NCBI GenBank assembly: GCA_017435365.1
Contig: JAFSFD010000044.1
Location: 1-33,126 of the forward strand
DNA from: Akkermansia sp.
GTDB taxonomy: Bacteria; Verrucomicrobiota; Verrucomicrobiia; Verrucomicrobiales; Akkermansiaceae
Direction: 5' to 3'
Length of the DNA: 33,126 nucleotides
A program made the position numbers and the translations under genes. Under the pieces are notes generated by a model. That model did not search any database, was not told the origin of the DNA, and worked only from the letters and a program-made list of their open reading frames with translations. This document shows positions 1 through 33,126 of the stretch, in pieces (the first letter of the stretch is position 1; every line of letters begins with the position of its first letter).

Positions 1-390
1 ATACCACAGCGCAGCTGTGGTATTTACATACACCGGCTCTGCCGGTGTAATTCATTGAGCGAAGCGACTAGTTACCGCTGCATTAGCAGCGGTACATCCA
101 ATGGGCAGTCGCATAATAAATTAGCCTTCCCTGGGAAAATTATATGCTTTAGATATCCCATTGTACACTTATGGCCAATACATTGCAAAAACGGCAGTAC
201 CGCTGCTAATGCAGCGGTAACTAGTCGCTTCGCTCAATGAAATACTTGCTATCGCAAGTATGTAAATACCGCTGCGAGCAGCGGTATGAAAGCACAGCTG
301 GCGCTGTGCATGAAATACATGCCTGCGGCATGTATGAAATCCCTCACGCTGACGCATGAGGGATGGGAATTTGGCTTCGCCAAATTCCAA
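1..390. repeat. Array of short palindromes around a 45-bp inverted repeat
   Basis: Nine short hairpins follow each other with almost no spacing: 1-10/14-23, 30-37/41-48, 73-81/86-94, 242-249/254-261, 266-275/278-287, 292-298/303-309, 315-323/327-335, 341-346/357-362 and 366-375/379-388. Stems are mostly perfect, loops are 2-4 bases (longer in the eighth), and stem sequences differ from unit to unit. Linkers in the right half are 3-5 bases of the type gaaat, atgaa or gtaa; in the left half they read as the reverse complement (ttacat, ttcat). No protein is plausible here. The array is cut by the window start. Its function is unknown to me. Confidence 0.8.
51..241. repeat. 45-bp perfect inverted repeat with 101-bp core
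   Basis: Bases 51-95 are the exact reverse complement of 197-241. Each arm contains its own hairpin (taccgctgc / gcagcggta). The 101-base core between the arms (96-196) contains a further inverted pair, caatggg at 99-105 and cccattg at 157-163, and a short palindrome at 127-137. The arrangement could extrude as a nested cruciform or be a non-autonomous mobile element. No target-site duplication or coding capacity is visible. Confidence 0.8.
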
Positions 391-469
391 TTTATCGAGA
401 TTAGTAATCAAACTTTGAGCCTGATGGAGGAAAAATGCTGCTTATTTGAATTTTTTTTGAAAATAAGTC

Positions 470-498
470 TTGACGTGAGGTGGGTATCTGTGTATAAT
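470..498 (+). promoter_or_regulatory. Promoter of tRNA-Glu
   Basis: TTGACG at 470-475 and a perfect TATAAT at 493-498 are separated by 17 bases. The predicted start point is about 25 bases before the tRNA. This is the best consensus promoter in the window. Confidence 0.85.
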
Positions 499-530
499 TC
501 GCCCGCAGTCCGACTGCGAGCATCAAGAAA

Positions 531-602
531 GTCCCCATCGTCTAGGGGTTAGGACATATGATTCTCAGTCATAGAACCGCGGTTCGAATCCGCGTGGGGA
601 TG
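531..602 (+). tRNA. tRNA-Glu (anticodon CTC)
   Basis: The sequence folds as a cloverleaf. The acceptor stem is 531-537 with 595-601, including a G-T pair at the end. The D-arm contains the typical Glu stretch cgtctaggggttaggaca, the anticodon stem is tatga/tcata with loop ttctcag (anticodon CTC, reading GAG), and the T-arm carries ggttcgaatcc. The discriminator is G602 and no CCA is encoded. A strong promoter precedes it and a terminator follows. Confidence 0.95.
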
Positions 603-611
603 CTCCATAAG

Positions 612-645
612 AAAGCCCGAGGTTAACCCCCTCGGGCTTTCTGCT
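612..645 (+). terminator. Terminator after tRNA-Glu
   Basis: An 11-bp stem (612-622 with 630-640) with loop ttaaccc closes the tRNA-Glu transcript; the run of Ts at its end is short. The GNAT gene begins 19 bases later, so readthrough into it is possible. Confidence 0.75.
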
Positions 646-663
646 TTCAAGTGAGGAAAGAAT

Positions 664-1146
664 ATGATACGTTCTGTCAAACCTGAGGATGCGGCTGCAA
701 TTGCCACCATTTATAACCATTACGTCCTGGAGACGACTATCTCATTTGAGGTGGAGTCGCTCAGCGCGGAAGAAATGCGCGCCCGAATCGGGCATACATC
801 GGCGGAGTTCCCCTTCCTGGTGTGGGAGGCAGAAGGCCGGGTGCTGGGGTATGCCTGTGCGCACTGCTGGAAGGAGCGCGCTGCCTATGCCGGCACCTGG
901 GAGGTAAGCATTTACCTGCATCCGCAGAGCTGCGGGCAGGGCATAGGCTCCCGGCTCATGGAGCGGCTGATTGCCGATTGCCGCCGGGGCGGCTGTCGCT
1001 CGCTCATTGCCTGTATCACCGGGGATAATGAGACCAGCCGGGCGTTTCACCGGCGGCATGGTTTTTGCCGGGTATCGCACTTTTCCCGCGTGGGAATGAA
1101 GTTCGGGCGCATCCTGGATGTGGTGGATTACCAGCTGGAGCTCTGA
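664..1146 (+). CDS. GNAT N-acetyltransferase, phosphinothricin acetyltransferase (PAT) type
   Basis: A 160-residue acetyl-CoA-dependent acetyltransferase that covers the whole PAT family (usual length about 165-180). Seen in the sequence: the N-terminal IRSVKPEDA strand and helix, YNHYVLETTISFE at residues 17-29 (typical of PAT enzymes), the acetyl-CoA pyrophosphate loop GQGIG at 91-95, the GDNETS/AFHRRHGF segment at 120-134, and a C-terminal VGMKFGR...D pattern. Family members acetylate the amino group of small substrates such as phosphinothricin or methionine sulfoximine; the true substrate here cannot be read from sequence. The start is supported by gtgaggaaag just upstream, one of the few Shine-Dalgarno-like sequences in the window. 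It converges on pflA with only 8 bases between the stop codons. Confidence 0.88.
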   Translation: MIRSVKPEDAAAIATIYNHYVLETTISFEVESLSAEEMRARIGHTSAEFPFLVWEAEGRVLGYACAHCWKERAAYAGTWEVSIYLHPQSCGQGIGSRLMERLIADCRRGGCRSLIACITGDNETSRAFHRRHGFCRVSHFSRVGMKFGRILDVVDYQLEL

Positions 1147-1154
1147 GGTGCGCA

Positions 1155-1901
1155 TCAGTGCGTGCAGTGCGCGAAGCCGTGGGTGCGGAAGATGGTGCGC
1201 ACGGCATCCGTGAGCTCCGGCTCCGGCGGCTCCACGTCCATGAGCGTGTATTCGAGCCCGAGCTCGCCCCACTTGAACTTGCCCATCTGGTGGAAGGGGA
1301 GCACATCCACGCGCTGCACATTGCCCAGCCCGGCAGCATAGCGGGCCAGGGCGGTGATATCCTCCAGCTGGTCGGTGAGCCCCGGCACCAGCACGTAGCG
1401 CAGCCACACCGGCGTGCCGCGGGTGGCCAGCTTCTCGGCAAAATCCAGCGTGGGCTGCAGGGGCTGCCCGGTCACCTTCTTGTATTGCTCCGGGTTCCAT
1501 GCCTTGATATCCAGCAGCACCAGGTCGGTATCGGCCAGTAGGGCATCATCTGCATTGCAGCCGAGGTGCCCGGAGGTGTCGATGCAGGTGTGCAGCCCCA
1601 TTTCCTTGCAGCCGCGGAGCAGGGCACGGGTGAAATCCGGCTGGAAGAGCGGGTCGCCGCCGCTGATGGTCACTCCGCCACCGGCATTTTTCAGGAAGGA
1701 GGCATAGCGGCTGATTTCCTCCAGCATATCTTCCACACTGCGTTCCTTGCCCCGGCGTTTGTACGAGGTGTCCGGGTTGTGGCAGTACTGGCAGCGCAGG
1801 CTGCAACCGGCCAGGAACACGATGAAACGGATGCCCGGTCCATCGACCGTGCCGCAGGATTCTACTGAGTGAACAAGACCAGTCATGGCGGTGGGAGTCA
1901 T
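1155..1901 (-). CDS. pflA: Pyruvate formate-lyase activating enzyme (radical SAM)
   Basis: A 248-residue radical SAM activase (E. coli PflA is 246) that installs the glycyl radical on pyruvate formate-lyase. Seen: ESCGTVDGPGIRF at residues 14-26 and the [4Fe-4S] motif CSLRCQYC with cysteines 33, 37 and 40, followed by the GGxP-like GGDP segment and the DIK and LPFHQMG stretches typical of the family. The frame is open further upstream, but the extra 88 residues show no family similarity and would run across the ppa promoter. The ATG at 1901 fits both family length and a promoter ending 12 bases before it. No formate-lyase gene lies in the window, so the partner is elsewhere. Its presence implies anaerobic pyruvate metabolism. 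Confidence 0.93.
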   Translation of the reverse strand: MTPTAMTGLVHSVESCGTVDGPGIRFIVFLAGCSLRCQYCHNPDTSYKRRGKERSVEDMLEEISRYASFLKNAGGGVTISGGDPLFQPDFTRALLRGCKEMGLHTCIDTSGHLGCNADDALLADTDLVLLDIKAWNPEQYKKVTGQPLQPTLDFAEKLATRGTPVWLRYVLVPGLTDQLEDITALARYAAGLGNVQRVDVLPFHQMGKFKWGELGLEYTLMDVEPPEPELTDAVRTIFRTHGFAHCTH

Positions 1902-1913
1902 CTGCACGCCCGC

Positions 1914-1942
1914 ATCGTACCACGAAATGACGCACGTTTCAA
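1914..1942 (-). promoter_or_regulatory. Promoter of pflA, near-leaderless
   Basis: On the minus strand, TTGAAA (1942-1937) and TACGAT (1919-1914) are separated by 17 bases. The ATG at 1901 follows the -10 box after only 12 bases, which predicts a 5' leader of about 5-6 bases. No Shine-Dalgarno sequence is visible. Confidence 0.65.
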
Positions 1943-2035
1943 ACAAATTGCACTGCACCCCGTGTTGATATTTCCGGCAAGGCCGATTCCTGCGGCCTCT
2001 TGTGCCCGCAATCTGCAAATGGTTTTCGGTTTGGC

Positions 2036-2064
2036 TTGACTTGATGCGGCCGGCTTGGTAGTAT
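2036..2064 (+). promoter_or_regulatory. Promoter of ppa, near-leaderless
   Basis: TTGACT at 2036-2041 and TAGTAT at 2059-2064 are separated by 17 bases, and the ATG is at 2074. The leader would be about 2-3 bases long. Confidence 0.7.
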
Positions 2065-2073
2065 GCCATCATC

Positions 2074-2571
2074 ATGAGTACCCCGCGCATTGTCGAAGCC
2101 CGCATCGAAATTCCTATGGGAAGCCGCAATAAGTATGAGGTGGACGAAAAGACCGGCCGCATCAAGCTTGACCGCGTGCTGTATTCTTCCGTCTATTACC
2201 CGGCGGAGTACGGCTTTGTGGAAGATACGCGGTATCTGGACGGTGACCCTCTGGATATTCTGGTGTTCACCTCCGCCCCGACTTTCCCGGGTTGCTATGT
2301 GGACTGCCGCATCATCGGCGGTATGGATATGATTGACTGCGGCAAGCCGGACGTCAAAATCCTTGCGGTGAACGTGGGCGACCCCCGCTATGAGCACGTG
2401 AACACCCTGGATGACCTCCCCCCGCACTACCTGCAGGAAATCCAGAACTTTTTCCTCACCTACAAAACGCTCCAGAATAAGAAAACCGAGGTGGGCGATT
2501 TCTTCGGCGTGGAGACTGCCTGCCGCATCCTCGATGCCTCCATCGAACGCTTTGCTGCCGAAAAACAGTAA
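2074..2571 (+). CDS. ppa: Inorganic pyrophosphatase, class I
   Basis: A 165-residue soluble family I pyrophosphatase (E. coli 176) that hydrolyses PPi to two phosphates and so pulls nucleotide and protein synthesis forward. Active-site residues align well: E12, K20, E22, R34, Y42, Y46, the DGDPLD signature with D56, D58 and D61, then D88, D93 and K95. All are present, so the enzyme should be active with Mg2+. It is transcribed divergently from pflA, with 172 bases between start codons, each promoter lying close to its own start. The start codon is confirmed by family alignment (RIVEARIEIP strand) and by the promoter ending 9 bases upstream. Confidence 0.96.
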   Translation: MSTPRIVEARIEIPMGSRNKYEVDEKTGRIKLDRVLYSSVYYPAEYGFVEDTRYLDGDPLDILVFTSAPTFPGCYVDCRIIGGMDMIDCGKPDVKILAVNVGDPRYEHVNTLDDLPPHYLQEIQNFFLTYKTLQNKKTEVGDFFGVETACRILDASIERFAAEKQ

Positions 2572-2608
2572 ATCTGCTGCCGGAACACCTTTCCTTTTTC
2601 TGTCATAC

Positions 2609-2640
2609 CGCCCGGGACCTCACGTTCCGGGCGTTTTTCT
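2609..2640 (+). terminator. Terminator of ppa
   Basis: Stem cgcccggga / tccgggcg (2609-2617 with 2626-2633, one bulged base) followed by five Ts. Confidence 0.8.
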
Positions 2641-2698
2641 GCAATTTATTGAATAGGAATGAATAGTAAATATGTTAATAATTGACGATATGGAGCAA

Positions 2699-2743
2699 AA
2701 CTACATATTGTGGTTTCGGGGGGGGTAACAACTATATATTGTG
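2699..2743. promoter_or_regulatory. Direct repeat aactaYatattgtg flanking a G8 tract
   Basis: The 14-mer aactacatattgtg (2699-2712) recurs as aactatatattgtg (2730-2743), 31 bases apart, about three helical turns. The G8 run at 2718-2725 lies between the copies. The block sits 44 bases upstream of the -35 box of the giant surface-protein gene, so it may be an operator. The role is inferred only from position and repetition. Confidence 0.4.
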
Positions 2744-2786
2744 CTATATATCGTGTGGGTTGGAGCAGAAAAAACGGAGATTGGCC

Positions 2787-2814
2787 TTGAAAAATGGAGG
2801 GATAGTGGTAGAAT
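2787..2814 (+). promoter_or_regulatory. Promoter of the giant PEP-CTERM gene
   Basis: TTGAAA at 2787-2792 and TAGAAT at 2809-2814 are separated by 16 bases. The ATG at 2859 leaves a leader of about 37 bases, without an obvious Shine-Dalgarno sequence. Confidence 0.6.
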
Positions 2815-2858
2815 TATCCGCTCATGCGCCGCGCGCAAAATTTCTCTTTTACTAAGCC

Positions 2859-4178
2859 ATGTTCAGCTCTGATTCTGTTCATCTTCAGTTCGATGTCACG
2901 AAACCATCACCGCACCGTGGATGGGTGAAGTACTTTGTGGCGGCCCTGGGTCTTGGAATGGGCACTGTGCAGGCTCAGGAGCAGAAGCTGCTGGATTACT
3001 GGTGGGTGATGCCACGCGAAGAGGTGCAGAACGCGCCCCGTGTCATCCGGGTCATCGGTGCCAAGGGTGAGAAGTTTGAGGAAGTATACGCCGAGGAGCA
3101 GGCCGCTGCCCTGCGTGGGAGTGCCGCCATCATGCAGGCCCGGCTGGAGCGCCAGGCTGCGCTGCGGCTGGAGGCGCAGCAGCGCGCGCGAGAGCTGCGC
3201 GAGGCCGGCAAGTCCCCCGCCGTGGCGTATGAGGAAGCCTGGGCAGAGGTCTACAGCCGCCGCTGGCTGAATGCAGACTGGCGCGTGGGCAGCAGCAAGC
3301 TGGAGGACATGCTTGCCCGCATGGCTTCCGATAATGAGGATTTTGCGCTCACGGAGGAAGAGCAGCAGTGGGTGCTGGAAGCCCTGCTGGAGGATGATGA
3401 CCGCCTGGAAAGCTCCGAGGGTATAGAGCTGCTGCGCAATCTGGCCCGCCGCCTGCGTGGCATGGGCTATGGCCGCGTGTATTCCCCCCATGCGATGCAG
3501 GACGAACTCATGGAGCGTTTTGCGGAGGCCATGCGCCATGGCAAGGAAAGCATGGCCGCCTATCGCGATGCACTTTTCAAGACCAACCGGGATCGCATCA
3601 TGCACCACGAGCTTCGCGGTTACCTGGCTCCCTGGGGTATGGGTGCGGGCGGCACGCGCAGCTACCGCCAGGCTCCCGTGGTGCTTACCCCCTCTGCCGG
3701 CACCGGCAGCACGCAGCAGCCGCAGCTGCCCGGGCTTACTGCACTAACAGTTGGGCAGTCCTACACCGCCCCCGGGTTGAATGCTGTGCCGGGCGCGCAG
3801 AGCAATTTCCTGGCCACTGCCCCTGATGCGGAGGATGACGAAAAGGAGGAGGAAGAGGAGAAGGAAAAGGACGAGGAAGAGCTGCTTACAGCCCCCTCGG
3901 CCCCGGCTGCACCTGCCGCCCCGGCACCCCGCATGATGATGGCGCGCAGCATGTCCCTGCGCTCCACCGGCGCGGAGACCCTGGCGGAGGAAATAGTGGC
4001 AGATTACATTGTGGGTGCCGGAAAAAACACATCCTTCCACACCACGACCACAGTCAACGGTCAGACCCTGACACGGGGCAATATCCACAATGCTGCATGG
4101 AATGCCGAAGACTTTTATAGTTATACCAATTCCACCCGTTTGGGGAGTGCCACGGCCACTGTCTATTTTGGAGCCTAG
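2859..4178 (+). CDS. Giant surface protein, N-terminal part (ends at in-frame TAG)
   Basis: 439 residues up to an amber codon. Seen: an N-terminal extension, then a signal peptide (KYFVAALGLGMGTVQA, cleavage likely before QEQ near residue 40). A long charged, probably helical and coiled-coil region follows (about 70-260, rich in Arg, Glu, Ala and Leu), then a Ser/Thr/Pro/Gly linker. Next come a Glu/Lys/Asp cluster (about 324-345), an Ala-Pro stretch and the start of a beta-rich region (TTTTVNGQTLTRGN). The downstream ORF is in the same frame and continues the beta-rich region without a break in style, so this is best read as the head of one 3,548-residue protein. If the TAG really stops translation, a secreted helical protein without anchor is made. 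I do not recognise the helical part. Confidence 0.75.
   Translation: MFSSDSVHLQFDVTKPSPHRGWVKYFVAALGLGMGTVQAQEQKLLDYWWVMPREEVQNAPRVIRVIGAKGEKFEEVYAEEQAAALRGSAAIMQARLERQAALRLEAQQRARELREAGKSPAVAYEEAWAEVYSRRWLNADWRVGSSKLEDMLARMASDNEDFALTEEEQQWVLEALLEDDDRLESSEGIELLRNLARRLRGMGYGRVYSPHAMQDELMERFAEAMRHGKESMAAYRDALFKTNRDRIMHHELRGYLAPWGMGAGGTRSYRQAPVVLTPSAGTGSTQQPQLPGLTALTVGQSYTAPGLNAVPGAQSNFLATAPDAEDDEKEEEEEKEKDEEELLTAPSAPAAPAAPAPRMMMARSMSLRSTGAETLAEEIVADYIVGAGKNTSFHTTTTVNGQTLTRGNIHNAAWNAEDFYSYTNSTRLGSATATVYFGA
4176..4178 (+). other. In-frame amber codon splitting the giant gene
   Basis: Codon 440 counted from the ATG at 2859 is TAG. Reading on in the same frame gives NTADGGEKIASTPGSF, then LYLGTGFSGNI, which aligns with the LYLG...HFGGNIEV opening of the second internal module. 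No further stop occurs for 3,100 codons. One base change (TGG, CAG, GAG or AAG to TAG) would explain it. A sequencing error, a recent nonsense mutation and readthrough are all possible. Confidence 0.9.
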
Positions 4179-4244
4179 AATACGGCGGATGGTGGGGAGA
4201 AGATAGCCAGCACTCCCGGATCATTCGGCCTGACTGGCGGGAAC

Positions 4245-5930
4245 TTGTACCTGGGCACGGGATTCTCCGGCAATATAGTGGTCAGCGGCGAAGGCAACGT
4301 CCTGCATGCTGAAAGCCTGGAGCATAAATCGGCGTCTGCAAATGGTGGCTTGTTTGGCTTGGTTTCTGCTACGGCGCATGCCGTGTACCAGGTGCCGGGT
4401 AGCGGTGAGTTCCGCTATGGTACCCTCTCCGGCAGCGGTGAGCTGACCCTTTCTAACAATGCCGCAGCTAATAATGCGGTCATCTATATTTTTAATGATG
4501 CAGCAGCCGATGGCTGGTTTGATGGCACCATCCGCTTCGGTGCATCCCGCGGCGGTATTGTGGAACTCGATTTAGGGGCCGATTCTGACTCCAGCACAGC
4601 CTGGAGCCAGACCGTGTTCGATATGAGCGGTATCGGCCAGGCCACTGACGGCTATGGTATCTCAACCAGCGAGGCTCCGACCAGAACCATCCTGAATGTA
4701 CGTGGTAATGTTTCCATCGCCGGTCTGGAGAACGGTGATGCCAACAGCACCGTGACCTCCGAATCCGGCGACTTCTTCTATGACCTCACGCTGGGCGACG
4801 TGGCAGGGGCAGATTATGTCTACAACGGCACCTTCAACGGCGCCTACTACACCTCCGCTACTCAGTCCAACGGTTCCAGCACTCCTTCCTCTCTGGACCT
4901 TTTCAAGGTAGGAGCCAATCAGCAGACAATTACCACCAATGTATCTAATAATGCGAACCGTCTGCACTCTGTTTCCGTGCAGGAGGGTACCCTGCGCTTT
5001 GATGATGCCGGGTACTACGACAACATCTACGGACGGTCTCTTGAAACGGCTTTTGTGACCGTCAGCGGCGGGCGCCTCCTGGTCAACGACCTCATCGTAA
5101 CCGGCGTGAAGGAAAATGAAGCCGAGTTCCTGGTGACTGGTGGCAAGGTGGAGGCCAATGGCGATATCACCGTTGCCTATGACATGGGAGTCATGGGCGG
5201 GGGCTCTGTTTCTGCGGTCAATGTGAGCGCCGGTAACAACCTGGGCGTTTCCGGCTCCGGCAGTTCCCTGACCATCACCGGCAGCCTGGAGACGCTCGCC
5301 ATGCGTGTGGAGAAAGGGGGACATCTCGAGGCAGTTGATATCACTGTGCAGTCCAACCTGGAGGTGGGTACGGAATCCGCCCAGGTGGCAAATATCACTG
5401 ATGACCAGCGTGCCACCCTCATCAGCTCCGGCAGCCTGACCGCCGGTGAACTCCGCCTGCGTGGCGATGGTCTGCTGCAGACGGGGGACTCCGCCATCAC
5501 CCTGACCGGGGCGCACATGCACGGCGGCGCAGTGTGGAAGATGGAGGGCGGGCAGAACACCCTCAACGGCCTGCTGCGCCTGGAAAATGTCGGTGGGGCC
5601 GATGGACAGGTAACCTTCAGCGGCACCGCGGTGGAAGGAGCAGAACACGCCGTGCTCACCCTGCCGGGGATGGTCTCTCTGGCCGATGCCAACTGGGACG
5701 GTGGCAGGAATGCGCTTTTCCACCTGGATAACGTGCAGCTGGATTTCCGCCTGGGCGTGACTCTGACCAACACCGGCATCCCGCTGGCGGAGGGTACCGT
5801 GCTGACCCTGGCCAGCACGGCGAATGGAGGCGGTTATGTAGAGGACTCCACCACCTGGGTGCGTGTGGAGAGTTCCGACGCTCTCTACCACGGTGTACTG
5901 GGGTACGATGCGCAGCAGAATGTCATCATC
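4245..5930 (+). repeat. Module I of the giant protein
   Basis: Motif order: LYLG...FSGNI; GWFDGTIRF..GGIVELDLG (about 4510-4576); ILNVRGNVSIAG; LTLGDVAGADYVYNG; LDLFKVGANQQTI...VSVQEGTLRF (about 4893-5005); then LQTGDSAITL and LNGLLRLENVGG. Boundaries are approximate. Confidence 0.65.
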
Positions 5931-8900
5931 ACCATTCAGCACGAGCTGATTATTCCGCAGAAAATGGCCTCCGGTGATTTGCTCTATATTGAGATGTATC
6001 AGGATGCGCACGACCCGGCTCTGCCATATAAGGCGCATGATACATACTCCGGTGGCAGCTGGAGCGGCACCCCGGAGAATGTCGAGTCTCTCATCCGCTT
6101 TTCTAACCTGCAGATGAGCGAGGGTGCCGATTTGTACCTGGGTGAGGACCAGAAGACCGGCAACGAGGGAACAGAGGTGGTTGACTATCGTGCCGACCGC
6201 CACTTCGGCGGTAATATTGAGGTTATAGTGACCTCCACCGCCGATGATGCCGCGCAGCTTCACGGTGAAATCGGCGATTGGGGGAACTGGTATCTGGATG
6301 GACACCTGGGCGGCAGCGGGGCTCTGAAACTGGTGGCTCATAATACGCTAGGAACGCGGGATCTTAATCCGTCTACAGTCACGGAGAGTGATACCACCAC
6401 CTCGAAAACGTATGAGTATGGCACCGCCAGTACCTTTACATTCACGGATTATGCTACCCCGGAGGCATGGTTCTCCGGCACGCTCAGCCTGGCAGACCCG
6501 CATGGCGGTATTGTGCAGCTCAATATCGGCAACGTGAATATTGCGGATGCCGGTGATACCCGCTGGAAAAATACGCTCATTGATCTCACGCTTGATTCAA
6601 TGACCGACAAGGCTTCCGAAACGAGTGGAACAGCGACGGAGCAGGTACTGGGGCTGGTGGGCGATGCCCAGGTAGCCGGTATCAGGGGGGGGGACGGCGC
6701 CTTCATTGTCTCCAACGTGAAAGCCGGCAGCGGCAAGCCTTCTCCGGTGCTCACCATCGGTTCGGACATGGCCGATTACACCTTCTCCGGCACTGTGGGC
6801 GATGGCCGTTTCTACACCGGTGGTCAGGCTACCGGCAAGACCACCACCACGACTACCACCACGACCACGGCCAACAGTGGCACGGTGACCACCACCACGA
6901 CTTCCACCGTGGAAACCAATTTCCAGACCATGGAAAACGGGGCTCTCAGCCTCACCAAGGTGGGCAGCAACACCCAGACCTTCAGCGGGAGTGTGTACCT
7001 GGACCAGGTGCTGGTGAAGGAAGGAAAGCTGGCTCTTAAGGGCGGGACGATTGATATTGGAAGCATGGAGGTGCATAGCGGCGCTTACCTCCAGACAGCT
7101 TCCGGCGCTGTGATGGATTCCCTCACCCTCCACGGTGATTCCACCTGGGAAATGATGGGTTATACGAACCGTTACCTTTCCCCGCTGTATCTCACGAATA
7201 TGTCCGGGGGCGGAGCCAATATCACCTCCACCGACCCGCTGACCTGGAGCCCCTCCCGCTATATGAGCCTGAGTGGCGCGAATCTTACGCTCCTCGGGGA
7301 AAATACCCTCACCGCCGGTGGAGAAGCTATATTCGAGATTGGTTCCGGAATCACCCTGGACCTGAGTAATCCCCATGTGCTTACCAATGTAAGCGGCGCC
7401 GCTCCGAATAGGTGGATAGCCTTGTTCGGCAAGGTCTCGCGGGAATATGAATCCCTGCCCACGGATATGATTCTGGTCGAGGATGAAATGGGGAATTTCT
7501 ACGATGCGGCCTATATGCTGATTGGTGAAACCATTTACCTGCAACTGGGCGAGGCCCGCGACTATGGCATCGTGGCGAATGAGCATGCGGAACCGCATAC
7601 CTCGAAAATCGGCTATATATGGAGTGGTGAGGATAACGGCACGACTGATGGTGATGTGCACCACATCAACCTGACCATGGGCAGCATCTGGCGGGCGGAT
7701 GGCTCCGCGGAGAATACCGGCTGGCATGAGCAGCGCGCCGCAGGTTCCTCCAATGATGATATCGGCAAGTATGTGGATGGCAACACCGTCTGGTTCCTGG
7801 ATAAAGATGTGCATGGCTTCGATGAAGTGCACCGCATGGTGGATATCGTGGGGAATGTGGCTCCGGGTGAAATCATCATTGAGTCAAATCTTAATGCCGG
7901 TTTTGTGGATCCGAAACCCGAGGATGCCGAGTACCACATGGAGTATTCCTATGCCTTCGTGAGCAAGGATGGTACCGGCTGCATCACGGATTATGTGGAT
8001 GCCGAGGGCGAGGTAACCCCTACCTCCATCACCATGAAGGGGACCGGGCTGGTGGTGCTCAACCTCACCAATAATTTCTCCGGCGGTATTGATGTGCAGA
8101 ATGGTGGCATTTATGTGGCCACGGTGGGTGCCGCCGGTACCGGTGCTCTTACCTTCCACACCGACCAGGAGTGGAGCTTCAAGGTGCAGGGGCTGAGCAA
8201 CGGAGTAGTCGATACTCCCATGGAACGCCTGGGCTCTGAGCTCATGATCTGCTACCAGCACAGTGACGACGCCGTGTCCGGCTTCCGCGGTTCCTCCCTG
8301 CGCAACGATATCATCCTCTCCAGTACAAAGACGACGGCTGAAAATGATTTTGAGGGCCGATTCAAGGTTTCCTTCGCCTATGCCGCCTTCAATGAATCCG
8401 GCGGTGGCGACAGTATTTCCAACATCCCCCGCCACTGGCGCAACCTGACCCTCTCCGGTGCCCTGGTCGGCACCGGGTATGAGGCGACAGATGCGCAAGG
8501 TAACAAAATCTGGGTGAATACCAGCGCCAATGATACGCTGGAACTCACGGGCTATTGCTCCACCTGGGCCAATGAACGAGACCAGAGCTATACCACGGCC
8601 ATCACCCTGAACGAGGATACAGTAGGGGAGGGGAGCTATATATACGATGGAGACACCGGGAAGATTCTCAACCGTTTCCAGGGTAAGGTGGTGCTGATGA
8701 ATACGGTGAATACCTCTCCTTTGCCGTCCAATAAGTTGGAGAAACGTACGGCCGGTTCCGTGCAGCTGGTGCTCAAAGGTGAAAAATTGTCGCAGGCTCA
8801 TCTGGACATGACGCGTGAAAGCGTGAAGATGGGCTGGGATGAAGAGAATGACAAGGCAACCGCTTACGAAGAGTCCGACCACCAGAAACTCCCCCGTCAG

Positions 8901-11900
8901 ACCTACAATAATATCCTGATGGTGAATGGAGATGCCACCTTGAAAGGCCTTTCTGCCAAGTTCCATGGCTGCGGCTGGGATTATCCGGAGGATAATTCTT
9001 CAGGTAATGATAATCGCATTGGTGACCGCAAATTCATTGCGGACATGAAGCAGCATGATGAGGTGTGGCATGTGCGTACGCTGACCAATGGCCTGAATAC
9101 GCTCAGACTGGGTGAGGTCGGTGATTCGGCAAACAATTCCACCTACATCTACTCGGGTGCCATGGGCTTTGCCCAGGCATACATCGGCACCTCGCAGGCC
9201 CACGTGCCCTGGGGCGATGGCTTCATGGAGCATACCGCTTCGTGGTATTTCGGTGGCCACAGCGTGGCGCAGGAAAGCCTGAGCCTGGTCAAGGCCAGTG
9301 CCTCTTCCCAATATATTCACACGGCCGTGCTGGATGATGTTTCGGTTTATGAAGGCACGCTTGGTTTCAATAATCTGAATCTGAAAGGTAATCTGAACCT
9401 GGTGGGCGGCACCACTACCAAGCTTGGAGTGACGACCGAGGCCGGGTGGGATTTCATCTCCGAGGATGCAGTATCCGACATGCAGACAAACTACAAAGTG
9501 GTGCCTACCAGCGAGGATGTGACACTGAATCCTGGTAAGACCCTGACGGTGTTCACGCCGAACACTGGTGCCGGCACGGAGCCCACCTCTGCTGTTGTGG
9601 ATGGCAATGTCATCATGAAAGAAGGAACGGCCCTTACCTTCCTGCCGAATGGTATGGTGCCGGATTATACCTATGATGATGAAAGTGCAGCTGCGGGGGT
9701 GCGCCCGGTAAACCCGCTGCTGGATGTGAACGGCACGCTGCAATTCCTGGATGCTTCCCCCGCGCAACTTTCCATCAACCTGACCGGCGTGAATTTCTCC
9801 CAAGTGCCGGTTGAAACTCGCGAGAATACCTATTTCTACCTGGCTGAGGCCGAAAATATCGTGATTGGTGAGGCTGAGGATTCTTCAAAGTTTCAGAGTC
9901 GCATCATGTCGCTGGGGTATGGCTATTTCGGCGTGCTCGACACGCTGGATAGCTCCGGCGGTGAACATGCGAGCACGGATGGCAAGGATTACCTGGTCAT
10001 CCGCGTGTATGGCGACCCCCGCTGCACCTGGTCCGGTAAGACAGAAGTGGCCGGTAATGAGATAGGCAACGTCTGGGTCCACTCTCCGGATGATTCGCTG
10101 CCGGAATATGATTACCGGTGGAAGGAAAATTCCGCTTTCCAGGATGGCATGACGGTTCTCTTCGGTAATCTGTATGAGCCGTTTGACTGGTCGGAAGTGT
10201 CGAAGCTCACGAGCATAGAGACACCGGTAGTGAAACTTGGTGCCTTGCAGGCTGGTCACCCGGCTACCGAGGTGACAGTGGATGGTCACAAGATTAGCTG
10301 GACCGCAGGCATGGATGCTGACTATAAATACGAGAATGTGGTTATCCAGGGGCGAGTGGCGCCACTCTCTGTGGTCATCAATTCTGATTATTTCGATTCC
10401 TATGATACCGGCCGTGTGGCGTACCCAGACACCACGAACTATATTTTCACGATATCCGGAGAAGATGAGAGCTATGGCTATATCGCCGACTCCACGGAGG
10501 ATGAACTCAAGGTGTGGAAAGAGAGTTACAAGGTAGAAAACCTGGACTGGAAGACGAATCTGACCAAGTTGGGCAAGGGGACTGCCATCATGACCACGGA
10601 TAACCGCTTCACCGGTGGTACTGAGATTCTCGGAGGCCGCATCGTGATGCAGCATGTGAATGCCCTTGGCTTTGTGTACAACAACGGTGCGTATGCAACC
10701 CCGGATGATGCGACCGATGACAAGACCAACCTGGATGATCAATTCAAGGACAAGCTTTTGACAGGTCTGGACTGTACCATCACCCTGATGAATGGCGGCG
10801 AACTGATGGCGGATTTCTCGGATGACGCTTTCCCGGGTAATCATCAGGAAAATATCACCACTTCCATGGGGGCTGCCCTGGATACCACAACTATCCGCAA
10901 CAAGGTGGTGGTGAATGTTTACGCAAACCCCGATGACCCTGATTATGATACTCTGGTGGACGGACGTATTTTCAACAACACGGCGCACAAGCTGGTGCTG
11001 AGCACGCTGGTCGGTGAGTCCGACACGGTGGTGGAATTTGCCGGTGTGGGGCTTACGGCCGACCAGTCGAGCAATGCATACGGTGTGGATAACAAGTTCC
11101 GTTACGGCGTGTTCAAAGTGCTGGACCCCAGCGGCTTCTCCGGCACGGTGACACTTACCGGCAAACACTGGGAGCTGTCCGAAGACGGCAAGACTGCAGA
11201 CCTGGTGAATGGCGGTAATGTGCAGCTCAACCTCATGAGCCACACCAAATCCGAAGGCAAGGACTGGACGAATGCCACTGTGGACCTGAGTATCAAGGAT
11301 GGCACCGACCGCACGGTGCTGGGCCTGGATGCCACAGGTCAGGCCACTGACGTCCCGGGCTATGAATGTGTGTACCTCAACAGTATTCACGGCCAGGTGA
11401 AGAGTGGTTCCTCCAGTGTGCTCAACATGAGCGCGCACAATGAGCTCACCCTCATCCTGACCGGTACCCGCAGCGGTGCCTATGAAGGCGTGATGGGCTA
11501 TGGCGATTTTGAAGTCTCCGTGGACTACGGTGGCTACGCCGGCCTGCATGGAACGACTCAGCACCACTACGGGGCTATCGGGTTCGGCTCGCTTAATCTT
11601 ATCAAAGAGGGCGAGGGCAGCACCCAGTCTGCCCGCCGGGCCTGGCTGAACAGCGTGACGGTGCAGGGCGGCACCTTCAAGGCCGATGAGGCGCTGGTGG
11701 CCCGCACCCTCACTACCGGCGGCGGTAAGCGCGTGATGGTGGGTGATGTGGATCAATCCACCCTGTATGCCTTGTCCGTGGGCAAGGGCGGCACGCTCGC
11801 CATGAATACCACCTTCAACGTGTCCGGTACCAAGGAGGATGCCTGGGAAGGCGTGGAGGCTGGCACCACGGTGGGTGATTCGACCAGGCCCGCCGGCTGG

Positions 11901-13505
11901 GTGCTGCTGGAGGATGGCGCCACCCTTTCCGCCCGTGAGGACTGGTACACCCGCAAACAGGTGGATATGGCTCCCGGGGCTCATGTGACCATCAATACGC
12001 GTAACTTCATTGTGGACCCGTATCTGACGGTGCAGCATGATGCTCAAGTGAAGAATGAGGTGGTCAATAAGTACGAATATTCCCACATCATCCAGCTGCT
12101 GGGGCAGTTCAGCGGCAGCAATGTTCATCTCACGTTCAATAACCTCCTGACGGATGCCAATAACAAGGACTCCTACATGGACCTGAAGGGAGACTCCCCG
12201 AACATGGGGTATGTGGCGCTCAATGACCTGAACGCCCTGAAGGGCTCCAGCACTGTCTATGTGGACAGCATGACGGCTCTGCAGCTCCTGAATGCCAACG
12301 GCGGGGTGAAGGCGGATGTGGATATCATTGTGGCCGGAAAGAATGCCACGCTCCAGATTCTGGACCAAGTGACGAATTATGACAGCAGCCACATGTCATC
12401 CTCCTCGGATTCCATGGTGCAGTATATTGACCGTATCCGCTTTGGTGCGAATGTAGATATAAACCCGAATGAGGATCCGCTGCACCGTGAGAATACCGGC
12501 CAGCTGCTGCTGGGTGGTGTGGAGCAGAGATCCCTGGCAGTTGGTGATTCCCGCTTGAATACTCCTAATACGGCTGATCGGCAGGTGATTATTTCTTCCC
12601 GCCACAACACCACCGACTGGGAGTATGTGGTTTCCCGCCTGGAGGGGAAGGAACTCGACTTGAATGATGATAAAGGTGTCAAGCTGCAGGGCGAAGTGAC
12701 CAACCTCAATATTGATATGCGCGGGTCTGCGGTCAAGCTTGGTGGCGATGCCGCCACGCGCTCTGAGATGAACAGCGTGCATGTGGACCTGGCCAATTCC
12801 GATATTTCGCATACCATTTACCAGACCAACCTGCGCAATTCCCTGGTGCACCTCATGGAGGACTGCTCGGTGAACATTGCGGATATGGTGCTGGTGAATG
12901 ACCAATCCGTCATCCGTGGTGTGAAGCTTGAGTACGTGAAAGCCGGTGATGCCTACACCCTGGTGGGCAACACGGTGAACCCCTACGATGCCGCCCCCAA
13001 CGTGGCAGCGGGCAACAACCCCACCAGCAAGACCAAGGAGGTTTCCACCTCGGTGAACACCACGGTGGAGCTCACCTTTGCCGATAAGACTGAGGTTTGC
13101 ACCTCGGCCAATGGCACGCGTCTGCTTGTGCTGCAGGCCGACCAGCTGCTGGGGGTGGATGTAACCGGCAATGGCCTGACGCTCCGGCTGCATGAGAACA
13201 TGTTCCAATATGCTTATGATGCCGATGCCCGCTTTGTCGGCGTGATGATGGGCGGTGACTCCGGCCAGTTCCTGTATGAGGCCGACAATACGAAATTCGG
13301 CAGCCTGCTGGATTCCCAGTTCGTGCTGCAGGATTCCACCGGCCAGCAACTCACCGGCCACTGGGTGACCAGTACCTATGTGGGCACCGAGTCCGGGGAA
13401 AGCGTGTCGCGATACATGCTCTACTTCGAAGTGCCGGAGCCGGCCACCACCACCCTCAGCCTGCTGGCGCTCACCGCCCTCTGCGCCCGCCGCCGCAGGA
13501 AATAA
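4245..13505 (+). CDS. Giant modular beta-helix surface protein with PEP-CTERM anchor (main part)
   Basis: An open frame of 3,086 codons from a TTG at 4245. It is probably not an independent gene: the TTG has no ribosome site and there is no signal peptide, while the frame is continuous with the segment that starts at 2859. The protein is Gly/Thr/Ser/Asn/Asp-rich, few-cysteine and beta-strand-like. Four large modules repeat the same order of motifs, and two stretches match the autotransporter-associated beta-strand pattern (8042-8150 and 10558-10670, e.g. NRFTGGTEILGGRIVM). The C terminus is a clear PEP-CTERM signal: VPEPA, a hydrophobic stretch, then RRRRK. Such signals are processed by an exosortase, not encoded here, so the product is expected at the cell surface. 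A likely role is adhesion or surface coating (inference). It also carries a G9 tract and a poly-Thr stretch. Confidence 0.85.
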   Translation: MYLGTGFSGNIVVSGEGNVLHAESLEHKSASANGGLFGLVSATAHAVYQVPGSGEFRYGTLSGSGELTLSNNAAANNAVIYIFNDAAADGWFDGTIRFGASRGGIVELDLGADSDSSTAWSQTVFDMSGIGQATDGYGISTSEAPTRTILNVRGNVSIAGLENGDANSTVTSESGDFFYDLTLGDVAGADYVYNGTFNGAYYTSATQSNGSSTPSSLDLFKVGANQQTITTNVSNNANRLHSVSVQEGTLRFDDAGYYDNIYGRSLETAFVTVSGGRLLVNDLIVTGVKENEAEFLVTGGKVEANGDITVAYDMGVMGGGSVSAVNVSAGNNLGVSGSGSSLTITGSLETLAMRVEKGGHLEAVDITVQSNLEVGTESAQVANITDDQRATLISSGSLTAGELRLRGDGLLQTGDSAITLTGAHMHGGAVWKMEGGQNTLNGLLRLENVGGADGQVTFSGTAVEGAEHAVLTLPGMVSLADANWDGGRNALFHLDNVQLDFRLGVTLTNTGIPLAEGTVLTLASTANGGGYVEDSTTWVRVESSDALYHGVLGYDAQQNVIITIQHELIIPQKMASGDLLYIEMYQDAHDPALPYKAHDTYSGGSWSGTPENVESLIRFSNLQMSEGADLYLGEDQKTGNEGTEVVDYRADRHFGGNIEVIVTSTADDAAQLHGEIGDWGNWYLDGHLGGSGALKLVAHNTLGTRDLNPSTVTESDTTTSKTYEYGTASTFTFTDYATPEAWFSGTLSLADPHGGIVQLNIGNVNIADAGDTRWKNTLIDLTLDSMTDKASETSGTATEQVLGLVGDAQVAGIRGGDGAFIVSNVKAGSGKPSPVLTIGSDMADYTFSGTVGDGRFYTGGQATGKTTTTTTTTTTANSGTVTTTTTSTVETNFQTMENGALSLTKVGSNTQTFSGSVYLDQVLVKEGKLALKGGTIDIGSMEVHSGAYLQTASGAVMDSLTLHGDSTWEMMGYTNRYLSPLYLTNMSGGGANITSTDPLTWSPSRYMSLSGANLTLLGENTLTAGGEAIFEIGSGITLDLSNPHVLTNVSGAAPNRWIALFGKVSREYESLPTDMILVEDEMGNFYDAAYMLIGETIYLQLGEARDYGIVANEHAEPHTSKIGYIWSGEDNGTTDGDVHHINLTMGSIWRADGSAENTGWHEQRAAGSSNDDIGKYVDGNTVWFLDKDVHGFDEVHRMVDIVGNVAPGEIIIESNLNAGFVDPKPEDAEYHMEYSYAFVSKDGTGCITDYVDAEGEVTPTSITMKGTGLVVLNLTNNFSGGIDVQNGGIYVATVGAAGTGALTFHTDQEWSFKVQGLSNGVVDTPMERLGSELMICYQHSDDAVSGFRGSSLRNDIILSSTKTTAENDFEGRFKVSFAYAAFNESGGGDSISNIPRHWRNLTLSGALVGTGYEATDAQGNKIWVNTSANDTLELTGYCSTWANERDQSYTTAITLNEDTVGEGSYIYDGDTGKILNRFQGKVVLMNTVNTSPLPSNKLEKRTAGSVQLVLKGEKLSQAHLDMTRESVKMGWDEENDKATAYEESDHQKLPRQTYNNILMVNGDATLKGLSAKFHGCGWDYPEDNSSGNDNRIGDRKFIADMKQHDEVWHVRTLTNGLNTLRLGEVGDSANNSTYIYSGAMGFAQAYIGTSQAHVPWGDGFMEHTASWYFGGHSVAQESLSLVKASASSQYIHTAVLDDVSVYEGTLGFNNLNLKGNLNLVGGTTTKLGVTTEAGWDFISEDAVSDMQTNYKVVPTSEDVTLNPGKTLTVFTPNTGAGTEPTSAVVDGNVIMKEGTALTFLPNGMVPDYTYDDESAAAGVRPVNPLLDVNGTLQFLDASPAQLSINLTGVNFSQVPVETRENTYFYLAEAENIVIGEAEDSSKFQSRIMSLGYGYFGVLDTLDSSGGEHASTDGKDYLVIRVYGDPRCTWSGKTEVAGNEIGNVWVHSPDDSLPEYDYRWKENSAFQDGMTVLFGNLYEPFDWSEVSKLTSIETPVVKLGALQAGHPATEVTVDGHKISWTAGMDADYKYENVVIQGRVAPLSVVINSDYFDSYDTGRVAYPDTTNYIFTISGEDESYGYIADSTEDELKVWKESYKVENLDWKTNLTKLGKGTAIMTTDNRFTGGTEILGGRIVMQHVNALGFVYNNGAYATPDDATDDKTNLDDQFKDKLLTGLDCTITLMNGGELMADFSDDAFPGNHQENITTSMGAALDTTTIRNKVVVNVYANPDDPDYDTLVDGRIFNNTAHKLVLSTLVGESDTVVEFAGVGLTADQSSNAYGVDNKFRYGVFKVLDPSGFSGTVTLTGKHWELSEDGKTADLVNGGNVQLNLMSHTKSEGKDWTNATVDLSIKDGTDRTVLGLDATGQATDVPGYECVYLNSIHGQVKSGSSSVLNMSAHNELTLILTGTRSGAYEGVMGYGDFEVSVDYGGYAGLHGTTQHHYGAIGFGSLNLIKEGEGSTQSARRAWLNSVTVQGGTFKADEALVARTLTTGGGKRVMVGDVDQSTLYALSVGKGGTLAMNTTFNVSGTKEDAWEGVEAGTTVGDSTRPAGWVLLEDGATLSAREDWYTRKQVDMAPGAHVTINTRNFIVDPYLTVQHDAQVKNEVVNKYEYSHIIQLLGQFSGSNVHLTFNNLLTDANNKDSYMDLKGDSPNMGYVALNDLNALKGSSTVYVDSMTALQLLNANGGVKADVDIIVAGKNATLQILDQVTNYDSSHMSSSSDSMVQYIDRIRFGANVDINPNEDPLHRENTGQLLLGGVEQRSLAVGDSRLNTPNTADRQVIISSRHNTTDWEYVVSRLEGKELDLNDDKGVKLQGEVTNLNIDMRGSAVKLGGDAATRSEMNSVHVDLANSDISHTIYQTNLRNSLVHLMEDCSVNIADMVLVNDQSVIRGVKLEYVKAGDAYTLVGNTVNPYDAAPNVAAGNNPTSKTKEVSTSVNTTVELTFADKTEVCTSANGTRLLVLQADQLLGVDVTGNGLTLRLHENMFQYAYDADARFVGVMMGGDSGQFLYEADNTKFGSLLDSQFVLQDSTGQQLTGHWVTSTYVGTESGESVSRYMLYFEVPEPATTTLSLLALTALCARRRRK
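6685..6693 (+). repeat. G9 homopolymer inside the coding region
   Basis: Nine consecutive Gs encode Arg-Gly-Gly in module II. The frame is intact here, since GIRGGDGAF aligns with GLENGDANS of module I. Poly-G tracts of this length are classic slippage sites. Confidence 0.85.
6836..6912 (+). repeat. Poly-threonine tract
   Basis: ACC/ACG/ACT codons encode a run of ten Thr, a short interruption, then five more Thr. It lies just before the KVG element of module II, where module I has a Ser/Thr-rich stretch. It may be a flexible linker or O-glycosylation region, and triplet-repeat slippage would change its length without shifting the frame. Confidence 0.75.
7605..9720 (+). repeat. Module III of the giant protein
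   Basis: It opens with a YIWSGEDNG head. The autotransporter-type strand GTGLVVLNLTNNFSGGIDV follows, then ILMVNGDATLKG, LRLGEVGDSANNSTYIYSG and LSLVKASASSQYI...VSVYEGTLGF (about 9272-9360). It is more divergent than I and II; boundaries are approximate. Confidence 0.55.
10020..11960 (+). repeat. Module IV of the giant protein
   Basis: It opens with a CTWSGKTEVAG head like module III. The autotransporter-type strand at 10558-10670 follows, then FSGTVTL..GGNVQLNL (about 11133-11240), TVLGLDATGQ, LTLILTGTRSGAYEG and LNLIKEGEGSTQS...VTVQGGTFKA (about 11590-11680). Boundaries are approximate. Confidence 0.55.
13432..13502 (+). other. PEP-CTERM sorting signal
   Basis: The last 24 or so residues contain VPEPA, a roughly 15-residue hydrophobic segment (TTLSLLALTALCA) and a terminal RRRRK. 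This three-part pattern defines PEP-CTERM exosortase substrates. No exosortase gene is in the window. Confidence 0.92.
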
Positions 13506-13574
13506 ACGCCCGGTAAATCAGGGCTCATCACCGGGGTGGGGCATTGAAGCCCCGCGCCCCGGGGGCAGTTTGCG

Positions 13575-13931
13575 TTACTCAGGTTGCTTCTGCTGCTGGG
13601 CGGGGAGGTTGAGCTCCACGGACTGCTGCTCGGCAGAATCGCTGCAGCCGTTGAACCAGAACGCCGCCACGTAGATGATATAGAAGACCGTGATGCAGGT
13701 GCCGGCCCCGTTGATGATGGTGCCGAGCATGCGCCAGCGGGTGATGAGCGCCACCGCCAGCACCACCAGGGCAATGATTACCCCCAGCACGCAGAGCCAG
13801 GCGGCCCGCGTCACGTCGTGAGGGTCAGTGGTCGCGTAGCAGATGATGCCGGGAGTCACCCCCAGCATGAGGGTTGCGCCGAAGCAGTCCCAGCTGTTGA
13901 AGGCGCTCATATCTTCCTGTTGCTCACTCAT
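13575..13931 (-). CDS. Small three-segment membrane protein, function unknown
   Basis: 118 residues with three hydrophobic segments at about 17-34, 44-64 and 68-93, a short hydrophilic N terminus (SEQQED) and a Gln-rich C-terminal tail (residues 101-118). I recognise no family. A longer upstream extension is possible but would cross the promoter; the ATG at 13931 sits 8 bases after a good -10 box. It ends 69 bases from the giant gene, convergently, and its start region is divergent from the DEAD-box helicase. Confidence 0.7.
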   Translation of the reverse strand: MSEQQEDMSAFNSWDCFGATLMLGVTPGIICYATTDPHDVTRAAWLCVLGVIIALVVLAVALITRWRMLGTIINGAGTCITVFYIIYVAAFWFNGCSDSAEQQSVELNLPAQQQKQPE

Positions 13932-13939
13932 GCACGGGC

Positions 13940-13968
13940 AGTATACCGCGACCGCCGCCCCATGGCAA
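13940..13968 (-). promoter_or_regulatory. Promoter of the small membrane protein, near-leaderless
   Basis: On the minus strand, TTGCCA (13968-13963) and TATACT (13945-13940) are separated by 17 bases. The ATG at 13931 follows after 8 bases. Confidence 0.7.
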
Positions 13969-14019
13969 ACTCTTTTTTTGCCCGGGCTTGCCATAGTGCG
14001 TTCGCGGAGAAGTTTTTGC

Positions 14020-14048
14020 TTTACAAATGCGGCGTAATAGGGCATTCT
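14020..14048 (+). promoter_or_regulatory. Possible promoter of the DEAD-box helicase
   Basis: TTTACA at 14020-14025 and CATTCT at 14043-14048 have a 17-base spacer, and the ATG at 14060 lies 11 bases further. It is weaker than the other promoters listed. Confidence 0.45.
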
Positions 14049-14059
14049 GTGCGCCGTCT

Positions 14060-15886
14060 ATGTCATTTTCCGAACTTGGTATCTGCCCGGAGATTCTGGA
14101 GGCCATTGAGGTCCTGGGATTTGAAACCCCTTCTCCCATTCAGGAGCGAGCCATTCCCCCGGCGCTGGACGGCGCTGATATTCTGGGCCTTTCGCATACC
14201 GGTTCCGGCAAGACCCTGGCTTTTTCCATTCCGGCGCTGGAGTGCATAGACCCCACTCTGCGCGAGGTGCAGGTGCTCTGCCTTGCCCCCACTCGCGAGC
14301 TGGCAGTGCAGATCTGCCGCGAGGTGGATAAGCTTGCCCTTTTCCTGGATGGTGTTTCCGCGGTGCCGATTTACGGCGGAGCCTCCTTCGGCCCGCAGCT
14401 GGCGGCGCTGAAGCGCGGGGTGCAGTTTGTGGTGGGGACACCCGGCCGCGTGATTGACCTGATGGAGCAGGGGGAACTGAAGCCGGATAATATTTCCATG
14501 CTCATCCTGGACGAGGCGGATGAGATGCTGGACATGGGCTTCCAGGAGGATATCGACCGCGTGGTGGCGCTGCTGCCGGCGGAGCGCCAGACCCTGCTGT
14601 TCTCGGCCACCATGTCACCCGCTATCCGTACGCTGGTGAATTCGGTGGCTCAGGAGCCGCAGGAGATTGCTATCGAGCGTCCGCAGCTCACCGTGCCGAC
14701 CTGCGAGCAGTGCGTGTATGAGGTGGTGTTTTCCTCCCGTATCGAGGTGCTCAGCCGTCTCATCGAGATGGGGCGCATGAAGCGCGGGCTGGTCTTTGCC
14801 AACACGAAGCGCGTGGTGGATGATATTGTGGATGGCCTGCTGGCTCGCGGCTATGCTGTGGACCGCCTGCATGGCGACATGCCGCAGACCCTGCGCGAGC
14901 GCGTGATGGATTCTTTCCGCAAGGGCAACCTGAATGTGCTGGTGGCCACGGATATCGCTGCCCGTGGTCTGGATATTGACGATGTGGACACCGTGGTGAA
15001 CTTTGAGCTGCCGCGCGACCCGGAGGACTATGTGCACCGCATCGGTCGCACGGCCCGCGCCGGGCGCAAGGGCAGAGCGGTTTCCTTCATCGGCCGCCGG
15101 GATTTCTCCCTGCTGGCGCGTCTGGAGCGCTTTGTGGGGGTGCACATGCAGCGCGAGAAGGTGATGACCGGCACCCAGGTGGAGGAAGTGCGCCGCGAAT
15201 CCCTGGTGGATGAGATTCTGGAGACGGCCGCTACTGCAACGGAGCTGCCGGAGGAATTGCAGGATATTGATATGCCGGCAGAGCAGCTGCTGGCGGCCAT
15301 GTTTAACCTGCTGGTGGCCAAGACCAGCCGCGAGCTGCAGCCCATCCCCGAGGACCGCCCCAGCAAGTTTGCCCGCACCGCCCGCCCTGCAGAGGGAACT
15401 GATACCCCGGTGGAGAAGGGCAATGACTGGAGCTCCCTGCAGCAGAGCGTGACCCTCTTCATGAATGGCGGCAAGCTGCTCGGGCTGCGCCCCAAGGATA
15501 TTGCCGGCCTGTTCTACAACGAAGGCGGCGCCCCCAAGGGCTCGGTGGGGGATATCCGCCTCTTCCTGAAGCACTCCCTCATCGAGGTGACGCCGGAGAT
15601 TGCCCCGCAGCTCATCGAGCGCCTGGGTACCTGCCAGATCTGCGGCTATGAGGTCAACGTGCGCGAGGATAAGGGCCGCCCTGAGCCCGGCAATGCTCCC
15701 TACGAGCGCGAATTCCGCCCCCGCGAGCGTGAGCGCCGCGGTGCTTCCTACGCAGGCCGTGGCAATTCTAATTTCCGCCGTGAGCGCGGCGACCGGCGTG
15801 ATTCGCGCGACTCCCGCAACGCTGAACGCAGCGAACGCGTATTCTATGATAAGTTCAGCCGTCGCCCCCGCCGCCGCGAGTGGTGA
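14060..15886 (+). CDS. DEAD-box ATP-dependent RNA helicase, CsdA/DeaD-like
   Basis: 608 residues (E. coli CsdA is 629). Helicase core motifs appear in order: Q motif FETPSPIQ (21-28), Walker A SHTGSGKT (45-52), PTRELA (77-82), TPGR (127-130), DEAD (151-154), SAT (182-184), ATDIAARGLDI and HRIGRTARAGRKG. After the core comes a DbpA-like RNA-binding domain (GLRPKDIAGLFYNEGG...VGDIRLFLKHSLIEV), then a short CQICGYEV segment and an Arg/Gly/Asp/Ser-rich basic tail ending RRREW. It unwinds structured RNA using ATP, probably in ribosome assembly or mRNA turnover. The ATG at 14060 is chosen because it precedes the MSFSELG start seen in the family; the frame opens 11 codons earlier at an ATG without support. 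Confidence 0.93.
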   Translation: MSFSELGICPEILEAIEVLGFETPSPIQERAIPPALDGADILGLSHTGSGKTLAFSIPALECIDPTLREVQVLCLAPTRELAVQICREVDKLALFLDGVSAVPIYGGASFGPQLAALKRGVQFVVGTPGRVIDLMEQGELKPDNISMLILDEADEMLDMGFQEDIDRVVALLPAERQTLLFSATMSPAIRTLVNSVAQEPQEIAIERPQLTVPTCEQCVYEVVFSSRIEVLSRLIEMGRMKRGLVFANTKRVVDDIVDGLLARGYAVDRLHGDMPQTLRERVMDSFRKGNLNVLVATDIAARGLDIDDVDTVVNFELPRDPEDYVHRIGRTARAGRKGRAVSFIGRRDFSLLARLERFVGVHMQREKVMTGTQVEEVRRESLVDEILETAATATELPEELQDIDMPAEQLLAAMFNLLVAKTSRELQPIPEDRPSKFARTARPAEGTDTPVEKGNDWSSLQQSVTLFMNGGKLLGLRPKDIAGLFYNEGGAPKGSVGDIRLFLKHSLIEVTPEIAPQLIERLGTCQICGYEVNVREDKGRPEPGNAPYEREFRPRERERRGASYAGRGNSNFRRERGDRRDSRDSRNAERSERVFYDKFSRRPRRREW

Positions 15887-15914
15887 ATGTTGCGCCTCTG
15901 AACAGGAACTTCAG

Positions 15915-15947
15915 CGCACCGTGATTCATCCCGGTGCGTTTCTTTCT
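15915..15947 (+). terminator. Terminator of the helicase gene
   Basis: Stem cgcaccg / cggtgcg (15915-15921 with 15932-15938) followed by a T-rich tail (tttctttct). Confidence 0.75.
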
Positions 15948-15984
15948 ATTTCAAGGCTGGGGTATAGAAGCCGGGCAATGTGAG

Positions 15985-16050
15985 TTTGTTGTTTTCGGAG
16001 CACGGGACTTCAGTCCCGAAACCGCAGTGTGTTTAATCGGGCCTGAAGCT
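15985..16050 (+). repeat. REP-like palindromic element, copy A (degenerate)
   Basis: The left half (tcggagcacgggacttcagtcccg) is intact; the right half has decayed to atcgggcctgaagct. It lies in the gap between the helicase and the 53-aa membrane peptide. Confidence 0.7.
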
Positions 16051-16083
16051 ATGGAAAATCTTTGCCCGTACGGAAGAATTCGC

Positions 16084-16111
16084 TTGAAAACCGGGAAAAA
16101 GGTGTTATAAG
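16084..16111 (+). promoter_or_regulatory. Promoter of the 53-aa membrane peptide
   Basis: TTGAAA at 16084-16089 and TATAAG at 16106-16111 have a 16-base spacer. A hairpin (16115-16138: gataa-cgcg/cgcg-ttatc) occupies almost the whole region between the -10 box and the start codon at 16142. Confidence 0.55.
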
Positions 16112-16141
16112 GGAGATAACGCGAAGCGCGTGTTTATCACC

Positions 16142-16303
16142 ATGAAAAAGAATGCATTCACCTACGCATGTGCAGTGGTGACCCTAGTGATCGCCATGCT
16201 GCTCGGGGCTATATTCGGCGTGAATAATTACGCTGAGAAGGTGGCAGAAAATGCTGCTTCTCAGCCGATTGCTGTTGATGATAAAGCCGTGGTGAAACAT
16301 TAA
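16142..16303 (+). CDS. 53-aa single-pass membrane peptide, function unknown
   Basis: An ATG-to-TAA frame of 54 codons. It starts MKKNAFTYA and has one hydrophobic segment (about residues 9-27, CAVVTLVIAMLLGAIFG), then a polar C-terminal part ending VVKH. It could be a membrane-anchored small protein or have an uncleaved signal sequence. Support comes from its own promoter, from a hairpin right before the start codon and from a strong terminator after it. No family is recognised. Confidence 0.65.
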   Translation: MKKNAFTYACAVVTLVIAMLLGAIFGVNNYAEKVAENAASQPIAVDDKAVVKH

Positions 16304-16322
16304 GCCTGTTTCTCTTGATTGT

Positions 16323-16365
16323 AAAAGAAGCGCAGCATGCTGACCACATGCTGCGCTTCTTTTTT
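16323..16365. terminator. Bidirectional terminator between the 53-aa gene and the porin gene
   Basis: A 17-bp perfect stem, aaaagaagcgcagcatg (16323-16339) with its complement at 16347-16363, and a T run on each strand. It serves both converging transcripts. Confidence 0.88.
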
Positions 16366-16385
16366 GAGGGTTGAAATGCTGAAAA

Positions 16386-17576
16386 TCAGAACAGCAGGTG
16401 GGCCTGCACGCCGGTGGCGCTCACGGTGCTCACGTTGCGGTAGGCGGGGTCGATGTAGAGCTGGTAGAACGGAGCCAGGGAAAGGTAGCTGTTCACATTC
16501 ACACGGTAGGTGAGTTCCATTACCTTTTCATAGGCGTTCACCAGGCGGCAACCGGTCTTGTCGGCACCCTTGTACACACCGAAAGCGGCACCGAAGTAGT
16601 CATCCGGACGGCTGGGCATGACGCGCAGGGTGGTGCCCACCATGGCTTCCTTGCGGGCGCGCTGGTGCTCGCTGCTGGCGCAGGAGAGGCGGCCATAGAC
16701 CTTCACGCGGTCGTTGACGTTGTACTCCACGCCACCCATGATGCCCACAGAGTCGTGCTGCACGTCGTTGCCGTTGTTATCGGGGGTATCCTGGCTGCAG
16801 AAGAAGGAAGCCACGCGCCAGGTGCCCTGGCCCTCAGCAAAGTGGTGACCGTATTCCACCTGCACGGCGTAGCCGTCGGTGTTGTTCCAGTTAAGGGGAT
16901 TATCGCCCAGGCCCAGGCCGGTGCCGATGAAGGCGGCGGTCACGAAGTTGCTCTTGTCAATCTCGTGCTGCAGCACAGCACCGGGGGTGCCGTAGTACAT
17001 GGGGAGCACGGGGGATTTCTCGAAAGCGTCGTTCGCGAAGCGGGCGTGGTCGATGCGGTCGAAGTACATGCTCATCCAGATGGAGCCCACATTCAGGCAG
17101 GTGCGCTTGTTGTTGAAATACTGGCGCAGTGTGGCATTCAGGATGTAGAGACCGGCAGGACCCACGGAGTCGGTGTGCTGGCCGGTGCAGATGCCCATGC
17201 CGCCATCGTAGAAGCGGTCTTTCTCAGCGGAGTCGTGGTCCAGCCCCCAGGAGCCGGAAACAGCTAGGTTGAACCAGGTGCCGCCGTTCACGTCGTCCTT
17301 GATGATGCGCTGGTCGATGCGACCGTAGAGCAGGCCGAGGTTCACGGTGTCGTTGTAACCGGGGGCCTGGTGGTCAATGGCCCAGTGGCCGGCGAAGAGC
17401 TCCAGGATGAAACCGGTACCGGTTTTCTCGAAAAGCTGCTGCTTGTAGGCGGGGTCGCTGTTGCCGGGGATGAGCAGGCCGCCATCGTAGAACATGCGGT
17501 AGGAATCACAGGTTTCACCTGCCTGCACGGAGCCGGTCAGGGCCAGAAGGGAGAGGAAGAGGTTTTTAAGCTTCAT
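16386..17576 (-). CDS. Outer-membrane beta-barrel porin, OprB-like
   Basis: 396 residues with a clear signal peptide (MKLKNLFLSLLALTGSVQA, cleavage before GET) and a terminal aromatic residue (AHLLF), the usual mark of an outer-membrane barrel. Alternating Gly/aromatic strands run through it, with a late segment VNSYLSLAPFYQLYIDP that resembles the last strands of carbohydrate-selective porins of the OprB family. Such porins let sugars across the outer membrane. The assignment to OprB is from pattern only; another barrel family of similar size is possible. The start is fixed by the signal peptide and an upstream promoter. Confidence 0.68.
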   Translation of the reverse strand: MKLKNLFLSLLALTGSVQAGETCDSYRMFYDGGLLIPGNSDPAYKQQLFEKTGTGFILELFAGHWAIDHQAPGYNDTVNLGLLYGRIDQRIIKDDVNGGTWFNLAVSGSWGLDHDSAEKDRFYDGGMGICTGQHTDSVGPAGLYILNATLRQYFNNKRTCLNVGSIWMSMYFDRIDHARFANDAFEKSPVLPMYYGTPGAVLQHEIDKSNFVTAAFIGTGLGLGDNPLNWNNTDGYAVQVEYGHHFAEGQGTWRVASFFCSQDTPDNNGNDVQHDSVGIMGGVEYNVNDRVKVYGRLSCASSEHQRARKEAMVGTTLRVMPSRPDDYFGAAFGVYKGADKTGCRLVNAYEKVMELTYRVNVNSYLSLAPFYQLYIDPAYRNVSTVSATGVQAHLLF

Positions 17577-17600
17577 GTCTAAATGTTATTGAGGTCAGCG

Positions 17601-17629
17601 ACTTTAACACACTCCGGCATACATGGCAA
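17601..17629 (-). promoter_or_regulatory. Promoter of the porin gene
   Basis: On the minus strand, TTGCCA (17629-17624) and TAAAGT (17606-17601) have a 17-base spacer. The leader to the ATG at 17576 is about 17 bases without a Shine-Dalgarno sequence. Confidence 0.6.
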
Positions 17630-17664
17630 GCAAAACCGCTGCATAATTCATTTTTATAGCTATA

Positions 17665-17704
17665 AAAAGAGAAAAATCCCCGCAGAGCGTGGCTCTGCGG
17701 GGAT
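17665..17704 (-). terminator. Terminator of the 3D-domain gene
   Basis: A perfect 12-bp stem atccccgcagag (17676-17687) / 17693-17704 with a 5-base loop. On the minus strand it is followed by atttttctcttttt. Confidence 0.9.
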
Positions 17705-17726
17705 GAGGAAACTGTTAGTTGTGATT

Positions 17727-18359
17727 TCAGCGCTTGGCCGTGTTGCGGTGGCGGCTCTGCTCCTGCAGCGCGGCGTACATCTGGCGGCAGTGCTTGTACC
17801 CGCGGCGGTCGGAGAGCTTCTCCATGCTCAGGCGGGAGGAGCCCCACTCTATCACTTCAATCTCCACCACGCGGCGCCCCCACTGGCGCATCAGCGCTTT
17901 GCTGGGCTGGTAGATATCGATGGTGGCCGTGCCGACCAGGGCGCTGCCGTAGTCGTCTACCACATAGATATAGGGCTGCCCCTTAATCTTGAACTTGGTG
18001 CCCAGCGGGTACACGGACCAGTCTGCTGCGGCGCTGCGCACCCGGTCACCGTATTTCAGGTAGGTACCGATGGCGTTCTTCGGGCCGTAGCCCACGTGGT
18101 CACTCTCCGAGTGGGTGTAGGCCGTGGTGCGCACCACGCGGTTCAGCTGGCGCGGGTGATAGAAAGGGAAGGAGTGCTTGTCGCGCCCGAGATTGGGCAG
18201 GCGACGATCCGGCATGGCGGAGCGGCGGGGCGGTGCCGGCGAGACAAAGCCGCGGCTGGTGGCATCCGGGTTGTAGGCTGCCTGTGCCTCCGGCATTCCG
18301 ACCAGAGCCGCCAAAGTCAGAGCGGCCAGCGTGAGTGCCTTTTTGATGCTTTTTTTCAT
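17727..18359 (-). CDS. Secreted 3D-domain (MltA/RlpA-like barrel) protein
   Basis: 210 residues with a signal peptide (MKKSIKKALTLAALTLAALV..., cleavage after EAQA near residue 27) and a Pro/Arg-rich linker. A 3D domain follows: RTTAYTHSESD (78-88), AADWSVYPLGT (111-121), VVDDYG (133-138) and IDIY (147-150). The conserved aspartates are D113, D135/D136 and D148. The fold is a double-psi beta barrel found in lytic transglycosylases and cell-wall proteins, so it probably acts on or binds peptidoglycan outside the cytoplasm. The C-terminal part is basic. An upstream in-frame start at 18428 falls inside the promoter and is rejected in favour of the ATG at 18359 with the signal peptide. Confidence 0.85.
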   Translation of the reverse strand: MKKSIKKALTLAALTLAALVGMPEAQAAYNPDATSRGFVSPAPPRRSAMPDRRLPNLGRDKHSFPFYHPRQLNRVVRTTAYTHSESDHVGYGPKNAIGTYLKYGDRVRSAAADWSVYPLGTKFKIKGQPYIYVVDDYGSALVGTATIDIYQPSKALMRQWGRRVVEIEVIEWGSSRLSMEKLSDRRGYKHCRQMYAALQEQSRHRNTAKR

Positions 18360-18426
18360 GAAATTTGTATGGAAGGTGATACTTGACTCTGCGTGTTCGC
18401 CGAACGGGTGGGTGCGGCGTGGGGGC

Positions 18427-18456
18427 ATACTATCACACTAACGGGTGTTTTGGCAA
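18427..18456 (-). promoter_or_regulatory. Promoter of the 3D-domain gene
   Basis: On the minus strand, TTGCCA (18456-18451) and TAGTAT (18432-18427) have an 18-base spacer. The leader is about 60 bases. Confidence 0.55.
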
Positions 18457-18735
18457 GCGTTTTATGCGCCACGGCTGCGTGCTGATGTCAAGAAGTATCG
18501 AATTTTTATGCCTGTTTTTGATAAAAAGATGACGCAAATTGGGTATCACGCGTGCGCGCGCGAGCCTCTTCTAGCTTGTTTATTGTTGTTTTGATGCGGA
18601 TTTCGGGCGATTTGTTTAGGAAAAGTTAAATTTTACCCCGACATGTTTTCATGTCAGGTGCAAGTAAAAATGAATCGCGAAAAAAAGAGCGGAAAATTTG
18701 ATTAGGCTTTCCTGAATGTTCGCCCTTGCATCAAA
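18457..18735. other. Non-coding gap between the 3D-domain gene and pdxA
   Basis: AT-rich gap with no credible ORF. It holds an alternating purine-pyrimidine stretch (cgcgtgcgcgcgcg, about 18549-18562) and a perfect hairpin gacatg-tttt-catgtc at 18640-18655. The hairpin has no clear T run on either strand. I see no promoter or RNA gene that I can support. Confidence 0.5.
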
Positions 18736-19614
18736 TTATGCGCGGGCGCATGCGAGGGCGAGCCGGAACGCGCGAATGGTGCTGGCCGGGTTGGCGATGC
18801 CCTTGCCGGCGATGCCGAAGGCGGTGCCGTGGTCGGGGCTGGTGCGGAAGCGGGGCAGGCCGAGGGTGACATTCACGGCGTTGTCGAAATCGAGTAGTTT
18901 CAGAGGTATGAGCGCCTGGTCGTGGTAAGGGGCCAGGATGGCATCGAACGCCCCCAGGGCGGCATCGCGGTACACGCAGTCGGGCACGCAGGGGCCGGTG
19001 AATTGAACCCAGGGCAGGGCGGCCTGCAACTGCTGCACGGCAGGGGCGATGATGCGCCGTTCTTCATCACCGAAGGCGCCGTTTTCCCCATTGTGTGGAT
19101 TGAGCCCGGCCAGGGCTATGCGGGGATTCTGCTTTCCGCTGCGGCACACAAAGTCGGCCAGCAGGGTGCCGATGCGGACGAGCTCCGCCGTGGTGAGCAG
19201 TCGGGGTACATCTGCCAGGGCGGTGTGAATAGTGCCCAGTGCCACTGTGAGCCGCTGCCCGGTGAGGCACATGGCAAAGTTGCTCACCCCCAGGCGGTCG
19301 GCAAAGAACTCGGTCTGCCCGGGGAAGTGGAACCCCACGCTGTGCAGCCCCTCCTTGCAGACGGGGGCGGTGACCACGGCATCGATGCTGCCTTCGCGCA
19401 GGGCGGTGGCGGCGGCCTCCAGCTGCTCGAAAGCGGCGCGCGCCGTGGCTGTGGTCGGGCAGCCCGGGGTAGCCTGGATGGCCGGGCCCATGGGGCGGAA
19501 CTCGGCATCCTCACCGGCCAGGGCTGCCAGGGCTGCCTGCATGATTTCCGGGCCTATGCCGGCCTGGTCTCCCAGGGTGTAGCCTATAACCGGTCTCTGC
19601 AAGGCGGAGCTCAT
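18736..19614 (-). CDS. pdxA: 4-hydroxythreonine-4-phosphate dehydrogenase
   Basis: 292 residues; PdxA oxidises 4-phosphohydroxy-L-threonine in pyridoxal 5'-phosphate synthesis (DXP-dependent route). Family motifs seen: GDQAGIGPE (15-23), TAPVCK (82-87), LNPHNGE (171-177), YHDQALIPLK (230-239) and RTSPDHGTAFGIAGKG (257-272). Metal-ligand histidines align as H130, H174 and H231. It is shorter than E. coli PdxA (329), with the loss around residues 40-60. The family GHTE motif reads GQTE here, replacing a substrate-contacting His by Q100. It lies 14 bases after a small membrane-anchored protein gene and is probably cotranscribed with it; no Shine-Dalgarno is visible before its ATG. Confidence 0.93.
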   Translation of the reverse strand: MSSALQRPVIGYTLGDQAGIGPEIMQAALAALAGEDAEFRPMGPAIQATPGCPTTATARAAFEQLEAAATALREGSIDAVVTAPVCKEGLHSVGFHFPGQTEFFADRLGVSNFAMCLTGQRLTVALGTIHTALADVPRLLTTAELVRIGTLLADFVCRSGKQNPRIALAGLNPHNGENGAFGDEERRIIAPAVQQLQAALPWVQFTGPCVPDCVYRDAALGAFDAILAPYHDQALIPLKLLDFDNAVNVTLGLPRFRTSPDHGTAFGIAGKGIANPASTIRAFRLALACARA

Positions 19615-19628
19615 GGCGCAATGTTCAA

Positions 19629-19901
19629 TCAGACCTCCTCGGCCACATCATCATCGACCAGCCCGGGCACAGCACCGGCAGGGGCCGGGGTGTCCTTTGC
19701 CGCCTTAGCCGGAGCCGGGGTGACCGGTTTTTCCGCTTCCTTTATCTGCGGGCGGTAGGAGCGGGCGGTGTTGATGTACTGCGCGTTCGTATCGCGCTGC
19801 TCAAACTGCAGCTCTGAATTGACCGATGTGTGGTAAACCGCCGTAATCACCAGCGCGAGGATTACGGGAACCAACAACAGACTGCCCAGACACGTTTTCA
19901 T
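19629..19901 (-). CDS. Small membrane-anchored protein, function unknown
   Basis: 90 residues: MKTCLG, then one transmembrane or signal-anchor segment (about 6-24), then a polar, Ala/Pro/Lys-rich tail ending in an acidic cluster (DDDVAEEV). No domain is recognised. It is the first gene of a likely two-gene unit with pdxA. The start is supported by a promoter whose -10 box ends 12 bases before the ATG. Confidence 0.7.
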   Translation of the reverse strand: MKTCLGSLLLVPVILALVITAVYHTSVNSELQFEQRDTNAQYINTARSYRPQIKEAEKPVTPAPAKAAKDTPAPAGAVPGLVDDDVAEEV

Positions 19902-19913
19902 ATTGCTGCGCCT

Positions 19914-19942
19914 ATTCTACCCACTGAGGGGGCGAAATGCAA
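19914..19942 (-). promoter_or_regulatory. Promoter of the small protein-pdxA unit
   Basis: On the minus strand, TTGCAT (19942-19937) and TAGAAT (19919-19914) have a 17-base spacer. The predicted leader is about 6 bases. Confidence 0.7.
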
Positions 19943-19972
19943 GCTCCAAAAGTCTCCCTCTGCTCGATAAAT

Positions 19973-20050
19973 GATGTTTGTCGTTGTCGGGGCACGGGAC
20001 TTCAGTCCCGAAATAACGGTGCTTCCAATCGGGACTGAAGTCCCCTGCCG
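19973..20050 (+). repeat. REP-like palindromic element, copy B
   Basis: gatgtttgtcgttgtcgg, then two inverted copies of cgggacttcagtcccg separated by aaataacggtgcttccaat. The left end is identical to copy C; the right end stops early at tcccctgccg. It sits between divergent genes. Confidence 0.85.
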
Positions 20051-20116
20051 CAGGCCTCGGATAAGGCTGCCACCAAGGTGGCTCCTGAAAAATAATGCAA
20101 TTCACCGGATTATCGG

Positions 20117-20160
20117 GCACATCGGATATCACTGTTCGTTTCCGATGTGCTCTTTTTTTG
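20117..20160 (+). terminator. Orphan terminator upstream of rpoA
   Basis: A 10-bp perfect stem gcacatcgga / tccgatgtgc (20117-20126 with 20141-20150), then tcttttttt. It reads as a plus-strand intrinsic terminator, yet no plus-strand gene precedes it (the neighbour at 19901 runs the other way). It may end a small RNA or an upstream-initiated transcript. Confidence 0.75.
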
Positions 20161-20222
20161 TCTTCAAAAGCTCCGATATCAGGACGAAATGGAACAAAAG
20201 TTGTCATTTTGGCAGAAAAGGC

Positions 20223-20251
20223 TTGCTAAGTGAGTCGATTGGCTGTATCCT
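20223..20251 (+). promoter_or_regulatory. Promoter of rpoA-rplQ
   Basis: TTGCTA at 20223-20228 and TATCCT at 20246-20251 have a 17-base spacer. The leader is about 96 bases and contains the repeated 9-mer ccgcaagga at 20299-20307 and 20316-20324. The aggaggg at 20321-20327 lies too far (26 bases) from the ATG to be a normal Shine-Dalgarno sequence. Confidence 0.65.
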
Positions 20252-20353
20252 TTGCGCCGCGCGGGTTTATTAAAAATCCGGTCGTTGGTCCTCCCTTTCC
20301 GCAAGGAAGCAGAGCCCGCAAGGAGGGAAACCCGGCCACAAAAACACACTAAT

Positions 20354-21481
20354 ATGTCTGACGAAATTATTCAGGAGCAGGGGCCCATCAAGCTGGCCCA
20401 TTTCGAGATTCCGAACACGCTGAAGCGCATTGCTGACCCGGAGGATCCCAACCACGTGACCTTCATTGCCGAGCCTATCGAGACCGGCTTCGGTCACACC
20501 CTCGGCAACTCCCTGCGCCGCGTGCTGCTCAGCTCCCTGGAGGGTGCTGCCATCACCAGCGTACGTATTGCCGGTGCCCAGCACGAGTTCACCTCACTGC
20601 CCGGCGTGGTGGAGGACGTGACCGAAATCATCCTCAACCTCAAGAAGGTCAAGTTCAAGCACTTCGGCAAGGAACCCCGCACCCTTTCCCTTCGCGTGAC
20701 GAAGCAGGGCGTGGTGACCGCCGGCGATATCCAGGACGACCACATCTACTCCGTGGTGAATAAGGACCAGGTTATCTGCCACCTTGACCAGAGCACCATC
20801 TTCGATTGCGATTTTGAGGTGAATGTGGGCCGTGGTTTCCACACTGCCGACGACAACAACGATAAGGACCGCCCCATCGGCGTGATTCCGATTGACTCCA
20901 TCTTCTCCCCGGTGACCCGTGTGAAGTACGCTGTGGACAACGCCCGTGTGGGCCAGATGACCGAGTTCGACAAGCTCGTGCTCGATATCTGGACGGACGG
21001 CCGCGTGAGCCCCGCAGATGCCATGCTGCAGGCCGCCAGCATCATGCGCCACCACCTGGACGTGTTCGTGGACGCCGACAGCCGCCGCGTTGAGTTCGAC
21101 AAGGCCAACGGTGGCGAGCAGGACGCTAACACCGCCCAGCTCCGCAAGCTCCTCAACATGAGCGTGAACGAAATCGAACTCTCTGTCCGCGCCGCCAACT
21201 GCCTGAACAACGCCAACATCACCACCGTTGGTCAGCTGGCCATGAAGACCGAGAGCGAAATGCTCAAGTACCGCAACTTCGGTAAGAAGTCCCTCAACGA
21301 GATTAAGGACAAGCTCGTGCAGCACGGTCTGTCCCTGGGTATGCAGTTCGATGCCAAGCTCCTCGCTTCCCCCGCTCCGGCTTCCCGCCTGCGCGACAAT
21401 GGCGATGAAACCCGCGGCACCGACCTTCAGGCCCTCATCTCCCAGAACATCGATTCCTTCGAGGACGATGATGATGAGTAA
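20354..21481 (+). CDS. rpoA: RNA polymerase alpha subunit
   Basis: 375 residues (usual 310-340). The N-terminal dimerisation domain shows GHTLGNSLRRVLLSSLEGAA (complete family signature) and contacts beta and beta-prime. The C-terminal domain, from about residue 270, has the helix-hairpin-helix promoter-UP/activator-binding segment ANITTVGQLA...RNFGKKSLNEIKDKL. A polar tail ends in an acidic DDDDE. The start at 20354 (MSDEIIQEQ) is preferred: the frame is open from 20252 but that upstream part overlaps the leader. It is followed by rplQ after 52 bases, the standard alpha-L17 pair, but the ribosomal genes rpsM-rpsK-rpsD that usually precede it are absent; instead it has its own promoter. Confidence 0.97.
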   Translation: MSDEIIQEQGPIKLAHFEIPNTLKRIADPEDPNHVTFIAEPIETGFGHTLGNSLRRVLLSSLEGAAITSVRIAGAQHEFTSLPGVVEDVTEIILNLKKVKFKHFGKEPRTLSLRVTKQGVVTAGDIQDDHIYSVVNKDQVICHLDQSTIFDCDFEVNVGRGFHTADDNNDKDRPIGVIPIDSIFSPVTRVKYAVDNARVGQMTEFDKLVLDIWTDGRVSPADAMLQAASIMRHHLDVFVDADSRRVEFDKANGGEQDANTAQLRKLLNMSVNEIELSVRAANCLNNANITTVGQLAMKTESEMLKYRNFGKKSLNEIKDKLVQHGLSLGMQFDAKLLASPAPASRLRDNGDETRGTDLQALISQNIDSFEDDDDE

Positions 21482-21533
21482 AGATTCCAAATAACAATAC
21501 ATATTAACCCACTAAACACACCATAAAAAGACT

Positions 21534-21956
21534 ATGAGACACGGCGTCAAGAAAGCCAAGCTTCAGCGTACTGCTTCCCATCGCAAGGCCCTGCTTGCCA
21601 ACCAGGCTTGCAGCCTTATCAGCCACGGCCGCATCACCACCACCCTGGCCAAGGCCAAGGCCCTGCGCCCCTATGTGGAGAAGCTCATCACCCTTGGTAA
21701 GAACGGTTCCCTGCATGCCCGCCGCCAGGCCCTCGCTACGCTGCCCCAGCCCAAGGTTGTGGCCAAGCTCTTCAGCGTGGTGGCCGAGGCTACCAAGGAC
21801 CGCCAGGGTGGCTACACCCGCATCGTGAAGCTCGGCCAGCGCATGACCGACAGCGCCCCCATGGCTCTGATCGAAATCATCGACCTGCCCCAGCTCACCG
21901 CTCCGGTGGCTCCCGCCACCACCACTGCTACTGGTTCCACCTCCGAGGAGGCCTGA
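21534..21956 (+). CDS. rplQ: 50S ribosomal protein L17 (bL17)
   Basis: 140 residues. The family start MRHGVKKAKLQRTASHRKAL and the ITTTLAKAKALRPYVEKLIT segment are unmistakable. A short C-terminal Pro/Ala/Thr tail (about 121-140) extends beyond the E. coli length (127). It is a large-subunit protein near the exit tunnel. It lies in an operon with rpoA and is followed by a terminator at 21993. No Shine-Dalgarno is obvious before the ATG. Confidence 0.97.
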   Translation: MRHGVKKAKLQRTASHRKALLANQACSLISHGRITTTLAKAKALRPYVEKLITLGKNGSLHARRQALATLPQPKVVAKLFSVVAEATKDRQGGYTRIVKLGQRMTDSAPMALIEIIDLPQLTAPVAPATTTATGSTSEEA

Positions 21957-21992
21957 GCCGATAGCCCGAGCGTATAGCTTACATTGAAATAA

Positions 21993-22030
21993 CCGCCGCA
22001 GTTGCCATAGCAGCTGCGGCGGATTTCTTT
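21993..22030 (+). terminator. Terminator of rpoA-rplQ
   Basis: Stem ccgccgcag (21993-22001) / ctgcggcgg (22014-22022) followed by atttcttt. Confidence 0.8.
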
Positions 22031-22092
22031 GTCGGGTGAGTGCAAAACATCCCACACACGCCCCAATGTTTGAGTCCAGAGCCTGATAAGTT

Positions 22093-22206
22093 GATGTTTG
22101 TCGTTGTCGGGGCACGGGACTTTAGTCCCGAAATAACGGTGCTTCCAATCGGGACTGAAGTCCCGTGCTCCGACAGAGGTCCCCCACAAACTCCCTTTAT
22201 CGGGCT
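22093..22206 (+). repeat. REP-like palindromic element, copy C (full length)
   Basis: A full unit of about 114 bases, from gatgtttgtcgttgtcgg through two inverted cgggact...agtcccg palindromes and cgacagaggtcccccacaaactcc to tttatcgggct. It is nearly identical to the reverse complement of copy E. Confidence 0.88.
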
Positions 22207-22301
22207 ATGGGGGGCTTGCTTCCAAATGTTGCTGATATTTCTATTGCTTACCAAATCTTTGGGACACGTGTGAAAATATCCGGCCTTGTTCCGCTTTCTT
22301 C

Positions 22302-22330
22302 TTGAATTTGATATGTGAGCATATTAGAAT
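22302..22330 (+). promoter_or_regulatory. Promoter of the Sel1/ankyrin gene, leaderless
   Basis: TTGAAT at 22302-22307 and TAGAAT at 22325-22330 have a 17-base spacer. The ATG at 22337 begins after 6 bases, so the transcript should start at or next to the A of ATG. Confidence 0.75.
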
Positions 22331-22336
22331 GTCCGC

Positions 22337-23488
22337 ATGAAATACATACTTGTGTTGTCTCTCGCATTGGCATCGCTGGTTTCTGCTCTTACGCCGGATG
22401 AATTCAAGACCTTGTATGAACGCCGTGATAAGGATGCTGAGGCCTGCTATGCCCTGCACAAGGCATATCTGGAGGGAGATGGTGTAGAGAAAAACGCAGC
22501 GCAGTCTCACAAATGGTTGCTGGGCGCTTATGAGCTCGGCATGACCGGGGTGCGCGGCGAGCTGGGCGCGCACCCCCTTCGCAAGAAGATGAAGCTCAAT
22601 ACCAAGGTAAAACATGCGAAGGTGCCGGATAAAGTGGCTCAGGAGAAGGGGTTGGAGCTGCTGAATGTGTTGCAGGATTCCATGAAGCATGTTTCTGCCA
22701 TGGTCGGGGTGCAGGAAGCGGCCCCGGCTGATGTGGTGAAAGAAGTGCGCCGCCTGCTCAATGCCGGAGCCGATCCGAATGTCTATGCCCGACGCCCGGG
22801 CATGCAGCGGTGGACTCCTCTCGCTTGTGCTGCATCCTTTTTTGATTTGAAATTGATTAAGCTGCTCATTGATGCCGGTGCCGACCCTGCGGCATATGGC
22901 TTCCATGCGTTTATGGGCATGGCCCAAAAAGATGGCTCTTCCTATATGCGCCGAAATGAAAAAGCATACATGGAGCAGGGCCGGCAGATGGATGCCGCCA
23001 TGGAATTAATGGCGCGTCACTGTAATCTCAGTGGCTATACTTGCGATGGCTGGTCTCCCTTGTATTACGCTGTCAACAATAATGCGGTGAATATGGCCCG
23101 CATTTTCCTGAAGAACGGCGCAGAGGTTAACGCGCCGCAGAAAGCACTGGAAATCTCCGGCCCGGTCGATACCAAGGCCTATTACTATCAGACCGGCTTG
23201 GTCGGCTCTGAGGACTATCCCCTTAATTGCGCTGTGCGTCATGATAATCTGCCCATGGTGCGGCTGCTGCTGGAGCACGGTGCCAATCCTGCTCTCTCCA
23301 ATAATGAGGGAGAAGACGCCCTCAAGGCTCTTGATGCCACCTTGCAGTGGAAGAAGAAGGCTGGTGCGGAGCTCAGTGGCAATGAAACTGAAATCCGCCG
23401 CTTGCTTCGTCACGCCCCTGCTGCGGCTCCTTCTGCCCCCGATAAACCCGCCGGTAAAGCAAAAAAGAAGAAGAAAAGAAAAGCTTAA
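22337..23488 (+). CDS. Secreted Sel1-repeat/ankyrin-repeat protein
   Basis: 383 residues with a signal peptide (MKYILVLSLALASLVSA). A Sel1-type repeat spans about 32-70 (ACYALHKAYLEGDGVEKNAA). Several ankyrin repeats follow: EVRRLLNAGADPN, WTPLACAASFFDLKLIKLL, WSPLYYAVNNNAVNMARIFL and YPLNCAVRHDNLPMVRLLLE. The tail is Ala/Pro-rich and then strongly basic (KAKKKKKRKA). Both repeat types bind proteins, so the role is probably scaffold-like in the periplasm or outside the cell; no catalytic part is seen. It appears monocistronic, with its own promoter. The start is fixed by the signal peptide and the adjacent -10 box. Confidence 0.85.
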   Translation: MKYILVLSLALASLVSALTPDEFKTLYERRDKDAEACYALHKAYLEGDGVEKNAAQSHKWLLGAYELGMTGVRGELGAHPLRKKMKLNTKVKHAKVPDKVAQEKGLELLNVLQDSMKHVSAMVGVQEAAPADVVKEVRRLLNAGADPNVYARRPGMQRWTPLACAASFFDLKLIKLLIDAGADPAAYGFHAFMGMAQKDGSSYMRRNEKAYMEQGRQMDAAMELMARHCNLSGYTCDGWSPLYYAVNNNAVNMARIFLKNGAEVNAPQKALEISGPVDTKAYYYQTGLVGSEDYPLNCAVRHDNLPMVRLLLEHGANPALSNNEGEDALKALDATLQWKKKAGAELSGNETEIRRLLRHAPAAAPSAPDKPAGKAKKKKKRKA

Positions 23489-23540
23489 CCCCATTATTTT
23501 CAGCTTTTTCATTATTTTGTAAGGAATTCTTAAATAATGC

Positions 23541-23569
23541 TTGACTAAACACCGAATTTCTGGTATTTA
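23541..23569 (+). promoter_or_regulatory. Promoter of fmt, leaderless
   Basis: TTGACT at 23541-23546 and TATTTA at 23564-23569 have a 17-base spacer. The ATG at 23576 follows after 6 bases. Confidence 0.7.
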
Positions 23570-23575
23570 GACGCC

Positions 23576-24562
23576 ATGCGAATCGTGATGATGGCAACGG
23601 GGGATATAGCGATTCCCTCCCTTCAGAAGCTGGCAGAGACCGGAGAGGTGGTAGCGCTGATTACACAGCCGGACAGGCCGGTGGGTCGCCACATGGAGCT
23701 GACGCCGCCGCGAGTGAAAGTGGTGGCCGAGCAGCTGGGAATCCCCGTGTTCCAGCCCGAAAAGATGAGGGACCCGGCAGCCGTGCAGCAGCTGCGGGAA
23801 TATGCGCCGGATATCGTGGTCGTGATGGCCTATGGGCAGATTCTTTCGCAGGAGGTCATCGATGTGGCAAAGCTTGCCTGCATCAATGCGCATGCCTCGC
23901 TGCTGCCGCGCCACCGCGGTGCGGCCTGCATTCAGGCAGCCATCGAGGCCGGTGATGATGAGACGGGTATCACCATCATGCATGTGGTGAAGAAACTGGA
24001 TGCCGGCGATATCATCTGCAAGCTTGCCATTCCCCTGCGCGGCACGGAAACGGCCGAGAGCCTGCACGATGACCTGGCGCAGCTTGCCCCGGCGGCCCTC
24101 ATGGAGGCCATCGACACACTGAGAGACGGTGTGGATATGCGCGAGGAGCAGGATGAGAACCTGATGACCTACGCCCCCAAGCTGCTGCGCGCGCATGGCC
24201 AGATTGACTGGTCGCAGCCCGCCCTGCAGGTGGCACGCAAGATTCGCGCCTACCATTCCTGGCCGGGTACGTTCACGGTGTACCCCTCCGTGCACAGCGG
24301 GCAGGATAAGACACTGAAGATTTTCCCGCCTATCGATATGTTCCTCAATGTGCGTAAGCCGGAGGACGCCGTGCCCGGCATGGTGCTGGAATCCGGGCCG
24401 GATGGCATGCTGGTTTCCTGCGGTGGCCGCCGCGGCGGGGCCATCCGTATCTCCACCATGCAGCCCAGCGGCGCGCGCAAGATGAACGCAGAAAGTTTCT
24501 TCGCTGGCCACAAGATTATGCCCGGCACCATCTTAGGTATCCCCTCAACCCCCACTGAATAA
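23576..24562 (+). CDS. fmt: Methionyl-tRNA formyltransferase
   Basis: 328 residues (E. coli 315). It transfers a formyl group from 10-formyl-THF to Met-tRNA(fMet). The N-terminal catalytic domain shows INAHASLLPRHRGAACIQAA (103-122). The catalytic triad aligns as N104, H106 and D142 (in LDAGDI). The C-terminal domain (from about 205) covers the OB-like tRNA-binding region with RAYHSWPGTF. There is no def gene beside it, unlike many genomes; instead a small RHH gene follows after 4 bases. The start codon is confirmed by the family's RIVMMATG strand and by the promoter. Confidence 0.96.
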   Translation: MRIVMMATGDIAIPSLQKLAETGEVVALITQPDRPVGRHMELTPPRVKVVAEQLGIPVFQPEKMRDPAAVQQLREYAPDIVVVMAYGQILSQEVIDVAKLACINAHASLLPRHRGAACIQAAIEAGDDETGITIMHVVKKLDAGDIICKLAIPLRGTETAESLHDDLAQLAPAALMEAIDTLRDGVDMREEQDENLMTYAPKLLRAHGQIDWSQPALQVARKIRAYHSWPGTFTVYPSVHSGQDKTLKIFPPIDMFLNVRKPEDAVPGMVLESGPDGMLVSCGGRRGGAIRISTMQPSGARKMNAESFFAGHKIMPGTILGIPSTPTE

Positions 24563-24566
24563 GACT

Positions 24567-24755
24567 ATGGCACCCCGACAGAGAGCTGAAAATAAGAAAA
24601 TGCTGGGCTTGTATGTAGACAGTGCCCTGGTAGCCAAATTCCAACAGGCCTGTGCCTACTACGGCCAGACCATGACCTCCGCCGTGACCCTCTTCATCGA
24701 GGAAACCGTCCAGGAATACGAGGAAATCCTCAAGGAGGAGGAAGAAAAGAATTGA
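24567..24755 (+). CDS. Small ribbon-helix-helix-like protein
   Basis: 62 residues. The segment KKMLGLYVDSALVAKFQQAC (a beta strand then helix A), followed by GQTMTSAVTLFIEETVQEY (helix B), fits the ribbon-helix-helix fold of small DNA-binding regulators or antitoxins; the C terminus is acidic (EEEEKN). It starts 4 bases after the fmt stop codon, so it is almost certainly cotranscribed. No toxin gene follows it, so an antitoxin role is not supported. The fold call is from pattern only. Confidence 0.65.
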   Translation: MAPRQRAENKKMLGLYVDSALVAKFQQACAYYGQTMTSAVTLFIEETVQEYEEILKEEEEKN

Positions 24756-24758
24756 GCT

Positions 24759-24829
24759 TTTCGGAGCACGGGACTTCAGTCCCGTAAAGCATGCTATGTT
24801 CAATCGGGACTGAAGTCCCGTGCTTCGAA
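24759..24829 (+). repeat. REP-like palindromic element, copy D
   Basis: tcggagcacgggacttcagtcccg, a divergent centre (taaagcatgctatgttcaat) and cgggactgaagtcccgtgcttcga. It begins 3 bases after the stop codon of the RHH gene and could also affect mRNA 3' ends. Confidence 0.85.
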
Positions 24830-24864
24830 TGTGATATGAATTTGTCGCGGAGAAACAGCGGCTG

Positions 24865-24908
24865 CAAAAAAGAGCCAGGGAAAAATCCACTGGCTCTTTT
24901 GTTTTTTA
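24865..24908. terminator. Bidirectional terminator between fmt-RHH and the POT transporter
   Basis: Stem aaaagagcca / tggctctttt (about 24868-24877 with 24891-24900). A T run follows on the plus strand (ttttgtttttta) and another on the minus strand (ctcttttttgc). Confidence 0.8.
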
Positions 24909-24933
24909 TTTTTAAATTTTAATTTTTCACTGT

Positions 24934-26577
24934 TCAGTTTTCCTCTTCTTCCGCAGCGAAGCGGGGGCGGGAGGTTACGAAGAGGAAGATGGCGCCCACG
25001 CAGATGGACATGCAGCCATAGAGGATGAAGGCCTGCACGCTGGCGGGGTCGCTGACGAGGCCTGTAAGGAAGACCACGAGCAGGTTACCCAGGGTGCTGG
25101 TGAGCAGCCAGAAGCTGGAGACGATGCTCTTCAGATTCTTGCCTGCAGCGGTGTAAGCATACTCCAGACCGGTGGTGCTCACGAGAATCTCAGAGAGGGT
25201 GAGCAGGAAGTACGGAATGCACTGCCAGAGAATGCTTAAGCGGGCTCCGGTGTCGAGGCTCTGCTGCAGTGTGGCCACGGCGCCGTAGGCTATGCCGGCC
25301 AGCAGAATACCCAGGCCCATGCGCTTGAGCGGGGCGCCCCAGCGGCCGATGTAGGGGTATATAAAGAGGGTGACTAAAGGAACGAAAATCATGATGAGCA
25401 GAGGGTTGAAACTCTGCATTTCCTCTGCCCCGAAGCAGAATTTGAGGCCGCCGCAGCTCAGGTCGATGCTCTGCATCTGTTTGCCCTGCAGCACCCAGGT
25501 GGAGGCGGTCTGGTCATAGAGGCTCCAGAAGGGGATAATCATGAGGAAGACGATGAGCACGCGCACCAGGTTGCGCACGCCGCGCTGCTCGCTTTCGGAA
25601 AAGCGGGCGGCGGTTTCTTCCTTGCTGTTGAAAATCATGCTGCCGGCCACGCCAAGGAAGCCGCTCATGCCGGTGCTGGCGGCCAGTTTCAGCCCGGCCA
25701 GGAGCAGGGCGGCAATGTAGAGCAGCAGGGCGACAAGCCCGCAGAGGGCCGCGATGGTTTCGCCGGCGCCGCTCAGGCTGGCCAGGCGGGCGGCTCCGCT
25801 GTGCGCCCAGTTGCCCAGCAGCACCACGATGGGCGCGATGACGATGAAGGCGGCAATGCCGATGGCGGTGCTGGTGGCGCGCGCCACGGATTCCCCGCCG
25901 AAGCGCTCGCAGGCGCGGGCAGCTCCCTGGAATATGCGGGAGAAGAGCGCTTTCAGGAACTCCGGCTGGGTGGGCGGCACGTGGTTATACTTCTTCCGCC
26001 CCAGCCAGAAGATGAGCGTGGCCAGGGCCATGAAGATGCCGGGGATGCCGAAGGCCCAGCTGTAGCCCCAGTTCTGCCGCACCCACGGAATGACGAGGAA
26101 GGAGAAGAATGAACCCAGGTTGATGGACCAGTAGAAGGCGGCATACAGGCGGGTCATGGTGGGGCCGTTCTTTTCCTCTGCCGGTACCTGGTCTCCCACA
26201 AATGCTGATACACAAGGCTTAATGCCGCCGGCGCCGATGGCGATGATGGCCAGGCCGGTGAAGAGCACCCACTTGCGGGCTTCCACATCACCGGCGAAAT
26301 CTGCCATGGCCAGCACGGCGTTGCCCAGGCAGTAGAGCAGGGAGATGGAGATGATGGTGCGGTAGCGCCCAAGGAAACGGTCTGCCAGCCAGGCGCCCAG
26401 CAGGGGCAGCAGATAGGTGCAGGCGATGAAGAGGTGGACTACTTCCGTGGCTTCGTTCTTAGACATGAGAAGCATCCCCGTCATATACGCAACGAGGATG
26501 CTCCGCATACCATAGAAACTGAATCGTTCGCAGGCCTCATTGCCCACGATGTATTTAGTCTGTGCAGGCAGGGCCAT
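24934..26577 (-). CDS. Proton-dependent oligopeptide transporter (POT/PTR2 family)
   Basis: 547 residues with 12-14 hydrophobic segments; inner-membrane H+-coupled uptake of di- and tripeptides. The family proton-coupling motif ExxERFxxYG is present as E14, E17, R18, F19 (NEACERFSFYG). The later family patterns GAWLADRFLGRYR and GGIKPCVSAFVGDQ (the latter including the FVGDQ part of the PTR2 signature) are visible, as is FYWSINLGSF. The middle (about 225-300) has an extra Ala/Leu-rich pair of segments. It begins 21 bases after the PpiD-like gene on the same strand, so the two are probably one operon. Confidence 0.93.
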   Translation of the reverse strand: MALPAQTKYIVGNEACERFSFYGMRSILVAYMTGMLLMSKNEATEVVHLFIACTYLLPLLGAWLADRFLGRYRTIISISLLYCLGNAVLAMADFAGDVEARKWVLFTGLAIIAIGAGGIKPCVSAFVGDQVPAEEKNGPTMTRLYAAFYWSINLGSFFSFLVIPWVRQNWGYSWAFGIPGIFMALATLIFWLGRKKYNHVPPTQPEFLKALFSRIFQGAARACERFGGESVARATSTAIGIAAFIVIAPIVVLLGNWAHSGAARLASLSGAGETIAALCGLVALLLYIAALLLAGLKLAASTGMSGFLGVAGSMIFNSKEETAARFSESEQRGVRNLVRVLIVFLMIIPFWSLYDQTASTWVLQGKQMQSIDLSCGGLKFCFGAEEMQSFNPLLIMIFVPLVTLFIYPYIGRWGAPLKRMGLGILLAGIAYGAVATLQQSLDTGARLSILWQCIPYFLLTLSEILVSTTGLEYAYTAAGKNLKSIVSSFWLLTSTLGNLLVVFLTGLVSDPASVQAFILYGCMSICVGAIFLFVTSRPRFAAEEEEN

Positions 26578-26598
26578 GACGAATCGTGTGTTCTATGT

Positions 26599-28359
26599 TT
26601 ACTGGTTGTTGAGCTTGATGTGTTCGGAGAACTTGACGTTGTAGCGCACGTAGGCATCGTGCAGCCAGTCGAGCAGCACATTGCCGCGCAGGCGGGCATT
26701 CATGGAGGGTATGTGCATGAAGGCTTTCATGGCGGTGTACTGCTGGCCGGTTTCCACGGTGCGGCCGGTTACGCCGGTGATGCGGGTGCCGCCGTTCAGG
26801 GTAACCATGGGGGCCAGCTTGCCGGTCGGCACGCTGATAAGAGCCTGAACTTCAAGGCCCATGGGCAGGCCCTTGTGCGTGATTCCCATACCGACGGGGC
26901 CGAAATCTTCCACGATGGCACCGGCCTCTGCCGCCTTGGCAAAGGCTGCGTCAATGCCGCTTTCGTTGCAGGCTGTGGTCATGGTTTCATAGAGCTTGGC
27001 GGAGGCATCGGCCAGGGCGTTGGCGGTGCGCTCTGCCTGCAGGTCGGCAGCGGCGGCTTCGCGTGCCTGTTCATAGGGCAGCACGCTGGGCTCCTCGATG
27101 GCTTCTACGCGCAGGAAGGCAATCTTGCCATCGCGGGTGGGGAAGTATCCGCGCACCTGGCGGATGGTGGCCAGCTCGTCCTCCGTGCCGGCGGCCTTGG
27201 CGGCCTCGAATTCAGCCACGGTGGGGGCTGTTTCCACCTCCTTGAAGGCGATATCGGCCAGGGTGGTGGTGGTGCCGTTGTGCTCCACCTGGGTGCGCAT
27301 GGTTTCAGGTGCATCCGCCAGGGTGCAGAGCTCGAAGGTTGTGCGGCTTCTGCCTTCGGCGTTCAGGTAGGTGAAGGGTTCATTTTCAGGGTTCTCCGCA
27401 GCGGCGGCAAGCTTGGCATCGAAGCCCTTGCCGTTGGCCTGGGAGAGATCCTGCATCAGCACATCGGCCGTGGCCATGAGGCTGTCCAGATTGGAGCCCT
27501 CGCCGGGGGCCATGGTGTAAATGGAGACGATTCGGCGCTCAGTGCTCTTGTAATTGTCCTTGTGCTGCTCCCAATAGGCCTTGATTTCTTCTTCCGTAGC
27601 AGCGGCGGGGGCGGGCAGGGTGTCCTTGGCCAGCCAGGCGGTCTTGCCGCGCATCTGCTGGTGCATCACGTCCACCAGGTCGCTGGTGCTCTTGCTCTGC
27701 AGCTGCAGGCCATCCGTCATCAGGTTGCCCACGGCCTCCCACACCATCATGTCGGCAATCACGCTGCGGAATGCTTTCTCCTGCTGGTGGTTGGCCGCGC
27801 CGTTGCGGAAACCGGTGAGCCGCTGGTAGAGCTCCTGGTCAAAGCTGCCATCGGTCTTCTTGAACACGGGCATAGCCTGCAGATAGGCGTCAATCTGCTC
27901 TTTGGAGGGGGAAATGCCCAGCTCCTCTGCCTGCGCCTGGATGACCGCGCGGTTCACGGCCGTGTTCACCGCACCGTCATCGGCAAAGCCATAGCTCCAG
28001 CTCTGGTACATGTTACCCAGGAACTGGATGAACTGGTCATACTCCGGGTGCTGGGAGGTCCAGGCCTGAAGGGCTGCCATTTCGGCATCATCCAGCTCCT
28101 CGTTTTCGTTCTTATCGAACATGTTGCGCAGCTTGCTGCTGGTGTTGTTGTGCAGCGTCTGCACATAGTGCTGACCATTTTCACCCAGACCGGCGGTCTC
28201 CGGGTAGGAGTACCCCGTGCCGTTTACCTGAATATAATAGTCCTTGACGAACATGCTGCCGCGGTCACCGTAGTCCATCATCAGCAGACCAAGACCTACG
28301 CCGGCCACCACGATGAGTACGAGAAGCGAGTTTTTACGGATGAATTCGAGTGCGCTCAT
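26599..28359 (-). CDS. PpiD/SurA-like membrane-anchored periplasmic folding factor
   Basis: 586 residues: a short cytoplasmic N terminus (MSALEFIRKN), one transmembrane anchor (about 11-27) and a long periplasmic, largely helical region. Around 140-230 it resembles the SurA/PpiD N-terminal chaperone helices (ISPSKEQIDAYLQAM, SFDQELYQRLTGFRNG). An EEEIKAYWEQHKDNYKSTERR stretch (about 258-278, in two parts) is typical of PpiD before the parvulin domain. The parvulin region itself is degenerate, so isomerase activity is uncertain. It probably assists outer-membrane or secreted protein folding, which suits a cell making very large surface proteins (inference). Confidence 0.75.
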   Translation of the reverse strand: MSALEFIRKNSLLVLIVVAGVGLGLLMMDYGDRGSMFVKDYYIQVNGTGYSYPETAGLGENGQHYVQTLHNNTSSKLRNMFDKNENEELDDAEMAALQAWTSQHPEYDQFIQFLGNMYQSWSYGFADDGAVNTAVNRAVIQAQAEELGISPSKEQIDAYLQAMPVFKKTDGSFDQELYQRLTGFRNGAANHQQEKAFRSVIADMMVWEAVGNLMTDGLQLQSKSTSDLVDVMHQQMRGKTAWLAKDTLPAPAAATEEEIKAYWEQHKDNYKSTERRIVSIYTMAPGEGSNLDSLMATADVLMQDLSQANGKGFDAKLAAAAENPENEPFTYLNAEGRSRTTFELCTLADAPETMRTQVEHNGTTTTLADIAFKEVETAPTVAEFEAAKAAGTEDELATIRQVRGYFPTRDGKIAFLRVEAIEEPSVLPYEQAREAAAADLQAERTANALADASAKLYETMTTACNESGIDAAFAKAAEAGAIVEDFGPVGMGITHKGLPMGLEVQALISVPTGKLAPMVTLNGGTRITGVTGRTVETGQQYTAMKAFMHIPSMNARLRGNVLLDWLHDAYVRYNVKFSEHIKLNNQ

Positions 28360-28382
28360 GATGAAAATGTGCTAATGCGGCT

Positions 28383-28410
28383 ATTCTACGCTTTTCCCTC
28401 GTCGTTGCAA
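28383..28410 (-). promoter_or_regulatory. Promoter of the ppiD-like/POT operon
   Basis: On the minus strand, TTGCAA (28410-28405) and TAGAAT (28388-28383) have a 16-base spacer. The leader to the ATG at 28359 is about 17 bases. Confidence 0.6.
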
Positions 28411-28459
28411 GCCAGAAAACCCCTCCGCTGTGTCATTATGGCGGGGCGGGGCAGGCGGA

Positions 28460-29104
28460 TTACTTCTCCTGCTCGCGGATGTAGGCAATCTCTTTTTTGA
28501 GAATGGAGCCCACGCGGTGCTTGGCCAGATACACCTGGGCCATGCTCACCCCCAGCCGGCGGCGCACGTCTGTGGCGCTCATGCCTTGCAGCACATTATA
28601 ATCAAAAATCTGGAACTGGCGGGGCGATACGCGCATCTTCACGCGCTCCAGTGCAGCCTTCATCACATTCTGCTGCCATTCCCGCTCCCATATCTCCGTG
28701 AAATTATTGCCGGAGGTGTCCGGCACGTTCTCCACCGGTTCGCGGGCAGGCGTGGCGTCCCCCGTGCTCGTGGCGGGCTGGGGGGCTTTGCCTCTCATGC
28801 GGAATTGGTCGTTGATGCGCCAGCGCGTCACATTCCAGAGCCACATCTTGAACGAACCCCGCTCCGGGTCGTACGCATTTTTGAGACTCTGCTTGGCAAT
28901 GGTCAGCACCGTTTCCTGCACCACATCCCAGGCTTCGTCCTCCCGGAGCCCGGCCTTGATAGCCACGGAGTAGATGAGGCGCCAGTATGTGCGGTAGAAT
29001 TCATCCCAGCTCCGTTGGTCTTTCCAATCGCCCAGGCGCATGATGAGACTACGCCGCGTGCGGGCAGCGAGCTTTTCGAGCTCGTTGTCGCCGGGGCTGG
29101 TCAT
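28460..29104 (-). CDS. ECF-type RNA polymerase sigma factor
   Basis: 214 residues. The sigma-2 domain (about 33-103) shows WDEFYRTYWRLIYSVAIKAG, DVVQETVLTIAK and WLWNVTRWRINDQFR. After a Pro/Thr-rich linker, the sigma-4 domain (about 158-205) contains SPRQFQIFDYNVLQGMSATD and the recognition helix VSMAQVYLAKHRV. Region 3 is absent, as in ECF factors. No anti-sigma gene lies beside it, so regulation is unknown. Start choice: the ATG at 29104 is used here; a GTG at 29122 in the same frame lies 9 bases after a possible -10 box (TACCAT at 29137-29132, TTGCGT at 29159-29154) and would suit a near-leaderless start. Confidence 0.88.
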   Translation of the reverse strand: MTSPGDNELEKLAARTRRSLIMRLGDWKDQRSWDEFYRTYWRLIYSVAIKAGLREDEAWDVVQETVLTIAKQSLKNAYDPERGSFKMWLWNVTRWRINDQFRMRGKAPQPATSTGDATPAREPVENVPDTSGNNFTEIWEREWQQNVMKAALERVKMRVSPRQFQIFDYNVLQGMSATDVRRRLGVSMAQVYLAKHRVGSILKKEIAYIREQEK

Positions 29105-29208
29105 GGAATCTTCTGGTTGCACTCGCTTGCCATGGTATCAGAAAAAATCAGGAACGCAAGCCAGAAGTACACGGCTTTACCACATTTGGCCTACATGGCT
29201 CCCCTCTC

Positions 29209-29323
29209 AGCCCGATAAATGGGAATTTGTGGGGGAACTCTGTCGGAGCACGGGACTTCAGTCCCGATTGGAAGCACCGTTATTTCGGGACTGAAGTCCC
29301 GTGCCCCGACAACGACAAACATC
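29209..29323 (-). repeat. REP-like palindromic element, copy E (full length, inverted)
   Basis: The reverse complement of copy C over about 115 bases with only a few differences. It lies in the gap between the ECF sigma gene and fumarase; that gap (29105-29479) holds no ORF I can support. Confidence 0.88.
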
Positions 29324-29417
29324 AATTTGTCGTTGAGTCCAAGCAATATTCTTTAATTGCCACACATTAATCCTTGATTGCCGGGGGGTATTTCACCTGC
29401 ATTTTCTTTTGCCGCTT

Positions 29418-29458
29418 GTAAGCAAAAACACCCCCGCGGCATGGCGCTGCGGGGGTGT
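29418..29458 (-). terminator. Terminator of fumarase
   Basis: Stem acacccccgc / gcgggggtgt (29428-29437 with 29449-29458). On the minus strand it is followed by ttttgc. Confidence 0.85.
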
Positions 29459-29479
29459 GGAAAGGTGGTTGCGCTGGTT

Positions 29480-31129
29480 TTAGTGGGCGCAGGCGGGGCA
29501 GGCCCAGTTGGCGCGGATATCGGCAAAGAAATCGTTGCCCTTGTCATCCACCAGGATGTAGGCCGGGAAGTCCTTCACCGTAATCTTCCAGATGGCTTCC
29601 ATGCCCAGCTCGGGGTACTCGATGCACTCGATGGAAGTGATGCAGTTCCTGGCCAGGTCGGCAGCCACACCGCCGATAGAGCCCAGGTAGAAACCGCCGA
29701 ACTTCTGGCAGGAATCCGTCACGCACTGGGCGCGGTTGCCCTTGGCAATCATGATCATGCTGCCGCCGTGGCTCTGGAAGAGCTCCACGTAGGAATCCAT
29801 GCGGCCGGCGGTGGTGGGACCGAAGGAACCGGAGGGGTAGCCCTCGGGCGTCTTGGCCGGACCGGCGTAGTAGATGGGGTGGTCCTTGATGTACTGCGGC
29901 AGCTCTTTGCCGGCATCAATGAGTTCCTTGAGCTTGGCGTGGGCAATATCGCGGCCCACGATGATGGTGCCGGTGAGGGAGAGGCGCGTCTTGACCGGGT
30001 ACTTCGTCAGCTCGGCCAGCACTTCCTTCATCGGGCGGTCCAGGTCAATCGGCACACCCTCGCTCTTGGTCTCGCGGAACTCGGCGGGAATGTACTTGCC
30101 CGGGTCGTACTCCAGCTCCTCGATGAAGATACCCTCCGGGGTAATCTTGGCCTTGGCGTTGCGGTCGGCAGAGCAGGATACACCCAGCGCCACCGGGCAG
30201 GAAGCACCATGGCGCGGCAGACGCACCACGCGCACATCCAGCGCAAAGGCCTTGCCGCCGAACTGGGCACCCAGCCCCAGCTTCTCAGCCTCGAGCTTCA
30301 GCTCGTTCTCCAGCTCCACATCGCGGAAAGCGCGGCCGTGCTCGTTGCCGGTGGTGGGCAGGGCATCATAATACTTGGTAGAGGCCAGCTTCACCGTCTT
30401 CAGGCAGAGCTCGGCGCTCGTGCCACCCACCACAAAGGCCACATGGTAGGGCGGGCAGGCAGCCGTGCCCAGCGTGCTCATCTTCTCCACCATGAACTTC
30501 TTGAGCGAAGCCGGGTTCAGCAGCGCCTTCGTCTCCTGGTAGAGATAGGTCTTGTTGGCAGAGCCGCCACCCTTCGCGATGAACAGGAAATCGTACTCCA
30601 TGCCGTGGTCCGTCGCAAAAAGGTCAATCTGCGCCGGCAGGTTCGTGCGCGTGTTGATTTCCTTGTACATATCCAGCGCCACATTCTGGGAGTAGCGCAG
30701 GTTGTTCTTCGTGTAGCAATCGTATGCACCGCGGGAGATATACTCCGCATCGTTGTAGCCGGTCCACACCTGCTGGCCCTTCTTGCCCACGCAGATGGCG
30801 GTGCCCGTGTCCTGGCAGAGCGGCAGCACCCCCTGGGCGGCCACTTCGGCATTGCGCAGCATCGTCAGCGCCACGCTCTTATCATTCTCGGACGCCGTCG
30901 GATCCAGCAGAATAGCCTGCACCATCTTCAGGTGCTCCGGGCGCAGGTAGAAAGCCACATCGTGCCACGCGGTCTCCGCCAGCAGACGCAGACCCTCCGG
31001 CTCAACCTTGAGGATCGGCTTGCCTTCAAACTCACTCACGCTCACATAATCCTTCGTGAGCAGACGATACTTCGTCGTGTCTTCCCCCATGGGGAACATT
31101 TCCTGGTAGACAAAAGGAGGTGTTGCCAT
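29480..31129 (-). CDS. Class I fumarate hydratase ([4Fe-4S])
   Basis: 549 residues, as FumA/FumB (548). It interconverts fumarate and malate, either in an oxidative cycle or in the reductive branch to succinate. The cluster cysteines align as C105 ([10 protein letters not shown]), C225 (TAACPPYH) and C319 (GVSCSADRN). The C-terminal beta domain shows [21 protein letters not shown] and [18 protein letters not shown], and the protein ends CPACAH. The oxygen-labile cluster suits an anaerobe. The upstream in-frame start at 31141 overlaps the -10 box, so the ATG at 31129 is used. Confidence 0.96.
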
Positions 31130-31139
31130 AACGCAAGCC

Positions 31140-31168
31140 ATTATACCCGCTTCCCCCTCGCTTTTCCA
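31140..31168 (-). promoter_or_regulatory. Promoter of fumarase, near-leaderless
   Basis: On the minus strand there is a perfect TATAAT (31145-31140). TGGAAA (31168-31163) lies 17 bases upstream as a moderate -35 box. The ATG at 31129 follows after 10 bases. Confidence 0.65.
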
Positions 31169-31238
31169 GCCTAAAGTGAAATTACCACCCGCTTCTCCGC
31201 CTCAAAATAAAAAAATGCATCCAAATGCAAAATTTGGC

Positions 31239-31267
31239 TTGCATTCCTTCGCGCAACCGTGTATATT
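31239..31267 (+). promoter_or_regulatory. Promoter of tRNA-His
   Basis: TTGCAT at 31239-31244 and TATATT at 31262-31267 have a 17-base spacer, about 22 bases before the predicted start of the mature tRNA. Confidence 0.8.
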
Positions 31268-31295
31268 GCCCTCGCACTCCGGTGCAAGCTCAAAC

Positions 31296-31368
31296 GGTGA
31301 CCTTAGTTCAGCGGTAGAGCCCCAGATTGTGGTTCTGGTAGTCATGGGTTCGAATCCCATAGGTCACC
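31296..31368 (+). tRNA. tRNA-His (anticodon GTG)
   Basis: Acceptor stem 31297-31303 with 31361-31367, anticodon stem ccaga/tctgg with loop ttgtggt (GTG at 31329-31331), and T-arm with ggttcgaatcc. The His-specific extra G(-1) at 31296 faces C at 31368, the unique histidine identity pair. No CCA is encoded. Confidence 0.96.
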
Positions 31369-31372
31369 CGCA

Positions 31373-31415
31373 GAGCGGGTCACGTACAAAAAACGTGACC
31401 CGCTCTTCATTTTTG
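31373..31415 (+). terminator. Terminator of tRNA-His
   Basis: A 13-bp perfect stem gagcgggtcacgt (31373-31385) / 31393-31405 with a 7-base A-rich loop, then ttcattttt. Confidence 0.88.
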
Positions 31416-31907
31416 CGCAATTCATTCTATTTGTACAGCTTAACGCGCACTCCCTTGCATGTGTTGTAGCCCGGTTTCGCCATGCTTCAACACCTTTCCT
31501 ACCCCATTCCCTCATATCAGGCACTCCCGCGCACTCTGCACTTCGTGACCCGCTTTGGCTTATACTAAAGGGGGTCGAATGCGTTGGTAGCATTTGATAA
31601 TCAATAGTAAGCGTTTGCTCTCTTTTTGCAGTCCTCGATAAAATACATCCAGACAATTTTTCGCAAAAATGCAAAACGTATTTATAACAAGAATATTATA
31701 AGTTTTCCGGGACATATTGTCTACGAATCGCAAATTGGGGCACCCGGAATAGCGCATGCCATTCCGTCCTTCTTATTTTGCTGCTCAGCAACCTCAATGG
31801 TGGCTAATAGGAGCGTTTGCCATCAACTTTTATTGCAGCGGGTAATGCGTTTTACCCGCCGCCCGTTCAAGCCCACCCCCGAATCTCCGTCAAAGGCAAC
31901 ATTTTCT
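31416..31907. other. AT-rich gap after tRNA-His, possible old integration boundary
   Basis: About 490 bases without a gene I can support. The base composition is visibly more AT-rich than the genes to the left. It contains the palindrome ttgataatcaa (31594-31604), similar to arm-site-like sequences near tyrosine-recombinase attachment sites, and an 11-mer cgtgacccgct shared with the tRNA-His terminator (31394-31404 and 31544-31554). A 29-codon ATG-to-TAA frame at 31756-31845 is too short to call. Confidence 0.4.
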
Positions 31908-31935
31908 TTGACAAATTATACAAGAATGCTAGAAT
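31908..31935 (+). promoter_or_regulatory. Promoter of the zinc-ribbon-like gene
   Basis: A perfect TTGACA at 31908-31913 and TAGAAT at 31930-31935 have a 16-base spacer. The leader is about 22 bases. Confidence 0.7.
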
Positions 31936-31964
31936 GACCATCGAATCAACTAATAGAAATAATT

Positions 31965-32204
31965 ATGTTTACTCAAACCACAACATGTCCTCACTGTAAT
32001 CATGCCAACACAATCGATTTTGAAGATTGTGTTGTGAGTTCTTCAATCGAAGAAAGGAATATGGGGGCAGAAACGCAATACGACATTGAGGCAACAGATT
32101 TGATTTGTGATAAATGTGGCAAATCTTTCGATGTAAATGGCTCAATATTTGAATACCCGGAAGGAGTTTGTAATTGCGTGGATTTAGAAGTCACAAAGCG
32201 CTAA
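31965..32204 (+). CDS. Small zinc-ribbon-like protein, function unknown
   Basis: 79 residues. Two Cys pairs, CPHC near residue 8 and CDKC near residue 49, are spaced as in zinc ribbons, with a final CNC near residue 69. The rest is acidic (EERNMGAE, DIEATDLICDKCG). It may be a metal-binding cytoplasmic protein; I recognise no named family. It has its own consensus promoter and terminator. Codon use is AT-richer than in the genes to the left, consistent with a transferred region. Confidence 0.72.
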   Translation: MFTQTTTCPHCNHANTIDFEDCVVSSSIEERNMGAETQYDIEATDLICDKCGKSFDVNGSIFEYPEGVCNCVDLEVTKR

Positions 32205-32214
32205 TAAGCAGAAG

Positions 32215-32247
32215 AAAATCACCAGTATTAATCTGGTGATTTTTTAT
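32215..32247. terminator. Terminator of the zinc-ribbon-like gene
   Basis: Stem aaaatcaccag (32215-32225) / ctggtgatttt (32233-32243) followed by ttt on the plus strand; it may also act for the converging minus-strand genes. Confidence 0.85.
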
Positions 32248-32296
32248 CGAACGAGTTGTTATCGTTTATTTTTTATTTCATTGATATGCTGGATGT

Positions 32297-32470
32297 TTAG
32301 TCTTCAGCTTCCCTTGTGAAGTGGAAGCTCAGCTCGGCTATTTCTCCATAGCGGCGTTCAAGGAACTTGTGTACGCCCCAGGGGATGATATCTTCGTCAA
32401 TCTTGACCTCGACTCGTTTGTACTCATTCTCCTTTACCTGCTTGAAGTGCGCTTCGATGTATACTTTCAT
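32297..32470 (-). CDS. 57-aa protein, function unknown
   Basis: An ATG-to-TAA frame of 58 codons: it starts MKVYIEAHFKQVKENEYKR, continues with a DEDIIPWGVHKFLERRYGE stretch and ends FTREAED. It is charged and soluble with no Cys. The sequence agagga lies just before the ATG. It lies 54 bases downstream of the 93-aa gene on the same strand, so the two are likely cotranscribed. The composition looks protein-like, but no family is recognised. Confidence 0.6.
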   Translation of the reverse strand: MKVYIEAHFKQVKENEYKRVEVKIDEDIIPWGVHKFLERRYGEIAELSFHFTREAED

Positions 32471-32524
32471 TTCCTCTTGTGTGTGGATTGAAGCCTTGGT
32501 GTTTCGGGCTGGTTGCCGCCGCCC

Positions 32525-32806
32525 TCAGCGGGAGGCGGGTTCCCAGCCCTCGATTTTGATGTTGGTCACGATGCCGTAATTTTCATACAGGCTGATGATT
32601 TCGCGGTCGGCCATCCCCTGTAGGAACTCGTGGTAGCCGTTGTCGGATTCTTCCCCGGCTTCCAACTCCTTGCGGTAGCTGTCGGCTTGCGCCTTGTTCT
32701 CCTCGTAGGTGTTCAGGGTGTCGGCGATTTCCTCCAGCTCGTATTCATCGTAGTTGGCGGGGGTGATGCCGTAGGCTTCCAGCTTGTCTGCGTGCTCGTT
32801 ATTCAT
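32525..32806 (-). CDS. 93-aa acidic protein, function unknown
   Basis: 93 residues, strongly acidic and helix-rich (starts MNNEHADKLEAYGITPANYD, then YELEEIADTLNTYEENKAQA), with a short ISLYENYGIVTNIKIEGW end. It is probably soluble. It resembles the small accessory proteins common on mobile elements, but I cannot assign it. It is preceded by a promoter on the minus strand and followed by the 57-aa gene. Confidence 0.65.
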   Translation of the reverse strand: MNNEHADKLEAYGITPANYDEYELEEIADTLNTYEENKAQADSYRKELEAGEESDNGYHEFLQGMADREIISLYENYGIVTNIKIEGWEPASR

Positions 32807-32835
32807 TGCTACTTAGTGCTTTTATCTATGGTGAA

Positions 32836-32863
32836 AGTATAGCAGATTGCGCACAATATGCAA
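32836..32863 (-). promoter_or_regulatory. Promoter of the 93-aa/57-aa genes
   Basis: On the minus strand, TTGCAT (32863-32858) and TATACT (32841-32836) have a 16-base spacer. The leader is about 23 bases. Confidence 0.65.
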
Positions 32864-32918
32864 GGACTTTTTACCTTTTTCTTTTGTCTTTTTGCACTTA
32901 TCTGCAATGACTTACAGC

Positions 32919-33126
32919 TTACTTGGAATCATCTGCCCGCTTATCCATAAACTCCTCGTGCGCACGTTTCACGAACGGACAATTCGCACACTTGTTCTCG
33001 GCTTCGAGTCGCAGCTTGCGCTCTTGGTCGTAGAGGTGTTCATAGCGTTCGGCTCGCTTCATTTCGCGCCAGAGGAAGATACCCATGATGGCACCCACAG
33101 AGGCACCATTCTGGATGTATTCGATG
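32919..33126 (-). CDS. Partial membrane-anchored coiled protein (cut by window end)
   Basis: The last 68 codons of a minus-strand gene that enters from beyond the right edge. Seen: a short hydrophobic segment (ASVGAIMGIFLW), then a charged helical stretch (REMKRAERYEHLYDQERKLR), a Cys pair CANC and a polar end DKRADDSK. Small proteins with one membrane segment and a coiled tail occur in phages and mobile elements, but the fragment is too short to assign. Confidence 0.6.
   Translation of the reverse strand, partial: IEYIQNGASVGAIMGIFLWREMKRAERYEHLYDQERKLRLEAENKCANCPFVKRAHEEFMDKRADDSK

Follow-up and report, generated by a model that had tools for sequence, protein, structure and literature searches.

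Structure of the interrupted gene

The locus described here raises the question of why a gene for a giant predicted surface protein of Akkermansia sp. is divided by a single in-frame TAG, and what this means for its product. The window, which is the entire contig C57 at its full length of 33,126 nucleotides, belongs to a metagenome-type assembly (2.5 Mb, 78 contigs, 97% complete). Positions 2859-13505 form a single frame of 3,549 codons with one interruption, the TAG at 4176-4178 (codon 440). The 22 open codons at 4179-4244 join the ORFs on either side, and the downstream frame thus comprises 3,108 codons. The TAG is probably a recent loss-of-function nonsense allele of a gene for a giant predicted PEP-CTERM-anchored surface protein, a reading that follows from the tryptophan found at this site in relatives and from the lack of decay behind the stop. 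The features of the locus are listed below.

2718..2725, + strand: G8 tract within GGGGGGGGTAA, upstream of the promoter
2787..2814, + strand: predicted promoter of the sigma-70 type, TTGAAA-16-TAGAAT, the second hexamer being preceded by TG
2859..4178, + strand: 5' ORF, 439 aa, stop TAG; signal peptide, conserved N-terminal domain, acidic linker and first passenger residues
3831..3881, + strand: GAG/GAA repeat encoding the acidic linker; length differs in P0001 and P0014
4176..4178, + strand: in-frame TAG, codon 440; tryptophan in relatives
4179..13505, + strand: open frame behind the stop, encoding the beta-strand-repeat passenger; 3,108 codons and a terminal TAA
4245-13505, + strand: listed downstream ORF, 3,086 aa, TTG start (ORF list)
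6685..6693, + strand: G9 tract within the coding frame, in frame as it stands
10560..10643, + strand: best PATR match, residues 2128-2155 of the downstream frame
13431..13499, + strand: PEP-CTERM sorting motif (PF07589), residues 3085-3107 of the downstream frame

The 5' part begins with a signal peptide with a long n-region (...WVKYFVAALGLGMGTVQAQ|EQK, about residues 1-40, judged by eye), and its N-terminal domain, at about residues 40-290, gave no Pfam, NCBIfam or PDB match at the thresholds used. The passenger is a beta-strand repeat, with TIGR02601 above its cut-off and the overlapping PF12951 (PATR) below the Pfam cut-off. The last 23 residues constitute the PEP-CTERM motif; the PF07589 score of 20.1 bits lies just under the cut-off of 20.7, and PEPATTTLSLLALTALCARRRRK is plain at the C-terminus, with the PEP motif, a hydrophobic stretch and a basic cluster. 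In the window allele the stop separates signal peptide and anchor, which lie on one polypeptide in the orthologues. One exosortase match (PF09721, 151.8 bits) is present elsewhere in the genome, at C22. The giant gene lies between ordinary neighbours, with an inorganic pyrophosphatase gene on its upstream side and a DEAD-box helicase gene on its downstream side.

The initial annotation had described two ORFs in one frame around a single TAG at codon 440, with 22 open codons between them, a signal peptide in the first, a PEP-CTERM anchor in the second and more than 3,000 open codons behind the stop. The frame scan confirmed the shared frame, the joining codons and the open frame of 3,108 codons; the signal peptide was recognized by eye, and the anchor by PF07589 together with the plain motif.

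Codon 440 in related genes

The nearest relatives of the window sequence in the search belong to the same genus. Orthologues from two other species, in genomes G011 and G005, have tryptophan at the aligned site and are open across it, in single frames of 3,543 and 3,529 codons, respectively; continuity of the frame across the stop point is therefore not due to chance. Identity to the window is 74% for the G011 orthologue, and for the G005 orthologue 60% over the N-terminal part and 48% over the next 774 residues. A closer relative, L074 (SUVL01000013.1, Akkermansiaceae SIG71), has a tryptophan codon at the site in its DNA and is 98-100% identical to the window in 100-column blocks from 4043 to about 4440. 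The database protein P0014 (3,546 aa) is full length, 98% identical to the downstream frame and likewise has tryptophan, as do P0015, P0016, P0018, P0019 and P0021; among the more distant of the 30 database proteins, the alignment near codon 440 is too loose to name one residue. The alignment to orthologues that the initial annotation had proposed for this codon thus gives tryptophan. Close relatives carry a sense codon where the window carries a stop, as is characteristic of a nonsense allele, and intact alleles exist close by. Relative to the L074 DNA, the lesion is a substitution and not an indel in a simple repeat.

That the locus comprises two separate genes, one for a secreted N-terminal protein and one for a downstream protein starting at TTG 4245, is highly implausible. 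Two ORFs do appear in the ORF list, and an annotation would list two unrelated proteins, hiding the giant surface protein. The orthologues, however, read as one frame, and their continuity across the site led us to reject a separate gene from TTG 4245; moreover, no signal peptide is seen by eye where the downstream ORF begins, yet this ORF ends in a PEP-CTERM motif.

Amber hotspots in lacI arise by deamination of Dcm-like 5-methylcytosine in a CCWGG-type context. The codon-440 site lies in such a context, and the same process would yield the same change. A methylated-cytosine hotspot was nevertheless rejected: the gene has 217 other transitions that would create a stop, 24 of them in this context, and a genome search for cytosine-5 methyltransferases (PF00145) found none.

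Authenticity of the stop

There is a slim chance that the TAG arose through faulty sequencing or assembly, or through a consensus drawn over a mixture of strains, given that the assembly is of the metagenome type, in 78 contigs, and that a single base is involved. Against this, the RNA polymerase genes of this genome are unbroken, and the database protein P0001, a separate record found on six contigs, ends at the same residue. P0001 matches the 5' product of the window except in the acidic repeat, where it has one substitution and four extra residues, and its longest contig measures 32,808 bases (33,126 for the window). This record represents another assembly; its sources are unlisted and it may derive from the same sample, so that it is no proof of another strain. 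The same end combined with a different length of the acidic repeat makes an assembly error unlikely, and the TAG at codon 440 is probably not an artefact.

State and age of the frame behind the stop

No further inactivating lesion was detected in the 3,108 codons of the downstream frame of the window copy. Private substitutions, polarized with P0015, P0016 and P0018 as outgroups, number 13 in the window and 10 in P0014 behind the stop, and 0 and 1, respectively, before it. The dN/dS ratio between the window and the G011 orthologue is 0.21 before the stop and 0.223 after it (dS near 0.9). With the G005 orthologue the values are 0.213 and 0.327, which is not the clean equality before and after the stop found with G011. 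We read the higher value as reflecting faster evolution of the passenger rather than decay in the window, since the G011-G005 pair, both open at the site, itself gives 0.294 over the whole gene.

The downstream frame offers 779 one-step routes to a stop codon, none of which has been taken. Under neutrality this limits the age of the TAG to no more than about 1.2-1.4% divergence (95%, kappa 1 to 4), a bound that is invalid if the frame behind the stop is still translated. The open frame thus indicates that the TAG is young or that the frame behind it is still used, and with more than 3,000 codons remaining open the stop is likely to be recent. The initial annotation had allowed for three cases: a stop of very recent origin, an error, and a stop tolerated through readthrough. 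Recency gains support from the substitution counts and dN/dS; error is disfavoured by the shared end of P0001, and recoding by the tRNAs and release factor described below.

Recoding and readthrough

The tRNA model identified 43 places in the genome, for all of which ARAGORN gave an anticodon, and none of the 43 reads UAG, UAA or UGA. Ile, Cys and Ala-TGC tRNAs were not found in the assembly, and the tRNA set is therefore incomplete. Release factor RF1 is present and open over its whole length. Neither a suppressor tRNA nor loss of RF1 was found, and a recoded genome was rejected on these grounds.

It is also conceivable, if quite unlikely, that the UAG is tolerated through partial readthrough by a near-cognate tRNA or an unseen suppressor, so that the short product predominates and small amounts of the full-length anchored protein are made. 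Such a reading would accommodate the clean downstream frame, with constraint unchanged against G011, and the gaps in the tRNA set. At least two other stops in the family also precede open frames of thousands of codons (codon 8 in G011 and, as deduced from protein records, P0008/P0057; see below), and in Escherichia coli TAG readthrough is described as occurring, less often than that of TGA (PMC11126739). Set against it are the lack of a UAG-reading tRNA among the 43, the intact RF1, the tryptophan codon kept in relatives and the nine of 13 complete family loci that have no interruption.

Recurrent interruption in the gene family

A profile of the N-terminal part retrieved 19 loci in 10 of the 76 genomes of the genus at the sensitivity used. 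Six loci cut by contig ends (G101:C49, G012:C204, G012:C206, G027:C250, G010:C126 and G010:C130) were left out. Nine of the 13 contig-complete loci are intact into the PEP-CTERM tail; the tails of G043:C86 and G036:C72 were read separately and that of G036:C60 by eye, as the regular expression missed all three. The other four are interrupted: the window, C48 of the same genome, the G011 orthologue and G043:C30, with G043:C30 and G021:C184 assessed beyond their start regions.

Besides the window gene, the search found one family member in this genome, the locus on C48 (L040); that it too is broken lies outside the initial annotation, as do the poly-G tracts described below. A one-base frameshift at about 11821-11837 puts its last ~117 residues, including the PEP-CTERM anchor, out of frame. 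Its 3,038-residue frame occurs at 100% identity on four database contigs, the longest of 96,205 bases (57,584 here). The G011 orthologue has a TAG at codon 8 (L075, 3695-3697), where database relatives have glutamine or histidine; its database copy is annotated from a later start, after this TAG, which still leaves the hydrophobic core of the signal peptide in the product. In G043:C30 (L149), a frameshift relative to G021:C184 lies at about 6731-6767, with the PEP-CTERM motif in another frame ~436 codons on.

Database proteins suggest a further case. P0008 (341 aa) and P0057 (2,818 aa) abut across one glutamine of their homologue P0059, as seen at the protein level, an arrangement that implies one more in-frame stop behind the acidic linker. 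P0008 occurs on nine contigs and P0057 on seven, the longest being of 15,562 bases for both. An intact anchor is the rule among long family proteins: 111 of the 117 with at least 1,700 residues from three database searches end in a PEP-CTERM motif; in two of these searches the length range did not reach down to shorter truncations. As an error control, the same ten genomes contain five full rpoB and four full rpoC genes with no internal stops, the others being partial or absent; this control is far smaller than the 13 family loci, and assembly error may account for the frameshifted ones.

Consequences of the stop and possible causes of loss

In the window allele, translation would end at residue 439, leaving the signal peptide, the conserved N-terminal domain and the acidic linker. 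This short piece could be exported, without the ~3,100-residue passenger and the anchor, and the surface protein would be off. The initial annotation had foreseen a switch-off or the release of a short secreted form, an expectation in keeping with the layout of the gene. The mechanism of a single stop is ordinary; the interesting part is the recurrent interruption. As C48 is also broken and two more interrupted family loci occur in other genomes, the protein may be lost repeatedly under some local condition (phage, immunity or cost) and kept intact elsewhere. From this pattern we infer selection for loss of the giant surface protein.

Drift could produce the same picture if the gene is dispensable in this lineage and stands at the very start of decay, with no selection for loss; we judge this somewhat unlikely. 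In this genome each of the two family members found is broken, and only 10 of the 76 genus genomes have the family at the profile sensitivity used, as drift would allow. Each copy, however, has one lesion with no other damage seen, P0014 is intact at 98% identity, and the window shows no excess of private substitutions, although such single lesions, an intact P0014 and substitution counts separate drift from selection poorly when the stop is young. Doubtful, taken as a whole, is a two-level contingency system in which transcription is tuned or switched by promoter poly-G tracts, and in which early stops that recur and revert (at codons 8, 342 and 440 in three members) yield a short secreted N-terminal domain in place of an anchored protein of about 3,100-3,550 residues. 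If this were true, the secreted domain may have a function of its own, and a population could drop its surface coat when pressed by phages or immunity and later recover it.

The nonsense allele, which is probably real and recent, is ordinary in kind. The encoded protein resembles the PEP-CTERM/exosortase proteins described for Akkermansia (PF07589/TIGR02595; PMC4960237, PMC3048395) in its signal peptide, in the exosortase and in a C-terminal PEP motif with a hydrophobic stretch and arginines. Unlike the proteins covered there, it has ~3,550 residues and an N-terminal domain without a named family, and it is cut by a stop. No prior description of this giant gene was found in the portions of the Akkermansia, PEP-CTERM and phase-variation literature consulted.

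In gut commensals, premature stops are regarded as local adaptations that can revert, and few loci allow this to be traced. In gut Bacteroides fragilis, 28 premature stops are given among 325 nonsynonymous new mutations, more than expected (PMC11379459). The window resembles the locally adaptive, reversible stops described in that source in that a surface gene of a gut-type commensal is cut early while the rest of its frame stays intact, and in that uninterrupted alleles occur nearby; it differs in that its stop is known from sequence comparison rather than from a time series, and selection and reversion are hypothetical for it. Pertactin-deficient Bordetella pertussis, as far as described in the sources consulted, is similar in that a surface autotransporter is repeatedly lost through varied inactivating mutations, and dissimilar in that the loss is vaccine-driven, in a pathogen, and concerns a different protein and anchor. 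The present locus is a surface gene of great size with a stop whose age is bounded; it comes with a close intact allele, a broken second member in the same genome and slippage-prone tracts, and could be tracked in existing metagenome reads of a much-studied genus.

Promoter region and poly-G tracts

A sigma-70-type core similar to that of the window lies 50-75 bases before the start in all 10 upstream regions of the family examined (mean 0.2 of 10 and maximum 2 in shuffles), although the promoter expression was chosen after these sequences had been viewed, which favours the observed count. Runs of at least six G or C occur within 200 bases upstream in 6 of 10 family regions and 44 of 782 tiles of the same DNA, and runs of at least eight in 4 of 10 regions and 7 of 782 tiles; the tiles contain the family's own runs, and the upstream regions are partly homologous and thus not independent. 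With a longer upstream stretch, such a run is present in 8 of the 14 loci placed by script, 5 of the 19 loci being unplaced. G8 tracts precede both family members of this genome (2718-2725 in the window and 9640-9647 in G000:C48), and other family genes are preceded by runs of 6 to 11 G or C, in some cases with the C residues on the coding strand.

These upstream G8 tracts are a candidate for promoter phase variation. G runs of at least eight are not rare in the genome, with 64 overlapping matches in 42 distinct runs. In Akkermansia muciniphila, the G9 tract of Amuc_1413 is reported to be variable, a frameshift abolishing mucin binding (PMC13055324), and the first genome paper drew attention to long homopolymers (PMC3048395). 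The window resembles Amuc_1413, as described in the former source, in having G8-G9 tracts in and upstream of a likely surface-shaping gene of the same genus. It differs in that its lesion is a substitution rather than a change of tract length; the codon-440 stop is thus not a case of phase variation by slippage, although G tracts lie nearby.

The coding G9 tract at 6685-6693 is a possible slippage site; no G or C run of at least seven was found in the frames of G011, G005, G012:C207 and G036:C89. The sequence GGGGGGGTAA has two exact matches in the genome, both upstream of family members. Its over-representation was rejected, given three matches to the reversed pattern and a one-mismatch count in the window no higher than chance; what is notable is the placement of the two matches, not their number. 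Three ATATATTGTG-like boxes surround the poly-G tract at 2703-2755 of the window and may be regulator sites; allowing up to one mismatch, the window holds four such matches, compared with 0.89 expected.
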